The notes beneath the pieces are model-generated. The model did no database searches. It saw only the letters and a program-made list of their open reading frames with translations, and was not told the DNA's origin. Shown piece by piece: positions 1-64,000 of a DNA stretch of 64,000 nt. Numbering within the stretch: the first letter of the stretch is position 1; every line of letters starts with the position of its first letter. The stretch is from Prescottella agglutinans (GTDB taxonomy: Bacteria > Actinomycetota > Actinomycetes > Mycobacteriales > Mycobacteriaceae). Location: NCBI RefSeq assembly GCF_004011865.1, contig NZ_RKLP01000001.1:310001-374000 (forward strand), written 5' to 3'. The translations under genes were made by a program, and so were the position numbers.

Positions 1-365
1 CGGATCCGCTGCGCTGGCTCGGCGTGATCGGCATGCTCGCGCTGTTCGTCTTCGCGTTGTCGTATCTGTCGACGGCGCTCGGTCTCCTCGCGAAGAATCC
101 GGAGGCCGCCAGCGGGTTCACCTTCGTGATCCTGTTCCTCCCCTACGTCAGCAGCGCGTTCGTGCCGGCCGAGACGATGCCGACGTGGCTGCGATGGTTC
201 GCGGAGAATCAGCCGGTCACCCCGATCATCGAGACGGTGCGCGGACTACTGATGGACACGCCGATCGGCGACAGCGCCTGGGCGGCCGTCGGGTGGTGCG
301 CGGCGATCACCGTCGTGGGCTTCGTCGCCGCGACCACGCTCTATCGCAGGCGAACCTCTCGTTAG
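1..365 (+). CDS. ABC-2 type transporter permease, C-terminal part (5' end outside window)
   Basis: The reading frame is open from base 3 to a TAG at 363-365, so the gene begins before the window. About 120 residues are visible: a hydrophobic helix, a second one with a proline, the sequence VSSAFVPAETMPTWLRWFAE, then PVTPIIETVRGLL and a last membrane helix followed by a short basic tail (YRRRTSR). The loop 'FVPxETMPxWL...NQPVTPxxxxxRGLL' is typical of ABC-2 (DrrB-like) membrane subunits that work with a DrrA-like ATPase in drug or lipid export. The ATPase gene would be expected upstream, outside the window. Family assignment is firm; substrate is unknown. Confidence 0.85.
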   Translation, partial: DPLRWLGVIGMLALFVFALSYLSTALGLLAKNPEAASGFTFVILFLPYVSSAFVPAETMPTWLRWFAENQPVTPIIETVRGLLMDTPIGDSAWAAVGWCAAITVVGFVAATTLYRRRTSR

Positions 366-428
366 CGGTACCGCGGGAAACACCAGAACGGGAACTTCGT
401 CGAATCCGACGCGAAAGACCGATAACCT

Positions 429-770
429 GTGCTCGTGGAGTCCACTACCAGCCGCCGTCTGCCTCGCAGGGCGGACCCGTCGCGGCGGGAAGTGTGGCTG
501 GCGATGCAGTCGACGCCATCCACCCGCGCGACCGGGGTGATCCACGAGAAGGCGCTCGCCGAGCAGATCTCCCGGATGCTCGCGCCGCTCACCCCGCACA
601 CGCCGCGCGAGCGTCGCACGATGATGGCCGAGGTCCTCGTCCACGTCGTGTACTCGATGCTGAACTTCTCGGTCCAGGACGGCCAGAGTCACGAGGACGC
701 GGTCGCCGAACTCAAGCGGCTGATGGTCGCTTACCTGCTGGTGGCGGAGAAGGAATCCCGTTCGAAGTGA
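429..770 (+). CDS. Small protein resembling the C-terminal domain of a TetR regulator, probably a remnant
   Basis: A 113-residue frame with a GTG start, separated from the permease gene by an in-frame TAA. From about residue 38 it is helical and resembles the ligand-binding C-terminal half of TetR-type regulators (KALAEQISRMLAPLTPHT, then a helix ending in VVYSMLNFSV and a last helix ELKRLMVAYLL). The third codon positions are G/C-rich as in real genes here. No DNA-binding helix-turn-helix is present, and I could not find one in another frame just upstream. Position next to an ABC exporter fits a degraded TetR regulator of that exporter. It could also be a complete small protein of unknown role. 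Confidence 0.5.
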   Translation: MLVESTTSRRLPRRADPSRREVWLAMQSTPSTRATGVIHEKALAEQISRMLAPLTPHTPRERRTMMAEVLVHVVYSMLNFSVQDGQSHEDAVAELKRLMVAYLLVAEKESRSK

Positions 771-786
771 CTCGGATTCGTTTCCG

Positions 787-2385
787 TCACTGCCGGCTCG
801 TCGTATCCTCCGCGACCTCGTCGTAACCGCCGTGGGCGGTGCCCCGGACCCGCATCGCAGCCACCGCGGTGATCGCTGCCGCGGCCAGGATCATGATCGC
901 CGAGACAAGCAGGGCGATGTCGAGGCCCGAGAGGAAGGCCGCGTAGGTCGTGTGGATCACCTTCTCGACGACCGGCCCGTACGCGGACGATGCCCCTTCG
1001 CTCGGGTAGTCAGGCGCCGCGCCGGTCTTGATCGCGTTGAGAACGATGGACTGGAGATTCTGTGGGATGTTCTGTTCGTTGAGCCGGGCCGCCAGACCCG
1101 TGGTCAGGTGGGCATTGACGAGCGCGCCGAGCGCCGCGACGCCGACCACCGCCCCGATCTGGCGCATGGTGTTCGTCGCCGCCGCCGCCATTCCGGAGTG
1201 CGCCGCGGGCATACCGGACAACACCGCCGAGGTCAGCGGCACCACCGCGATACCGAATCCGGCTCCGGCGAGGGCGAGTGCCAGCGTGAGCGGGGTGAAC
1301 GACGCGCCCGCGTCCAGTGCCGCCCGCGTGAACAACATGCCGACGGCACCGAGCAAACATCCCACGATCATCGGGACGGCGGCGGCGCTGCGTGCCACCC
1401 AAAACCCGCACAGCGCCGAGGCCACCACGATGGCCGCCGCCATCGGCGCGAAGACACCCGCGATCCGCACCCCCGAGTATTCGAGCGCAACCTGCAGGTA
1501 GAGCGCGGTGAAGAAGAAGATCGAGAACACCCCGAAATAGACGGCGAACGCCACGATCAGGGCACTACGCACCATCGGCGGGCGCAGGTACCGGAAGTTC
1601 AGCATCGGGTTCTGCGCGCGCAACTCGACCGCGACGAACGCCACCAGGGCGAGGGCGCCGAACACGAACAGTGTCACGATCGACGGGGATTCGTAGCCGG
1701 CATTCTCGCCGGAGATCGCCGCGTAGATGACGCACCCGAGGAACGTCGACCCGAGCACGACGCCCGCGACGTCCAGTCGACCGGTCTGCGGATCCGAACT
1801 CTCCGGCACGAATCTCATTGCGGCGAAGACGAGCACGGCACCGAGCGCGAGATTGAACCAGAACACCCCGCGCCAGTCGTAGGCCCCGACGAGCAGACCG
1901 CCGATCACCGGGCCGAGTGCCAACGCCAGACCTGACACCCCGGCCCAGGCCCCGAGCGCCTTGGCCCGGGCGCTCCGGTCCGGGAACACGTGCCGGATCA
2001 CCGACAGGGTGCCCGGCTCGGATGCGGCGGCGCCGACGCCCATCACCGCCCGCCCGACGACGAGAACCGCCACCGTGGGGGCCACGGCCGACACGACGGA
2101 GCCCGCGCAGAAGATCACGATGCCCGCCACCATCACCCGCTTGCGCCCCCACCGGTCCCCCAGCGATCCCCCGGTCAGCATGAGGCTCGCGAAGACCAGC
2201 GTGTAGGCATTGATGACCCACTGCAGCGACACCACCCCGGCGTGCAGTTCGGACTGCACGTTACCGAGGGTGACGCTCACGATCGTGGTGTCGAGGAACG
2301 TCAGGAACAGCACCGCACAGACGGTCGCCAACGCGGCGCGGGTGTGGTGCGTCGCGCCAACCGACTGGGTGTCGGTGGGCTTCAC
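787..2385 (-). CDS. MFS drug:H+ antiporter, DHA2 (14-helix) type
   Basis: 532 residues with about 14 hydrophobic segments. Motif A (GGSLGDRWGRKRVMVAG) lies near residue 75 between helices 2 and 3, and the N-terminal FLDTTIVSVTLG motif (near residue 30) is the signature of the DHA2 branch of major facilitator proteins. These export drugs, dyes or lipids across the inner membrane in exchange for protons. The start follows directly on the stop of the upstream lipoprotein gene on the same strand (7 bases between them), so the two are likely co-transcribed. A lipoprotein before an MFS exporter could act as its extracytoplasmic partner, but this is inference. Substrate is unknown. Confidence 0.88.
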   Translation of the reverse strand: MKPTDTQSVGATHHTRAALATVCAVLFLTFLDTTIVSVTLGNVQSELHAGVVSLQWVINAYTLVFASLMLTGGSLGDRWGRKRVMVAGIVIFCAGSVVSAVAPTVAVLVVGRAVMGVGAAASEPGTLSVIRHVFPDRSARAKALGAWAGVSGLALALGPVIGGLLVGAYDWRGVFWFNLALGAVLVFAAMRFVPESSDPQTGRLDVAGVVLGSTFLGCVIYAAISGENAGYESPSIVTLFVFGALALVAFVAVELRAQNPMLNFRYLRPPMVRSALIVAFAVYFGVFSIFFFTALYLQVALEYSGVRIAGVFAPMAAAIVVASALCGFWVARSAAAVPMIVGCLLGAVGMLFTRAALDAGASFTPLTLALALAGAGFGIAVVPLTSAVLSGMPAAHSGMAAAATNTMRQIGAVVGVAALGALVNAHLTTGLAARLNEQNIPQNLQSIVLNAIKTGAAPDYPSEGASSAYGPVVEKVIHTTYAAFLSGLDIALLVSAIMILAAAAITAVAAMRVRGTAHGGYDEVAEDTTSRQ

Positions 2386-2392
2386 GGCACAC

Positions 2393-2947
2393 TCAGCTCG
2401 GGGGTGCCACCGTCGTCGCGGGTGCGCCGCACACAGGCGGCGGATTGCCCTGGAGGGTCAACAGCTCGCAGAACGTCGTCTGGGAGACCTTCCAGGCACC
2501 GTCGACTTGGACGGACTCACCGGTCTGGTCGGGCAGGACGGGTTGCCCGTTCACCAGCACTGTGTACGTGACAGTGGCGTGGCCCGGCGCGTCCAGATCG
2601 ACCTTCGAGACGGTTGCCGTGGCACCCATCGTCAACGGCGACTCCGCTTGGGCGTTGATGGTGTCGGCGAACGCCGCACTGTTCTCCACCAGCGCGATCT
2701 TCTGAGCGGTCGGGGTCTGCGCGGAGAAGAACGCGACGAAGGTGTCGCTGATTTCCTTCTCGGCACCGGACGCCGGCGCCCCCGAGACGGATGTCGTCGT
2801 GGACGGGGCGGGCGAGGTGTCGGTGTTCGACGAACTGCAACCGGTGACGACGGTCGCGGCGAGCAGAACTCCGAATCCGAGGGCAGCGACCCCTCGGATC
2901 GTGCCGGTCGGGCGACGCGTCCGCGGGCGTCGCGTTGGATAGATCAT
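2393..2947 (-). CDS. Putative lipoprotein, MTB12-like
   Basis: 184 residues. An arginine-rich start, a hydrophobic stretch and a lipobox VVTGC (Cys near residue 37) give a clear lipoprotein signal, followed by a Ser/Thr/Pro-rich linker and a globular domain from about residue 65. The domain (ISDTFVAFFSAQTPTAQKI ... VDGAWKVSQTTFCELL) has the pattern of the MTB12/CFP-2-like secreted antigens of mycobacteria: a helical start, several beta strands and a closing helix. It should be anchored on the outer face of the membrane. It probably shares a transcript with the MFS gene downstream. Function is not known. Confidence 0.7.
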   Translation of the reverse strand: MIYPTRRPRTRRPTGTIRGVAALGFGVLLAATVVTGCSSSNTDTSPAPSTTTSVSGAPASGAEKEISDTFVAFFSAQTPTAQKIALVENSAAFADTINAQAESPLTMGATATVSKVDLDAPGHATVTYTVLVNGQPVLPDQTGESVQVDGAWKVSQTTFCELLTLQGNPPPVCGAPATTVAPPS

Positions 2948-3076
2948 GGCGGGCCCTTCCGTCGTGGTGTCGGCAGAGCTGGAACGGCTTCCCTTCCCGT
3001 TCTACGCCGATTCCGCGCGGGTCACGTGCACTTCGCTGGGATCACCGGGGCACGATCACCCCAGACCGTACGGACG

Positions 3077-3117
3077 ACGAGGCCGGCCGACGGATTGTGT
3101 CCGTCGACCGGCCTCGT
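3077..3117 (-). terminator. Stem-loop terminator after acpS
   Basis: 17-base inverted repeat (3077-3093 with 3101-3117, one mismatch) around a 7-base loop, 17 bases beyond the acpS stop. It has no T tract, as is common for actinobacterial terminators. It would end the fas-acpS transcript. Confidence 0.7.
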
Positions 3118-3134
3118 GCTCTTTCCGTGCTCGA

Positions 3135-3548
3135 TCAGCCGATGGGCTGGATCGGGTCAGGTTCTTCGATCACCACCATCGCGCCCGCGACGTCACCGTC
3201 GTGGGTCAGCGAGAGGTGGATCTTCGCGCTGGGCAGGAACTCGGCGGCCTCGCCGTGCAGCTTGATGGTGGGTCGACCCCACGCATCGTTGACCACCTCG
3301 ACCAGCACGTAGGCGTTGTCGCCGACGGCCGGCGGCCGGGCGAACCGCGAGGCCGCCCACGCCTTGATCACCGCTTCCTTCGCGGCCCACCGGACCGCGT
3401 AGTGCCGCGCCGGGTCGGTGCTGCGGGACTCGCAGTACCGACGCTCGGCGGGCCGGAAGCTCGACAGCATCGCGGTGCCCGGGCGCTTCATCTGCTCCGC
3501 GAACTCCGAGATCGTGACGACGTCGAAGCCGATTCCGAGGACTGCCAC
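3135..3548 (-). CDS. acpS: Holo-[acyl-carrier-protein] synthase AcpS
   Basis: 137 residues from a GTG at 3548. AcpS moves the 4'-phosphopantetheine arm of coenzyme A to a serine of a carrier protein. The start VAVLGIGFDVVTISEFAEQ contains the metal-binding Asp of the family (GIGFD), and RWAAKEAVIKAW near residue 70 holds the Lys-Glu pair of the active site. HLSLTHDGDVAGAMV near the C-terminus is the conserved SLSHD/THD element. The frame stays open further upstream, but this start overlaps the fas stop by one base (TAGTG), giving translational coupling and the correct family length. As in mycobacteria, it follows fas and should activate the carrier domain inside FAS-I, which lacks its own transferase domain. 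Confidence 0.95.
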   Translation of the reverse strand: MAVLGIGFDVVTISEFAEQMKRPGTAMLSSFRPAERRYCESRSTDPARHYAVRWAAKEAVIKAWAASRFARPPAVGDNAYVLVEVVNDAWGRPTIKLHGEAAEFLPSAKIHLSLTHDGDVAGAMVVIEEPDPIQPIG

Positions 3549-6500
3549 TACTGGCACCCCGGCTTTCCGGCGCGGTACACGTCGTCGGCCCCCAGACGGG
3601 CCTCCTCGCTGAGGAGCATGTCGGCCTCGAGCTGACGGGCGGCCTTGGCCGGCACCGAGTCTCCGCCGAAGCGGCGGTCGGCCGGGCGCTCGTAGAGGCT
3701 GTCGCCGCCGCACATCGCCGCGGCCAGTCGACGCTGACCGTCGATGGTGCGCTGCTGCGCCTGAGCCAGGTAGGCCTCACGCTGGTCGGCCGGGATCGAC
3801 TCGACGAACGCCTGCGGGTGCACGACCGCGATCAGACCCGACACGTGACCGAAGCCGAGGCTGGTCAGCAGGCCGGCCTTGAGCGGGAACTGCTCGCCGA
3901 AGCGCAGCGGCGTCCGCGGCCACACGAGGTGCGAGAACTCCGCCATCTTGTCGTCGACGCAGTCGAGGCTGCGGTTCGGCGGGACGACGCCCTGGCTGAG
4001 GACCTGGCACAGGCCGATCAGCTGGAACGCCGCCGCGCCGCCCTTGGCGTGACCGGTGAGCGTCTTCTGGGAGATCACGAACAGCGGGGCGCCGTCGCTG
4101 CGGCCCAGGGACGCGGCCAGACGCTCGTGCAGTTCGGCCTCGTTCGGATCGTTCGCCGCGGTCGACGTGTCGTGCTTGGAGACCACCGAGATGTCGTCGG
4201 CGGTGATACCGAGCGCGTTGAGCGACAGCGCGAGTTGCGAGTCCTGCCCGCCACGGCCGGCGCCGAGGGCGCCGATGCCGGGAGCCGGGATCGAGGTGTG
4301 CACGCCGTCGGCGAACGAACCGGCCCACGCGACCACACCGAGGACCGGCAGGCCCATCTCCAGCGCGAGGTCACCGCGCGCCAGCAGGATCGTGCCGCCA
4401 CCGGCCGACTCGACGAAGCCGCCGCGACGACGGTCGTTGGCCCGCGAGAAGCGGTTGTCGGCGATGCCCTTGGCCGACATCTCGTCCGACTTGGCGGTCG
4501 CGGACATGTCGCCGAAGCCGACGATGCCCTCGATGCCCAGGTCGTCGAAGCCACCGGCCACGACCAGCTTGGCCTTGCCCAGCTTGATCTTGTCGACGCC
4601 CTCCTCGACGGAGACCGCGGCCGTGGCGCACGCCGCGACCGGGTGCACCATCGCGCCGTAGCCACCGACGTACGACTGGACGACGTGCGCCGCAATCACG
4701 TTCGGCAGGGCCTCCTGCAGGATGTCGTTGGCGCGGGACTCGCCGAGCAGCGTGTCGATGTACAGCGAGCGCATCGACGTCATGCCGCCCATGCCGGTGC
4801 CCTGGGTGTTGGCGACGAACGCCGGGTGCACCCAGCGCAGCAGCTCGGACGGGGTGAAGCCGCCGGTGAGGAACGCGTCGACGGTGGTGACGATGTTCCA
4901 CAGGCCGACCCGGTCCACGGATCCGGCCATGTCGGCGGGGATGCCCCACTTGGTGACGTCGAATCCGGTCGGGATCTGACCGCCGACCGTGCGGGTCAGC
5001 TTCACCTTGCGCGGCACGCGGATCTCGGTGCCGGCCTTGCGGGTGACCGTCCAGTCGCCGCTCTCCGGGTCGACCGCCGCGACGGTGTTCTCCGGATCGG
5101 AGTCGACGAAAGCGCGGGCCTCGGCCTCGGAGCCGACGACGAAGGACAGGTCCTTGTCGATGAACACCGACGTCAGCAGCGGCGCCGTGTTGTCGACCAT
5201 GGCGCCCTCGTCGCCGTAGGTGCGGATGCCGCAGCGCTCGACGACCGTGTCGTGGTAGCGCTCCGCGATCTCCTCCTCGGGCACCAGGTCGCCGCTCGCG
5301 ACGTCGTACCAGCCCGGCTTGGGATCGTTCTCCCAGGCGACCAGCCCGGTGTTCCACGCCAGCTCGAGCACGCCGGCCGCCGAGAGCTGCTCGTCGACCT
5401 CCATCTCGAAGCGGGTCCGCGAGGAGCCGTACGGGCCGAGCTCGCCGGCGCCGACGATGACGACCAGGTCGGCGGGGTCGACGTCCAGCTCGGGCCACGA
5501 CGGCGCGTCCAGAGCGTCGACGATCCGCGGCGGGGCCGGAAGGGCGGCAATGGAATTCGCGTCCGCTGCGTCCTCGTCCTTGGCCTTGCCCGCTGCCTCG
5601 GCCGCCTCGGCGGCCTCCTTCGCGAGCGCCGGCAGATCCAGGTCGACCTCGGCGAGTCCGCCGGTGAGGTCCACCAGGCGCGGCGCCTGGGCGGCGGCAC
5701 GCTTGACCTCGGCCGTGCACGAGCTCAGCAGTTCGGTGGCCATCTCGTCGGTGGACCAGGTGCGCACGCCCTTGGCCTCGACGGCCTCGACCATCGGGTC
5801 GTTGCCGCCCATCAGGCCGGTGCCGCGCACCCAACCGATCAGCGCGTGCACCAGCGTGACCCGCTCGGCCCACGTGCGCTCGGCCGACCAGCGTCCGACG
5901 ACCGCGTCGAGCGCCGCCTTCGACTCGCCGTAGGCACCGTCGCCGCCGAACAGGCCGCGGTTCGGGGAACCGGGCAGCACGACGTGCAGGTGGGTGTCGA
6001 CGTCACGGTCGTAGCCGATCTGCGACAGGCCACCGATCAGGCGCTCCACCGACCACAGCAGGACCCGCATCTCCATCTCGGCGCGGGCGCCCGCGTCGGA
6101 CAGTTCACCGGCCACGCGCGGCGCGGCGAACGGGAACAGCATCGTCGGCGTCATCGCCTCCTTGACGAGCTTCTTTGCGCCACCGGCCGTTTCGGTCTGG
6201 ACGTTGCCGACCCACTCGACCAGCGCGTCGACGTCGGTGTACGACGCCATGTTCGCGGGCACCACCCACAGGGCGGCGCCGGCGCGGGCGTTCGCGCTGT
6301 AGAGCTTGCGGTAGAAGCCGAGACGCTCGCTGTCGAGACGCGAGGTGGTCACGACCACGGTCGCACCGCCACCGAGCAGCTTGCCGGCGACCGACGCGGC
6401 GATCGAGCCCTTGCTGGCGCCCGTGACGACCGCGATCTCGCCGGTGTACTGGCCGGTCTCGTCCGCCGGGGCGACCGCGACCTGCGCGATGCGGCCGTAG

Positions 6501-9500
6501 ACCTCGGCCAGCGTCGTGCGGCCGGACTCGGTGGCGCGCTGCTGCCACCACTGGGCGTGGGCGGCCACGGCGGCACCGGCACCGTCGAAACGCTCGACGG
6601 TCAGGTCGGCCTCGCCGGTCCAGCCGCGCGCGAGGTCCTCGCGGGCGGTGGCCCAGCGGTCGTCGATGAGGACAGCCTTCTTGGCGTCGAACGCCGGGGC
6701 GACCAGGCGCGGCCAGTCGGAGCCGAGCTCGGCCGACACGAGGTCGACGAGCGCGGTGTCGTCCGCGGCGACCGCGGCGGCGGCCGACTCGCTGAAGCCG
6801 AGCTGCTCGAGCACCAGACGCGCGGCCGAGGCCAGCACGCCGTTGCGGCCGGTGATGGCCTCGGTGAACTCGCCGAGCGCGGCCGCGTCGACGGTTCCGC
6901 CCGCTCCCCCACCGGCAGCCGGCATGGAGACGGCGACACCGCGGCGCGACGCGACGGACTGGACGGCGGCGTCGACGAGCGCGTCGACGGCGGCGCCGTC
7001 GGCGATCGCACCCTCGTGCAGGCCACCCATCGCGCCACCACGGACGCTGGAGCCGTCACGGGTGCCGAGCGCGACCTCGGCGGTCACGTGGTTGGCCCAG
7101 CCGTCGCCGAGCTCCCAGACCTTCTTGACGCGATCGGCGATCGCGGCGGGGCGACGGCCCGACGGGCCGAACACCTTGCGCAGGTGATCGTTGATCGAGT
7201 CGCTCAGCACCGGGCCGAACGGCTTGTAGGTGCGGGCCAGACGGTCGACCGTGACCGCGAGCGAACCCATGTCGGCGTCCGCGGCACCGTCGATCGCGCC
7301 GAGCGACAGCTCGGCACCGAGATCGACGAGCAGCTGGTTGCGGCGCGAGGACACGCCGTCGCACAGCGCCTCGATGGTGTCGGCGGGGCCGATCTGGTCC
7401 GGGCGCAGCTTGGTCCACAGCGCGATGAGCACCTTGGTGGCGTCGGCGGCCTTGAACGCGATGTCGTCCGGGCGCGGGCCACCGGCCGGCGCGGCCGGGG
7501 CGGCGACGGGGGCGGCGGCCGGCGCCGCGGCGGCAGAGGCCTCGGGCGCTTCCGGTTCCTCGTCCTCGACCGGCGCGGGATCGACGTCGGTGCTGTAGAC
7601 GATCGACGCCTCGCGCTCGATGTTGAGCACCTCGACCTTGGTGTTCGAGTGCTCATCCAGCTTGAGGGTCTGCGACGCGAGGTTCGCGACGGTCGGGGTG
7701 GCGCCCAGACCGATCTCGACGAAGCGCTCGACGCCGAGTCCGCCGTCGATCTCGTCCGTGAACAGCAGGTCCTGCGTCTCGATCCAGCGGACCGGGCTGG
7801 CGAACTGCCAGGCCAGCAGCTCGACGAGGATCACGCGGGTCAACGCGACCGGACGCGCGGCCCAGCTGTCGAAGTCCGCGAGCACGGCCTGCAGCTGCTC
7901 CGACGGCACCAGGTCGGCGATCTCCTGGACGAAGTCACGCCCCAGGTTGAACAGCTTCGGCACCAGGTTCGGGATGTAGCGGCCGATCAGCAGCGACGGG
8001 TCGATGTCCTGCGGCAGCAGCTCGTCGAGCTTGGCACGGAAGTCGTCCACGCCACCGCGCAGGACGGTCGAGTGGAACGGCACGTCGATGCCCGGAACCA
8101 GGATGAACGCGCGCTTGCCACCGAAAGCCTCACGGCGGATGTCGATCTCACGCTCGAGCGCCTCGAGACCCTTGACCGTGCCGGCGATCGCGTACTGCGA
8201 ACCCTTGAGGTTCAGGTTGACGATCTGCAGGAATTCCCCGGTGGCGTCGGCGACACCGCCCACGAACGCCTGCAGTTCGTCGTCGGCGACGCCGATCTGC
8301 GACGGACGGATCGCGGCCATGCGGTAGTCGCTGCGGCCCGCGGCGTCACGCGGGACCAGCTCGTGCATCGCCGAGCCGCGCTGGAAGACGACCTCGAGCA
8401 GCGCCTCGAGCGGCAGCACGCCGGCGACCGCGGTGAGGGCGTTGTACTCGCCGACCGAGTGGCCGGCCAGGTAGGAGCCCTCGACGAAGGCGCCGGACTC
8501 ACGGAGTTCGGCGACCTGCGCGACACCGAGGGTCGCCATGGCGACCTGGGTGAACTGGGTCAGGTGCAGCACGCCGTCCGGGTGGCGGTGCTCGACACCG
8601 CGGGCGCGGACCAGCGTCGGGTTGTCGCGGACGACGGCGAGGATCGAGAAGCCGAGCGCCTCGCGGGTGTGCTTGTCGGCGCGCTCCCAGACCTCGCGGG
8701 CGGCCTTGCTGCGCGAGCGGGCGTCGAGGCCCATGCCGGGACGCTGGATGCCCTGGCCGGGGAACGCGTACACGGTCTTCGGGGCGGCGGTGCGGCCGGT
8801 CGCGACCATCACCAGGTCGCCGTCGACGCGGCAGCCGACCTCGACGATCTCGTCACCGCGATCGGTGGCGACACGGTCGACGCGGACGTCGATCTCGGCG
8901 CCGGGGCGGACCATGCCGAGGAAACGCGCGGTCCACGCGGTCAGGCGACGCGTCGGCACCTTCGATGCCGGGTCGACCGCGATGACGGCCTGCTGGGCGG
9001 CGGCCGACAGCCACATGCCGTGGACGATCGGGCTGCCCAGGCCGGCGAGCAGTGCCGCGGCGTCGGAGGTGTGGATCGGGTTGTGGTCGCCGGAGACGCG
9101 GGCGAACGCGGCCATGTTGCGCGGCGCCACCATCTTCAGGTCGCGGCGACGGCGACGCGGGGTCTCCGCGACGTCGGCGGACAGGGAACCGCCGGCGCGG
9201 GCCGGATCGGCCAGCTCGCTGCGGCCGGTGCGTCCGCGGATCGCGAAGCGCTCGGTGAGCGTGGCGACGGCGGGAGCATCGAGGCCCTCGCCGAGCATCG
9301 CGCCGACCTCGACACGCACCTCGACGACGCGACCCATGTCGGTGTCGACGACGTCGCCGGCCTCCGCGCGGACCACGAGAATGCTGGTCTCCGAGGGCAG
9401 TTCGCCCACCAGGTTCACCGCGTGATCGAGGTGGACCAGATCGAGCATGCCCTCGATGACGTGCACGCCGGACTCGGTGGTGGCGGCGCCGAGCGCCGCG

Positions 9501-12500
9501 AAGACGGCCGGCCAGCAGGCGCCGACGACGACGTCGGGCACGGCCTTGCCGCTGGTGCTCACGGTCGCGGGCAGGCCGACACCGGTGACACCGGCATGGT
9601 CGGCGATCAGGTCCGGCGTCCACGCCAGGTTGATGTGCGCGGCACCGTTCTTGACCTGCGGCAGCTCCTGGCCGGCAGCGACACCGAGCAGTGCCGACAT
9701 CGACGCCTCGGCGTCGGCCTCGGTGATGACCGGGGCGCCGCCGTCACGGACGCTGGCGGGCACGGTGATGCGGATCTCGACGGCCTTGCCCAGCGCGAGC
9801 GGCACCGTCAGGTCGACGTGCTCGGCGTCGGCGACGACCAGGCGTGCGCCGGTCTTGTCGTGGCTCGCGACGGTGTCGGACTCGATGGTCCACTCGTCGA
9901 CCGCGCCGAGGCGGCGGACCGGGTTCTGCGTCAGGCGGGCGGCCCACCGCACGTCGGGGGCGGTGAGCACGGCGTCGAGCAGACCGGTGCCGAAGCCGCC
10001 GTGGCGGCGACCCGCGACGGGCGTCGGGGTGGCGCCGGCCGCGACCAGTTCGTCGGCCGTGGCCTTCTCGAACCGGTCGAGCAGTTCGCCGACGGGCTCG
10101 TCGACGCGGGTGATGCCGGCGACCGCGACGGTGCCGGGGATGATGCACACCTGGTCGGCGGTGTAGCGCGGATCGTGTGCCTGCCACAGCGAGTCCGAAC
10201 GCCACCAGCGGCGCACGTCACCGTCGACGACGGGCACGAAGTTGACCGGCTTGCCGGGGGTCTTGCACAGCGCGACGAAGAACGGGACGTCGGCCGGGTG
10301 CAGGACGGTGGTGGCGTAGTCGGGGTACGCGGCCTCGAGCGCGCACAGCGCCGCGAAGGGGCGGTCGAGCGTCGCGGCATCGGCGAACAGGGTCTGGATC
10401 GGGCCGCGGTCGTTGCGGTGCAGGCGGGCCTCGGCGCGCTGCAGCATCTCGCCGAAGCGGTCCCGCCACGACACGTCCAGCCACACCGACTGCGTCGCAT
10501 CGGCGATCGCGTCCTGCACGTCGCCGCCGCAGTCGAAGGCCTGCGGGGAGTCGACGCCCACGGCCAGCTCCAGGTAGCGGCGCAGCCACTGCTGGTAGGT
10601 CATGGTCGCGACGTCGCCGAAGTACGGCTTGGCGGTCACGTCGAGCGCGGCGATGATCTCGTCGCGGCGGTCCGCGACGGCCTCGGCGTCACCGGCGACC
10701 TCGTCGAGCAGGCGACCGGTGCGCGATGCCGCGTTGTCGATCTCGTGGATGTCGGCGCCGAGCTGGCTGCGGCCGGAAGCCATGCCGCCCTGCGCGGTGC
10801 CCGCACCGACCCAGTCGGGGGTGCCGGGGGTGTCGACGAGCATCTGCTTGACGTCGGCCGAGGTGGTGGCCTCGAGCGTCGCCATCGCGGCGGTGCCGAC
10901 GAGGATGCCGTCGAGCGGCATCGCCGGGAACCCGTAGGCGGTGGACCAGCGGCCGGTCAGGTAGTCGGCGGCCCGCTCGGGGGTGCCGATGCCGCCGCCG
11001 ACGCACAGCACCAGGTTGTCGCGGGCGCGCAGCTCGGCGTAGGTGTCGAGCAGCAGGTCGTCGAGGTCCTCCCACGAGTGGTGACCACCGGCGCGGCCGC
11101 CCTCGATGTGGACGATGACCGGGAAGTCCGGCACCTCGTTCGCGATGCGGATCACCGAGCGGATCTGCGCGACGGTGCCCGGCTTGAACGCGACGTAGCT
11201 GAAACCGGCCTCGGTCAGCTCGTCGATGATCGTGACGGCTTCCTCGAGCTCGGGGATGCCGGCGGTGACGACGACGCCGTCGAACGGGGCACCCGCGGCA
11301 CGGGCGCGCGGCACGAGGCGCTTGCCGCCCACGTGCAGCTTCCACAGGTACGGGTCCAGGAACATCGAGTTGAACTGGACGGCGCGACCCGGCTCGAGGA
11401 GGTCCTTCAGGCCCTCGACGTTGTCGGCGAAGATCTGCTCGGTGACCTGTCCGCCACCCGCCAGCTCGGCCCAGTGGCCGGCGTTGGCGGCCGCGGCGAC
11501 GATCGCGGGATCGACGGTCGTGGGGGTCATGCCCGCGAGCAGGATCGGCGAGCGTCCGGTCAGCTTCGTGAACGCGGTCTCGACGGCGACGCGGCCGTCG
11601 GGCAGCGCAACGGCCTTGGGCGCGAACTCGGTCCACGCGCGCGGCACCTCGGGTGCGGCACCCGGGGTGAGCAGGTTGCGGTGGCCGGCGCGGGTGGAGG
11701 CGGCGACAATTCCGACGCCCTGACCACGCAGACCCGTGGACGTCATGCGGGTGAGCAGGTCGCCGGGGCCCAGGTCCAGGATCCAGGCGGCGCCGGAGGC
11801 AATGGCGCCCTCGACCTCCTCGACCCAGTCGACCGGATCGACCAGCACGGCCTGCGCGAGCTCGCGCACCTGATCGGCGTCGAGCCCACAGCGAGCGGCC
11901 CAACCGCCGATGATGTCGACGGCCTCGTTCAGGGCCGGGTGGTGGAAGCCGACCTCGACGGACAGCGACTCGAAGACGGGCGAGAACACCGCGCCGCCAC
12001 GGGACTTGGCGTCGCGGGCACGGGTTTCGTCGGCCGCGATCTGCTCGCAACGCTGCTGCACGCGAGCAAGCTGCGCGGGCGGTCCGGCCAGCACGACGCG
12101 GCGGCGGCCGTTGCGGATCGCCATGACTGCGGAGCGCTCGGCGTCGACGCCCTCGCCCAGCTCGGCGACGATCGCGGCCAGGCGCTCGGGATCGACGTTG
12201 GAGACCGCGAGCATCGGCGAGCGATCCGCGGTGGCGATGATGCCGCGGCGGCGACCCACGAGCCCGGCGGCAGCGCCGATGAGCTGGGCGGTCGCGAGCA
12301 GCGCACCGTCGGCGGCGCCGGCCCCGGAGACCGCGGCGGCGGCGATGAGGCCCTGCGAGTGGCCGATCGTCGCGACCGGTGCGGTGACGGCCGGGTCCAG
12401 GCCCTGCTGCTGCAGTGCGCGCAGCGCGGCGAGCTGGGTGAGGAACACACCGGGCAGCGACACGGCGGCGGAGGTCAGCGCCGCCGCGGACGGGCCTGCG

Positions 12501-12847
12501 GGCGCGTCTTCATCGTCCGCGAGCTCCTGCTCGAGGATCCACGCGATCGGGTCGAATCCGACCGGGCGGACGACGAGGAGGTCCTGCGCGACCGGCTCGA
12601 GCATCGCGGCGGCCTCGTTCACCAGCTCGGTGAGCGTCGGCTCGAGTCCGCTGTCACGGGTGAGCTCGGCGAGCGCGCTCAGCCACGGGGCGCCCTGGCC
12701 GCCGAAGGCCAGCGCGTACGGCTCGCCGGCGCGGAGTCGGTCCACGAGCGGCCCCTGCGCGGCGGATCGGACCGGCGTCCGATCGGCACCGAACTGGCTG
12801 CGCTCCTTCGAGGTTCGTCCGTTTCCTGCAGTGTCGTCGATCGTCAC
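3548..12847 (-). CDS. fas: Type I fatty acid synthase (multifunctional)
   Basis: 3099 residues from a GTG at 12847, preceded by AGGAG 14 bases upstream; the frame stays open to 12958 but only this start has a ribosome site. Domain order follows mycobacterial FAS-I: acyltransferase (GHSQG, Ser near 164), FMN enoyl reductase (from about 430, ILLAGMTPTTVDP), MaoC-type dehydratase (SGDHNPIH near 1250), malonyl/palmitoyl transferase (GHSVGEY near 1460), acyl carrier domain (GVSSRRNQ near 1830), ketoreductase (VVTGASKGS near 2139), and ketosynthase with Cys near 2740, His in SKHDTS near 2889 and TGHAKG near 2931. An Ala/Pro-rich linker precedes the carrier domain. The cytosolic hexamer makes acyl-CoA primers for phospholipids and mycolic acids. 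No phosphopantetheinyl transferase domain is present; AcpS follows. Confidence 0.98.
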   Translation of the reverse strand: MTIDDTAGNGRTSKERSQFGADRTPVRSAAQGPLVDRLRAGEPYALAFGGQGAPWLSALAELTRDSGLEPTLTELVNEAAAMLEPVAQDLLVVRPVGFDPIAWILEQELADDEDAPAGPSAAALTSAAVSLPGVFLTQLAALRALQQQGLDPAVTAPVATIGHSQGLIAAAAVSGAGAADGALLATAQLIGAAAGLVGRRRGIIATADRSPMLAVSNVDPERLAAIVAELGEGVDAERSAVMAIRNGRRRVVLAGPPAQLARVQQRCEQIAADETRARDAKSRGGAVFSPVFESLSVEVGFHHPALNEAVDIIGGWAARCGLDADQVRELAQAVLVDPVDWVEEVEGAIASGAAWILDLGPGDLLTRMTSTGLRGQGVGIVAASTRAGHRNLLTPGAAPEVPRAWTEFAPKAVALPDGRVAVETAFTKLTGRSPILLAGMTPTTVDPAIVAAAANAGHWAELAGGGQVTEQIFADNVEGLKDLLEPGRAVQFNSMFLDPYLWKLHVGGKRLVPRARAAGAPFDGVVVTAGIPELEEAVTIIDELTEAGFSYVAFKPGTVAQIRSVIRIANEVPDFPVIVHIEGGRAGGHHSWEDLDDLLLDTYAELRARDNLVLCVGGGIGTPERAADYLTGRWSTAYGFPAMPLDGILVGTAAMATLEATTSADVKQMLVDTPGTPDWVGAGTAQGGMASGRSQLGADIHEIDNAASRTGRLLDEVAGDAEAVADRRDEIIAALDVTAKPYFGDVATMTYQQWLRRYLELAVGVDSPQAFDCGGDVQDAIADATQSVWLDVSWRDRFGEMLQRAEARLHRNDRGPIQTLFADAATLDRPFAALCALEAAYPDYATTVLHPADVPFFVALCKTPGKPVNFVPVVDGDVRRWWRSDSLWQAHDPRYTADQVCIIPGTVAVAGITRVDEPVGELLDRFEKATADELVAAGATPTPVAGRRHGGFGTGLLDAVLTAPDVRWAARLTQNPVRRLGAVDEWTIESDTVASHDKTGARLVVADAEHVDLTVPLALGKAVEIRITVPASVRDGGAPVITEADAEASMSALLGVAAGQELPQVKNGAAHINLAWTPDLIADHAGVTGVGLPATVSTSGKAVPDVVVGACWPAVFAALGAATTESGVHVIEGMLDLVHLDHAVNLVGELPSETSILVVRAEAGDVVDTDMGRVVEVRVEVGAMLGEGLDAPAVATLTERFAIRGRTGRSELADPARAGGSLSADVAETPRRRRRDLKMVAPRNMAAFARVSGDHNPIHTSDAAALLAGLGSPIVHGMWLSAAAQQAVIAVDPASKVPTRRLTAWTARFLGMVRPGAEIDVRVDRVATDRGDEIVEVGCRVDGDLVMVATGRTAAPKTVYAFPGQGIQRPGMGLDARSRSKAAREVWERADKHTREALGFSILAVVRDNPTLVRARGVEHRHPDGVLHLTQFTQVAMATLGVAQVAELRESGAFVEGSYLAGHSVGEYNALTAVAGVLPLEALLEVVFQRGSAMHELVPRDAAGRSDYRMAAIRPSQIGVADDELQAFVGGVADATGEFLQIVNLNLKGSQYAIAGTVKGLEALEREIDIRREAFGGKRAFILVPGIDVPFHSTVLRGGVDDFRAKLDELLPQDIDPSLLIGRYIPNLVPKLFNLGRDFVQEIADLVPSEQLQAVLADFDSWAARPVALTRVILVELLAWQFASPVRWIETQDLLFTDEIDGGLGVERFVEIGLGATPTVANLASQTLKLDEHSNTKVEVLNIEREASIVYSTDVDPAPVEDEEPEAPEASAAAAPAAAPVAAPAAPAGGPRPDDIAFKAADATKVLIALWTKLRPDQIGPADTIEALCDGVSSRRNQLLVDLGAELSLGAIDGAADADMGSLAVTVDRLARTYKPFGPVLSDSINDHLRKVFGPSGRRPAAIADRVKKVWELGDGWANHVTAEVALGTRDGSSVRGGAMGGLHEGAIADGAAVDALVDAAVQSVASRRGVAVSMPAAGGGAGGTVDAAALGEFTEAITGRNGVLASAARLVLEQLGFSESAAAAVAADDTALVDLVSAELGSDWPRLVAPAFDAKKAVLIDDRWATAREDLARGWTGEADLTVERFDGAGAAVAAHAQWWQQRATESGRTTLAEVYGRIAQVAVAPADETGQYTGEIAVVTGASKGSIAASVAGKLLGGGATVVVTTSRLDSERLGFYRKLYSANARAGAALWVVPANMASYTDVDALVEWVGNVQTETAGGAKKLVKEAMTPTMLFPFAAPRVAGELSDAGARAEMEMRVLLWSVERLIGGLSQIGYDRDVDTHLHVVLPGSPNRGLFGGDGAYGESKAALDAVVGRWSAERTWAERVTLVHALIGWVRGTGLMGGNDPMVEAVEAKGVRTWSTDEMATELLSSCTAEVKRAAAQAPRLVDLTGGLAEVDLDLPALAKEAAEAAEAAGKAKDEDAADANSIAALPAPPRIVDALDAPSWPELDVDPADLVVIVGAGELGPYGSSRTRFEMEVDEQLSAAGVLELAWNTGLVAWENDPKPGWYDVASGDLVPEEEIAERYHDTVVERCGIRTYGDEGAMVDNTAPLLTSVFIDKDLSFVVGSEAEARAFVDSDPENTVAAVDPESGDWTVTRKAGTEIRVPRKVKLTRTVGGQIPTGFDVTKWGIPADMAGSVDRVGLWNIVTTVDAFLTGGFTPSELLRWVHPAFVANTQGTGMGGMTSMRSLYIDTLLGESRANDILQEALPNVIAAHVVQSYVGGYGAMVHPVAACATAAVSVEEGVDKIKLGKAKLVVAGGFDDLGIEGIVGFGDMSATAKSDEMSAKGIADNRFSRANDRRRGGFVESAGGGTILLARGDLALEMGLPVLGVVAWAGSFADGVHTSIPAPGIGALGAGRGGQDSQLALSLNALGITADDISVVSKHDTSTAANDPNEAELHERLAASLGRSDGAPLFVISQKTLTGHAKGGAAAFQLIGLCQVLSQGVVPPNRSLDCVDDKMAEFSHLVWPRTPLRFGEQFPLKAGLLTSLGFGHVSGLIAVVHPQAFVESIPADQREAYLAQAQQRTIDGQRRLAAAMCGGDSLYERPADRRFGGDSVPAKAARQLEADMLLSEEARLGADDVYRAGKPGCQ

Positions 12848-12981
12848 TGAAGTTGAGTCCTCTCCTGGTTCCCTGACGGGAGGTAGGTCGTGGTCGGTCG
12901 CCCTCGGCAGAGCTGACGCGCGATGTCTCGGGACATCCACGGCACCCCTCGAACGCACTGGGAAAACAGCGAATTCGGGCT

Positions 12982-12987
12982 CGTCAA
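12982..12987 (-). promoter_or_regulatory. Possible -35 element of the fas promoter
   Basis: Read on the minus strand this is TTGACG, about 135 bases before the fas start codon. A matching -10 is not clear, so the start of transcription is uncertain. The first TGAGG-N4-CCTCA box lies 17 bases upstream of it, a suitable place for an activator. Confidence 0.35.
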
Positions 12988-13003
12988 GGTTGGCACAAAA
13001 TCA

Positions 13004-13017
13004 TGAGGAAAGCCTCA
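13004..13017. promoter_or_regulatory. Palindromic box 1 upstream of fas (TGAGG-N4-CCTCA)
   Basis: TGAGG AAAG CCTCA, followed by CGTT. The same 18-base pattern (tgaggaaaNcctcacgtt) recurs at 13146. Two identical palindromes in one intergenic region suggest binding sites for a dimeric regulator. By position a FasR-type regulator of fas is the natural candidate, but I cannot show this from sequence alone. Confidence 0.6.
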
Positions 13018-13084
13018 CGTTTGGTTTCGACCACACTTCCTACCAGCGGGTATCGAGTGACTTTGGCCACACAACACGGCACAA

Positions 13085-13119
13085 GTGACCCGCGGGTAGA
13101 CCACGTATGCGCGGGTCAC
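13085..13119. repeat. 10-base perfect inverted repeat in the fas upstream region
   Basis: GTGACCCGCG at 13085-13094 pairs perfectly with CGCGGGTCAC at 13110-13119, around a 15-base spacer. It sits between the two TGAGG boxes. It may be another operator or a hairpin that separates fas from the plus-strand gene. Confidence 0.55.
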
Positions 13120-13145
13120 GGCCCATGCGTGGACGTCCACAAACC

Positions 13146-13159
13146 TGAGGAAACCCTCA
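13146..13159. promoter_or_regulatory. Palindromic box 2 upstream of fas (TGAGG-N4-CCTCA)
   Basis: Second copy of the box at 13004, 142 bases away: TGAGG AAAC CCTCA, again followed by CGTT. It is 124 bases before the plus-strand gene at 13283, so it could affect either gene. The remaining intergenic bases to 13282 hold only a weak TACCGT (13244-13249) that could serve as -10 for the plus-strand gene. Confidence 0.6.
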
Positions 13160-13282
13160 CGTTGATTGTTACCAATTCGTGATCTGCTTGACGACAGGCC
13201 CGCGGCGTGCGGTCGGACCGGTCGCGCTGTCGGAGGCCGGCGCTACCGTGCGCCGTGTCAACCGAAATCCAGGGGGGAATTC

Positions 13283-13948
13283 ATGACCGCACCGGAGATC
13301 CACGCGCTCGTCGAACACATCGAGACCGTCCTGCCCCGCGATCGCTCGCACTGGCCATCGGGGTGGCCGCACGAGGCGGAGGCCGCACTGCTCGACGCGA
13401 TCTTCTCGGCCCGCGCCGCATACGGCACACCGACGTCCGGCGTTCGTCGGGTTGTCGCCAACTGGCGCGCCCACCGAGCCACCGCGCTCGACGACCTCGG
13501 CGCGTTGGCCGACTTCACCGACGCGCCGGATCATTTGGCGGAGATCCTCGACAACCGCCAGCGGGTACCCGGCAACTACACCACCAAGGCCGAGGCCGCC
13601 GCCCTCGCTGCGGCAGCGCTGGTCGAAGCGGGCATCGGCACAAGCAGTCGGATCGGCGACGGCCGCAGGGCCCGGGAGGTCATCGGCACGGTGCCGGGAC
13701 TCGGCGCCGCAACGTGGGAGACGTTCCTCCTGCGGCTGGGGCTCCTCGGCCCCGCGGCCCTCGACACGATCCGCGAGTTCACCGAGGAGGCCCTCGGCCC
13801 AGGCGAGTCACCCGTGACCGAGGCGGTCGCTCTCGAGCTGCTCGCCGCCGCGGCCCGGACCACCGACACCCCGCCGGCCGCCCTCGTCAATGCCGTCTGG
13901 CGGTACGGGCGCCGCCGCGCAAACGCACCGAAACCGTTGTCCGCGTAG
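13283..13948 (+). CDS. Conserved hypothetical protein with a helix-hairpin-helix-like motif
   Basis: 221 residues. The ATG at 13283 has a strong purine-rich ribosome site (AGGGGGGAATTC) and is preferred over upstream in-frame starts. The protein is mostly helical. VPGLGAATWETFLLRLGL in the second half resembles the hairpin of helix-hairpin-helix DNA-binding proteins (LPGVGxxTA in endonuclease III), which would suggest a DNA-repair-like role, but no catalytic residues of a glycosylase are evident. It is divergent from fas and may share regulatory sites with it. The family was not recognised with certainty. Confidence 0.7.
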   Translation: MTAPEIHALVEHIETVLPRDRSHWPSGWPHEAEAALLDAIFSARAAYGTPTSGVRRVVANWRAHRATALDDLGALADFTDAPDHLAEILDNRQRVPGNYTTKAEAAALAAAALVEAGIGTSSRIGDGRRAREVIGTVPGLGAATWETFLLRLGLLGPAALDTIREFTEEALGPGESPVTEAVALELLAAAARTTDTPPAALVNAVWRYGRRRANAPKPLSA

Positions 13949-14025
13949 CCGAATCACCTCGCGCGCACCGGTGGCCGGTCCTGCAGTTCAGGACCGGCCG
14001 CCGGTGGCGTAGGCTGACAACGCTC

Positions 14026-14110
<85 letters not shown>

Positions 14111-14136
14111 CGATCAGCTTCACGCAATCAGACGAA

Positions 14137-14169
14137 CGAACTCACGAACTCGGACGAGGTGTGAGTTCG
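14137..14169 (+). terminator. Hairpin after tRNA-Leu
   Basis: CGAACTCAC (14137-14145) pairs with GTGAGTTCG (14161-14169) around 15 bases, 27 bases beyond the tRNA. It is a plausible terminator. The rest of 14111-14320 shows no gene. Confidence 0.5.
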
Positions 14170-14320
14170 CTGTCGGCGGCCAGGTGGGCCGAGCCTGTCG
14201 ATCGCATCCCAGGACCGGCTGGCGGCCGGTGGACGAGGAATCCGATCGACTCACTCACTGAGATCCTGCTCTGCTTCGACGGTCGTCGAACAGGACGGGA
14301 GCGAAGGACAGAATGGTTGC

Positions 14321-15511
14321 GTGCAACGCGACAGAAGAGTCCTCGTCTCCTTCGCCGGCGGTCTCGGCCACCTCAATCCCATCCTTCCGATCGCACGTGC
14401 ACTCCGAACCGCCGGACACCGTATTGGTGTGTGCGGTCATGCGAGCATCGTCGACGGCATCGCCGGGTTCGACGCCCACTATCCGGTAGGCAGTCCCGCG
14501 TCGACTCCCGCAGGAGAGTCGACAGGCCGACTCGTCAAACCCGATTTGGACCACGAGTTCTCCGTGATCGGCACGCATTTCGCGGGCGCACTTGCCGCCC
14601 GGCGCTTCGGTCACGTTCGAGGCGTCATCGATCAGTGGGCACCGGATCTGGTGATCTGCGACGAGATGGACTTCGGGGCGATGCTCGCGGCCGAACAGGC
14701 CCAGGTCCCACGGGTCGTCGTCAACGTCATTGCATCCGGTGCCTTGACTCGCCTCGAACGCATCCGTGAGCCGTTGGCGCATCTCCGAGCAGTGCACGGG
14801 CTCCGAGACGATCCCACTGGTACCGAACTGATTCGGGATCTTGTCGTCTCCCCGTTTCCGCGCTCTTTCCGACACCCCGACTTCCCCCTACCCAGGAGCG
14901 CGGTATCCATCCGCCCCGAATCGGCGCCCGGCACCGGCCGGCATGCTGCCGTCGACTGGCTTGCTGCGGGTGACGAGCCGCGGCGGCTGTACCTAACGCT
15001 CGGAACCGTCTTCAACACCGAGTCCGGCGACTTGTTCACGCGCGTCCTCGAGGGATTGCGCACCCTTCCTGTGCGGGTCCTCGCGACCGTCGGCAACAAC
15101 ATCGATCCGGCGGCCATCCCCGTGGTCGCCGACAACGTCCGGGTCGAACGGTATGTACCGCAATCCGAAGTTCTGCCGCACTGCGACCTTGTCGTCAACC
15201 ACGCCGGGTCCGGAAGCGTCATCGGCGCGCTGACCCACGGTGTCCCGGTGATCGCCCTCCCCATGGGCGCAGACCAAGAGCTCAACGCCCAGCGCCTGAC
15301 CGCCCTCGATGCCGGAGTCACCCTCGATCCGATCACAATGTCGCCCGACGAGATCCGCGACGCCGCACTTACCACCCTGGCCTCGAAGTCCCTGCAGGAA
15401 GGAGCGCAGCGTCTGCGCGACGAGATCGCAGAGCTGCCCTGCCCAGCATCGATAACCACAGACTTGCAGAACCTGATGATGGGTCCGCCGGTACCAAGCA
15501 GTCCGTTGTAA
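14321..15511 (+). CDS. Glycosyltransferase, GT1 (UDP-glycosyltransferase / macrolide type)
   Basis: 396 residues from a GTG. The N-terminal FAGGLGHLNPILPIARAL is the glycine-rich loop and acceptor-side start of GT-B fold enzymes, with the His that acts as base in this family. The C-terminal half carries VNHAGSGSVIGALTHGVPVI, the nucleotide-sugar binding motif (HAGxGS...GVP), followed by PMGADQELNAQRL. Such enzymes glycosylate small lipophilic molecules, including macrolides and glycolipids. Codons are slightly less G/C-rich than in the housekeeping genes and the gene sits just after a tRNA, which fits an accessory origin. The acceptor is unknown. Confidence 0.85.
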   Translation: MQRDRRVLVSFAGGLGHLNPILPIARALRTAGHRIGVCGHASIVDGIAGFDAHYPVGSPASTPAGESTGRLVKPDLDHEFSVIGTHFAGALAARRFGHVRGVIDQWAPDLVICDEMDFGAMLAAEQAQVPRVVVNVIASGALTRLERIREPLAHLRAVHGLRDDPTGTELIRDLVVSPFPRSFRHPDFPLPRSAVSIRPESAPGTGRHAAVDWLAAGDEPRRLYLTLGTVFNTESGDLFTRVLEGLRTLPVRVLATVGNNIDPAAIPVVADNVRVERYVPQSEVLPHCDLVVNHAGSGSVIGALTHGVPVIALPMGADQELNAQRLTALDAGVTLDPITMSPDEIRDAALTTLASKSLQEGAQRLRDEIAELPCPASITTDLQNLMMGPPVPSSPL

Positions 15512-15636
15512 AGGATCAGCGTCCTGTTCGGCGGTCGTCATACAGGCCGGCATGTGAAGGGCAGTAACGGCTTTGTGGCGAAAGAAACCAGGGCGTGTCT
15601 CCCAAATGTGTGGCAGCCGACCTGAACACTGGGGGG

Positions 15637-16062
15637 ATGACGTCCGGTTCTGGACCTGACGCGTCAGCGCGTCGGCGAGAGATTGCCGACGCGCTGCGCG
15701 GATACCTTCGCGAAGCATCTGCGCAACCGGTGGCCCCACCAGCGCCGAAGTCAGATTCTTCAGGATGGTTTGCACCTGCGCCTGGCTCAGGCACTCAGCA
15801 GTACGGGCGTGAGCCTTGGACGAGCATGCGCGATGTCGAAGTCGAGGTCGTGGGCCCTGCCGTAGTTGTCTCGTTCACATGGCTTCCCGACGACGATCCT
15901 CAGCGGTCCTATGTCTTCGTTCTCCACGCCCCGGACTGGGATTCCGACACCAGCTCCGACTCCCTCATCACGAGACTCGACTTGCTCCTCGACTTTCCGA
16001 ATTGGCAAACTCGCGCCCTTCCCACCGGAGGCAACGTCTTCGTCGTTGTTCCTGCCCCATAG
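15637..16062 (+). CDS. Hypothetical protein
   Basis: 141 residues. The ATG at 15637 follows a run of six G; an upstream GTG in frame has no ribosome site. The first 60 residues are Ala/Pro/Ser-rich and look disordered apart from one helix (RRREIADALRGYLREA). The rest reads as a small alpha/beta domain with strands VEVEVVGPAVVVSFTWL and SYVFVLHAP, closing with GGNVFVVVPAP. I do not recognise a family. It converges on the micro-ORF array (45 bases between ends) and the area is lower in GC than the flanks. A partner role for the array is possible but unsupported. Confidence 0.6.
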   Translation: MTSGSGPDASARRREIADALRGYLREASAQPVAPPAPKSDSSGWFAPAPGSGTQQYGREPWTSMRDVEVEVVGPAVVVSFTWLPDDDPQRSYVFVLHAPDWDSDTSSDSLITRLDLLLDFPNWQTRALPTGGNVFVVVPAP

Positions 16063-16107
16063 TGCTCCAACCTCACAAGTTCACTCGCATTGCTGAGGTG
16101 CGTCCCC

Positions 16108-16209
16108 CTAGTTACAGCGGCCACCAAGTGAACATGGCAGCACGCTGATGAGCCACAGTCGCACGTCATCCGAGAGAAATGGAACGAACCAAACCCATGA
16201 ATCCATCAT
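16108..16209 (-). CDS. Micro-ORF E: 33-residue Trp/Cys peptide of a tandem family
   Basis: 33 residues from an ATG (two in tandem) with GAGAGGTGATC just before it. It has a Trp-rich first half (DSWVWFVPF), then DDVRLWLISVLPC and the tail C-S-L-G-G-R-C-N. Aligned from its second Met without gaps it matches micro-ORF B at 11 of 25 positions, including W, P, D-V-x-L-W-L and P-C. It is the last of five tiny ORFs on this strand, 94 bases after ORF D. Repeated similarity plus ribosome sites argue that it is translated. Function unknown; the two cysteines could form a disulfide or be modified. Confidence 0.6.
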   Translation of the reverse strand: MMDSWVWFVPFLSDDVRLWLISVLPCSLGGRCN

Positions 16210-16303
16210 GATCACCTCTCGGATGTTCAGGGGCAGCGCCCGTCGAAATCGCACGGGACAACTAGGGACCAAACCAGAACTCGCCTTGCCCGATGACGCC
16301 CCT

Positions 16304-16414
16304 TCAGTAGCACCAGCCGCCGAGCCAACAGGGCACGTTGTCGAGCGCCCACTGTCGCTGCTCGTCATTGAAGAACGACGGCCACATGAGCCAGTAGATC
16401 AGCGGGAAGTCCAT
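16304..16414 (-). CDS. Micro-ORF D: 36-residue Trp/Cys peptide of a tandem family
   Basis: 36 residues. The ATG overlaps the stop of ORF C (TGATG), indicating coupled translation, and a G-run (GGGGGTC) precedes it. The first half is rich in aromatic residues (LIYWLMWPSFF), the middle charged (NDEQRQW), and the end reads V-P-C-W-L-G-G-W-C-Y, the same C-x-L-G-G-x-C-x tail as ORF E. Six of the 36 residues, including the last, are Trp or Tyr in the final two thirds, which is unusual. Function unknown. Confidence 0.6.
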   Translation of the reverse strand: MDFPLIYWLMWPSFFNDEQRQWALDNVPCWLGGWCY

Positions 16415-16506
16415 CACCAGACCCCCAGAACGGCAAGGAAATCCACGACAGCGATCACCACGGGCACGAGCGGCCCCCAGAATGCGAGGTCATGCATCTC
16501 GATCAC
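16414..16506 (-). CDS. Micro-ORF C: 30-residue single-helix membrane peptide
   Basis: 30 residues from a GTG that overlaps the stop of ORF B in a GTGA four-base junction; its own stop overlaps the next start. After a short polar start (MIEMHDLAFW) the rest is one hydrophobic helix (GPLVPVVIAVVDFLAVLGVW) without cysteine. It differs from the four Cys-tailed neighbours and may be a membrane partner, immunity-like or export-related peptide; this is speculation. The tight overlaps on both sides support real translation. Confidence 0.55.
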   Translation of the reverse strand: MIEMHDLAFWGPLVPVVIAVVDFLAVLGVW

Positions 16507-16607
16507 CCGCAGCTCTGCCGGAAGGCGATGACACACGGATATGTGGCTGCCAGCCACAGCTTGACATCCCACGGCAGCAGCGGGATGTACCAGAACATGT
16601 CACCCAT
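16503..16607 (-). CDS. Micro-ORF B: 34-residue Trp/Cys peptide of a tandem family
   Basis: 34 residues from an ATG with GGAGG eight bases upstream, a near-ideal ribosome site. Order: DMFWYIPLLPWDVKLWL, then AATYPC and a tail C-x7-C-G. It shares M-x4-W-(Y/F)-(I/V)-P-x-L-x2-D-V-(K/R)-L-W-L-x4-P-C with ORF E. The stop overlaps the start of ORF C. The peptide has no leader-type or Sec signal cleavage site that I can see. Confidence 0.62.
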   Translation of the reverse strand: MGDMFWYIPLLPWDVKLWLAATYPCVIAFRQSCG

Positions 16608-16623
16608 CGCGATCGCCTCCAGG

Positions 16624-16734
16624 CTAGGGACAGTGGCCACCCCAGTCGCACCCGAACGTGTTGTACAGGATCCGCTGCCACAATTCAGGTAAAGGCAGCG
16701 TCCACATCCAGCCCTGCCCGAGCCATGGATACAC
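16624..16734 (-). CDS. Micro-ORF A: 36-residue Trp/Cys peptide, first of the array
   Basis: 36 residues from a GTG with GGAGG eight bases upstream, the same spacing as for ORF B. Sequence features: YPWLGQGWMWTLPLPELWQ at the start and the tail F-G-C-D-W-G-G-H-C-P, which has the C-x5-C-x-end pattern of ORFs D and E. It ends 16 bases before ORF B. The TetR gene upstream on the same strand ends at 16876, leaving about 140 bases in which a promoter for the array could lie; I see no convincing -35/-10 pair there. Confidence 0.58.
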   Translation of the reverse strand: MYPWLGQGWMWTLPLPELWQRILYNTFGCDWGGHCP

Positions 16735-16875
16735 GAGGCAGTCCTCCGCGCATGTGTCCCGACCTTGGATTCAGGTTAGACCCCGAACTCGCTGACGGTG
16801 GCTGAGTGGAAGCGGTGGTCGAGTGCGACGAACGAGGGTCTCGAACTCACGAGAGGTCGTGGCCTCGATTCCTGC

Positions 16876-17487
16876 CTATGCAGCCCGCTCCGCGGCGAGT
16901 GTGGCGAAGGATCGGCGCAGGAGGTCGACGGCGTCCACACCCTCGGACTCAGCCCAGGTGGTCAAAGCTATGTCGAAGCAGGCGAGTGCCGCCTGTACGA
17001 GTGTCTGCGCCCGCAACTCCGCGTAGTCACCGGCCAGACGTGCCTGCACGACGGGAACGAGCATGGTCGCCCAGGCCAGATGCTTCTCGAGGTTTCGGGC
17101 ACGGAGGGACGCGGTGCTGGTGAGCACGCGCATGGTCCGCTTGCTGCGTTGCTCGTCCTCGCCGCTACGCGGTTGAGACACAAGCGATTCGAAGGAGATC
17201 CGCAGCGAGACCAGGGCCGGTTCGTCGACGGGTCGGGAGGCGAGGACGTCTCGGACGAACTCGCCCCAGCGGGTCAGGTCGCCGATGACCGCGTCTTCCT
17301 TGGCCGGGAAGTAGCGGTGGAAGCTTCGGGCGGAGATGCCCACCGCGGTGGCGATCTGCTCGACGGTGACCGAGTCGAAGCCGTGCTCGGCGAACAGGTC
17401 GACCGCGACCTCGGAGATGCGTGTGCGCACGGCTTCACGGGTGATGTCGCGCAAGCCCGGGGTCGCCGGCGTCGAGGAACTTTCCAC
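16876..17487 (-). CDS. TetR family transcriptional regulator
   Basis: 203 residues from a GTG at 17487; the frame remains open far upstream but that part is antisense to the aldo-keto reductase. The N-terminal helix-turn-helix is clear (VTVEQIATAVGISARSFHRYF near residues 43-62), and PAKEDAVIGDLTRWGEFV follows. The C-terminal half is helical and holds LARRSFATLAAERAA-like end helices for ligand binding and dimer formation. It is divergent from the aldo-keto reductase gene with 75 bases between, including a palindrome at 17512-17526, so it most likely represses both genes. Ligand unknown. Confidence 0.88.
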   Translation of the reverse strand: MESSSTPATPGLRDITREAVRTRISEVAVDLFAEHGFDSVTVEQIATAVGISARSFHRYFPAKEDAVIGDLTRWGEFVRDVLASRPVDEPALVSLRISFESLVSQPRSGEDEQRSKRTMRVLTSTASLRARNLEKHLAWATMLVPVVQARLAGDYAELRAQTLVQAALACFDIALTTWAESEGVDAVDLLRRSFATLAAERAA

Positions 17488-17511
17488 GTGCGCAGCGTAC
17501 CTGGACAAAGT

Positions 17512-17526
17512 TGTCAGTCTCTGACA
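17512..17526. promoter_or_regulatory. Palindromic operator between tetR and aldo-keto reductase
   Basis: TGTCAG TCT CTGACA, a perfect 6-base inverted repeat with a 3-base centre, lies between the divergent starts (24 bases from tetR, 36 from the reductase). This is the usual place and shape of a TetR operator. Confidence 0.6.
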
Positions 17527-17562
17527 GATTGGGCGGAGCATGACAACATCGAAGGGGGATCC

Positions 17563-18498
17563 ATGGACAAGCGCACGCTCGGCAAGCAGGGTCTGACCGT
17601 TTCCGCGCTCGGCTACGGCGCGATGGGCACGGCCATCGGCTACGGCCGGGCCGACGACACCGAGTCGATCGCCGCCATCCGCAGGGCACACGAAATCGGT
17701 GTGACGATGTTCGACACCGCCGAGATGTACGGCTGGGGCGAGGGCGAGAAGCTGCTCGGCCGCGCGTTGGCACCGGTGCGCGACGACGTCGTCATCGCCA
17801 CGAAGTTCGGCCTCACCCGCTCGTTCGGGTGCGACTCGCGTCCCGAGCACATCCGCGAGGTTGTCGACGCCAGCCTGCGCAATCTCGGCGTCGACACGAT
17901 CGACGTGCTCTACCAGCACCGCCCCGACCCGAACGTGCCCATCGAGGACGTGGTCGGCACGATGAAGGAATTCGTCGACGCCGGCAAGGTGAGGTACCTG
18001 GGGCTGTCCGAAGCCGACGAAGCCACCATCCGCGCCGCGCACGCGGTGCATCCGATCTCGGTGTTGCAGAGCGAGTACTCGATCTTCGCGCGCGGGGCCG
18101 AAGCCCTGTTCCCTGTCCTGGAGGAACTCGGTGTCGGCTTCGTCGCCTACTCGCCGCTGGGCCGCGGTTTCCTCAGCGGCGCCGTGGCGCCCCGTGAACA
18201 CTACGACGCCAACGATTTCCGTCAGCACATCCCGTGGTGGGCCCCGGAGAACTTCGCCGCCAACCTCGCGATCGTCGACGAACTGACCGAACTCGCCCGC
18301 CGCAAGAACGCCACCCTGGCCCAGCTCTCGTTGGCGTGGCTCCTGGATCGCCGGGACTATGTCGTGCCGATCCCCGGTTCTCGCAACCCGTCCCGGGTGG
18401 AGCAGAACGTCGCGGCCGCCGACCTGGTTCTGTCCGACGACGACCTGGCCGCGATCGACCGTGTCGCCGCCGACGGCGGCGTCGGCAACCGCATGTAG
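17563..18498 (+). CDS. Aldo/keto reductase
   Basis: 311 residues; the ATG at 17563 has GAAGGGGG six bases upstream and replaces a much longer open frame. The fold is the (alpha/beta)8 barrel of the AKR superfamily. The catalytic tetrad is visible: Asp51 and Tyr56 in FDTAEMYGWGEGE, Lys81 in VVIATKFG, and His119 in DVLYQHRPDP. VPIPGSRNPSRVEQNVAAA near the end is the NADPH-binding signature. It reduces aldehydes or ketones with NADPH; family members close to this one (AKR13/YakC-like) act on small aldehydes. It should be controlled by the divergent TetR protein. Confidence 0.92.
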   Translation: MDKRTLGKQGLTVSALGYGAMGTAIGYGRADDTESIAAIRRAHEIGVTMFDTAEMYGWGEGEKLLGRALAPVRDDVVIATKFGLTRSFGCDSRPEHIREVVDASLRNLGVDTIDVLYQHRPDPNVPIEDVVGTMKEFVDAGKVRYLGLSEADEATIRAAHAVHPISVLQSEYSIFARGAEALFPVLEELGVGFVAYSPLGRGFLSGAVAPREHYDANDFRQHIPWWAPENFAANLAIVDELTELARRKNATLAQLSLAWLLDRRDYVVPIPGSRNPSRVEQNVAAADLVLSDDDLAAIDRVAADGGVGNRM

Positions 18499-18528
18499 CG
18501 CGGTGGTCTCGTCAGTGCGGCGTCGCGG

Positions 18529-19083
18529 TCAATCGCTTCGACCTGCGGAAACAGAAGGAACATCCGCGCCCTCGCTTGCACGATCCTCGTCCGTCCACCG
18601 ATCGATGTGCCGGCACAGCTGGCCGATCGGGCCGATCACCACGTCCCCGTGCGGATCCACCCAGACCGGTTCGGCCGCGTGCAGGCGGGGAACGAGCAGA
18701 TGGCGGCCCCGGCTGGGCCACTGGACGAAGTCGTAGCCGGCGAGCTCGCCCTGAACCGTGTCGGCAACCCACACCGCCGCCTCGCCGAACGTCGCATCCA
18801 TGGTCAGTCCGTGGCCACAGCTGAAGCCGCTGATGCCGCGGGCGCCCTGCCAACCGATCGAGACGTAGTACTCGCCGTTGATCGCGAAGTCCCATTCGAG
18901 TCGGTCGACATTCACGTCCCTGCCGAATCTCAGGCAGCGGAAGTCGCGGGCAACCGCGGCCAGGGCCCGCACCCATGGTCCGGGCGGGTCGAAACCGGGT
19001 CCGTCGAGCACCCCGGAGACGCTGTCGGCCAGGGGGATGCGCCAGGTCAAGCTGTCGTGTTTCCACGGGTCCGGGAGCGGCAT
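18529..19083 (-). CDS. Hypothetical protein
   Basis: 184 residues. The ATG at 19083 is chosen because GAGG lies 10 bases before it; an ATG six codons earlier has no ribosome site. The protein is soluble, with many Trp, Asp and Gly residues (WEFAINGEYYVSIGWQ-like central strands, then a His-rich WPSRGRHLLVPRLHAAEP). No motif that I recognise. It ends 30 bases from the convergent aldo-keto reductase and begins 40 bases after the YidC gene on the same strand. Function unknown. Confidence 0.6.
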   Translation of the reverse strand: MPLPDPWKHDSLTWRIPLADSVSGVLDGPGFDPPGPWVRALAAVARDFRCLRFGRDVNVDRLEWDFAINGEYYVSIGWQGARGISGFSCGHGLTMDATFGEAAVWVADTVQGELAGYDFVQWPSRGRHLLVPRLHAAEPVWVDPHGDVVIGPIGQLCRHIDRWTDEDRASEGADVPSVSAGRSD

Positions 19084-19122
19084 ACCGCCATCCTCACCCA
19101 TGAGGGTCGGCGCGACGGGCGG

Positions 19123-20082
19123 TCAGCGCCGGTTCGCCGTCTTGCGGTTCTGTTTCCGCGGCGGCGTCTTCCGGTTCCCCGTGGGCCGGGCACCGGGTTT
19201 GGGCGCGTGGACTTGCCGCTGTTGCGCGAGTTCCCGCTGCTTGGCGGCTACTTCCCGGTCGATACGGGCGAACACGATGTGCTGCTGCACGTACGTCCAG
19301 ACGTTGTTGCTCACCCAGTACAGCAGGATCGCGATCATCAGGAACGGTCCACCGACGAGAACTCCGAGCGGGAAGACCCACAGCATGAGCTTGTTCATCA
19401 TCGCCGCCTGGGGGCCCGCTGCCGCTTCCGTGCTCTGCCGCGCGACCGACGCTCGTGCGTTGAAGTGCGTGGCGACCGCGGCGATCACCATCAGGGGAAT
19501 CGCCACGGCCGCGATCGTGGCGACGGTCGGGACACCTCCGTGGGCCGCGAACGACGCCAGTGTGCTCTCCGGTGTGGTGATCGCCGCCGAGATCGGCGCA
19601 CCGAACAATCGCGCGCTGAGGAACGACTGCACATCGGTCGCGCTGAAGACGTAGTTCGCGGTGTGCGCGTTGGCTTCCGCGGTCATTCCGAGTTGGCCCG
19701 CACCGGTCCCGGTGCGGTTGAACGAGCGCAGGACGTGCAGCAGCGCGATGAACACCGGCGTCTGGACCAGCACCGGCAGGCAGCCCATCAAGGGATTGAA
19801 GCCGTGTTCCTTCTGGAGTTTCTGCATCTCCAGCGCCATGCGCTGGCGGTCGTCGGCGTACTTCTTCTGCAGGGCCTTGATCTGCGGTTGCAGTTCCCGC
19901 ATCTGGAGGCTCGTGCGTATCTGCCGGATCGCAGGCCCGAGCAGCAGCAAACGCAGGGTGAACACCAGGAACACCACCGCCAGCGCCCAGGCGAAGCCGC
20001 TGTCCGGACCGAGTATCGAGCCGAACGCTTTGTGCCAGAACCACAGGATCCCGGACACGGGGTAGTAGATGAAGTCGAGCAT
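19123..20082 (-). CDS. yidC: YidC/Oxa1 family membrane protein insertase (probable second paralog)
   Basis: 319 residues from an ATG with GAAGAGG upstream. Order: an N-terminal helix near residues 5-25, a second helix ([19 protein letters not shown]), a basic cytosolic loop ([20 protein letters not shown]), the conserved [19 protein letters not shown] segment, further helices, the [13 protein letters not shown] segment, and a strongly basic tail rich in Arg, Lys and Pro. These are the marks of YidC/Oxa1 insertases, which place proteins in the inner membrane alone or with SecYEG. In actinobacteria the main yidC normally lies with rnpA near the origin; this copy is elsewhere, next to a DUF6412-like gene, so it is likely a second, specialised insertase. 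Confidence 0.9.
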
Positions 20083-20207
20083 GAGCACCTCTTCGCCGCA
20101 CGACGCGACGCAACGGGACATCGTGCGGATGGGTGAGTGCGCCGTAGATGGTCGGAGCGACACGGCGCAGGTGGACAGGGGTGACGGGCGCACCGCACAG
20201 CGAGGAG

Positions 20208-20531
20208 CTATGCGGCGGTCAGCACCTGCCCGGGTGCTCGGGGCTGGCGAGGACGGCCGGGGGTGTTCGGGGCGCTCTGCCGGCGGAACGCGCCGCGCAG
20301 GTGCCGCTCCTCGTGGGGAGGTCCGACAGCAGGTGCCGTCAGCAGGTGCAGCTGAGACAGCGACCCGCGCCCGCCGACAGCCAAGATCACCGCGATCGCG
20401 ACGGCGGTGCCGGCGATCGCGGCCGGGCCGTCGCCGGCGGACGTCGTCGCCATCACCAATGTCAGCACGGCGACCCACGTGAGCTGAACGAGGTTCAGCT
20501 TCCGCGTGAGTATCGACCGGATCCGTGCCAT
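20208..20531 (-). CDS. DUF6412-like small membrane protein
   Basis: 107 residues from an ATG at 20531. It has two hydrophobic helices ([17 protein letters not shown] and [17 protein letters not shown]), then a basic tail ([20 protein letters not shown]). This matches the small DUF6412-type proteins that I recall beside the extra yidC gene of actinobacteria. It precedes yidC on the same strand with 125 bases between, so the two are probably one unit. Role unknown; a helper of the insertase is inference. Confidence 0.65.
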
Positions 20532-20731
20532 GACAAGCAGCGTACCGAGACGCCGGCAGATGGCGCCGATACGGGCCGTGCAGCCGCTTCGCGCGAGACA
20601 CCGACAGGACCTGCGCGGGTCTGCCCGCCCGGTGTCGATGCTGCAACCATTCCCGCGACTCGCGGACGACGCACCCATTCGTCCGGCTAGCGTTCGAGTG
20701 TCCCGGTTCCGCCGCAGACAGGGGGACGACG

Positions 20732-21721
20732 GTGTCCACACGTGTTCTCTCGGACTCGACCTACACCCACGTCGTCGACGTGTCCGTGGACAGGGTCGAC
20801 ATCGGCGAGTGGCTGTTCTCGCTCTCGGAGGCGGAGTACCGGCGGTGCTGTCCCCCGGACCACATCACGGCCGGCGTCGGCACCGACGCCGGCGGACACC
20901 CGCTGTGGATCGGTGTGGAGACGCTCGGCGGCTCCGTCCTGATCCACCGATTCGTCGGCGAGGTCAGCGAGCCGCGCCGGTGCCGGATGGTCTCGAAGTC
21001 GGACGCCGTCGCCGCCGAGGGGCGGACGACTCTCGAGGTGACCTGGGAACTGCGCGCCGAGCCCACCGACGACGGCCGGTGCATCGTCACCGATCGGATC
21101 GTCGTCGCGCCCACCGGCGAGTACTTCGCGTTCCTCGACCGCCACGGCATCACCTTCGAGGACGCCGCGGCGGCGTGCCACACCGCGTGCAACGATCACA
21201 ACCGGCGCGAGACCCCGCTGCTCGCCGCGAGCATCGCGCGCCGGGCGTCGTCGTCGAACGGGCGACACGCGGCCGGCCCCGTTGCCGCCGTGACCATCCG
21301 GCGCGCCCCCTCGACCACCGACGGCGAGGCCGCGAAGGCCGTGGTGCGCCGGAACGCCGAGCAGGTGCAGGGCGGCGGCGACTTCGCGGTGTTCGACGAG
21401 CTGTTCGCCGACGACTACGTCGACCACACCCCGCAGCCGGGGACCAGCCCGGACAAGGCCGGGACCAGACTGCTCTACCAGTCGCTGCGGGCCGCGTTCC
21501 CGGACTTCCACGCCGACATCCACTGGCAGTCGGTGGACGGCGACCTGGTGACGACCTACAAGACGTACCACGGCACGCACCGGGGCGCGTTCATGGGGAT
21601 CGCCCCCACCGGGCGTGCGGTGCAGTTCGAGACCGTCGACGCGATGCGGGTTCGCGACGGCAGGATCGTCGAGCACTGGGGCGTGGCGAATCGGCTGTCA
21701 CTGATGGAGCAGCTCGGCTGA
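20732..21721 (+). CDS. Two-domain protein with C-terminal SnoaL-like polyketide cyclase fold
   Basis: 329 residues from a GTG after GGGGGACGACG. The C-terminal half (from about 200) is a SnoaL/ester-cyclase-like domain: [27 protein letters not shown], then [32 protein letters not shown] and [14 protein letters not shown], the usual order of this fold. The N-terminal 170 residues look like a separate beta-rich domain ([10 protein letters not shown]... HRFVGEV) that I do not recognise with certainty. Some SnoaL-like proteins are isomerases or hydrolases, others only bind ligands. The gene stands alone, convergent on the next one. Confidence 0.7.
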
Positions 21722-21725
21722 ATCG

Positions 21726-22946
21726 TCAACGACCGCCGTCGAACTCGACCTGCACCGTCGACGCCCCGCGCAACCCGGCCACGGCTTCGGCCTCCGCACG
21801 CAACTGCTCGCGGAGCGTTTTGCTCGGCGGCTCGAATGTCTCGAGTGTCAGCGTCAGTCGGCGGCCGGCCTTGCGGGGGCGCCACGTTCCGGCGATCCTG
21901 CCGTCGGCCAGCACCGCGCCGGGTCCGCCGACCGTCTTCCACACCTGGGCATGGTGCTTCTTGTCGACGATGGATTCCCGATCGCGCAGCTGCAGGTAGG
22001 GGTCGCGCGGCGGCAGCAGTCGCACCCCGCGCGCCCGCTGCACCGACCGCAGGGCATCCAGGTCGCCGGCTAGGATCCACGCCGGGCGGCCGTCGACGTC
22101 GACGGGTGTGAGCTCGTCCTCGACCGTCGCCCACCACGGTGCGGCGTCGCCGGCGCGCACGCCGATCCAGGCGGCGAAGTCCTTGCGGGTGGACGGGCCG
22201 TAGCAGCGCAGGTAGCGGCGGACCAGTTCGGCTCGGGCAGTGGTGGCCTCGACCCGGGGTAGTGGCCGGCCCAACCACTCGTTGACCAGGACGAACGGTG
22301 CCTTGTTCCCACTGCGCGGGGCGAGACAGACGATTCCGCGCAGCGTCAGTATCCGGATGCAGAAGTGCACGACGGCCTGCCCCAGCGGCAGGTGCGTGCC
22401 GTAAGGTCCGTCCGCCAGCCACTTCTCACGGCGGGCCGGCGGCAGCGTTGGCGCGATGCGCTCCGCCAGCTCCGCGCCGAGCTCGTCGATCGCCAGTTGC
22501 TTTCCGGACAGCACGTTCTCGATCTCGTCGGCGATGAGGTCGACCGTCTCGTCCAACCCCATCCCGAGCGTGTCGAGCGCCTGCTCGACGCCGACGATCA
22601 GGTGCAGCCGCGCCTTCTCGGTGGCCGGCAGAACGCCCATGGTGAAGACCTGGGCGTCCGCGGTCGGGAAGTAGAACGGGGCACCGCGCATGGACCAGGA
22701 CTGCAGCAGGCTGCGGGCCTCGGCAACCAGGCGGTCGACGAGATCCCGCGCCACGCCCTCGACCCGGGCGTGCAGCGCGAGCAGTGCCGACCCGGGTGGG
22801 CTGTTCTGAACGCCGCACGCCCCCACCACCCGGTGCAGGTGGTCGAGCGGTTGTCGGGTGGTCAGGTGGTGCGCATGCAGCCGGAACGCGACGACGTCGT
22901 CGGTCCGCACGGTGGCGGCGGCACCGCCGCCCTGACGAGGCGCCAC
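21726..22946 (-). CDS. Winged-helix DNA-binding domain protein (AlkZ/YcaQ-like)
   Basis: 406 residues. It has the pattern of the 'winged helix DNA-binding domain' family (PF06224, related to the DNA glycosylases AlkZ/YcaQ/AlkX): VVAFRLHAHHL at the start, WSMRGAPFYFPTADAQVF near residue 85, long helical middle, RRYLRCYGPSTRKDFAAWIGV near 250, and the C-terminal part LPPRDPYLQLRDRESIVD with VWKTVGGPGAVLADGRIAGTW. Relatives remove bulky or cross-linked bases, so a repair role is likely, but the catalytic QxQ/QxD motif cannot be confirmed here. It is convergent with the SnoaL gene (4 bases between). Confidence 0.8.
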   Translation of the reverse strand: MAPRQGGGAAATVRTDDVVAFRLHAHHLTTRQPLDHLHRVVGACGVQNSPPGSALLALHARVEGVARDLVDRLVAEARSLLQSWSMRGAPFYFPTADAQVFTMGVLPATEKARLHLIVGVEQALDTLGMGLDETVDLIADEIENVLSGKQLAIDELGAELAERIAPTLPPARREKWLADGPYGTHLPLGQAVVHFCIRILTLRGIVCLAPRSGNKAPFVLVNEWLGRPLPRVEATTARAELVRRYLRCYGPSTRKDFAAWIGVRAGDAAPWWATVEDELTPVDVDGRPAWILAGDLDALRSVQRARGVRLLPPRDPYLQLRDRESIVDKKHHAQVWKTVGGPGAVLADGRIAGTWRPRKAGRRLTLTLETFEPPSKTLREQLRAEAEAVAGLRGASTVQVEFDGGR

Positions 22947-22999
22947 CGCTCACCTCCCGTCGACCTTCCCCGACTCACATCACACACCTTCCGTCGGCG

Positions 23000-23033
23000 T
23001 CACACACCGTTTGCATATGAAAACGGTGTGTGA
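23000..23033. repeat. 13-base perfect inverted repeat between two minus-strand genes
   Basis: TCACACACCGTTT (23000-23012) pairs perfectly with AAACGGTGTGTGA (23021-23033) around GCATATGA. It lies after the amidohydrolase stop (23070) and before the winged-helix start (22946). A further CACACACC occurs at 22981. It could be a terminator without T tract or an operator. Confidence 0.6.
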
Positions 23034-23069
23034 ACCCGGCAAGGGGTGTGCGACGCCGGGGGCGCGAGA

Positions 23070-24164
23070 TCAGGCGAACGAACCGCGCGCCGTGACGACC
23101 TCTCCGCCCACCAGAACCAGCGACGGCCGCGACAGCACGTCCGGTCCGGTGCGCGGATCCTGCTCGTACACAATGAGATCCGCGGGAGCACCCGCTGCCA
23201 GTCCCCCGCCGCCGAGCCAGGTCTGCGCGTTCCAGCACGCGGCGCCGAGGGCCTCGGTGGGCGTCATGCCGACCTTGCCGAGCGAGGCGACCTCGTCGGC
23301 GATCCGGCCGTGCCGGACGTGCCCGCCGGCGTCGGTGCCCGCGTAGATCGGGATCCCCGCGTCGCGAGCGGCGCCGATGGTGTCGTTCACCCGCGCGTAC
23401 AGATCCCGCATGTGCGCGGCGTACACCGGGAACCGCGTCGCCCCGTCGGCGATCTCCGGGAAGTTGTCGATGTTGATCAGCGTCGGCACCAGCGCGGTGC
23501 CGCGCTCGGCCATCATCGCGATCGTGGTGTCGGTCAACCCGGTGCCGTGCTCGATGCAGTCGATGCCGGCGGCGATCAGACCGGGCAGCGCGTCCTCGCC
23601 GAACACGTGCGCGGTGACGCGGGCACCCTCGCGGTGCGCCGCCTCGATCGCTTCGACGAGGATGCCGTCGCTCCACAGCGGCGCCAGATCGCCGACCTCG
23701 CGGTCGATCCAGTCCCCCACCAGCTTCACCCAGCCGTCGCCGGCCCGCGCCTGCCGCACCACCTCGTCGGGCAACTGCGACTCGTCCTCGAGGTCGACGG
23801 GCAGGCCGCGGATGTAGCGCTTGGGCGCGGCGATGTGCCGTCCGGCGCGGATGATCCGCGGCAGCCCCGCGACGTCGTCGAGCGAGCGGGTGTCGACCGG
23901 AGACCCGGCGTCCCGCACCAGCAGCACGCCGGCATCACGCTCGATCCGGGCCTGCGCCAGCGCCCCGTCCAGGTCCTCCGCGCCGCCGCCGTAGCGAATC
24001 CCGATGTGGCAGTGCGCATCGACGAGTCCGGGCAGGATCCAGCCCTCGGTGCACAGCGTCTGCGCACCCGGAACCGGCTCGTCGGTGATCTTCCCGTCCG
24101 CGACCCACAGCTCGAACGGCTGCTCGTCGGGCAGGCCGATGCCCCGCAGGTGGAAGGACGTCAC
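23070..24164 (-). CDS. Amidohydrolase family protein
   Basis: 364 residues. The metal-binding motif GLVDAHCHIG lies near residue 48, followed by WVKLVGDW (candidate carboxylated Lys), ARVTAHVFGED (His), DCIEHGTGL (His) and IYAGTDAGG (Asp), the order of ligands in the amidohydrolase superfamily; the C-terminal composite strand is GAPADLIVYEQDP. Substrates of this clade are often imidazolone- or prolidase-like cyclic amides, but none can be named. It starts six bases before... the ffh stop on the same strand, so it is translated from the ffh transcript. The same neighbour is found next to ffh in M. tuberculosis as I recall it. Confidence 0.85.
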   Translation of the reverse strand: MTSFHLRGIGLPDEQPFELWVADGKITDEPVPGAQTLCTEGWILPGLVDAHCHIGIRYGGGAEDLDGALAQARIERDAGVLLVRDAGSPVDTRSLDDVAGLPRIIRAGRHIAAPKRYIRGLPVDLEDESQLPDEVVRQARAGDGWVKLVGDWIDREVGDLAPLWSDGILVEAIEAAHREGARVTAHVFGEDALPGLIAAGIDCIEHGTGLTDTTIAMMAERGTALVPTLINIDNFPEIADGATRFPVYAAHMRDLYARVNDTIGAARDAGIPIYAGTDAGGHVRHGRIADEVASLGKVGMTPTEALGAACWNAQTWLGGGGLAAGAPADLIVYEQDPRTGPDVLSRPSLVLVGGEVVTARGSFA

Positions 24165-24170
24165 CCCGGC

Positions 24171-25754
24171 CTACTTCTTGGGGAGCTTGAGCTGCGACAG
24201 GTCGATGCCCTCGAGTCCCGGAGGCAGCTGGTCGAGACCCTTGGGCATGCTCGACAGGTCCGGGAAGCCTGCGGGCATCCCGCCCGGCATGCCGGGGAAG
24301 CCGCCCGGCATACCACCAGGGAAACCGCCCTTGATCTTCGGCTGCGTCGGGCCCTTGCCGCCCTTCTTGCCCTTCTTGCCCTTCTTGCCGCGGATCTGCT
24401 TGCGGGCGCCGGGCATGCCCATGCGTCCGGCCATCGCGGCCATCATCTTGCGGGCCTCGAAGAAGCGGTCGACGAGCTGGTTGACGTCGGAGACCTTGAC
24501 GCCCGAACCGTTCGCGATGCGCAGGCGGCGCGACGCGTTGATGATCTTCGGGTTCTCGCGCTCCGCCGGCGTCATGCCGCGGATGATCGCCTGGATGCGG
24601 TCGAGCTGCTTCTCGTCGACGTTGGCGAGCGCGTCCTTCATCTGACCGGCGCCCGGCAGCATGCCGAGCAGGTTGCCGATCGGGCCCATCTTGCGCACGG
24701 CCATCATCTGCTCGAGGAAGTCCTCGAGGGTCAGCTCGCCCGAGCCGATCTTCGCCGCCGTGGCCTCGGCCTGCTGGGCGTCGAACACCTGCTCGGCCTG
24801 CTCGATCAGCGTGAGCACGTCACCCATGCCGAGGATGCGGCTGGACATGCGGTCGGGGTGGAAGACGTCGAAGTCCTCGAGCTTCTCACCGGTCGACGCG
24901 AACAGGATCGGCTCGCCGGTGATCTCACGGACGCTCAGCGCGGCACCACCGCGGGCGTCGCCGTCGAGCTTGGTGAGCACGACACCGGTGAACCCGACGC
25001 CCGACTTGAACGCCTCCGCGGTGTGCACCGCGTCCTGGCCGATCATGGCGTCGAGCACGAAGATCGTCTCGTCGGGCTGGACGGCGTCGCGGATGCCCGC
25101 GGCCTGCGCCATCAGCTCCTCGTCGATGCCGAGGCGGCCGGCGGTGTCGACGATGACCACGTCGTACTGCTTGGTGCGGGCCTCCTCGACGCCGGCGCGC
25201 GCGACCTCGACGGGGTCAGCGGCCGAGATGCCGAGCGGGTTCTCGCCGCCGCCGACGGAGGTGCCGGGGTGCGGCGCGAAGACGGCCGCGCCCGCGCGCT
25301 CACCGACGATCTGCAGCTGGCTGACGGCGCCGGGACGCTGGAGGTCACACGCCACGAGCAGCGGCGTGTGGCCCTGGTCCTTGAGCCACTTGGCGAGCTT
25401 GCCGGCGAGGGTGGTCTTACCGGAGCCCTGCAGACCGGCCAGCATGATCACGGTCGGCGGGGTCTTCGCGAACTGCAGGCGGCGGGTCTCACCACCGAGG
25501 ATGCCGACGAGCTCCTCGTTGACGATCTTGACGACCTGCTGCGCCGGGTTGAGGGCGGCCGAGACCTCGGCACCCTTCGCACGCTCCTTGATCTTCGCGA
25601 TGAAGGTGCGGACCACGGGGAGCGCGACGTCGGCCTCCAGGAGCGCGAGACGGATCTCGCGGCACGTGGCGTCGATGTCGGCTCCGGAGAGTCGACCCTT
25701 GCCACGCAGATCCTTGAGGGCTCCGGTCAACCGGTCGGAAAGGGATTCGAACAC
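24171..25754 (-). CDS. ffh: Signal recognition particle protein Ffh (SRP54)
   Basis: 527 residues from a GTG at 25754 (VFESLSDRLTGALKDLRGKG); the frame is open further upstream but this start matches the family. N domain (1-90), G domain with GLQGSGKTT at 107-115 and DTAGRL, and a C-terminal M domain with Met-rich helices. The end is an extended Gly/Met/Pro-rich tail (GGFPGGMPGGFPGMPGGMP) usual in actinobacteria. Ffh binds signal sequences on the ribosome with 4.5S RNA and delivers them to FtsY, encoded 5 kb away in this window. Divergence of the neighbours is absent: glnD lies upstream on the same strand, separated by a terminator. Confidence 0.97.
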   Translation of the reverse strand: MFESLSDRLTGALKDLRGKGRLSGADIDATCREIRLALLEADVALPVVRTFIAKIKERAKGAEVSAALNPAQQVVKIVNEELVGILGGETRRLQFAKTPPTVIMLAGLQGSGKTTLAGKLAKWLKDQGHTPLLVACDLQRPGAVSQLQIVGERAGAAVFAPHPGTSVGGGENPLGISAADPVEVARAGVEEARTKQYDVVIVDTAGRLGIDEELMAQAAGIRDAVQPDETIFVLDAMIGQDAVHTAEAFKSGVGFTGVVLTKLDGDARGGAALSVREITGEPILFASTGEKLEDFDVFHPDRMSSRILGMGDVLTLIEQAEQVFDAQQAEATAAKIGSGELTLEDFLEQMMAVRKMGPIGNLLGMLPGAGQMKDALANVDEKQLDRIQAIIRGMTPAERENPKIINASRRLRIANGSGVKVSDVNQLVDRFFEARKMMAAMAGRMGMPGARKQIRGKKGKKGKKGGKGPTQPKIKGGFPGGMPGGFPGMPGGMPAGFPDLSSMPKGLDQLPPGLEGIDLSQLKLPKK

Positions 25755-25875
25755 CGAATGCGCTCCTGAGCTCTGTGTCGGTCTGGCTGCGGGCCGTGAA
25801 TATTCTCCGACCAGGGTAACCGCTCGAACCGGTGCGGCCACGCGGCAACCCTGGGCATGCCCCGCGAACGTCGAA

Positions 25876-25924
25876 CGGGCGGTTACTGCGGCATCGCCCG
25901 AGAGCCGACTGCAGTAACCGCCCG
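25876..25924 (-). terminator. Strong stem-loop after glnD
   Basis: A perfect 14-base inverted repeat (25876-25889 with 25911-25924) with a 21-base loop, directly beyond the glnD stop at 25932. It separates the amtB-glnB-glnD unit from ffh. Confidence 0.8.
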
Positions 25925-25931
25925 CCGCGCG

Positions 25932-30178
<4,247 letters not shown>

Positions 30179-30347
30179 GGTGAGCCTCCTCGTCAGTGTT
30201 GTCGTTCTGAAGAGAAGAGTGCTCACGTGGTGTTTCATCCGTGGTTTCGGCGAGTTTCGGCTACGTGAACGGATCGGCCGGTTGTGTTGCAGTCGGGTTT
30301 CGGGGCGCCGTCGAATCCGGCCGAAGCACCCGAAACGAGCACAAACG

Positions 30348-30384
30348 CCGCTGCCCGGCCCCGAAACACGGGACCGGGCAGCGG
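30348..30384 (-). terminator. Stem-loop after ftsY
   Basis: CCGCTGCCCGG (30348-30358) pairs perfectly with CCGGGCAGCGG (30374-30384) around 15 bases, about 26 bases past the ftsY stop. Read on the minus strand it is followed by several short T runs. Confidence 0.75.
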
Positions 30385-30409
30385 TGTCGGAGGCGTATCG
30401 AACGGATCG

Positions 30410-31975
30410 TCAGCCGAGCAGCGCGTCGACGAATGCCTCCGGCTCGAAGGGGGCCAGGTCGTCGGCGCCCTCGCCGAGGCCGACGAGCTTGACGGGCACG
30501 CCCAGCTCGTTCTGGACCTGGAAGACGATGCCGCCCTTGGCGGTGCCGTCCAGCTTGGTGAGCGCGACGCCGGTGATGTCGACGACCTCGGCGAACACGC
30601 GTGCCTGCATGAGGCCGTTCTGTCCGACGGTGGCGTCGAGGACCAGCAGGACGTCGTCGACGACGGCCTTCTTCTCGACCACGCGCTTGACCTTGCCGAG
30701 CTCGTCCATCAGGCCGGTCTTGGTGTGCAGACGTCCGGCGGTGTCGATGACGACGACGTCGACACCGTCCTCGATGCCCTTGGCGACGGAGTCGAACGCG
30801 ATCGCGGCCGGGTCGCCGCCCTCCTTGCCGCGGACAACCTCCGCGCCCACCCGCTCGGCCCACGTCTGCAGCTGGTCGGCGGCGGCGGCACGGAACGTGT
30901 CGGCGGCACCGAGCAGGACGCGGCGGCCGTCGGCGACGAGGACGCGGGCGAGCTTGCCGGTCGTGGTGGTCTTGCCGGTGCCGTTGACGCCGACGACCAG
31001 CAGCACGGCCGGGTGGTCGCCGTGCGGCAGCGCGTGGATGGAGCGATCCATCTCGGGGTGCAGCTCGTCGATGAGGACCTCACGCAGCAGCGCGCGGGCC
31101 TCGGCCTCGGTGCGCACGCCACGCGAGGCCATCTCGGCGCGCAGGCGCTCGACGACCTTGGTGGTGGTGGCGGTGCCGAGGTCGGCGATCAGCAGCGTGT
31201 CCTCGACCTCCTCCCACGAATCCTCGTCGAGGTCGCCGCCGCCGAGCAGGCCCAGCAGGCTCTTGCCCACCGCGTTCTGCGACCGCGACAGCCGGCCACG
31301 CAGGCGATCCAGCCGGCCCGCGGTCGGTGCGATCTCCTCGATGGCCGGGGCGGGTGCCACCTCCGGCTCGGCCGGGGCGACCGGCTCTGCGACGGGTGCC
31401 GCCGGGGCGACCGGCTCCGGCTCCGCGACGGGGGCTGCGGGTTCGACGGCCGCCGGCTCCTCGACGACGGGCTCGGGTGCAGTCGTGGGCTCGACCGGGG
31501 CGACGGGCGCCTCGGGCTCGGCGACGGGCGCCTCGGGCTCGGCAACGGGTGCCGCGGTGTCGGCGACAGGCGCCGCGGTGTCGGCGACAGGCGCCTCGGG
31601 CTCCGCGACCGGCTTCGGCTCCTCGACAACCGGCTCGGGAGCGACCGCAGGCTTCGCCTCGGGAGCGGGTTCCGGCGCGACCGGAGGAACCGGGGGAACC
31701 GGCGGGGCCGGCGGGGCCGGGGGGGCCGGGGGCGTCTTGGGCGCGGCCGGGGGCACCTTGGGCGGTGCGGTGGCCGTCGGCCCCTGACTGAAGTTGAAGC
31801 CGCCACCGGCTTGGTATCCGCCCGAACGGTCCTTCGGCTTCTCGGTCAGCTCGGGCTTCTCGGGCGCCGCGGTGAGGCTGATGCGGCGGCGCCGGGCGAT
31901 GGTCAGGCCGACGACGAGCGCCACGACGAGGACGGCCAGTACGGCCGCTATTGCTATCCAGGCTCCGGTAGTCAC
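30410..31975 (-). CDS. ftsY: Signal recognition particle receptor FtsY
   Basis: 521 residues from a GTG. Order: an N-terminal membrane helix (residues 5-27), a basic patch (ARRRRISL), a long Pro/Ala/Glu/Val-rich linker (about 45-215) with repeats of the type APVADTAAPVAEPEAPV, and the NG GTPase domain (from about 220) with VGVNGTGKTTTTGKLA, AADTFRAAAADQL, DTAGRLHTKTGL and TKLDGTAKGG. FtsY receives SRP-ribosome complexes from Ffh at the membrane. The linker is a low-complexity region unlike other proteins here but usual in actinobacterial FtsY. Confidence 0.96.
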   Translation of the reverse strand: MTTGAWIAIAAVLAVLVVALVVGLTIARRRRISLTAAPEKPELTEKPKDRSGGYQAGGGFNFSQGPTATAPPKVPPAAPKTPPAPPAPPAPPVPPVPPVAPEPAPEAKPAVAPEPVVEEPKPVAEPEAPVADTAAPVADTAAPVAEPEAPVAEPEAPVAPVEPTTAPEPVVEEPAAVEPAAPVAEPEPVAPAAPVAEPVAPAEPEVAPAPAIEEIAPTAGRLDRLRGRLSRSQNAVGKSLLGLLGGGDLDEDSWEEVEDTLLIADLGTATTTKVVERLRAEMASRGVRTEAEARALLREVLIDELHPEMDRSIHALPHGDHPAVLLVVGVNGTGKTTTTGKLARVLVADGRRVLLGAADTFRAAAADQLQTWAERVGAEVVRGKEGGDPAAIAFDSVAKGIEDGVDVVVIDTAGRLHTKTGLMDELGKVKRVVEKKAVVDDVLLVLDATVGQNGLMQARVFAEVVDITGVALTKLDGTAKGGIVFQVQNELGVPVKLVGLGEGADDLAPFEPEAFVDALLG

Positions 31976-32044
31976 CCCAACATCCTGTCAGGCTGCCCGG
32001 CGCCGTGACGTCTCCGGGCAAGTCCGCCGGAACGCGTCGACGAT

Positions 32045-32088
32045 CTGCCCGCGGCACTCGGGGCTTCGATCCCCGGTGCCGCGGGCAG
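32045..32088 (-). terminator. Terminator after the glutathione peroxidase gene
   Basis: An 18-base-pair stem (32045-32063 with 32071-32088, one bulged base) with a loop of seven bases, nine bases after the stop codon at 32097. A strong factor-independent type of hairpin. Confidence 0.85.
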
Positions 32089-32096
32089 TCTCGGTA

Positions 32097-32630
32097 CTAC
32101 AGCAGTTCGGCGATCTCCTCGGCGATCTGCTCGGGGGTGACGGTCGGTTCGAAGCGGCGAACGACCTCGCCGTCACGGTCGACGAGGAACTTCGTGAAGT
32201 TCCACTTCACCTCGTCGGTGCCGATCGCCTCGGGGCGGGTCTTGCTGACGTGCTCGAAGAGGAAGCCGTGATCGGGGCCGAAGTCGCCGGGGGCGGCCGC
32301 ACGCAGGTACTGGAACAGCGGGTGGGCACCCTCGCCGTTGACCTCGAGCTTGGCGTACACCGGGAAGGTGACGTTGTAGTTGACGCTGCAGAACTGCTGG
32401 ATCTCGGCGTCGTCGCCGGGTTCCTGGTCGCCGAACTGGTTGCACGGGAAGCCGACGATCTGCAGGCCCTTGTCCTGGTTGGCGCGGTGCAGCGCCTCGA
32501 GGCCCTCGTACTGCGGCGTGAGTCCGCACTTGCTCGCCACGTTGACGATCAGCAGCAGCTTGCCCTTGTGGGCGCTCAGGTCCTCGGTGGCCCCATCGGC
32601 GGTCTGGACGGGGAAGTTGTGGGCGTTCAT
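32097..32630 (-). CDS. Glutathione peroxidase family protein (thiol peroxidase)
   Basis: 177 residues from an ATG at 32630 with GGGAGAACC upstream. The family motif VNVASKCGLTPQYEGLEAL near residue 32 carries the peroxidatic Cys (the position of selenocysteine in animal enzymes), with IVGFPCNQFGDQEPG (second Cys, Gln) and VKWNFTKFLVDRDGEVV (Trp and Asn of the tetrad). In bacteria without glutathione these enzymes reduce peroxides with thioredoxin, as is likely here. The gene lies between smc and ftsY, an insertion relative to the M. tuberculosis order as I recall it. Confidence 0.92.
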   Translation of the reverse strand: MNAHNFPVQTADGATEDLSAHKGKLLLIVNVASKCGLTPQYEGLEALHRANQDKGLQIVGFPCNQFGDQEPGDDAEIQQFCSVNYNVTFPVYAKLEVNGEGAHPLFQYLRAAAPGDFGPDHGFLFEHVSKTRPEAIGTDEVKWNFTKFLVDRDGEVVRRFEPTVTPEQIAEEIAELL

Positions 32631-32695
32631 CGGTTCTCCCATGTAGTTCGGGTGGGGTCGTGCGGGGTGCACGCACGTGGGTGACGGTGCCGGGG

Positions 32696-35600
32696 TCAGC
32701 CGGCGACCAGGTCCTGACCGCGCAGGCGCTGCGAGATGACGGTGGTGATGCCGTCACCGCGCATGCTGACGCCGTAGAGCGCGTCGGCGACCTCCATCGT
32801 CGGCTTCTGGTGGGTGATCACAATCAGCTGCGACTTCTCCCGCAACTGCTCGAACAGCCCGATCAGGCGCCGCAGGTTGGTGTCGTCGAGCGCGGCCTCC
32901 ACCTCGTCCATGACGTAGAACGGCGACGGCCGGGCCCGGAAGATCGCGACCAGCATCGCGACCGCGGTCAGCGACTTCTCGCCGCCGGACAGCAGCGACA
33001 GCCGCTTGACCTTCTTGCCGGGCGGCCGAGCCTCGACGTCGATGCCGGTGGCGAGCATGTCCGACGGGTCGGTGAGGACCAACCGGCCCTCGCCGCCGGG
33101 GAACAGCGTCGCGAACACCTCTACGAACTCCCGCTCGACGTCGGCGTAGGCCTCGGTGAACAGCTGCAGGATACGGGCGTCGACGTCGGCGACCACGCCG
33201 AGCAGGTCCTTGCGCGCGTTCTTGACGTCCTCGAGCTGGGTGGACAGGAAGTTGTACCGCTCCTCGAGGGCGGCGAACTCCTCGAGGGCGAGCGGGTTGA
33301 CCTTGCCGAGCGTCGCGAGGTCCTTCTCGGCGCGCTTGGCCCGTCGTTCCTGCGTCGCCCGGTCGTACGGCTGCGGCGTGGGCGCCACCACCTGCTCCCC
33401 GCGCTCGCGGGCCTGCTCGTACTCGGCGATCTCCAACTCGGACGGCGGCAGCGGGACGTCCGGGCCGTATTCGGCGATCAGGTCGTCGGGGGCCATCGCG
33501 TGCTGCTCGAGGATCGTGTCCTCGAGTTGCTCGATCCGCAGCGCGGCCTGCGCGCGCGCCACCTCGTCGCGATGCACGGCATCGGTGAGCGCGGACATCT
33601 GCGCGGTGAGCTGCCGGACGTGCTCCTTGAGCGTCTCGACCTGCTCGGCGTGCGTCGCCCGCAGCCGGGTCAGCTCGTCCCGGTGCGCCGCGGCCGCCGC
33701 GACGACGTGCCCGAGTCGCGCGGCCACCCGTTCGCCGGCCTCGGCCACCGCGGCCGCGACCGCCGCCGCCTCCTGTCGTGCCCGCAGCGCCCGTTCCGCG
33801 CGGACCCGCGCCTCACGTTCGGCCTGCGCCGCCCGGCGCAGCGAATCCGCCTTGCCGCGAACGGATTCCGCGCGTTCCTCGGCCGTCCTCAGGGCGAGCC
33901 GGGCCTCGACCTCGACGGCCCGAACCTCCGCGAGCGCCGCGGCCGCCATCTCCCGCTCGACGTCGGTGGTGTCACCGGCCGCGGTCGAGTGGTCGCCGCC
34001 GGCGGGCTCCACCAGGCCTTCCTCGGCCCGCCGCAGCCGCTCCTCGAGTTCGGCGAGCGACGCCAGGGTCTCCCCGCGACCGGCCTCCGCCTTCGTCCGC
34101 TGCCCGACCAGGCGCTCGGCCTCGGCCCGCGCCGTGCGCACCACCTGCCCCAGCCGACCGAGTTGCTCGTACACCGCCGACAGGGTCGCGTCGGATTCGT
34201 GGAGTGCCGCGAGGGTCTGCTCGGCCACCTCCGCGCGGTCGCCCTGCTCGGCGACGGCACCCGCCAGCGCCGCCGACAGTTCCTGCGCGCGCCGTTCGGC
34301 GTCCGCGAGCGCGGACACCGACGTGTCGATCGCGGCCTGCACCTCGAGGGTGCTGGGGCGGCGGTCGGATCCGCCGGTGATCCAGCCGGGTCCGACGAGG
34401 TCGCCGGCGCGGGTGACGGCCCGGGCCGCGGGCACCTTCCGGACCAGGGCGACGCCCGCGGAGACCGCGTCGACCACCGCGACGCCGCCGAGGAGCGCCG
34501 TGATTCCGGCGCGCACGTCGTCGGGGACCTCGACCACGTCGACCAGCCAGCGCGCACCGTCGGGAAGCGCCGGGCGCGTGGCCGGTGTCGGCATTTCGAC
34601 GGGGAAGAGGATCGAGGCGCGGCCACCGTCCGCGTCCTCGAGCGCCTGCACGGCGGCCTCCGCGGCCGCGGCGGACTCCGCGGCGATCGCGTCGGCGGCG
34701 GGGCCGAGGACGGCCGCGACGGCGGCCTCGAAGCCCGGCTGGACGTGCAGCGACGCGGTCACCGCACCCGTGAGACCACGGTCGCCGTGGTGTTCGAGCA
34801 GCCACGCACCGCCGTCCTTGCGTTCGAGCCCGATCGAGAGTGCGTCGATGCGGGCCTTCAGCGATGCGACCTCCTGACCGGCGGCACGCTCGTCGGCCTG
34901 CAGTTCGGCGACTCGCGCGGTGACGAGATCCAGTGCCGCGACGGCGCGTTCGTGCTGCCCGTCGAGCCCGACCTCGCCGGCGTCGAGGTCGTCGACCGTG
35001 GCCTCGACGGCCTCGAATTCCGCCTGCGCCGCGTCGCCGCGCTGCCGGGCCTCGTCGATCGCGACGTCCAGGCGCGCCACCTCGGCGTCCACGGATTCGG
35101 CGCGGGTCCGCAGGGTATCGACCTGCCCGGCGAGCCGGGCCAGCCCCTCCCGCCGGTCCGCGACCGCGCGGACCGCGGCCAGATGCGCGCGCTCGGCCTC
35201 CGCCGCGGCCTCCTCCCGGTCGGCAAGCTGTTCGCGCGCGGCCTCGAGCGTCGCGCGGGCCACCTCGACGGCCGCGACGAGTTCGGCCTCCTCCTGCGCA
35301 ATCCGCTCGGCCCGGGCCTCCATCTCGTCCGGGTCCTGGCCCCGTCCGGCGGCCGGCTCCGCCTCGAGGTGCCGCGCGCGTTCCTGCGCGATGCGGATGG
35401 TCGCGCTCACCCGTTCGGCGAGCGCCGACAGCTGGAACCACGTCTGCCCCGCGGCCTCGGCCTGCGGCGCGAGCCGGGCCAGCGCCTGCTCGTGCCCGCC
35501 GAGTTCGCCGGTGGCCGCGTCGAGCGCGGACTGGACCGTGTCCTGTTGTTCCCGCGCGAGCTTCTCGTCGTGTGTCTGGTTCGCGAGTTCGGCCCGGCGG

Positions 35601-36307
35601 GCGACGAGGTCGTCGGCCGCCAGACGCAGCCGCGCGTCCCGCAGGTCCGCCTGCACGGTCTGGGCTCGACGGGCCACCTCGGCCTGGCGCCCGAGCGGCT
35701 TGAGCTGGCGGCGCAGTTCGGCGGTGAGGTCGGTGAGCCGGGCGAGGTTGGCCTGCATCGCGTCCAGCTTGCGGACGGCCTTCTCCTTGCGCCTGCGGTG
35801 CTTGAGGACGCCGGCGGCCTCCTCGATGAACGCGCGCCGCTCCTCGGGACGCGATTCGAGGATCGCCGCGAGCTGCCCCTGCCCGACGATGACGTGCATC
35901 TCGCGGCCGATGCCGGAGTCGCTGAGCAGCTCCTGCACGTCCATCAGCCGGCACGAGTTGCCGTTGATCTCGTACTCGCCGGCGCCGTCGCGGAACATGC
36001 GCCGGGTGATCGACACCTCGGAGTATTCGATCGGCAGCGCACCGTCGGAGTTGTCGATCGTGAGCGTGACCTCGGCGCGGCCGAGCGGTGCCCGCCCCGC
36101 GGTGCCGGCGAAGATCACGTCCTGCATCTTGCCGCCGCGCAGCGCCTTGGCGCCCTGCTCCCCCATCACCCAGGTGAGCGCATCGACGACATTCGACTTG
36201 CCCGACCCGTTCGGGCCGACGACGCAGGTGATCCCGGGTTCGAACCGCAGAGTCGTCGCGGACGCGAAGGATTTGAAGCCCTTCAACGTCAGACTCTTCA
36301 GGTGCAT
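32696..36307 (-). CDS. smc: Chromosome segregation ATPase SMC
   Basis: 1203 residues, near the usual length of bacterial SMC. The N-terminal ATPase half has GPNGSGKSN (31-39) and QLAAILES with the Q loop, followed by a long coiled coil rich in Arg, Glu and Ala, a hinge domain around 510-650 ([20 protein letters not shown] at its start), a second coiled coil, and the C-terminal half with [17 protein letters not shown] (signature) and [14 protein letters not shown] (Walker B). The dimer forms a ring that compacts and separates chromosomes with ScpA and ScpB, which are not in this window. It ends 65 bases before the peroxidase gene. Confidence 0.97.
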
Positions 36308-36329
36308 GACGGAGGACTCTACCGGCGGA

Positions 36330-36626
36330 TCAGCGCTCGACGAATCCGGAAAGGCCCCCGCGTGCCGAACCGAAGTGCTCGACGACGAGGGTGACGCTGC
36401 CGGGCGTCTGCCCTGATCGCAGCATCCCCAGGAGCCGTTCCAGCGCGTCCCGCGACCCCTCGGCGATCACGAGCACGCGCCCGTCGGCGTGGTTGGTGGC
36501 GTGGCCGGCCAGCCCCAGCTCGAGGGCCCGCGCCCGCGTCCACCATCGGAAGCCGACGCCCTGGACGTAGCCGTGGACCCAGGCGGTGAGGCGTTCGGTC
36601 GCATCGGAGTCGCGCATGGCTGCCAT
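36330..36626 (-). CDS. acyP: Acylphosphatase
   Basis: 98 residues. The ATG at 36626 shares one base with the stop of the upstream gene (TAATG); a second ATG at 36617 would give 95 residues. The active-site loop [13 protein letters not shown] holds the catalytic Arg that binds the phosphate, and [10 protein letters not shown] holds the catalytic Asn. It hydrolyses acyl phosphates such as carbamoyl phosphate. It is placed directly before smc, as in mycobacteria. Confidence 0.9.
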
Positions 36627-37558
36627 TATCGGACGGGCGGGGTCAGCTCGCGGACGGTGCCGTCGAACCCGGTCGCGTACAGCGCGCGCCCGTCCCAACC
36701 CGGACCCGATCCGAACTTCACCGCGGAAGTGAGCGTCAGACCCGACGCGATCACGCACGCGGCACCGGTGTCGGGCTGCACCCGCAGCACCTTGCCCCCG
36801 ACGTTGTATGCCAGATAGACGGCGCCGTCGGGTCCGACGGTGAGGTCGTCGGCGACGTCGAGCGGCCCGATGCCCGGCAGCGGGATCGTCCGCACCGGAC
36901 CGTCGAGATCCGACGCGGCGAGGATCTTCAGTTCGGGCACCGGATCGAACGAGATGGTGAGGAACACCCGTTCGCCGGCGGTGGCGATGCCGTTGACGGT
37001 GCCCAGGTCGGCGCGCACCTGTTCGGCCGAGCCGGGGCGGTCGATCGGAATCCGGGTGAGCCCGGGCGCCCCGAGGTTGCGGGTGGTGAGCAGGTCCCCG
37101 GAAGCGAGTCGGGCCAGCCCGTTGGGCATCACCAGACCCGACGCGACGGTCCTCCGTTCGCGGGTACGCAGACTCACGGCGTCCACGGTGCCGTCCGGGA
37201 TCCCGAACAGGCCGGAGAGCGTGGTGTTCCCGGTGGTGAAGTAGGCGTCGTCACCAGTGACGACGAGGCCGCCGGGGCCGGTCACACGCTCGACGAGGGT
37301 GCCGCGCGCCCCCGACGCGTCGAGGGTGCGAATCGCACCGGGCGCGACGAGCGACGAGTCCGACAGCAGCATCTCGCCGCGGCCGTCGAACGCGAGGTTC
37401 TCGAGCATCCCGTATCCGGATGCGACGGTGCGGACGTTCCACTGCGGGCAGGTGCTCGCGGCGCTCGACATCTCGGCCGTCGCCGGCCCGGCCGACACCA
37501 ACCCGGCCACCGCGACGCACGCGAGCGCGATTCCCCCGATTCGTCCCGTCCGCCGCAT
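36626..37558 (-). CDS. Secreted beta-propeller protein (SMP-30/gluconolactonase-like fold)
   Basis: 310 residues from the ATG at 37558; a GTG two codons earlier (37564) is closer to the AGGG ribosome site and is equally possible. A signal peptide is visible (basic RRTGRIGG, hydrophobic ALACVAVAGLVSA, cleavage after PATA). The mature part has repeating blade-like motifs (NLAFDGRGEMLLSD, VMPNGLARLASGDLL, ADDLTVGPDGAVYLAYN, VKFGSGPGWDGRALYATG), as in six-bladed propellers of the SMP-30/ScyD type. It is secreted or cell-wall located; enzymatic role uncertain. Its stop overlaps the acylphosphatase start. It is divergent from the broken CPBP gene. Confidence 0.8.
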   Translation of the reverse strand: MRRTGRIGGIALACVAVAGLVSAGPATAEMSSAASTCPQWNVRTVASGYGMLENLAFDGRGEMLLSDSSLVAPGAIRTLDASGARGTLVERVTGPGGLVVTGDDAYFTTGNTTLSGLFGIPDGTVDAVSLRTRERRTVASGLVMPNGLARLASGDLLTTRNLGAPGLTRIPIDRPGSAEQVRADLGTVNGIATAGERVFLTISFDPVPELKILAASDLDGPVRTIPLPGIGPLDVADDLTVGPDGAVYLAYNVGGKVLRVQPDTGAACVIASGLTLTSAVKFGSGPGWDGRALYATGFDGTVRELTPPVR

Positions 37559-37565
37559 ACGCACG

Positions 37566-38398
37566 ATGCCCTCCCCTTCCCCAACCGACCCGCCGGGTAC
37601 GGGATTCTTCCAAACACCCGCCCCCGTCACCTCGTATTTCGTTCTCGCCTACGGCATGACGTGGGCGATCTGGTCCCAGTTCGTGCTGTCCCAGGAGGGC
37701 AGCCGCTGGTTCCCGTTCCACGCCATCTACGACTTCTGGGTGTCGATCGGTCTGGGTACGTTCGCACCGGCCGTCGCAGCCGTCCTCATGATCTGCATCC
37801 GGGAGGGCGACGCCGGATTCATCGCTTTTGCGAAGCGAATCGTGTTGTGGCGGGTCGGTTTCGGGTGGTGGGCGGCCCGCTCGGCGAGGAACTCGGGTGG
37901 CGCGGGTTCACGCTCCCCCGACTGCAGCAGCGCTTCCATCCGGTCGTCGCGACACTGGTTCTCGGGCTGCTGTGGGTCGGCTGGCACGCCCCGATCTGGT
38001 TCAGCAACAACTGGACCACGCTGTCGGTGCAGAACGTGCTCTTCTACACCGTCTTCATGCTGGCGGCGTCGTTCCAGTACACGTGGATCTACAACAACAC
38101 GCGCGGCAGCATCCTGATCGCCGTGATCGTCCACGCGTCGATGGACGCCTTCCCGAACATGGTGCTGTTCAAGATGTTCCCCGCACTCGCCGAGCAGACA
38201 TCGTTCGGCGTCAACCGGCTGTACGTCGCCCTCGCCGTCGGCCTCGGCCTGGCCGCGATCGCGCTCATCGCCGCGACGAAGGGCCGCCTCGGGCTGCCCG
38301 CCGGGGCGACACCGCCGGGCGCTCCGGTCACGGGGCGGAAGGCGGAGTCGTCCGCGACACCGGTCGCGGACGACTCCGAACGACCTAGTCCCGCTTGA
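37566..38398 (+). pseudogene. CPBP family intramembrane protease gene, broken by internal deletion and frame change
   Basis: Two frames share one protein. From the ATG at 37566 the first frame gives a start with two membrane helices (SYFVLAYGMTWAIWSQFVLS; GLGTFAPAVAAVLMICIREG) up to LWRVGFGWW at about 37868. The second frame then continues with GGPLGEELGWRGFTLPRLQ, WVGWHAPIWF and VIVHASMDAF to 38398: the EExxxR and two His motifs of CAAX-protease (CPBP) enzymes. In intact members these parts are separated by several dozen residues, so a deletion that is not a multiple of three seems to have joined them. A sequencing error alone would not explain the missing segment. The 3' end overlaps the osmC stop by 14 bases. 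Confidence 0.7.
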
Positions 38399-38825
38399 TC
38401 GACAGAGTCACCTTGGTGCCGGCCTTGAGGGTGCGTCCGACGGTGCACACCTTGTCGACCGAACGCTCGACGAGCGCGATCAGGCGGTCCTGGGCCTCGG
38501 CGTCGAGTTCGCTGAGGTCGAGTTCGAGCACCTCGTCGAGCTGCGGGTACACCTCGTTCTCGCGGTCGGCGGCACCCGAGACGCGGATGGTGGCGTCGTA
38601 GTCGTCGCCCAGCCGGCGCGACAGCGGGAAGTCCGAACTCATGCCCGAGCACGCGGCGAGCGCGATCTTGAGGAGTTCGCCGGGAGTGAAGACGCCCTCC
38701 ACCGATTCCGACCCGATGCGCACCTCGGCGCCGCGGGAGCTACGGCCGGTGTAGAGGCGGGTGCCGGTGCGCTCGACCCACAGTTCGGTCGGTGCGGGAG
38801 CGGATTGTGGGGTCTGTTCAGCCAT
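38385..38825 (-). CDS. OsmC/Ohr family peroxiredoxin-like protein
   Basis: 146 residues from an ATG at 38825 that lies within the end of the AGCS gene (8-base overlap). The two family cysteines are visible: LLKIALAACSGM near residue 60 and VDKVCTVGRTLKAG near 127; the catalytic Arg of Ohr enzymes is not clear. Members reduce organic hydroperoxides using lipoylated or other thiols. In M. tuberculosis the homologous gene (as I recall, Rv2923c) is between acyP and mutM; here it is separated from mutM by a large insertion. Confidence 0.88.
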   Translation of the reverse strand: MAEQTPQSAPAPTELWVERTGTRLYTGRSSRGAEVRIGSESVEGVFTPGELLKIALAACSGMSSDFPLSRRLGDDYDATIRVSGAADRENEVYPQLDEVLELDLSELDAEAQDRLIALVERSVDKVCTVGRTLKAGTKVTLSIKRD

Positions 38826-40269
38826 GAGTGGAGATCCTGCCATCCGCCCCCGGTTCGGTCGCACGCTCCCACACCTGGATGCCCTCGATCTCGGGCAGTT
38901 CCTCGCGATGGAAGGTGGGGTCCAGTCCCGCCGCGCGCTGTCGGCTGTAGTGGCGGAACAGCAGGAACGCGACGCCCGACAACGGCAGCAGCGCCACGAG
39001 GTTCACCGTCGCCATCACACCCATCACGAGGTCGGCCAGCGCCCACACCAGCGGCACCGACCCGATCGCACCGGCGAACACGCACACCACCACCAGGGCG
39101 CGGAAGCCGGTGCGCACCCGCTTGGACTCGGTGAGGAACTCGATGTTGGTCTCGCCGTAGTAGTAGTTGCCGATCACCGACGTGAAGGCCAGGAAGAAGA
39201 TCGCGAACGTCAGGAAGTGGACCGTCCACCCGCCGAGTTGCGCGCTGAGCGCGTTCTGCGTGAGCGAGGCGCCGGCCTTGGTGCCGTACTCCGGGTTCGA
39301 CAGCAGGATGATGAACGCCGTCGCCGAGCACACCAGCAGCGTGTCGAAGTAGACGCCGAGGCTCTGCACCAGCCCCTGCTTCACGGGATGCGAAACGGCG
39401 GCCGTCGCACCGGCGTTGGGGGCCGAGCCCATGCCGGCCTCGTTCGAGAACAGGCCGCGCCGGATGCCGTTCATGAACGCCGCCGCGAAGCCGCCGCTCA
39501 CCACCTCCCGGACGCCGAAGGCGTTCTCGACGATCAGCTTGACCATGCCCGGCACCTCGGTGATGTTGAGCAGCACGACCAGCAGCGCGAGCACCAGGTA
39601 GGCGCCGGCGACCACCGGCACCACGACCTGGGAGACCGCCGAGATCCGGCGGACGCCACCGAAGATCACCGCGGCCGTCAGGCCCGCGACGACGACTCCC
39701 ACCGCGATGGCCACACCGCGGCCGTCCGTGTCGAGGGAGGTCGACACGGCGTCGACGATCGAGTTGGTCTGGACCGCGTTGAACACGAACCCGTACGTCA
39801 CCGTGATCACGACCGCGAAGATCACGCCCATCCAGCGGCGGCGGAGCCCGTGCAGCATGTAGTAGGCCGGACCGCCGCGGAACCCGCCGTCCTTGTCGCG
39901 GATCTTGTACACCTGGGCCAGCGTGGACTCGACGAACGCGGTGGCCGCGCCGACGATCGCCATGGCCCACATCCAGAAGACCGCGCCCGGGCCGCCGACG
40001 CTGATCGCGATCGCGACACCGGCGATGTTGCCCGTCCCCACCCGCGACGCCGCGGAGATCGAGAACGCGCGGAAGGCCGAGATGCCCTTGGTGCCGTCGG
40101 GTAGCTGCTCGGCGGGCTCGGTGACCGACCGCAGCATGTCCGGCAGCAGTCGCAGCTGCACGAACCGGGAGCGCACCGTGAAGTACAGGCCGAGGCCGAC
40201 GAGCAGCGCGATGACGCCGTACCAGTAGATGTCGTTGACGTCGGTGACCAGATCCACGAGCGAGTCCAC
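38818..40269 (-). CDS. Alanine/glycine:cation symporter (AGCS family)
   Basis: 483 residues with about 11 membrane helices. Typical AGCS elements are seen: SRVGTGNIAGVAIAIS near residue 75, FVESTLAQVYKI, GGFRGGPAYYMLHG near 130, and LFSNEAGMGSAPNAGATA (GMGSAP motif) near 270, with FFLAFTSVIGNYYYGE later. It imports alanine or glycine with Na+ or H+. It precedes osmC with an overlap and follows the kdpE gene end with 58 bases between, on the same strand. Not part of kdp function. Confidence 0.93.
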   Translation of the reverse strand: MDSLVDLVTDVNDIYWYGVIALLVGLGLYFTVRSRFVQLRLLPDMLRSVTEPAEQLPDGTKGISAFRAFSISAASRVGTGNIAGVAIAISVGGPGAVFWMWAMAIVGAATAFVESTLAQVYKIRDKDGGFRGGPAYYMLHGLRRRWMGVIFAVVITVTYGFVFNAVQTNSIVDAVSTSLDTDGRGVAIAVGVVVAGLTAAVIFGGVRRISAVSQVVVPVVAGAYLVLALLVVLLNITEVPGMVKLIVENAFGVREVVSGGFAAAFMNGIRRGLFSNEAGMGSAPNAGATAAVSHPVKQGLVQSLGVYFDTLLVCSATAFIILLSNPEYGTKAGASLTQNALSAQLGGWTVHFLTFAIFFLAFTSVIGNYYYGETNIEFLTESKRVRTGFRALVVVCVFAGAIGSVPLVWALADLVMGVMATVNLVALLPLSGVAFLLFRHYSRQRAAGLDPTFHREELPEIEGIQVWERATEPGADGRISTHG

Positions 40270-40327
40270 ACCAGGGACTATGCGGGACGTCGGTCCCGGG
40301 CGCCAGTCCGAAACCGACCGTCAGTTG

Positions 40328-41008
40328 CTAAACCTGGAAGCGATATCCCATGCCGGTCTCGGTCAGCAGGTGCCGCGGCTTCGACGGATCTACCTCCAGC
40401 TTGCGGCGCAGCTGCGCGAGGTAGACCCGCAGGTAGTGGGTCTCGGTGGCGTACGCCGGGCCCCACACCTCGCGCAGGAGTTCCTTCTGCCCGACGAGCT
40501 TGCCCTTGTTGCGCACCAGCATCTCGAGCATCCCCCACTCGGTGGGTGTCAAGTGCACTTCGGCCCCGTCTCGGGTGACCTTCTTCGCGGCCAGATCGAC
40601 CGTGAACGAGTCGGTGGCCACCACCGGCTCGCTGGTCTCCGCCGCGGCCGCCCCGCGCCGTACCGCGGCCCGCAACCGCGCGAGGAACTCGTCCATCCCG
40701 AACGGCTTGGTGACGTAGTCGTCCGCGCCCGCGTCGAGCGCCTCGACCTTGTCCGACGAGTCCGTGCGCGCCGACAGCACGATCACCGGGGCCGTGCACC
40801 AGCCCCGCAGCCCGGCGAGCACCTCGATGCCGTCCATGTCGGGCAGGCCGAGGTCGAGCACCACCACCTCGGGGTGCTTCTCCGCCGCCGCCCGCAGCGC
40901 CGCCGCACCGGTCGACGCCGTCGTCACCTCGTAGCCGCGGACGCTCAGGTTGATCCGCAGCGCCCGCAGGATCTGCGGCTCGTCGTCGACCACCAACACC
41001 CGGGTCAT
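40328..41008 (-). CDS. kdpE: Two-component response regulator KdpE
   Basis: 226 residues: receiver domain with acidic pair DD (8-9) and phosphorylation site Asp52 in VVVLDLGLPDMDG, Lys in YVTKPFGMDEFLARL, then an OmpR-type winged helix (VHLTPTEWGMLEMLVRNKG; HYLRVYLAQLRRKLE). It overlaps kdpD by four bases. It should activate the kdp promoter when KdpD is a kinase, under low potassium or osmotic stress. Last gene of the kdp cluster. Confidence 0.96.
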   Translation of the reverse strand: MTRVLVVDDEPQILRALRINLSVRGYEVTTASTGAAALRAAAEKHPEVVVLDLGLPDMDGIEVLAGLRGWCTAPVIVLSARTDSSDKVEALDAGADDYVTKPFGMDEFLARLRAAVRRGAAAAETSEPVVATDSFTVDLAAKKVTRDGAEVHLTPTEWGMLEMLVRNKGKLVGQKELLREVWGPAYATETHYLRVYLAQLRRKLEVDPSKPRHLLTETGMGYRFQV

Positions 41009-43593
41009 CGGGCTCCCTCCGTATCGTCGGCCGGTCCCGCCGGCGTGTCTCCGGCTCTGCTGCCGACCGGGCTGGCGGCCAACTCGACGACCATCGTCAA
41101 ACCGCCCCCCGGTGTGTCCGTCGCGCTGACGGTTCCGCCCATCGCTTCCACGAAGCCCTTGACCACCGACAGCCCCAGCCCCACGCCGATGGTGTTGTCC
41201 CGGTCGCCGAGTCGCTGGAAGGCGTCGAACACCTGGTCGTGTGTGCCGCGGGCCAGGCCGGGGCCGGTGTCGGCGACGGTGATCGTCATCCGGTCCCCCA
41301 CCCGCGCGGCGCCGATCCGGACGGGCTCGTCCGGCGCGTAGCGCAGCGCGTTGTCCACCAGGTTCGCCAGCACCCGCTCGAGCAGTCCGGCGTCGGCCAT
41401 CACCGCGGCGTCGCCCACCTCGACCTTCACCTGGTCCCGCACCCGCCGCGCCGAGCCGGGCCCGCCGAATCCGGCGCCGACGAGGGCCCGGTGCACCACT
41501 TCCTCCAGGTACACCTGCCGCAGGGTCGGCTTGACCACGCCCGCCGCGAGCCGCGACGAGTCGAGGAGGTTGCCGACCAGCGCCGTCAGCTGGTCCGCCG
41601 ACTCCTCGACGGTGGCGAGCAGTTCGGCGGTGTCCTCGGGCGAGAACTCGATGTCGTCGCTGCGCAGGCTCGACACCGCGGCCTTCACCGCGGCGAGCGG
41701 CGTGCGCAGGTCGTGGCTGACGGCGGAGAGCAGCGACCGCCGCAGCCGATCGGCCTCCGCGAGGGCGTTCGCCCTGCTGGCCTCCTCCGCCAGCTGCCGC
41801 TGCCGGATCAGCCCGACAGCCTGGTTCGCGACCGCGTTGAGCACTTTGCGGTCCCGGGCACCGAGCTCACTGCCCGCGAGCAGCAGCGTGTACTCACCGT
41901 CGCCCACCTCGCACACCGTCCCGGCCTCGTCGACGGTGCGCGGCGGCGACGCGCCGGCGGCACTGATCACACCCTCGCCGCGACGAATGACGCTGACGCC
42001 CGTCTGCGCGTACGTCTCCCGCACCTTCTCGAGCAGCGCCGGCAGGTCCGCGCCGCGCAGCACGGACCCTGCGAACAGGGCCAGCAGCTCCGCCTCCTGC
42101 GACGCCCGCCGGGCCTCGCGCGCGCGTTTGGCGGCAGCGTCGACGAGCACGGCGACCGCCACCGCGACCACCAGCAGCACCACCGTGGTGATGAAGTTGT
42201 CGGGCTGCGCGATCGTGAAGCTGTACAGCGGCGCCGTGAAGAAGTAGTTGAGCAACAGACCGGAGATCAGCGCCGACAGGATCGCCGGTCCGACGCCGCC
42301 GAGCAGCGCCACCGCGAGCACGACGACGAAGAACAGCGCATTCTGGCCGCCGACACCCGCGAAGCGATCGACGACGCCCATCAGGACCGCCGCCAGCGAC
42401 GGCACCACCACCGCGGCGAGCCACGACACCAACCGGCGCTCGCCGCGCCCCAGGATCGAGATGCGGTGCCGGGTCGCGGCCTCGTCGTGGGTGACCATGT
42501 GGACGTCGATCTTCCCGGACTGCTGGACGATCGACGCCCCGATGCCCTCGTCGAGGATCCGCGCCCACCGCGACCGCCGGGACGTGCCGATCACCAACTG
42601 GGTGGCGTTGACCTCGCGGGCGAACTCGAGCAGCGTGGTGGGGACGTCGTCGCCGACGACGCTGTGCAGGCTCGCGCCGATGCTGGCCGCGAGCTTGCGC
42701 ACCTTGCCCATGTCCCCGGCCGACACGCCCTCGAGCCCGTCGCCGCGCACGACGTGCACCACCATGAGCTCGGCGCTGGCCCTGCTCGCGATGCGGCTGG
42801 CCCGCCGGACGAGCGTCTCGGACTCGGGGCCGCCGGTGACGGCCACGACGACCCGCTCCCGGGCCTCCCACGTATCGGTGATCTTGTTCTCGGCGCGGTA
42901 CTTCGCGAGCGCGGCGTCCACCTGGTCGGCCACCCACAGCAGCGCGAGTTCGCGCAGCGCCGTGAGGTTTCCGCGCCGGAAGTAGTTACCGAGCGCCGCG
43001 TCGACCTTGTCCGCCGAGTACACGTTGCCGTGGGAGAGCCTGCGCCGCAACGCTTCCGGCGTGATGTCCACGAGCTCGACCTGGGTGGCGGCGCGCACCA
43101 CCTCGTCCGGCACCGTCTCCTGCTGCGCGACGCCGGTGATCTGCTGCACCACGTCGTTGAGGCTCTCGAGGTGCTGGACGTTGAGCGTCGACAGGACATC
43201 GATGCCGGCGTCGAGCAGCTCGTAGACGTCCTGCCAGCGCTTCTCGTTACGGCTGCCCGGGGTGTTCGTGTGCGCGAGTTCGTCGACGAGCACGACGGCC
43301 GGGCGCCGGGCCAGCACCGCCGCGACGTCGAGCTCCGGCATCGAGGTCCCCCGGTACTCGATGTACTTGGGCGGGACGACCTCGAGCCCCTCGAGCTGCC
43401 GCGCGGTGCGGTCGCGGCCGTGGGTCTCCACCACGGCCGCGACCACGTCACCACCACGTTCACGTCGGCGGTGCGCCTCGCCGAGCATCGCGTAGGTCTT
43501 GCCGACACCGGGCGCTGCGCCGAGGTAGATCCGCAGTTCACCGCGGCGGGGTGCTCGCTGAGTCTCCGGAATCGTCACACCGCCATCATTCAC
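41005..43593 (-). CDS. kdpD: Sensor histidine kinase KdpD
   Basis: 862 residues from a GTG at 43593, eight bases inside kdpC; GTG 43578 (857 residues) is an alternative. Order: KdpD domain with an ATP-binding GAAPGVGKTYAML and VDELAHTNTPGS (to about 210), a universal stress protein domain (240-360; VIGTSRRSRWARIL), four membrane helices (about 390-480), a GAF-like region, and the kinase core with SAVSHDLRTPLAAVKA (His near 628), NLVDNALRYAP and DTGPGLARG, GVGLGLSVVKGF. It senses potassium and turgor, and in many bacteria cyclic-di-AMP binds the stress-protein domain. Confidence 0.96.
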   Translation of the reverse strand: MNDGGVTIPETQRAPRRGELRIYLGAAPGVGKTYAMLGEAHRRRERGGDVVAAVVETHGRDRTARQLEGLEVVPPKYIEYRGTSMPELDVAAVLARRPAVVLVDELAHTNTPGSRNEKRWQDVYELLDAGIDVLSTLNVQHLESLNDVVQQITGVAQQETVPDEVVRAATQVELVDITPEALRRRLSHGNVYSADKVDAALGNYFRRGNLTALRELALLWVADQVDAALAKYRAENKITDTWEARERVVVAVTGGPESETLVRRASRIASRASAELMVVHVVRGDGLEGVSAGDMGKVRKLAASIGASLHSVVGDDVPTTLLEFAREVNATQLVIGTSRRSRWARILDEGIGASIVQQSGKIDVHMVTHDEAATRHRISILGRGERRLVSWLAAVVVPSLAAVLMGVVDRFAGVGGQNALFFVVVLAVALLGGVGPAILSALISGLLLNYFFTAPLYSFTIAQPDNFITTVVLLVVAVAVAVLVDAAAKRAREARRASQEAELLALFAGSVLRGADLPALLEKVRETYAQTGVSVIRRGEGVISAAGASPPRTVDEAGTVCEVGDGEYTLLLAGSELGARDRKVLNAVANQAVGLIRQRQLAEEASRANALAEADRLRRSLLSAVSHDLRTPLAAVKAAVSSLRSDDIEFSPEDTAELLATVEESADQLTALVGNLLDSSRLAAGVVKPTLRQVYLEEVVHRALVGAGFGGPGSARRVRDQVKVEVGDAAVMADAGLLERVLANLVDNALRYAPDEPVRIGAARVGDRMTITVADTGPGLARGTHDQVFDAFQRLGDRDNTIGVGLGLSVVKGFVEAMGGTVSATDTPGGGLTMVVELAASPVGSRAGDTPAGPADDTEGAR

Positions 43594-44236
43594 CCGACGG
43601 CGCCGCACCGCACCCAGGTGCGGTCAGCCCCAGCGCGAGATTGAGTTCGAGCACGTTCACCCGTTCGGCCCCGAGGAATCCAAGCTGACGGCCCTCCGTG
43701 TGCTCGGCGACCAGGTCCCGCACACGGTCCTCGCTCACTCCGTTGGCGGCCGCGACCCGGCGCACCTGCAGTCCCGCGTACTCGGGCGAGATGTGCGGAT
43801 CCACACCGGAGCCGGAGCCCGTGACGGCGTCGACCGGCACGTCCTGCGGAGCGACACCCTCCCGCTCGGCGATCTCGGCCCGCCGGGCCTCGACGAAGCC
43901 GGCGAGCACCTCGCTGCTGGGCCCCTGGTTGGAGGGCAGTGCCGCTGCCGGGTCGCCCGTGGCGAACGGGTCGCCGTCCGCGACCGAGCCGACGACTCGG
44001 TTGTGGAAGAAGGGATCCGGCGTGCCCGCCGGCGCCTGCGGGTCGACTCCGAGCCAGCGACTGCCGACCACGCAGCCCGCGGCGTCGGTCACCGGCGAGC
44101 CCTCCGCCGACCCGGAGCTGATGCGCCCCACACCCCAGACGGCGGCCGGATACAGCACGCCGAGGATCGCGGTGAGCGCGAGGAGCACGAGCAGCCCGGC
44201 CCACACCTGCTTGAGAAATCCGATTCCGAATCTCAT
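43586..44236 (-). CDS. kdpC: Potassium-transporting ATPase KdpC subunit
   Basis: 216 residues. One N-terminal membrane helix (VWAGLLVLLALTAILGVLYP), then the family motif GSRWLGVDPQ...DPFFHNRV with SGSGVDPHISPEYA and VNVLELNLAL. It stabilises the KdpFABC complex and assists ATP binding. It starts seven bases after the kdpB stop. Confidence 0.97.
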   Translation of the reverse strand: MRFGIGFLKQVWAGLLVLLALTAILGVLYPAAVWGVGRISSGSAEGSPVTDAAGCVVGSRWLGVDPQAPAGTPDPFFHNRVVGSVADGDPFATGDPAAALPSNQGPSSEVLAGFVEARRAEIAEREGVAPQDVPVDAVTGSGSGVDPHISPEYAGLQVRRVAAANGVSEDRVRDLVAEHTEGRQLGFLGAERVNVLELNLALGLTAPGCGAAPSGE

Positions 44237-44243
44237 TGACTTT

Positions 44244-46370
44244 TCACCCGATTCCAGGAATGAGGCGGACGACGAGGTCGATCAGCCAGATGCCGATGAA
44301 GGGGGTGACGACACCGCCCACACCGTAGATCAACAGGTTCCGGCCGAGCAGCTTCGACGCCGCCGCGGGCCGATAGCGAACACCCCTGAGCGCCAAGGGG
44401 ATCAGTCCGATGATGACCAGTGCATTGAAGATGACCGCGGACAGGATCGCCGACTGCGGCGTCGCCAGGTGCATGATGTTCAGCACCGCGAGCTGCGGGT
44501 AGATCGCGCTGAACAGCGCAGGCAGGATCGCGAAGTACTTCGCCAGGTCGTTGGCGAGCGAGAACGTGGTGAGCGCGCCGCGCGTGATGAGCAACTGCTT
44601 GCCGATCTCGACGACCTCGATGAGCTTGGTGGGATCCGAGTCGAGGTCCACCATGTTGCCGGCCTCCTTGGCCGCCGACGTTCCGGTGTTCATCGCGACG
44701 CCGACGTCGGCCTGCGCCAGCGCGGGGGCGTCGTTGGTGCCGTCGCCGGTCATCGCGACCAGGCGCCCGCCCTCCTGCTCGGCGCGGATCCGCTCGAGCT
44801 TGTCCTCGGGCGTGGCCTCGGCCATGAAGTCGTCGACACCGGCCTCCTCCGCGATCGCCCGCGCGGTGAGCGGATTGTCGCCGGTCACCATGATCGTCCG
44901 GATACCCATGGCCCGCAGCTCCGCGAAGCGCTCCGCGATCCCGGGCTTGACGACGTCGGTCAGCGCGATCACGCCCAGCACCGTCGCGGCACCGCGTTCG
45001 GCCACCGCCACGACGAGCGGGGTGCCGCCCGCGAGCGCGACCTTCTCCACGGCATCCGACACCGCCGGATCGACCGCGGCACCGTACCCGGACACCCACG
45101 CCAGTACGGCGTCACCGGCGCCCTTGCGGATCTGCTGCGGGCCCGTCGCGGCCGCGATGTCGAGTCCGCTCATGCGCGTCTGCGCTGTGAAGGGCACGAA
45201 CTCGGCGGCCCGCTCGTGTTCGGTGGCGTCGGTGGACAGCCCGAACCGTTCGGCGCACAACTCGACGATGCTGCGCCCCTCGGGGGTTCCGTCGGCGAGG
45301 CTGGACAGCCGTGCCGCGGCGGCCAGTTCGTCCTCCGAGCGGCCCGGGGCCGGGTACAGCGCCGTCGCGCGGCGGTTGCCGAAGGTGATGGTGCCGGTCT
45401 TGTCCATCAGCAGCGTGTCGATGTCGCCGGCCGCCTCGACCGCGCGGCCCGACATCGCCAGCACGTTGCGCTGCACCAGCCGGTCCATGCCGGCGATGCC
45501 GATCGCGGACAGCAGCGCACCGATCGTGGTAGGGATCAGGCACACCAGCAGCGCGATGAGCTTGATCGGGTCCTGCTCCTGGCCGGCGTACTGCCCCATG
45601 GGGCCGATGGCCACGACCGCGAGCAGGAAGATGATCGTGAGCGACGCGAGCAGGATGTTCAGCGCGATCTCGTTGGGCGTCTTCTTGCGCGACGCCCCCT
45701 CGACGAGCGCGATCATCCGGTCGACGAACGACTGCCCGGGCGCGCACGTGATCTGCACGACGATCCGGTCCGACAGGACGGTGGTGCCGCCGGTGACGGC
45801 GCAGCGGTCGCCACCGGATTCGCGTACGACGGGGGCGGATTCGCCGGTGATCGCAGACTCGTCGACGGTCGCGATGCCCTCGACGACGTCGCCGTCACCG
45901 GGGATCACCTGCCCCGCCTCGACCACCACGGTGTCGCCGATCGTGAGCCGAGTCGCCGACACCTCCTCGATCGCGCCGGACGCCGTCAGGCGTCGGGCCA
46001 CGGTGTCCTGCTTCACTTTCCGCAGGCTCGCGGCCTGCGCCTTGCCGCGCCCCTCGGCGACCGACTCGGCGAGGTTCGCGAAGAGCACGGTGAACCAGAG
46101 CCACGCGGCGATGAGCCACGCGAACACGGTGGGCTGCGCGACGGCCATCACCGTCGTCACGATCGAGCCGACCAGCACGACGAACATCACCGGGTTGCGC
46201 GCCTGGTGGCGCGGGTCGAGCTTGCGTACCGCGCCCGGCAACGACGTGATCAGCTGTCGTGGGCTGAAGATTCCCGCCTTCACCGGCGAGTGTCCGTGCG
46301 CGGACTCCTCGACGGACAGATCCGGGAGGGTGTCGGTGGGGTTCACTGTGGTTTCCGTCCGCAGACTCAT
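44244..46370 (-). CDS. kdpB: Potassium-transporting ATPase ATP-binding subunit KdpB
   Basis: 708 residues, a P-type ATPase. Phosphorylation site Asp323 in [13 protein letters not shown], actuator motif TGESAP, nucleotide-binding region, and hinge [19 protein letters not shown]. It hydrolyses ATP to drive potassium uptake by KdpA. The ATG overlaps the kdpA stop (ATGA). Confidence 0.98.
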
Positions 46371-48067
46371 TGCAGGGCCTCCGAGATGGGCCCGAGTGCG
46401 AGGGCCGGGAAGAAGGTGAGGGCCGCGACCAGCACCACGGTGCCGGTGAGCAGGCCGGTGAACATCGCGCCGGAGGTGGGCAGGGTGCCCGCACCGGCCG
46501 GCGTCCGGCGCTGCGACGACAGCGATCCGGCGAGGGCGAGCACGAACAGGATCGGCAGGAAGCGCCCCAGCAGCATGCAGACGCCGAGCGCCGACTGGAA
46601 CCAGTCACTGGTCACGGTGAGGCCGCCGAACGCGCTGCCGTTGTTGTTCGACGCCGAGGCGAACGCGTACAGCACCTCGGTGAAGCCGTGGATCGAGCCC
46701 GGGGTGCCGGGATCGCCGCTGTTGCCGAGGTATCCGACAGTGGACCCGAGGATCACCGTGATCCCGGTACCGATCAGCACCAGTGCGGGCATCACGAGCA
46801 CCGACAGCGCCGCGAGCGTGATCTCGCGCTGCCCCAGCTTCTTTCCGAGGTACTCCGGCGTGCGGCCGACGAGCAGGCCGCCGACGAACACCGCGATGAG
46901 CGCGAGTACCAGGATTCCGTACAGACCGGTTCCCACGCCTCCGGGCGCGATCTCGCCGAGCAGCATGTTGAGCAGCACCGCGCCGCCGCCGAGCGGGGAC
47001 ATGCTGTCGTGCGCCGAGTTGACGGCACCGGTGCTGGTGCCGGTGGTGGTGACGGCGAAGAGGGCCGAACCGGGGATCCCGAATCGAACTTCCTTGCCCT
47101 CCATCATCGATCCGGCGGCGGTGGCGGCGACGCCCCGCGCTCCGGATTCCGCCGCCAGCGTCACCGCGAGCAGGCCGAAGTACAGCGTCGACATCACGGC
47201 GAGCAGGGTCAGGCCCTGCCGGCGGTCGCCGACCATGGTGCCGAACGTGCGGGTAAGGGCGACGGGGATGAGCAGGATCGCGAGGATCTCGACGATGTTG
47301 GTGAGCGGCGTCGGGTTCTCGAACGGATGCGCAGAGTTCGCGGCGAGGATGCCGCCACCGTTGGTGCCGAGTTCCTTGATGGCCTCCTGCGAGGCGACCG
47401 GCGCGAGCGCATTGGTGACGGCGTTGCCGTCGAGTCCCGTCGAAGCGAAGCCAGTGCGGAACGACTGGACGACGCCCTGGCTCAGCAGGATCAGCGCGAT
47501 GACGAACGCAATGGGTAGCAGGATACGCAGGCAGCCACGGGTGAGATCGACCCAGAAGTTGCCGATCTCGCCGCCCCGCGAGACGCGGACGAACCCGCGG
47601 ATCAGCGCGGCGGCCACCGCCATGCCGACCGCGGCGGACACGAAGTTCTGGACCGCCAGTCCGGCGGCCTGCGTCACGTGGGTCATCGTTGTCTCGGGGA
47701 CGTACGACTGCCAATTCGTGTTGGCGACGAAGGACGCGGCGGTGTTGAACGCGACGGCGGGGCTCACACCCTCGAGGCCACCGCTGAGCGGCAGCACGCC
47801 CTGGACGCGTTGAAGGAAGTACAGGAACAGCACGCTGGCGGCCGAGAAGCCGAGCAGGCTTCCGGCGTATCCGTACCACGTCTGTTCGGCGCGGGGGTTG
47901 ACCCGGCACAGCCGGTAGAGGAGGGATTCGATGCGCAGATCTCCGGATCGGAGATCGGTGTCGGTGGTGTAGACCTTGGCCATGTAGTCACCGACGGGGA
48001 CGTACAGAATCGCTAGCACGGCAACGACCAGTGCTATCTGTAGTCCCGCTGCGAGAGCGGGATTCAT
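46367..48067 (-). CDS. kdpA: Potassium-transporting ATPase potassium-binding subunit KdpA
   Basis: 566 residues with about ten membrane helices. The four selectivity-filter-like repeats of the Trk/KdpA channel fold are seen, for example [11 protein letters not shown] (near 110), [19 protein letters not shown] (near 235), and [15 protein letters not shown] (near 345). It is the potassium-selective entry of the Kdp pump, high-affinity at micromolar potassium. It follows kdpF by 21 bases. Confidence 0.98.
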
Positions 48068-48088
48068 GTGCGAGGGACCTCTCGAGGA

Positions 48089-48187
48089 CTAGAACCGCTC
48101 GGGGTTCAGGAGCGCGATGAGCAGGTAGATCACCAGGGCGGCGGCGATCACGACGACGGCGGCACTGACCGTCCCCGCAACGGTCAT
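48089..48187 (-). CDS. kdpF: Potassium-transporting ATPase small subunit KdpF
   Basis: 32 residues, too short for most gene callers. One membrane helix (AAVVVIAAALVIYLLIALLN) with the family end LLNPERF. It stabilises the KdpABC complex in the membrane. Its ATG overlaps the stop of the preceding 30-residue ORF by four bases (ATGA). Confidence 0.93.
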   Translation of the reverse strand: MTVAGTVSAAVVVIAAALVIYLLIALLNPERF

Positions 48188-48276
48188 CGGACGCTCCGCG
48201 CCTGCAGACCACGCAGCACCAGCGCGCAGACGGTGAACACTCCGATGATCAACCCGACGTAGGCCAAATCAGCCAT
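48184..48276 (-). CDS. 30-residue membrane protein upstream of kdpF
   Basis: 30 residues from an ATG with AGAGGA five bases upstream. One helix, AYVGLIIGVFTVCALVLRGL, with a short basic end (QARSVR). The stop overlaps kdpF by ATGA, so it is translated as first gene of the kdp operon. I recall comparable tiny ORFs before kdpF in other actinobacteria, but they have no assigned function. It may be an extra small subunit of the Kdp complex. Confidence 0.75.
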   Translation of the reverse strand: MADLAYVGLIIGVFTVCALVLRGLQARSVR

Positions 48277-48399
48277 GACGTTCCTCTTCGACTTCCTCGG
48301 TAGGGCGCACCGGACGACGGCGCGACGTGGAGGCGCCGCAACTCGGGCGCCTACTGGAGGGTGCACCCGATTCGAGCCCACGGACGTCGTCCTGACACT

Positions 48400-48418
48400 C
48401 TGCTGACACCGTCAGCAG
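48400..48418. promoter_or_regulatory. Palindrome in the kdp upstream region
   Basis: CTGCTGAC ACC GTCAGCAG, a perfect 8-base inverted repeat with a 3-base centre, about 125 bases before the first kdp ORF. It may be a KdpE or other operator; no classic KdpE box could be confirmed. The rest of 48277-48643 holds no gene. Confidence 0.5.
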
Positions 48419-48576
48419 CGCGCATTGATGCGATCTTTACGGCGAGGTGACCGCAGACACGTGGGCGATCATGAGCCACCACATGTCGACGACGTGGGCA
48501 ATCGAGTTGCACGGCGGTCGATATCGAGATCGGAGGCACCGACTCGCGAAAATCAGTTCCACGACGACGGCCGGTA

Positions 48577-48586
48577 TGAAATTTCA
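48577..48586. promoter_or_regulatory. Palindrome TGAAATTTCA before the rpiR gene
   Basis: A perfect 10-base palindrome 58 bases before the rpiR start. A second AT-rich palindrome follows at 48604, with about 30 bases between centres (three helical turns). GAAAT/ATTTC half-sites are common in RpiR-family operators, so autoregulation is plausible. Confidence 0.5.
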
Positions 48587-48603
48587 CATCTGGTTCATCT
48601 CGG

Positions 48604-48618
48604 GAACGAAATTCGTTC
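48604..48618. promoter_or_regulatory. Palindrome GAACGAAATTCGTTC before the rpiR gene
   Basis: A 7-base inverted repeat around one central base, 26 bases before the rpiR start. It probably overlaps the transcription start region and would suit a repressor site for the RpiR operon. Confidence 0.55.
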
Positions 48619-48643
48619 AACCCTCCCGGGTTTGCTGTCGCTC

Positions 48644-49531
48644 GTGACCAACACGATTCCCGTAGAGAAGGCGTCGACCTCATCGACGGGCGGAACAGGC
48701 ATCGTCGAGCGCATCCGTGCGGCATCGGTCTCATTCACGCCGGCAGAACGTCGTGTGGCCGAGGCGATTCTGAGTGAGCCCGCCGCAGTGATCCACCGTT
48801 CGGTGACCGAACTCGCGGCCGAGGCAGGCAGCTCGCCCGCCACAGTCGTGCGGCTGTGCACGACTCTGGGCCTTCGCGGCTACCAAGAACTCAAGATCAC
48901 CCTCGCGAGCGAATCGATCCCCGACGATCGCCGCGTACTCGGCGACATCACCCCCGACGACACCGCCGGCGACATCGCCCACAAGGTCATGGACAGCACT
49001 GCCCGAGCTGTCGACAACGCGTCGAAAGCGCTCGACGTTCATGCCGTGGAGGCCGTCGTCGACCACCTGCTCGGCGCCCGTCGCATCGTGTTCGGGGCCG
49101 TCGGTACCTCCGCCCCGCTCGCACTCGACACCGCGTACCGGTTCGTCTCGCTCGGCCTCGACGCTTCCTTCACCCCTGACGTGCACAGCCAGCATGTCAC
49201 CGCACGCATGCTCGGCCCCGACGACGTGTTCTTCGCGATCAGCCACACCGGATCCACCGTCGAAACCCTCGCGACGACCCGAGCCGCCAAGGCATCCGGG
49301 GCCGTCACCGTCGCCCTCACGAGCTTCTCCTCCTCACCGTTGACCGAAGAGGTGGCCGTGACCATCGTCGCGGGCAGTGTCGAGACCAGCTATCGCGTCG
49401 AAGCGATGTCCAGTCGCATCGTGCATCTCGCCGTACTCGACGCTCTGTACGTCAACCTCTCCCGTCGCGCCGAAACCAGCGCGACCGCCCTCGCTCTTGC
49501 CGAAGACGTGCTCGTCGAGCACCGCATCTGA
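48644..49531 (+). CDS. MurR/RpiR family transcriptional regulator
   Basis: 295 residues from a GTG; upstream in-frame sequence is low in coding character. The N-terminal helix-turn-helix is of the RpiR type (FTPAERRVAEAILSEPAAVI, SVTELAAEAGSSPATVVRLC, LGLRGYQELKI) and the C-terminal part is a SIS sugar-phosphate-binding domain (GARRIVFGAVGTSAPLALD; FFAISHTGSTVETLATTRAA). RpiR proteins usually bind phosphosugars and control their transport or breakdown. It heads the operon of six genes that follow, 57 bases from the next. Ligand unknown. Confidence 0.92.
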   Translation: MTNTIPVEKASTSSTGGTGIVERIRAASVSFTPAERRVAEAILSEPAAVIHRSVTELAAEAGSSPATVVRLCTTLGLRGYQELKITLASESIPDDRRVLGDITPDDTAGDIAHKVMDSTARAVDNASKALDVHAVEAVVDHLLGARRIVFGAVGTSAPLALDTAYRFVSLGLDASFTPDVHSQHVTARMLGPDDVFFAISHTGSTVETLATTRAAKASGAVTVALTSFSSSPLTEEVAVTIVAGSVETSYRVEAMSSRIVHLAVLDALYVNLSRRAETSATALALAEDVLVEHRI

Positions 49532-49588
49532 CCAGTTCCCGAACCGCACCCACAGTCTCGGCGTGTCAGCGCCACAAAGGAGTTCACA

Positions 49589-51745
49589 ATGCACGGCATC
49601 GTGTTGTACGACGACGGCACCCCCGCCGTGGGGGTGGTCGTCGCCACGGGTGGCGTCGTCACCAGGACCGACGACGACGGCCGTTTCACCCTCGCCCGCC
49701 AAGCGGAGTGGGGAGGGTTCGTCGTCCTCACCCGGCCCACCGGCTACACCGCCGCTCCCTGGTGGCACCGTGTTCCCGACACCGACGAGACCGAACTCCG
49801 TTTCGTTCTCGTCCCCGAAGACCAGCCCCTGCCGTACGAGTTCCTCCACCTCACCGACACCCACATGACGACCAGGGGTGTCATCGACGCCGGTCACTAC
49901 ACCCACCGCTTGTACACGGAGGGGAGCCTGCCCGAACAGATCGTGGGATTCCTCGACCGCCTACCCACGCTCGCGCCCGCTGCGCGACGCATCCTCGTCA
50001 CCGGAGACCTCGTCGACAACGGGTTGGCAGAGGAATACGAGGCATACATCGAGGCCCTGCGGTCCAGCCCGGTGCCGGTCGAGTTGATCCCGGGCAATCA
50101 CGACCACATGAACGGTCAACGCGGCTTCACGATCAGCCGGAACAACTATCTCACCAACGCCTCGGACCCGACCCTGTACGAGCACTACCTCGGTCCGCGG
50201 TGGTTCAGCCTCGACGTCGCCGGCCTGCACATCGTCGGCTTGGACTGGCACAGCCACGAAGCCGGCATCGACCACGAGATCCAGAATGCCTGGGTCCAGG
50301 CGGACCTCGCGCAGCTCGAGTTCGGTGCCCCGTACCTGCTGCTGTTCCACGATCAGCCGAACGCCTCCATTCTCGACGAACTCCCGTGGCGGCCGATCGC
50401 GGCGCTGTCCGGGCACTGGCACACCAGCCGTGTCATCGACGTCGACGGCACCCTGCACGTCAACAGCCCGACCACGTTCTTCGCAAACCTCGACTACAGT
50501 CCGCCGGGATTCCGGCACGTGACCTGGGACGGCACGACTGTCACCCTGCGCACCGAGACCCTCTTGCCCGGTGAGACACCCGAGGCCCTGACGGACGTGC
50601 GAACATCGACGTTCTCGGCGACGACCGTCACCTCGACCGACGAGTCGATCCTGTGGTCCGCGCACGCGACCGGTGCCGGGCATCGACACGGCGCCGCGGT
50701 CCATGACGGCGCGGTCTACGTCGGTACCCAGATCGAAGACCGCCCCGCCGGCACCGTCGAATGCCTCGACCTCGAAACCGGTGCGGTGCGGTGGCGGGCC
50801 CGGACCCGATCCGCGGTGAAGACGACACCGGTCGTCGGTGACGGTCTGGTGATCGCCGCCGAGGTCTCCGGGGACGTCGTGGCCCTCGACACGTCGACCG
50901 GCGAGGAATGCTGGCGTGCCGCCTCGAGCGACCCGTTGCGCCGCTTCGCCTGGGGGGCACCGACGCTCGTCGACGGAACCGTCTACCTCGGGGATCCGTC
51001 CGATCTCCGTGCCCTCGACGCGCGTACGGGGCAGTGCATCTGGCGCCGCACCGACCTCTCCCCCCACCACAACCTCGTCAATCATGCGGCCCCACTCGTC
51101 GTCGGCGACCTCCTCGTCATGGGCTTCTGGCCCACCCCGACGGACCCGATCGGCCTCGATGCACATACCGGCGAATCCCGCTGGAATCGTTCAGATCTCG
51201 ATTCCGACGACCCGTTCACCTCGCTGAAGCGGCTGCTGATCATCGGCACCGCAGCACACGATCCGGCGCGCGATGTCGTGGTCATGCCCGCACACGGCCA
51301 CACCACGGCCCTCGATCGAGGTACCGGTGCCACCCTCTGGACCGCTTCGCACCCGGGCAATTACGCCCCGACCACCCCGATGATCACCGGGCACGGCTAC
51401 GTCGTCACCGTGCCCGGGCTGGGACTACGGATGCTCGACCCCGACACCGGCGAGACGATCTGGGAAGCCGCGATCGACGGCGACGCCCCGTTCCCGATGA
51501 GCTCGTACACCAAGCGTCCTCACCCCGTCATCGCGGCGCCGCTGCTGCGCGACCGGCACCTTCTCCTGCCCGGACTCGACGGCACGATCCGACGCATCGA
51601 CCTCGACGGGACCGAACTGGGCCGAACCCAGTACGCCTCACCGTTCGCGGCCGCGCTCACCGACGCAGGAGACCGTGTCCTCGCAGTCGGCACCGACGGC
51701 ACCGTCCTCGCGCTCGACCCCGCGGCGATCGGTGGCGCGGGATGA
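49589..51745 (+). CDS. Calcineurin-like metallophosphoesterase with a PQQ-type beta-propeller
   Basis: 718 residues; AAAGGAG ribosome site. Three parts: a beta-sandwich N-terminal domain (DDGTPAVGVVVATGGVVTRT..DGRFTL, MetallophosN-like, 1-70), a metallophosphoesterase domain (about 85-320) with FLHLTDTHM (D-x-H), TGDLVDNG (GD-x2-D), PGNHDH (GNHD) and SGHWHTS (GH-x-H), and a C-terminal propeller (about 350-715) with repeats such as GAVRWRARTRSAVKTTPVV and DTGETIWEAAIDGDAPFP. There is no signal peptide, so it should be cytosolic. It would cleave phosphate esters or diesters. The stop overlaps the permease start (ATGA). Confidence 0.9.
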   Translation: MHGIVLYDDGTPAVGVVVATGGVVTRTDDDGRFTLARQAEWGGFVVLTRPTGYTAAPWWHRVPDTDETELRFVLVPEDQPLPYEFLHLTDTHMTTRGVIDAGHYTHRLYTEGSLPEQIVGFLDRLPTLAPAARRILVTGDLVDNGLAEEYEAYIEALRSSPVPVELIPGNHDHMNGQRGFTISRNNYLTNASDPTLYEHYLGPRWFSLDVAGLHIVGLDWHSHEAGIDHEIQNAWVQADLAQLEFGAPYLLLFHDQPNASILDELPWRPIAALSGHWHTSRVIDVDGTLHVNSPTTFFANLDYSPPGFRHVTWDGTTVTLRTETLLPGETPEALTDVRTSTFSATTVTSTDESILWSAHATGAGHRHGAAVHDGAVYVGTQIEDRPAGTVECLDLETGAVRWRARTRSAVKTTPVVGDGLVIAAEVSGDVVALDTSTGEECWRAASSDPLRRFAWGAPTLVDGTVYLGDPSDLRALDARTGQCIWRRTDLSPHHNLVNHAAPLVVGDLLVMGFWPTPTDPIGLDAHTGESRWNRSDLDSDDPFTSLKRLLIIGTAAHDPARDVVVMPAHGHTTALDRGTGATLWTASHPGNYAPTTPMITGHGYVVTVPGLGLRMLDPDTGETIWEAAIDGDAPFPMSSYTKRPHPVIAAPLLRDRHLLLPGLDGTIRRIDLDGTELGRTQYASPFAAALTDAGDRVLAVGTDGTVLALDPAAIGGAG

Positions 51746-52668
51746 CCGCCACCGTCAGCGCGCCCGACCGCGTCGTTCCACACGTCATCGAGCCGCGTCG
51801 CGGTCGGCGCGGCGACCGGTTCGTCCCGGCTTTGCTGGTGCTGCCCGCCGGCATCGCCATGACGTTGTTCGTGATCGTGCCCGCGATACTGTCGCTCGTG
51901 GCGAGCTTCTTCGTCGTCCCCCTCACCGGAGGGGCATGGAAGTTCGTGGGATTCGCCAACTTCCAGCGGATCATCACCGACCCGACGGTGCAACAGTCGA
52001 TTGTCAACACCCTCGTCTACACCGCGCTGACCGTCGTACCCGGTCTTGCGATCGGTCTCGTTCTCGCATTGCTCGCCGAGTCCGTCGGCCGCGGCCGATC
52101 CTGGGTGCGCACCGCGCTGTTCCTACCGATGACGGCAAATCTGGTGGCCATGGCGGTCGTGTTCCGGTGGCTCTTCGCCTACCAGGGCGGCTTCGTCAAC
52201 CAGATACTCGGCTTCCTCGGTATGGCCCCGGTGAACTGGCTCGGCGACCCCGACACTTCCCTGCTGACGGTCGCCCTCGTCGGGATCTGGCGCGGCGCCT
52301 CCTTCAGCATGATGATCTTCATCGCCGGCCTCGCGACGATCCCGACCACCATCGACGAGGCCTCCCGGGCCGAAGGAATCCGCGGTCTCCCCAAACTGTG
52401 GCGCATCACGTTACCGATGATGAAGCCGACCGTCGTCTTCGCGACCGTCCTCGCGATCCTCCACTCGGTGCAGGTCTTCGACGCGGTCAACGTGATGACC
52501 CAAGGCGGTCCACTCAACTCCACCGAAACAGTGCTCACCCAGTCCTACAAACTCGGGTTCAGCTACTACGACCTCGGTGCGGCCTCCGCCCTGTCGTTAC
52601 TGCTCCTCGTCGCCCTGATCACCGTCGGCGTACTCCAACGTCGCCTTCTGACCGGAGAGAACCGATGA
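51742..52668 (+). CDS. ABC transporter permease (UgpA/MalF type)
   Basis: 308 residues with six membrane helices. The EAA loop that contacts the ATPase is visible: TIDEASRAEGIRGLPKLWRI (near 200), followed by TLPMMKPTVVF. Related to sugar and glycerol-3-phosphate permeases (CUT1). Overlaps both neighbours by four bases. Confidence 0.93.
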   Translation: MTATVSAPDRVVPHVIEPRRGRRGDRFVPALLVLPAGIAMTLFVIVPAILSLVASFFVVPLTGGAWKFVGFANFQRIITDPTVQQSIVNTLVYTALTVVPGLAIGLVLALLAESVGRGRSWVRTALFLPMTANLVAMAVVFRWLFAYQGGFVNQILGFLGMAPVNWLGDPDTSLLTVALVGIWRGASFSMMIFIAGLATIPTTIDEASRAEGIRGLPKLWRITLPMMKPTVVFATVLAILHSVQVFDAVNVMTQGGPLNSTETVLTQSYKLGFSYYDLGAASALSLLLLVALITVGVLQRRLLTGENR

Positions 52669-53486
52669 GCATCCTCGTCCGCGGCACCCGGTGGGTTCTC
52701 CTCACCGTCGCCGTCGTCATCAGCCTGTTTCCGCTCTACTGGATGATCCGCACCTCGCTCGCCCCGATGGAACAGGTCAACAAGAGCGGCATTCCCTTCA
52801 TCCCCACCGAATTCGACCTCTCGTCCTATGCCCGGGCCTGGGAGGACGCGGGATTGGGACGGGCCGTCGTCACCGGGCTGATCGTGACTCTCGCGATCCT
52901 CGCCCTACAACTCGCGACCTGCATCCCCGCGGCCTACGTCCTGGCCAAAGTGCGCACGCGGGCATCGTCGGCGGTGTTCCTGATCGTGCTCGTCTGTCTG
53001 CTCATGCCCGCACAGGCCACCATGATCCCCACCTTCATCGGCATCAACGCCGCGGGTCTCGCGGACAGCTACGCCGGACTCGTCCTCCCTTTCGCCACAA
53101 GCGCTTTCGGAATCTTTCTCCTGCGCCAACAGATGCTCTCCATCCCCGACGCTCTCCTCGAAGCCGCCCGCACCGACGGTCTGGGCCATTTCCAGATCCT
53201 GCGCAAGATCGTGGTGCCGCTCGCGGGCCCCGGCATCGCAGCCTTCTCGGTCTTCTCGGTCTTCGCTCACTGGAACGACTACCTGTGGCCGCTGCTCGTC
53301 GTGCGCAGCCCCGACCTCGTCACCCCGCCCCTCGCCCTCGCCGCGTTCCAGCAAGCCGACATCGGCTTCGACTACGCGGCCCTCGCCGCCGGCGCCGTCA
53401 TCGTGACCGCACCCGTGGTCCTGCTCTTCCTCGCCGCCCAGCGCCGTTTCGTGCAGGGCATGAGCGGCGCCGAAATTCCCGGGTAG
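52665..53486 (+). CDS. ABC transporter permease (UgpE/MalG type)
   Basis: 273 residues with six helices. The EAA loop is ALLEAARTDGLGHFQILRKI (near 170) then VVPLAGPGIAAFSVF, and HWNDYLWPLLVV near 210 is typical of MalG-type subunits. It forms the channel with the upstream permease. Confidence 0.93.
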   Translation: MSILVRGTRWVLLTVAVVISLFPLYWMIRTSLAPMEQVNKSGIPFIPTEFDLSSYARAWEDAGLGRAVVTGLIVTLAILALQLATCIPAAYVLAKVRTRASSAVFLIVLVCLLMPAQATMIPTFIGINAAGLADSYAGLVLPFATSAFGIFLLRQQMLSIPDALLEAARTDGLGHFQILRKIVVPLAGPGIAAFSVFSVFAHWNDYLWPLLVVRSPDLVTPPLALAAFQQADIGFDYAALAAGAVIVTAPVVLLFLAAQRRFVQGMSGAEIPG

Positions 53487-53545
53487 CTCGGACAGTTCGA
53501 CCGCTACCCGCCACCAACGCAGTACTCACACAAGGAGAATGCGCC

Positions 53546-54844
53546 ATGCGCACAGCCCGACTCGCCGGCACCGCCGGAGCCCTCGCCGCCGGCATCCTCG
53601 TCCTCACCGGATGCGGCGGCGCCACGTCCACCGACACTGCCGTCGCGGCAGCGACGGACATCAACTCCTGCACGCCGTCGGACCACACCCTCGACGTGAC
53701 CTTCGGATCGCAGGCCGAGAACGCCATGAAGGTGGCCGTCGCGAACCTACAGGCGAAGTATCCGGGACTGACGGTCGACGCGGAACCCTTGAAGACGACG
53801 AGCTACGACGAACTCACGAACACCGTCGTCGCGGACATCGCGGTCGGCAAACGCCCCGACCTCATCATGAGCGGCCTCGGCCAGCTCCGCTTCTGGGTCG
53901 AGAAGTACTCGCCCGCCACCATCGACACCGCCGGCCTCGCGGACACGTACCAGTCGCAGTTCCTCTCCGCCGGTACGGTCGACGGCAAGGTCTACCTTGC
54001 CCCCGCCCAGGTATCCGCCCCGGTACTGCTCGTCAACCAGACGATGCTCGACGCCGCAAACGCGGGCAAGGCCACCGACATCCGCACATTCGACGACGTG
54101 GTCACCGCAGCCGCGGCCGTCACCGGGAAGACCGGGAACCCGTCGGTGTCACTGCCCACCCAGCGCCTGCCTGACTGGCTTGGCCAGGGCTTCGTCCAGG
54201 GTGCCGGAGGGACATTCGTCAACGCGGACGGCACCGCCGGTTTCGGTGACGCCACCGGCGTCGACGCGCTCTCCCTCTGGACGAAGTTGAGCGAGCGCGG
54301 CCTCGAAGCCCAGATCAACGAGACGGATGCGATCACCGCCTTCACGAGCCAGCAGACCGCGCTGGCCTTCACCGCGACCTCACTCATCGCATCCGTGAAC
54401 GCGACCGTCGGTGACGGATTCGAGTGGACGGCAGTGGATCTCCCGACCGCCAACGGCGGTGACGGGCTCCTGCCCGCCGGAGGCAACGGATGGATCGTCC
54501 TCAGCGACAACGGTTGCCGCGCAGCCTACGCCAACGCGCTCGTCGCCGAGCTCCTCGGTACCGAGGCCGTGCTCGCCGCCAGCGGCACCGACTACTCCTA
54601 CATCCCGGTCGACAAGGCGGCCGCCGAACAACTGCTGGCCACCGGCGGCCTCCGCCAGCCCCAGCAGTACGCCTGGACCTACGACAAGGAACTCTCCCCG
54701 TGGGGCGGCTTCGACGGCGCCATGACCTCGCAGATCAACGACGTGCTCCGTCAGATGTCGCAGGGATTGCAGTCCGGTGCCGAACTCGAACCCACGGTGA
54801 AGCGGGCCGTCACCACCATCGACTCGCTCGCCGGGCAGGGCTGA
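53546..54844 (+). CDS. ABC transporter substrate-binding lipoprotein (CUT1/UgpB-like)
   Basis: 432 residues; AAGGAG ribosome site. Lipoprotein signal with the lipobox LTGC (Cys near 23). The family II solute-binding fold is indicated by KVAVANLQAKYPGLTVD, YDELTNTVVADIAVGKRPDLIM and the hinge strand VDGKVYLAPAQVSAPVLLVN. CUT1 proteins bind oligosaccharides, polyols or sugar phosphates. It follows the permease gene by 59 bases and the ATPase gene starts three bases after it. Confidence 0.92.
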   Translation: MRTARLAGTAGALAAGILVLTGCGGATSTDTAVAAATDINSCTPSDHTLDVTFGSQAENAMKVAVANLQAKYPGLTVDAEPLKTTSYDELTNTVVADIAVGKRPDLIMSGLGQLRFWVEKYSPATIDTAGLADTYQSQFLSAGTVDGKVYLAPAQVSAPVLLVNQTMLDAANAGKATDIRTFDDVVTAAAAVTGKTGNPSVSLPTQRLPDWLGQGFVQGAGGTFVNADGTAGFGDATGVDALSLWTKLSERGLEAQINETDAITAFTSQQTALAFTATSLIASVNATVGDGFEWTAVDLPTANGGDGLLPAGGNGWIVLSDNGCRAAYANALVAELLGTEAVLAASGTDYSYIPVDKAAAEQLLATGGLRQPQQYAWTYDKELSPWGGFDGAMTSQINDVLRQMSQGLQSGAELEPTVKRAVTTIDSLAGQG

Positions 54845-54847
54845 GAC

Positions 54848-55939
54848 ATGACCCGAGTCGAACTCCACAGCATTAGCAAGTCCTTCGGTGACGTCACCGC
54901 ACTCGACGGCATCGACCTCACCATCGGCGACGGCGAACAGGTGGCCATCCTCGGACCGTCCGGCTCCGGTAAGAGCACCCTGCTCCGAGTCGTTGCCGGC
55001 CTGGAAACCCAGACCGCCGGCAGTGTCCACTTCGACGGCGTGCCACAGGAGGGCATCGCGCCGCACCAACGCGACGCGGCCATCGTCTTCCAGCACTTCG
55101 CGCTCTATCCGCACCTCACCGCACTCGAGAACATCACCCTCGGGCTGCGGCACGGCCTCGGTCTCGCGAAGGCGGAAGCCGAGGCTCGGGCCCGCGACGT
55201 CGCCGCCCGCATGCGCGTCGAGGACCTCCTCGTCCGCAAGCCGAAAGCGATGTCCGGCGGGCAACGCCAGCGCATCGCGCTCGCACGAGCGCTCGCCCGC
55301 CGGAGCGGCATCGTCCTCCTCGACGAGCCCCTGTCCGGTCTCGACGCGCAACTGCACATGACGCTCCGGGTCGAGATCGCATCCCTGCTGCGGGAGGTCG
55401 GAGCGACCGGCATCAACGTCACCCACGACCAACTCGACGCCATGGCGATGTCCGACCGCATCGCGGTCATCAACCACGGCCGAATCGAACAGGTGGGCAC
55501 CCCCGACGAGCTCTACGCGGCACCTGCCACCCTTTTCGTCGCCGGCTTCGTGGGATCCCCGCCGATGAACCTCGTCCCCGTGTCCGACACCGGGGACTCG
55601 GTGCTCGGACCCATCGGCGGCCGGACCGAGCCGATCACCCTCGGCATCCGCCCCGAACACCTCTCGCTGCGCGGACACGAGAGCGACTGGCAACTGACCG
55701 GTACCGTCGTCCTCGTCGAACCGACCGGACAGGACCGCGTCGTACAGGTTGCACTCGACGACCACAGCACCGTCGCGTTCCGCTGCCCCGTCACCGCCAC
55801 CCCGCGGGTGGGCCGGCCGGTCACGATCGGAGTGCACCGCGAACACGTGCACGTGTATTCGACCGAATCCGGTGTCCGACTGGGTACCGCCACCGAACTC
55901 GGGCTACGAAACGAGACCCTTGCGAGCGTGAGCGCGTGA
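54848..55939 (+). CDS. ABC transporter ATP-binding protein (UgpC/MsmK/MalK type)
   Basis: 363 residues. Walker A GPSGSGKSTLLR (36-44), signature MSGGQRQRIALARAL (near 140), Walker B GIVLLDEPLSGLD, switch His in INVTHDQLDAMAMSDRI, and a C-terminal TOBE regulatory domain (from 240; ITLGIRPEHLSLRG). It energises the importer. The GTG of the HAD gene overlaps its end by four bases. Confidence 0.94.
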   Translation: MTRVELHSISKSFGDVTALDGIDLTIGDGEQVAILGPSGSGKSTLLRVVAGLETQTAGSVHFDGVPQEGIAPHQRDAAIVFQHFALYPHLTALENITLGLRHGLGLAKAEAEARARDVAARMRVEDLLVRKPKAMSGGQRQRIALARALARRSGIVLLDEPLSGLDAQLHMTLRVEIASLLREVGATGINVTHDQLDAMAMSDRIAVINHGRIEQVGTPDELYAAPATLFVAGFVGSPPMNLVPVSDTGDSVLGPIGGRTEPITLGIRPEHLSLRGHESDWQLTGTVVLVEPTGQDRVVQVALDDHSTVAFRCPVTATPRVGRPVTIGVHREHVHVYSTESGVRLGTATELGLRNETLASVSA

Positions 55940-56589
55940 GCACTCCCACTGCCGCCCAAACGATGGTGTTGTTCGACTGGAACGGCACCGTCGTGTGCGA
56001 CGCGGACCGTGCCCGTGACGCCCTCAACGACGTACTGGCGAGCTATGACGCACCACCGGTGACCGAGGACGAATTCCCCACCACGTTCCGCCTGCCCATG
56101 GCGGAAATGTTCGCGAGCCTCGGCCTGCCGAGCGAACACGGACCCGACGCCGAATCCCGTTGGAACACAGCGATGACCCGGCGAACCACGACGCTGCGTC
56201 CCGGCGCGCGCGACGCCCTCGTCGCCCTCGCCGACAGCGGCACCTGGCTGGGCGTCGTCTCCGCTGCGTCGGCCGAGGCCGTCGCCTTCGACATCAACAC
56301 CCTGAACGTGCCGACGCTCTGGGACACGGTGGTCGCCCCGGCCGCGGACAAGGCCTCGGTACTGCGGTCACTCCGGCACCACGGTGACCGGGCCTTCTAC
56401 GTCGGCGACACCGCCTACGACATGGCCTGCGCGACGGAAGCCGGCTACATCCCCATCGGGGTCCGCGGCGGTTACGCGGGTGAAGCCACACTTCGCGCCG
56501 CCGGCGCGCACACCGTCATCGACTCGCTGGACGAACTCACCGCGTTCGCAGCAACCGGGAAGGGGACTCTCGACGACCTGGCCATCTGA
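55936..56589 (+). CDS. HAD-superfamily hydrolase
   Basis: 217 residues from a GTG overlapping the ATPase stop (GTGA). HAD motifs: motif I VLFDWNGTVVCD, motif II VVSAAS, motif III candidate ADKASVLRSL, motif IV FYVGDTAYDMACA (GD-x3-D). Motif I is DxN instead of DxD, so the acid/base Asp is replaced by Asn. A cap domain of helices lies at 25-90. It may dephosphorylate an imported or intracellular phosphate ester with the metallophosphoesterase of the operon, though the DxN change may lower or alter activity. Last gene; a strong terminator follows. Confidence 0.88.
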   Translation: MSTPTAAQTMVLFDWNGTVVCDADRARDALNDVLASYDAPPVTEDEFPTTFRLPMAEMFASLGLPSEHGPDAESRWNTAMTRRTTTLRPGARDALVALADSGTWLGVVSAASAEAVAFDINTLNVPTLWDTVVAPAADKASVLRSLRHHGDRAFYVGDTAYDMACATEAGYIPIGVRGGYAGEATLRAAGAHTVIDSLDELTAFAATGKGTLDDLAI

Positions 56590-56591
56590 TC

Positions 56592-56642
56592 GTGGACTGC
56601 CGCACGACGAGGTCCTTGTCACCGGTTCGTGCGGCAGTCCAC
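56592..56642. terminator. Bidirectional terminator between HAD and PNPOx-like genes
   Basis: A perfect 16-base inverted repeat (56592-56607 with 56627-56642) with a 19-base loop, between the convergent ends at 56589 and 56677. Confidence 0.85.
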
Positions 56643-56676
56643 TGCACCGTCGAGAGAGCATGTGCAGTTCGAGGGG

Positions 56677-57327
56677 CTACCGGTCCACGCGGGTAAGTGC
56701 CCGCACCGACGCGGGCACCGGGACGTCGTCGGGTATCCACGGAGCCGGGACCGGTTCTCCCGCAACCGTTCGTATCGGCACCAGCCCGGCCCACACGTCG
56801 GGATTGCGGTCCCCCTCGCTCGGCGGTGCGGAACGCACCTTGACCGTCCAGTGCCCGGGTTCGATGGGCAGCGCGATCGTGAGCGTCGCCGCCAACTCCT
56901 TGCGCGTCGCCGCCCGTACCTCGGTGCTGCGGCCCGGGATCAGCGCATCCGAGAGCGCGGCCAGGGCCGACTCGGCGTCGGCACCCGTGATCGGCTCGAG
57001 ATGTCCACGCACCACGGCCGATCGGTAGTTCGCCGACGAGTTGTACAGGTTGTCCGCCACCATGATCGCGTCGAGGTGCGTCACGCACAGGGCCGCGGGT
57101 GCGCCCGCCGCCACCTGCCGCAGGGCACCGGCACCGGTGGAACCGTGCAGCAGGATCCGGTCGCCGATGCGCGCGTACAGCATCGGCACCGCCCACGGCA
57201 GCCCGTCGACGACGGTCGCGAGCGTCCCGACGGCCGCCGCGTCCAGCACGGCGTCCAGGTCGGCACGGTCCGCGCGGGAACGTTCGGGGAGTCGCTTGAT
57301 CCGGTGGAGGTCGTGTGAGGTGCTCAT
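56677..57327 (-). CDS. Pyridoxamine 5'-phosphate oxidase-like FMN-binding protein
   Basis: 216 residues. It has the split-barrel flavin fold: ALDAVLDAAAVGTLATVV-like start, LPWAVPMLYARIGDRILLHGS near 45, and a C-terminal VWAGLVPIRTVAGEPVPAPW. Family members include pyridoxamine oxidases and general FMN or heme-dependent reductases; real PNPOx residues are not all clear. It is divergent from a MocR regulator with a palindrome between, which links it to B6 metabolism or PLP sensing by inference. Confidence 0.8.
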   Translation of the reverse strand: MSTSHDLHRIKRLPERSRADRADLDAVLDAAAVGTLATVVDGLPWAVPMLYARIGDRILLHGSTGAGALRQVAAGAPAALCVTHLDAIMVADNLYNSSANYRSAVVRGHLEPITGADAESALAALSDALIPGRSTEVRAATRKELAATLTIALPIEPGHWTVKVRSAPPSEGDRNPDVWAGLVPIRTVAGEPVPAPWIPDDVPVPASVRALTRVDR

Positions 57328-57344
57328 GGTGCCACTGTGGCCCC

Positions 57345-57372
57345 ATTCCGGACATGCATCCAGATCCGGAAT
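57345..57372. promoter_or_regulatory. Inverted repeat between PNPOx-like and mocR genes
   Basis: ATTCCGGA (57345-57352) and TCCGGAAT (57365-57372), perfect 8-base arms with 12 bases between, in the 77-base divergent gap. Likely operator of the MocR protein. Confidence 0.6.
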
Positions 57373-57404
57373 CGACAGAACACGGAGACCAGTATTCTCG
57401 CGGG

Positions 57405-58892
57405 ATGCCTCGGACCCGGCCCGCGTCGACCCTGCACGTGCATCTCAACCTGCCCGACGACGGCGAACCCCTGCGGCGGCGGATCGCGGCGGCGATAGTG
57501 GCCGCCCTGCGTGACGGCCATCTGGACGCCGGGGATCTCCTGCCCGCCACCCGGGCCTTGGCGACCGAACTCGGGGTCGGGCGGGGTGCGGTGGTCGACG
57601 CCTACGACGAACTCGCCGCCGCTGGCTACGTCGTCACGCGCCCCGGGGCCGGTACCCGCGTGGCGACCGGCGCCGCCGGCGCCGCCCGGGCGGGCGTCCG
57701 CCCGCATGTCGCGGCCCCCGACACCGTGCCGGCGACCACCCCGACGGCGACGCGGCCGGCCACGTTCGACCTGTCTCCCGGCTATCCCGACACCGATCTC
57801 GTCTCTCCGCGGGACTGGCGATCCTCTTGGCGAGCAACGATTTCCGGGGACCTGCCGAACGAGGCGCCGAGCCCGGACCTCCATCTTCGGCTTCGGTCGG
57901 CGCTGGCCGACCACCTCCGCCGCACCCGTGGGATCGTCGCGTCCGCCGACGAGATCGTGATCGTTCCCGGTGTTCTCTCCGCGCTCCGGACCCTCGTCGC
58001 CGCAGCCGATCTCGCCGGCCGCCCGGTCGCGTTCGAGGATCCCGGTTACGCCCGGGCCCGCCGCGTCCTCGAGGCCGGCGGAGTCCGGGTCCGGGCGGTC
58101 CCGGTGGACGGCGACGGACTCGATCCAGACAGCCTGCGCCCCACGGATGCGGCCGTGTACTGCACGCCGGCGCACCAGTATCCGATGGGCGGACGCATGT
58201 CGGTCGATCGCCGGGCACGGCTGATCGCCTCGTCGGCCGATGCCGGACGCCTCGTCGTCGAGGACGACTACGACGGCGAATTCCGTTACGGCGTGGCGGC
58301 TCTGCCGGCGCTGCGGTCCGTCGACGGCGGCCGCGACACGGTCGCGTACCTGGGCACGGCGTCCAAGATCATCTCGCCGTCGCTACGACTGGCCTGGATG
58401 GTTCCCCCGGCGCCGCTCCTGCCCCGGGTACGCGAGGCACTCGAGATCAGCGGCGAGACCGTGTCCGCGGTCACGACGGACGCGTTCGCCCGGTTCATCG
58501 AATCAGGTTCGCTCACCAGGCATCTGGCGCGGGCGGCCCGGACCTACACGGCCCGGCGGCAGGCCTTCGTCGATGCGCTCCGCCGACACCATCCGGACGT
58601 CGCGCTCGCGGGGGTCGAGGCGGGACTGCACCTCGCGGTGCATCTGCCGGACGGAATCGACGACGCGGGACTCGCGCACGAGATCGGGCGCCGCGGTGCG
58701 ATCGTCCGGGGCCTCGACGCCTACCGTGCCGGAGATGCCGGCCCACGCGGATTGCTGTGTGGCTACGCGCGACTGCCCGAATCGCAGGCCGACGCCGTCG
58801 CGCGGCTGATCGCCGACGTCATCCGTGAGCGAGTCGGGACCGTCACCGACCCGGCTCGGAGCCGAGTCCACGGGCCGGGGCTCGCACGATGA
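57405..58892 (+). CDS. MocR/GabR/PdxR-like GntR regulator with aminotransferase domain
   Basis: 495 residues from an ATG at 57405. The N-terminal winged helix of the GntR type (LRRRIAAAIVAALRDGHLDAGDLLPATRALATELGV, split here as one continuous helix set) is followed by an Ala/Pro-rich linker and a fold type I aminotransferase domain, with VEDDYDGEFRYG and YLGTASKIISPSLRLAWM, in which the Lys of TASK is the PLP Schiff base. These proteins sense PLP or an amino compound. The divergent PNPOx-like gene is the likely target. Confidence 0.93.
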   Translation: MPRTRPASTLHVHLNLPDDGEPLRRRIAAAIVAALRDGHLDAGDLLPATRALATELGVGRGAVVDAYDELAAAGYVVTRPGAGTRVATGAAGAARAGVRPHVAAPDTVPATTPTATRPATFDLSPGYPDTDLVSPRDWRSSWRATISGDLPNEAPSPDLHLRLRSALADHLRRTRGIVASADEIVIVPGVLSALRTLVAAADLAGRPVAFEDPGYARARRVLEAGGVRVRAVPVDGDGLDPDSLRPTDAAVYCTPAHQYPMGGRMSVDRRARLIASSADAGRLVVEDDYDGEFRYGVAALPALRSVDGGRDTVAYLGTASKIISPSLRLAWMVPPAPLLPRVREALEISGETVSAVTTDAFARFIESGSLTRHLARAARTYTARRQAFVDALRRHHPDVALAGVEAGLHLAVHLPDGIDDAGLAHEIGRRGAIVRGLDAYRAGDAGPRGLLCGYARLPESQADAVARLIADVIRERVGTVTDPARSRVHGPGLAR

Positions 58893-59302
58893 TCGGTCGG
58901 GACGGTGTGCCCGCTTCCGTCATCGGGTCCCGTAGGCCGAGTCGCTCCTCCTCGGCGGCAGAGTCGACCGCGGCGGATATCGCCTGTTGCAGCCGAAGGA
59001 AATCGGCCCATCCGCCGTCGCACTCGATCGAGGGCAGACCGAAACTCTCGGCCCGCCCCGCCCAGGTCAAATGCAGCTCGGTGAAGCGTTCGGGATCCTC
59101 CGTGCCGGCAGAGGACGTCGTCGAAGGCGACATCGTGCGCCACCACCTCGAGAGCCACCCCGAACAGCGGATGCCCGGGTGACACTTCCACGGCGACTTC
59201 CTGTGCGATCCCGGAGTGCGAGACGTCGGATTCTTCACTGGGCCGCTCGGTCGCGCACCAACCTTCGGGCAACTCGGAGAGCTGCGACTCGGTCAGGGGC
59301 AT
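58843..59302 (-). pseudogene. Hypothetical gene interrupted by a frameshift
   Basis: It starts with an ATG two bases after the mutM stop (MPLTESQLSELPEGW) and reads well in one frame to about 59110 (VAVEVSPGHPLFGVALEVVA and HDVAFDDVLC). After that the coding character moves to another frame (EDPERFTELHLTWAG, GGWADFLRLQQAISAAVDSA) to the stop at 58843. The change needs one extra base or a loss of two near 59096-59112. The combined product would be about 150 residues. I do not recognise a family. The last 50 bases overlap the convergent mocR gene. It could be a real decay or an assembly error. Confidence 0.55.
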
Positions 59303-59304
59303 GC

Positions 59305-60171
59305 TCAGCCCCGGACGAGGCGCGGCCGCGGCTGGCACTTGGGGCAGCTGTACGACGAGCGGTTCATGAACTTCTCCCGCCGGATCGGCGCCCCGCACCG
59401 CTGGCACGGCAGGTCCTCCTGCCCGTACGCGGCCAGCGACCGGTCGAAGTACCCGGACTGCCCGTTGACGTTGACGTACAGGGCGTCGAACGAGGTTCCG
59501 CCCTGCGCGAGGGCCTCCTGCATCACGGCCTCGACGGCGACCAGAAGCCTGTGCAGGCGCGGGCCGCTGAGCTTGTCGGTCGGCCGGTTGCCGTGAATCT
59601 CGGCGCGCCACAACGCTTCGTCGGCGTAGATGTTGCCCACTCCCGAGACCACGGTCTGGTCGAGGAGTGCGCGCTTGATCTCGGTCTGCTTGCCGCGCAG
59701 GACTTTCACGACCGCGTCGGGATCGAATCGCGGATCGAGGGGATCGCGCGCAATGTGCGCGACCGAGTCGGGCACGACCGTGCCGTCGACGGTGACGAGG
59801 TCCGCGAGGGCCCACCCGCCGAAGGTCCGCTGGTCGACGAAACGTAGGTCGGTACCCGAGTCGAGCCGCGCCCGGATCCGCAGGTGCTTCTCGTCGGCGA
59901 CCGCCGGATCCTGCACGAGCATCTGCCCGCTCATCCCGAGGTGCACGACGAGCGCGACGTCGTCGGGTTCGAGAACGAGCCACAGATACTTGCCCCGACG
60001 CTCGGCGGACGCGATCGTCCGCCCCTCGAGCCGACGGGCCAGGTCGATCGAACCGGGAAGATGCCGACGCACCGCACGCGGATGCAGGACGTCGACCGTG
60101 TCGATCACACGGCCGACGACGTGCGCCTCGAGGCCGCGTCGGACGACCTCGACCTCGGGTAGCTCGGGCAC
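59305..60171 (-). CDS. mutM: Formamidopyrimidine-DNA glycosylase
   Basis: 288 residues. The catalytic N-terminal Pro2-Glu3 (MPELPEVE), Lys61 in RRGKYLWL, the helix-two-turns-helix [15 protein letters not shown] and a C-terminal zinc finger (CQRCG...YSCPKCQ, four Cys) identify Fpg. It removes 8-oxoguanine and opened purines. Part of the conserved mutM-rnc-rpmF-DUF177 block. Confidence 0.97.
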
Positions 60172-60195
60172 GGGACGTCTCGCTTCGCCGGGGTC

Positions 60196-60975
60196 TTACT
60201 GCTCGACGACCGGCGCGTCGGCCTCGGTCACGGGCTCGGACGCCGCGGAGGCCTCCGACAGCGCGCTCCAGGCGGTGCTGGCGGCCTTCTGCTCGGCTTC
60301 CTTCTTGGAGCGGCCGACACCGACGCCCAGGGCGCTCCCGCCGACGAGAACCGTCGCGGTGAACTCCTTGTCGTGGTCGGGCCCGGTCGCGGTGATCTCG
60401 TACACGGGGACACCGACGCCACGCTCGGCGGTCAGTTCCTGGAGGCTGGTCTTCCAGTCCAGGCCGGCACCGAGCTTCGGGGCACGCGTGAGGAGATCGG
60501 CGAACAGATCGAGCACCACCGTGCGGGCGGTGTCGATGCCGTGCTGGAGGTGGATCGCACCGAGGAGCGACTCCATGCCGTCGGCGAGAATGCTGGGCTT
60601 GTCGCGCCCACCGGTCATCTCCTCGCCCTTGCCGAGCAACAGGTGGGCACCGAGCCCACCGGGACCGAGACCGCGAGCGACTTCGGCCAGCGCGTGCATG
60701 TTCACGATGCTGGCGCGGATCTTCGCGAGTTCACCTTCGGACTTCTCCGGGTGCGCGAGATACAGCCGTTCGGTGATGGTCAGGCCCAGAACCGAGTCAC
60801 CGAGGAACTCGAGTCGCTCGTTGGTCGGCAACCCGCCGTGCTCGTACGCGTACGAGCGGTGGGTCAACGCGAGCGTCAGCAGATCCTCCGTGAGAGGTAC
60901 GCCAAGGGCGGCGAGGAGCGATCCGTGATCTTCCTCGCCGCCGGCGTGTGCTGTATTGCTTTTTTTGCTGGTCAC
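60196..60975 (-). CDS. rnc: Ribonuclease III
   Basis: 259 residues from a GTG at 60975. The RNase III signature [14 protein letters not shown] (near 50) is followed by the helical domain and a C-terminal double-stranded RNA-binding domain ([14 protein letters not shown]...[17 protein letters not shown]). It processes rRNA and other double-stranded RNA. It lies between mutM and rpmF. Confidence 0.96.
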
Positions 60976-60991
60976 AGCGCGACTGAGCAGA

Positions 60992-61174
60992 CTAGACCGC
61001 AGCGGTAACCTGACGGCCCTTGTAGGTGCCGCACGACGGGCACGCAACGTGGGGCAGCGTCTTCTCGCCGCAGCCACGGTTCGGGCAGGTGATGAGGGTG
61101 GGCGCAGTGGTCTTCCACTGGCTCCGCCGCGACCTCGTGTTGGACCGCGACATTCTGCGCTTGGGAACAGCCAC
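60992..61174 (-). CDS. rpmF: 50S ribosomal protein L32
   Basis: 60 residues: [20 protein letters not shown], then [20 protein letters not shown] with four Cys as in the zinc-binding form of L32. It starts two bases after the DUF177 stop and 17 bases before rnc, the usual rpmF-rnc order of actinobacteria. Confidence 0.97.
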
Positions 61175-61176
61175 GT

Positions 61177-61794
61177 CTACTTCTCCTCGTTGATCTTGCT
61201 GGCATCAGCAGTTGCATTGCTGGCGTCGGATCCTGCACCGAATTTGGCTGCGAGCCCAGCCCAGCGAGGATCCATTATTTCATGACCGTGCCCGGATTCC
61301 GCAATCGCCAGGCGAATGCCGCATTCGGGACACAATCCTTCACAGTCGTCGCTGCACAACGGCTGGAGCGGAAGCTCCAGTCCGACCGCATCGACGATCA
61401 CCGGTTCGAGGTCGATCTCGTCGTCCACGATCCGGTAGATCTCGTCCTCCTCGGTGGTCTCCTCGGTGGCACTGTCCGGGTACGCGAACAGTTCCGTGAG
61501 GTGAAGGCTCACCGAGCCGTCGAACGGTTCGAGGCACCGCGAGCACTCGCCCACCGTGTCCGCACGAACGGATCCGGTCACGAGGACACCCTCGGACACG
61601 GCCTCGAGCCGAAGATCGAATTCCACGTCCGTGCCCTCTTCGATCGCGACGAGGTCGAGACCGATCCGGGAGGGAGCCGGGACAACCCGCGACACCGTAC
61701 GCATCGAACCGGGACGCCGTCCCAGGGAGAGCGTGTCGAGCACGAAACCCTCGTCGCGCGTCGGGCGCGAGGACTTGTGGCGATGGGATGACAC
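61177..61794 (-). CDS. DUF177 (YceD-like) protein
   Basis: 205 residues. The family pattern is seen: [13 protein letters not shown] at the start, [20 protein letters not shown] (Cys-x2-Cys) near 85, [19 protein letters not shown] near 125 and [18 protein letters not shown] near 150. These proteins, encoded before rpmF, are linked to 23S rRNA or L32 biogenesis. Cotranslated with rpmF by spacing. Confidence 0.92.
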
Positions 61795-61889
61795 CGGAGT
61801 TCTCTTTCAGAAGACATGGAACGGGCAACCACTCCACGGTACGCGATGGAGTGGCCGGGACGGAAATCGGCAGCGACCGCTGCCGCGGC

Positions 61890-62645
61890 CTAACGCCGAC
61901 GGTCGCCGTAGCCGGCGTCGTAGTCCGGAACGCCGGTGCCCGTCCGCAACTGCTGACGACCCCGGCCCACCGAGCGGATGGTGCCGTTCAGGAAGTCCTC
62001 GAACTCGGCGAGCTTGGTGTCGACGTACAGGTCGCACTCCGAACGCAGACGATCCGACTCGGCGTGGGCGGCGTCGATCACGCGCGCCGACTCCGCGTTG
62101 GCGGCCTGGACCACCTCGGCCTGCGACACCAGTCGCTCCTGCTCGGCGATACCGTCCGCGACGGACCGCTCGTACGACGCCTTGCCCGACTCGATCATCC
62201 GGTCCGACTCGGCGCGGGCGCGCGACGTCACCGCGTCGTACTCCCGCTGCCCGTCCGCGACGGTCGCGTCGGCTTCCGCGCGAGCGTCGTGAACCAACTG
62301 CTCGGCATGCGAGCGCGCCTCGGCGACCATCCGGTCGGCCTGCGCCTTGGCGTCGGCGAGGATGCGGTCGGCGTTCTCCCGCGAGTCGGTGATCGTCTCG
62401 TGCGCCTCCGCGTTCGCGCGCGAGACCGTCTGCTCCGCGTTCTGACGCGCGTCGCCCACCAGCTTGTCGCGGTGGTCGAGAACGTCCTGCGCATCGTCCA
62501 GCTCACCCGGAATCGCGTCCCGCACATCGTCGAGAAGCTCGAGGACGTCGCCACGCGGAACGACGCACCCGGCGGTCATCGGTACGCCCCGCGCCTCCTC
62601 GACTATCGCGACAAGCTCGTCGAGTGCCTCGAATACCCGGTACAC
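61890..62645 (-). CDS. sepIVA: DivIVA-like septal coiled-coil protein SepIVA
   Basis: 251 residues from a GTG at 62645 (YRVFEALDELVAIVEEARGV). This start matches what I recall of the mycobacterial SepIVA (Rv2927c), with MTAGCVVPRGDVLELLDDVR following. A long coiled coil (about 60-215) is rich in Ala, Glu and Arg (AEQTVSRANAEAHETITDSR). It acts in septation and cell-wall growth at the division site and has no known membrane anchor. The 94 bases to the coaD end have no gene. Confidence 0.88.
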   Translation of the reverse strand: MYRVFEALDELVAIVEEARGVPMTAGCVVPRGDVLELLDDVRDAIPGELDDAQDVLDHRDKLVGDARQNAEQTVSRANAEAHETITDSRENADRILADAKAQADRMVAEARSHAEQLVHDARAEADATVADGQREYDAVTSRARAESDRMIESGKASYERSVADGIAEQERLVSQAEVVQAANAESARVIDAAHAESDRLRSECDLYVDTKLAEFEDFLNGTIRSVGRGRQQLRTGTGVPDYDAGYGDRRR

Positions 62646-62739
62646 GCACAACCCCAATCGTCAGTTGCCATCGTCGGTGCTGGCATCCAGTCTGCCCCAG
62701 TCACCCCGGCCTGGCCGTCGCCGCGGCCGGTGTGTCGGA

Positions 62740-63234
62740 TCAGGCGTTCTCCGCGGCCCGTTCGGCGAGCCGCGCCGTCAGCCGCGCATGGACCTTCTCC
62801 GGCACCATGTCGGCGACGTCGCCGCCGAACGTCGCGACCTCCTTGACCAGCGAGCTCGACAGGAAGCTGTAGGTGGGGTTGGTGGGAATGAAGAGGGTGT
62901 CGACACCCGAGAGCTTCTGGTTCATCTGCGCCATCTGCAGCTCGTAGTCGAAGTCGTTGGCGCCGCGCAGGCCCTTCACGATGGCCGTGATCCCCTGCGA
63001 CTTCGCGTAATCCACGAGCAGCCCGTGCCAGGCCGCGACCCGCACGTTGGACAGGTGGCTGGTGGCGTCCTCGAGCATCTCGATGCGCTCGTCGACGGTG
63101 AACAGACCGCGCTTGTTCTTGTTGATCATCACGGTGACGACGACCTCGTCGAACAGCGCCGCGGCGCGTCCGATCACGTCGAGGTGACCGTTGGTCACAG
63201 GGTCGAAGGATCCGGGGCAGACGGCGCCAGTCAT
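62740..63234 (-). CDS. coaD: Phosphopantetheine adenylyltransferase
   Basis: 164 residues. The nucleotidyltransferase motif [14 protein letters not shown] (9-20; TxGH), [16 protein letters not shown] and [17 protein letters not shown] identify CoaD. It makes dephospho-CoA from phosphopantetheine and ATP, the step before the last of CoA synthesis. Overlaps rsmD by four bases. Confidence 0.97.
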
Positions 63235-63797
63235 GAGTCCAGACCGTAGCAGGTGGCGACCTCGATTCTGGTCTCGCCGTAGCGCTTGACGCGCTCGGCC
63301 CGCATGCCGTCGGGCCACGTCGTCTCGGGCGAGCGCGACGACCGTTCCACCACCACGACGGAGCCCTCCCCCACCCAGCCGTTCGCCAGGAGCGCGGTGA
63401 GCGCCGCGGTCACCGATTCCTCGGTGACCGCGTACGGCGGATCGGCCAGCACGACGTCGAATTCGCGTTCGGCGGCGGCGCCGACGACCGCCGCGACGGG
63501 TGCCGTGCGCACGCTCGCCCCGGGCAGGCCGACCGCCGTCACGTTCTGTTTGATGACGGCGGCGGCCTTGGCGTCGGATTCGACGAGCAGCACGTGTTCG
63601 GCGCCACGGGACAGGGCCTCGAGCCCGAGGGCGCCGGAACCTGCGTACAGGTCGAGCACTGCGGCGCCCTCGAGGTCGATGCGACTGTCGAGCGAGCTGA
63701 ACAGGGCCTCGCGGACTCGGTCGGACGTCGGCCGGGTCCCGCTTGCGGGCACCTTCAAACGCCTGCCTCCGGCACGGCCGGCGACGATTCTTGTCAC
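63231..63797 (-). CDS. rsmD: 16S rRNA (guanine(966)-N(2))-methyltransferase
   Basis: 188 residues from a [19 protein letters not shown] binds S-adenosylmethionine and [10 protein letters not shown] is the catalytic NPPY/DPPY motif. It methylates G966 of 16S rRNA. Located between pyc and coaD as in mycobacteria. Confidence 0.95.
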
Positions 63798-63824
63798 GCT
63801 GTAAGTCCTGTCACTCGCTGGTTC

Positions 63825-64000
63825 TCACTCGTTGCCGGCGGTCTCCCTCGTCGACACGACGGCCAGGAGATCGCCGCCCTCGACCTGCGAGGTACCGCCG
63901 ATGGCAACGCGCGTGACGATACCGCTGCGCGGTGCTGTGATCGCCGCCTCCATCTTCATCGCCTCGATCGTCGCGACGGTGTCGCCGGCCGAGACGTGCT
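63825..64000 (-). CDS. pyc: Pyruvate carboxylase, C-terminal biotinyl domain (5' end outside window)
   Basis: 58 residues of an open frame that runs off the window. The biotin-attachment site IEAMKMEA (Lys at the centre) and VEGGDLLAVVS identify a biotinyl/lipoyl domain. The order pyc-rsmD-coaD matches M. tuberculosis (pca) as I recall it, so pyruvate carboxylase is preferred over other biotin enzymes. It makes oxaloacetate from pyruvate. Confidence 0.85.
   Translation of the reverse strand, partial: HVSAGDTVATIEAMKMEAAITAPRSGIVTRVAIGGTSQVEGGDLLAVVSTRETAGNE

Follow-up and report, generated by a model that had tools for sequence, protein, structure and literature searches.

A cassette of five micro-ORFs on the minus strand, at 16108-16734 of the 64,000-nt stretch of Prescottella agglutinans DNA analysed here (the window), belongs to a two-class family of short, Trp-rich peptides whose arrays recur in related genomes, on plasmids and in one phage. 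That the ORFs are coding and the family real is virtually certain. All five ORFs lie in a row as a first-pass annotation had placed them. Peptide A (16624-16734, minus strand; 36 aa from a GTG start) ends in CDWGGHCP, peptide D (16304-16414, minus; 36 aa) in CWLGGWCY and peptide E (16108-16206, minus; 32 aa, or 33 aa with the ATG at 16209) in CSLGGRCN, confirming the C-x-(W/L)-G-G-x-C-x tail that had been read in these three. Peptide B (16503-16607, minus; 34 aa) has its two Cys in a C-x7-C tail (terminal C-x7-CG), so the paired C-terminal Cys claimed for A, B, D and E is present in each, and these four make up the class I members of the window. Peptide C (16414-16497, minus; 27 aa) has no Cys and carries an FWGP motif. 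Its reading as a degenerate Cys peptide was rejected, as it is a member of a second, Cys-pair-free class common to the arrays (class II).

Translation signals were largely as first described. GGAGG stands exactly 8 nt 5' of the starts of A and B, and the good Shine-Dalgarno site reported for E is GAGGTGATC; the corresponding region of C is GGTGATC. Of the stop/start overlaps proposed to join B, C and D, the TGATG at C/D holds, whereas the GTGA at B/C exists only if C begins at the GTG at 16506 (30 aa); with the ATG start, which is the one used in homologues and gives 27 aa, B and C are separated by a 5-nt gap. Between D and E, at about 16227-16277 on the minus strand, the sequence VVPCDFDGRCP, probably what is left of a class I tail of the A type, gave a weak profile match (E 0.0069) and was left out of the class I ORF counts below. 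Against the class I profile, peptides A, B and D scored E 2.1e-10, 1.5e-8 and 9.5e-17, and peptide C scored E 2.5e-9 against the class II profile, each of the four being itself a row of its profile. Peptide C also has 74% identity to a class II peptide of another genome (G006). Within the cassette B and E align with 38% identity over 29 residues, and E as a single query matched B, D and a further copy on contig 22 of the same genome.

The first-pass annotation had proposed a duplicated peptide family, not chance, and had named homologous arrays in related genomes and purifying selection between copies as checks; related genomes do have homologous arrays, with homologues of the peptides in 11 of 14 Prescottella genomes and in a few Rhodococcus, and dN/dS was mostly below 1 among orthologues, both of which support the proposal. 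Peptide E has orthologues in two other species (genomes G008 and G013; E 1.6e-17 and 3.5e-17, 84% identity) with dN/dS of 0.12 and 0.03. The ratio was 0.08 for peptide A (one homologue, that of G002, with six synonymous and two nonsynonymous changes), 0.13 and 0.24 for C (two homologues), 0.18-0.48 for B (five homologues) and 0.18-0.72 for D (eight homologues, the highest value being against one distant homologue). Across the family, values within subtypes were mostly 0.02-0.4, with dS near saturation in many pairs, and distant D-type pairs reached 0.73. Exceptions were the pair L028/L032 (1.15), in which the C-terminal frame of the L028 copy is shifted, and LDP class II pairs at 1.45 and 1.81, each with one synonymous change. 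Substitutions at codon positions 1, 2 and 3 were distributed 40:28:153 in 16 of 17 ungapped pairs, the seventeenth having been dropped as out of register; the pairs share sequences and hence are not independent.

Chance is an alternative for ORFs of this size, since short ORFs are abundant (107 of at least 25 aa overlap 12000-21000), but cross-species homology and selection contradict it and a shuffled-profile control weighs against it, so that we reject chance ORFs as an explanation of the cassette and regard their probability as practically negligible. A column-shuffled 22-row profile reached at best E 0.043 in the 14 Prescottella genomes; such a profile has no rows of its own to find, and the fair comparison is with non-row matches, which reach E 1.2e-16 in other genera among 401 genomes of the bacterial family. 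The same care applies throughout, as the profiles A1, A3, A4 and A5 and the nucleotide model R1 (below) were built from members in the same genomes and their own rows are among the hits. Shine-Dalgarno matches of at least 6 nt preceded 58 of 107 starts of the peptide family compared to 63 of 2181 random ATGs, and matches of at least 8 nt preceded 32 of 107 compared to 9 of 2181, a contrast somewhat flattered by the choice of starts, which was the best one within about 10 codons for family ORFs and a single ATG for controls.

In 37 loci chosen for the presence of class I, 74 ORFs of class I and 33 of class II were recognised at an i-Evalue <0.02, on 102 distinct matched stretches; fragments are counted in all these figures. 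Both classes occur together in 20 of the 37 loci, with no class II ORF detected by profile in the other 17; 27 loci hold at least two peptides and 10 a single peptide ORF. The hallmark of class I is its pair of C-terminal Cys, typically PCxLGGxC, which is invariant in 33 aligned members that were themselves picked in part by the Cys pair. Class II (18 aligned) is without the C-terminal pair and often has an F/W/Y-x-G-P motif. The 51 aligned peptides are 22-41 aa long, with a mean Trp content of 11.6% in class I and 8.2% in class II and a mean net charge of -1.2 and -1.0, respectively; a single peptide of the 51 is positively charged (+2), the other 50 being neutral or negative. Sums on the Wimley-White interface scale were positive, a preference for membrane interfaces, and no signal peptide was seen by eye. 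Helical amphipathicity was not above that of shuffled peptides (median shuffle p 0.51 for class I and 0.36 for class II), and only four of the 33 class I members and three of the 18 class II members exceeded their shuffles at p <0.05. In an AlphaFold2 model of peptide D (pLDDT 74) a pair of short helices leads into the Cys loop. One class I copy (L024 9826-9963) has lost its frame ahead of the Cys tail, which suggests turnover in the arrays.

The family has a narrow and patchy distribution. With a 19-row class I profile, 11 of the 14 Prescottella genomes gave matches at E <=5e-9, while G003, G010 and G011 gave weak ones only (E 0.12-0.8). At E <=0.001, class I was found in 19 of the 401 genomes (4 of 31 genera of one family) and class II in 11 of 401, nine of which have class I too. 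An order-wide scan with the class I profile gave no convincing match outside this one family; three of 396 other genomes had matches at E 1.2e-3 to 7.4e-3. A pattern scan covering 84,980 species, each represented by a single genome, returned 11 loci, nine of them in Rhodococcus or Prescottella. The others were a locus on a 5.8-kb contig labelled Variovorax, which is probably contamination and is included in the 37 loci, and a 9-residue match in a metagenome-assembled genome, which was taken as chance and left out of them.

The first-pass statement that no described system of this form was known held for the libraries searched, none of which gave a usable match. Pfam had no match for the five window peptides and, for the 33 class I members, one weak match only (YrhK, E 0.075). 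NCBIfam had none for the six peptides searched, PDB sequences matched the peptide profiles at E 0.48-8.9 only, and PADLOC and PHROGs assigned no family to the three peptides scanned. No description of the family was found in largely open-access literature searched from titles and abstracts, which does not establish its absence from print. The micro-peptide family and its architecture are considered new, and its mechanism may prove to be of a known kind.

A tblastn search of 72,556 plasmid records matched class I in 37 (31 Prescottella, 6 Rhodococcus) and class II in 36 (35 Prescottella, 1 Rhodococcus), with an annotated feature under the match in 1 of 37 and 4 of 36 records, respectively. On pVAPA1037 a class I peptide with a class II copy on either side is flanked by recombinase and ParB genes, and the first of the two class II copies has no canonical start codon there. 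On pVAPB1593 a B-type peptide stands between two class II peptides, pVAPN2012 has class I followed by class II, and pVAPN1572 has three class II peptides and one of class I. Outside the vap island, pVAPN is described as unrelated to pVAPA and pVAPB (PMC5434932), so the cassette was probably acquired more than once. In Rhodococcus phage Madraxi (PP978820, R. equi host) three such ORFs, unannotated in the phage record, follow one another in the tail region on the strand opposite annotated gene 4. The class II profile recognises two of them (E 8.5e-8 and 0.0017) and the third is similar by eye. Gene 4 itself (L185; PP978820.1, record positions 2123-2536) has a third-position GC of 0.64 compared to 0.83-0.92 in three neighbours, and on this ground is probably a false annotation. 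Madraxi was the sole match among 50,697 phage records for two class II queries, the second of which was Madraxi's own peptide. A D-type class I query matched nothing in the phage records or in IMG/VR, and a B-type class I query gave only matches at E 2-3 in Acinetobacter and Vibrio phages, which were taken as chance. To judge from these positions the cassettes are mobile, being carried by the R. equi plasmids pVAPA, pVAPB and pVAPN, by one phage and at a chromosomal cargo site.

Type I toxins (Hok, Fst and the like) are very short hydrophobic peptides found on plasmids, phage and chromosomes. Addiction peptides, or membrane peptides resembling such toxins, might likewise act under antisense RNA control to maintain the plasmids, phage and cargo islands that carry the arrays. 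The spread over plasmids, a phage and a cargo site would suit this, as would the position of the array between recombinase and ParB genes on pVAPA and pVAPB and, in two more loci, recombinase-like genes at a distance of about 1 kb. We consider this quite unlikely. Repressed single toxins look different from coupled arrays in which five or six distinct peptides have near-perfect Shine-Dalgarno sites, and Rfam found tRNA only in 13900-18000 of the window.

By comparison with related genomes, the interval between tRNA-Leu and a TetR-type regulator gene (14026-16892) is a variable cargo site. Its left edge is the tRNA-Leu (14026-14110, plus strand; ARAGORN and Rfam) and its right edge the regulator gene (16876-17500, start approximate, minus strand; named by reading the sequence), a stretch kept in six other Prescottella genomes with 76-88% DNA identity. 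Homology to G002, G010 and G012 stops at 14112-14158 and resumes at 16878-16892, in the 3' end of the TetR gene, and these breaks define about 2.75 kb of cargo in the window, consisting of an EryCIII-like/UDP glycosyltransferase gene (14321-15511, plus; Pfam PF06722, E 1.2e-26), a 155-aa ORF with no assigned family (15595-16062, plus; sub-threshold Pfam match, E 0.13) that is convergent with the array, and the array itself. The cargo is absent from the same site in two relatives, where the gap in homology measures about 76 bases (G002) and 30 bases (G010); in G012 it is 924 bases with two other predicted genes. Three of the six relatives with the TetR stretch (G001, G008 and G013) have a different left flank and are uninformative on the empty site. 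No convincing attachment repeats were found at the cargo edges.

A shared element, GGTCTARCCTG...GGTCGGGAC, lies at 16756-16812 on the minus strand and, in alignments, sits 5' of A-type genes. The window site scored E 5.3e-8 with model R1 and is one of the eight copies on which the model was trained. R1 found nine sites at E <=1e-6 in the 14 genomes, all in peptide islands, with the next best at E 0.106; seven of the nine are training sites and two are new (G001:C69 and G012:C27). The G012 site is on the opposite strand, about 0.9 kb from the nearest peptide ORF, and all other strong sites are upstream of peptide ORFs or their remnants. The element is possibly a promoter with a TANNNT -10 box plus a leader, a reading its sequence allows, as TARCCT would fit such a box; a scan of 15500-17000 for sigma-70-like promoters found none. 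The element was not found in the fetched stretches of four plasmids (of three R. equi types) and phage Madraxi (best E 0.55) and is thus not universal. At one further locus (L118 4966-9071) the element occurs with one class II ORF and no class I ORF, about 3.4 kb from a gene for the putative secreted protein described below.

This small protein, about 140 aa long, has a putative signal peptide and a conserved pair of Cys, and its gene lies 0-497 nt from a peptide ORF in 10 of the 37 loci. The window array is without it, and the same genome has one copy on contig 21. It was rejected as an obligate partner on its wider spread (matches in 12 of 14 Prescottella genomes, and in 108 of the 401 genomes and 14 of the 31 genera) and on its many copies with no peptide ORF nearby by the profiles, which give it the appearance of an older family, part of which was recruited to the cassettes. 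Pfam had no match for four such small putative secreted proteins, NCBIfam gave two sub-cut-off matches only (E 0.026 and 0.21), PHROGs one weak match (E 0.91) and PDB sequences none; an AlphaFold2 model was poor (pLDDT 44) and mostly strands. A possible third peptide type (VPEWxYxxxYQLWLWG and relatives) was seen at L028 11019-11099, L028 10624-10743 and L082 519-641, with one copy directly before the putative secreted-protein gene in both L028 and L082. Small proteins of this kind, with a putative signal peptide, an HWxNLSxGA motif and no Pfam match, fall into two related families (e.g., L024 10481-10930 and L030 12398-12814), of which the first is the one matched in 108 of the 401 genomes.

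Short Trp- and Cys-rich ORFs 5' of the putative secreted-protein gene in some loci could be regulatory leader peptides or attenuators, whose sequence would be irrelevant beyond its translation. We regard this as highly improbable, given that 27 of the 37 class I loci have no such gene, that the window array converges on a plus-strand ORF, and that the amino-acid sequence is kept along the peptides across species. Neighbour genes were clustered (32 stretches, simple gene calling, at least 70 aa, with Pfam covering a minority of neighbours), and the families seen in at least two stretches no more than 1500 nt from a peptide ORF comprised orthologous flanks, transposases, recombinases, the two related small proteins that have putative signal peptides, and a few families without a name; the 155-aa ORF of the window is absent from this clustering, having been missed by the gene caller. 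The result bears on whether the peptides are secreted signals or modified products (a pheromone, a RiPP or a peptide glycosylated by the neighbouring glycosyltransferase), for which the C-terminal two-Cys loop and the glycosyltransferase in the window cargo might speak. That glycosyltransferase has no relative in the other 31 clustered stretches and no modification enzyme recurs near the arrays among the neighbours covered, which leaves this alternative very doubtful. Beside arrays in P. subtropica (L027 8178-8453 and about 11590-11747), GDSGGPA serine-protease-like fragments were recognised by eye near transposase-like genes.

Our preferred reading, held tentatively and at less than even confidence, is that the peptides leave the cell without a leader and that both classes assemble in the membrane or mycomembrane, acting like PorA/PorH. 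The cassette would be an operon-like, translationally coupled set of two-class leaderless micro-peptides made in large amounts. The peptides would cross the cytoplasmic membrane without a Sec signal and come to sit at or in the cell membrane or mycomembrane, where a disulfide between the C-terminal Cys of class I would close a short loop. Hetero-oligomers of the two classes would alter envelope permeability or surface, the mode of action proposed for PorA/PorH of Corynebacterium. A membrane-interfacial location is the probable part of this scheme; export and the disulfide are evenly balanced, and the two-class assembly in the envelope is the most conjectural step. PorA, PorH and ProtX are small, helical and without an identifiable signal sequence, with PorH and PorA in one operon, according to PMC12632848 and PMC9671496, and the lengths given in PMC12632848, PMC5944148 and PMC3792995 are 45 aa for PorA, 57 aa for PorH, 40 aa for PorACj and 37 aa for PorACur. 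The micro-peptides are likewise short, show no Sec signal sequence by eye and come from mycolic-acid bacteria. They differ in that an amphipathic helix with a heptad pattern has been proposed for PorA/PorH and PorACj, whereas their own amphipathicity is no higher than that of shuffles; in that the Corynebacterium locus lies between GroEL2 and PPK2 (PMC3792995), whereas the window array lies between tRNA-Leu and TetR; and in forming mobile arrays of up to five or six. A PorACj-derived peptide has a Cys at position 24 (PMC9474448), compared to the invariant Cys pair of class I. These features, with no noteworthy match in Pfam, NCBIfam or PDB, set the micro-peptides apart, and because the amphipathic helix and the GroEL2/PPK2 locus, two defining features, were not found we do not file them as PorA/PorH members. 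Short porins are not obviously needed by these bacteria, since the channels reported for R. corynebacteroides and R. ruber resemble MspA and have signal peptides in R. ruber (PMC9233653).

The main rival is a leaderless bacteriocin, or set of secreted membrane-active toxins, permeabilising competitors by multi-peptide action, which we judge unlikely. The peptides are short, leaderless, Trp-rich, multi-peptide, accessory and mobile, and in the first three respects resemble the plasmid-borne aureocin A53. According to PMC11580447, however, aureocin A53 is a highly cationic peptide of 51 residues with two actinobacterial relatives of 52 residues, whereas the micro-peptides have 22-41 aa, are mostly acidic and not cationic, and in class I carry paired Cys. 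Among genes of at least 70 aa in the 32 stretches, neither transporter nor immunity families recurred near the arrays, a survey that smaller or divergent immunity genes could escape, and PMC11580447 describes leaderless bacteriocin clusters as having no class-defining protein. The patchy, mobile distribution fits an accessory weapon or defence equally well as a porin. Returning to a PorA/PorH-like role in the envelope, the two-class complexes might form a new kind of mobile system with which, in Prescottella and Rhodococcus, conjugative plasmids, chromosomal cargo islands and a phage reshape the mycomembrane of their host, perhaps to keep out competing phages or plasmids, although we offer this as a speculation with the odds well against it. 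Corynebacterial phage Cog reportedly requires ProtX and PorA (PMC9671496), and foreign short mycomembrane peptides could therefore plausibly block or alter entry.

More than 100 ORF instances of this family in 37 loci are almost unannotated in studied genomes, including the plasmids pVAPA, pVAPB and pVAPN. Their presence on conjugative plasmids, in a phage and at a chromosomal cargo site suggests an accessory role, which may lie in the cell envelope. If the favoured mechanism is true, the family would join PorA/PorH as a further case of tiny proteins that are exported with no known signal.
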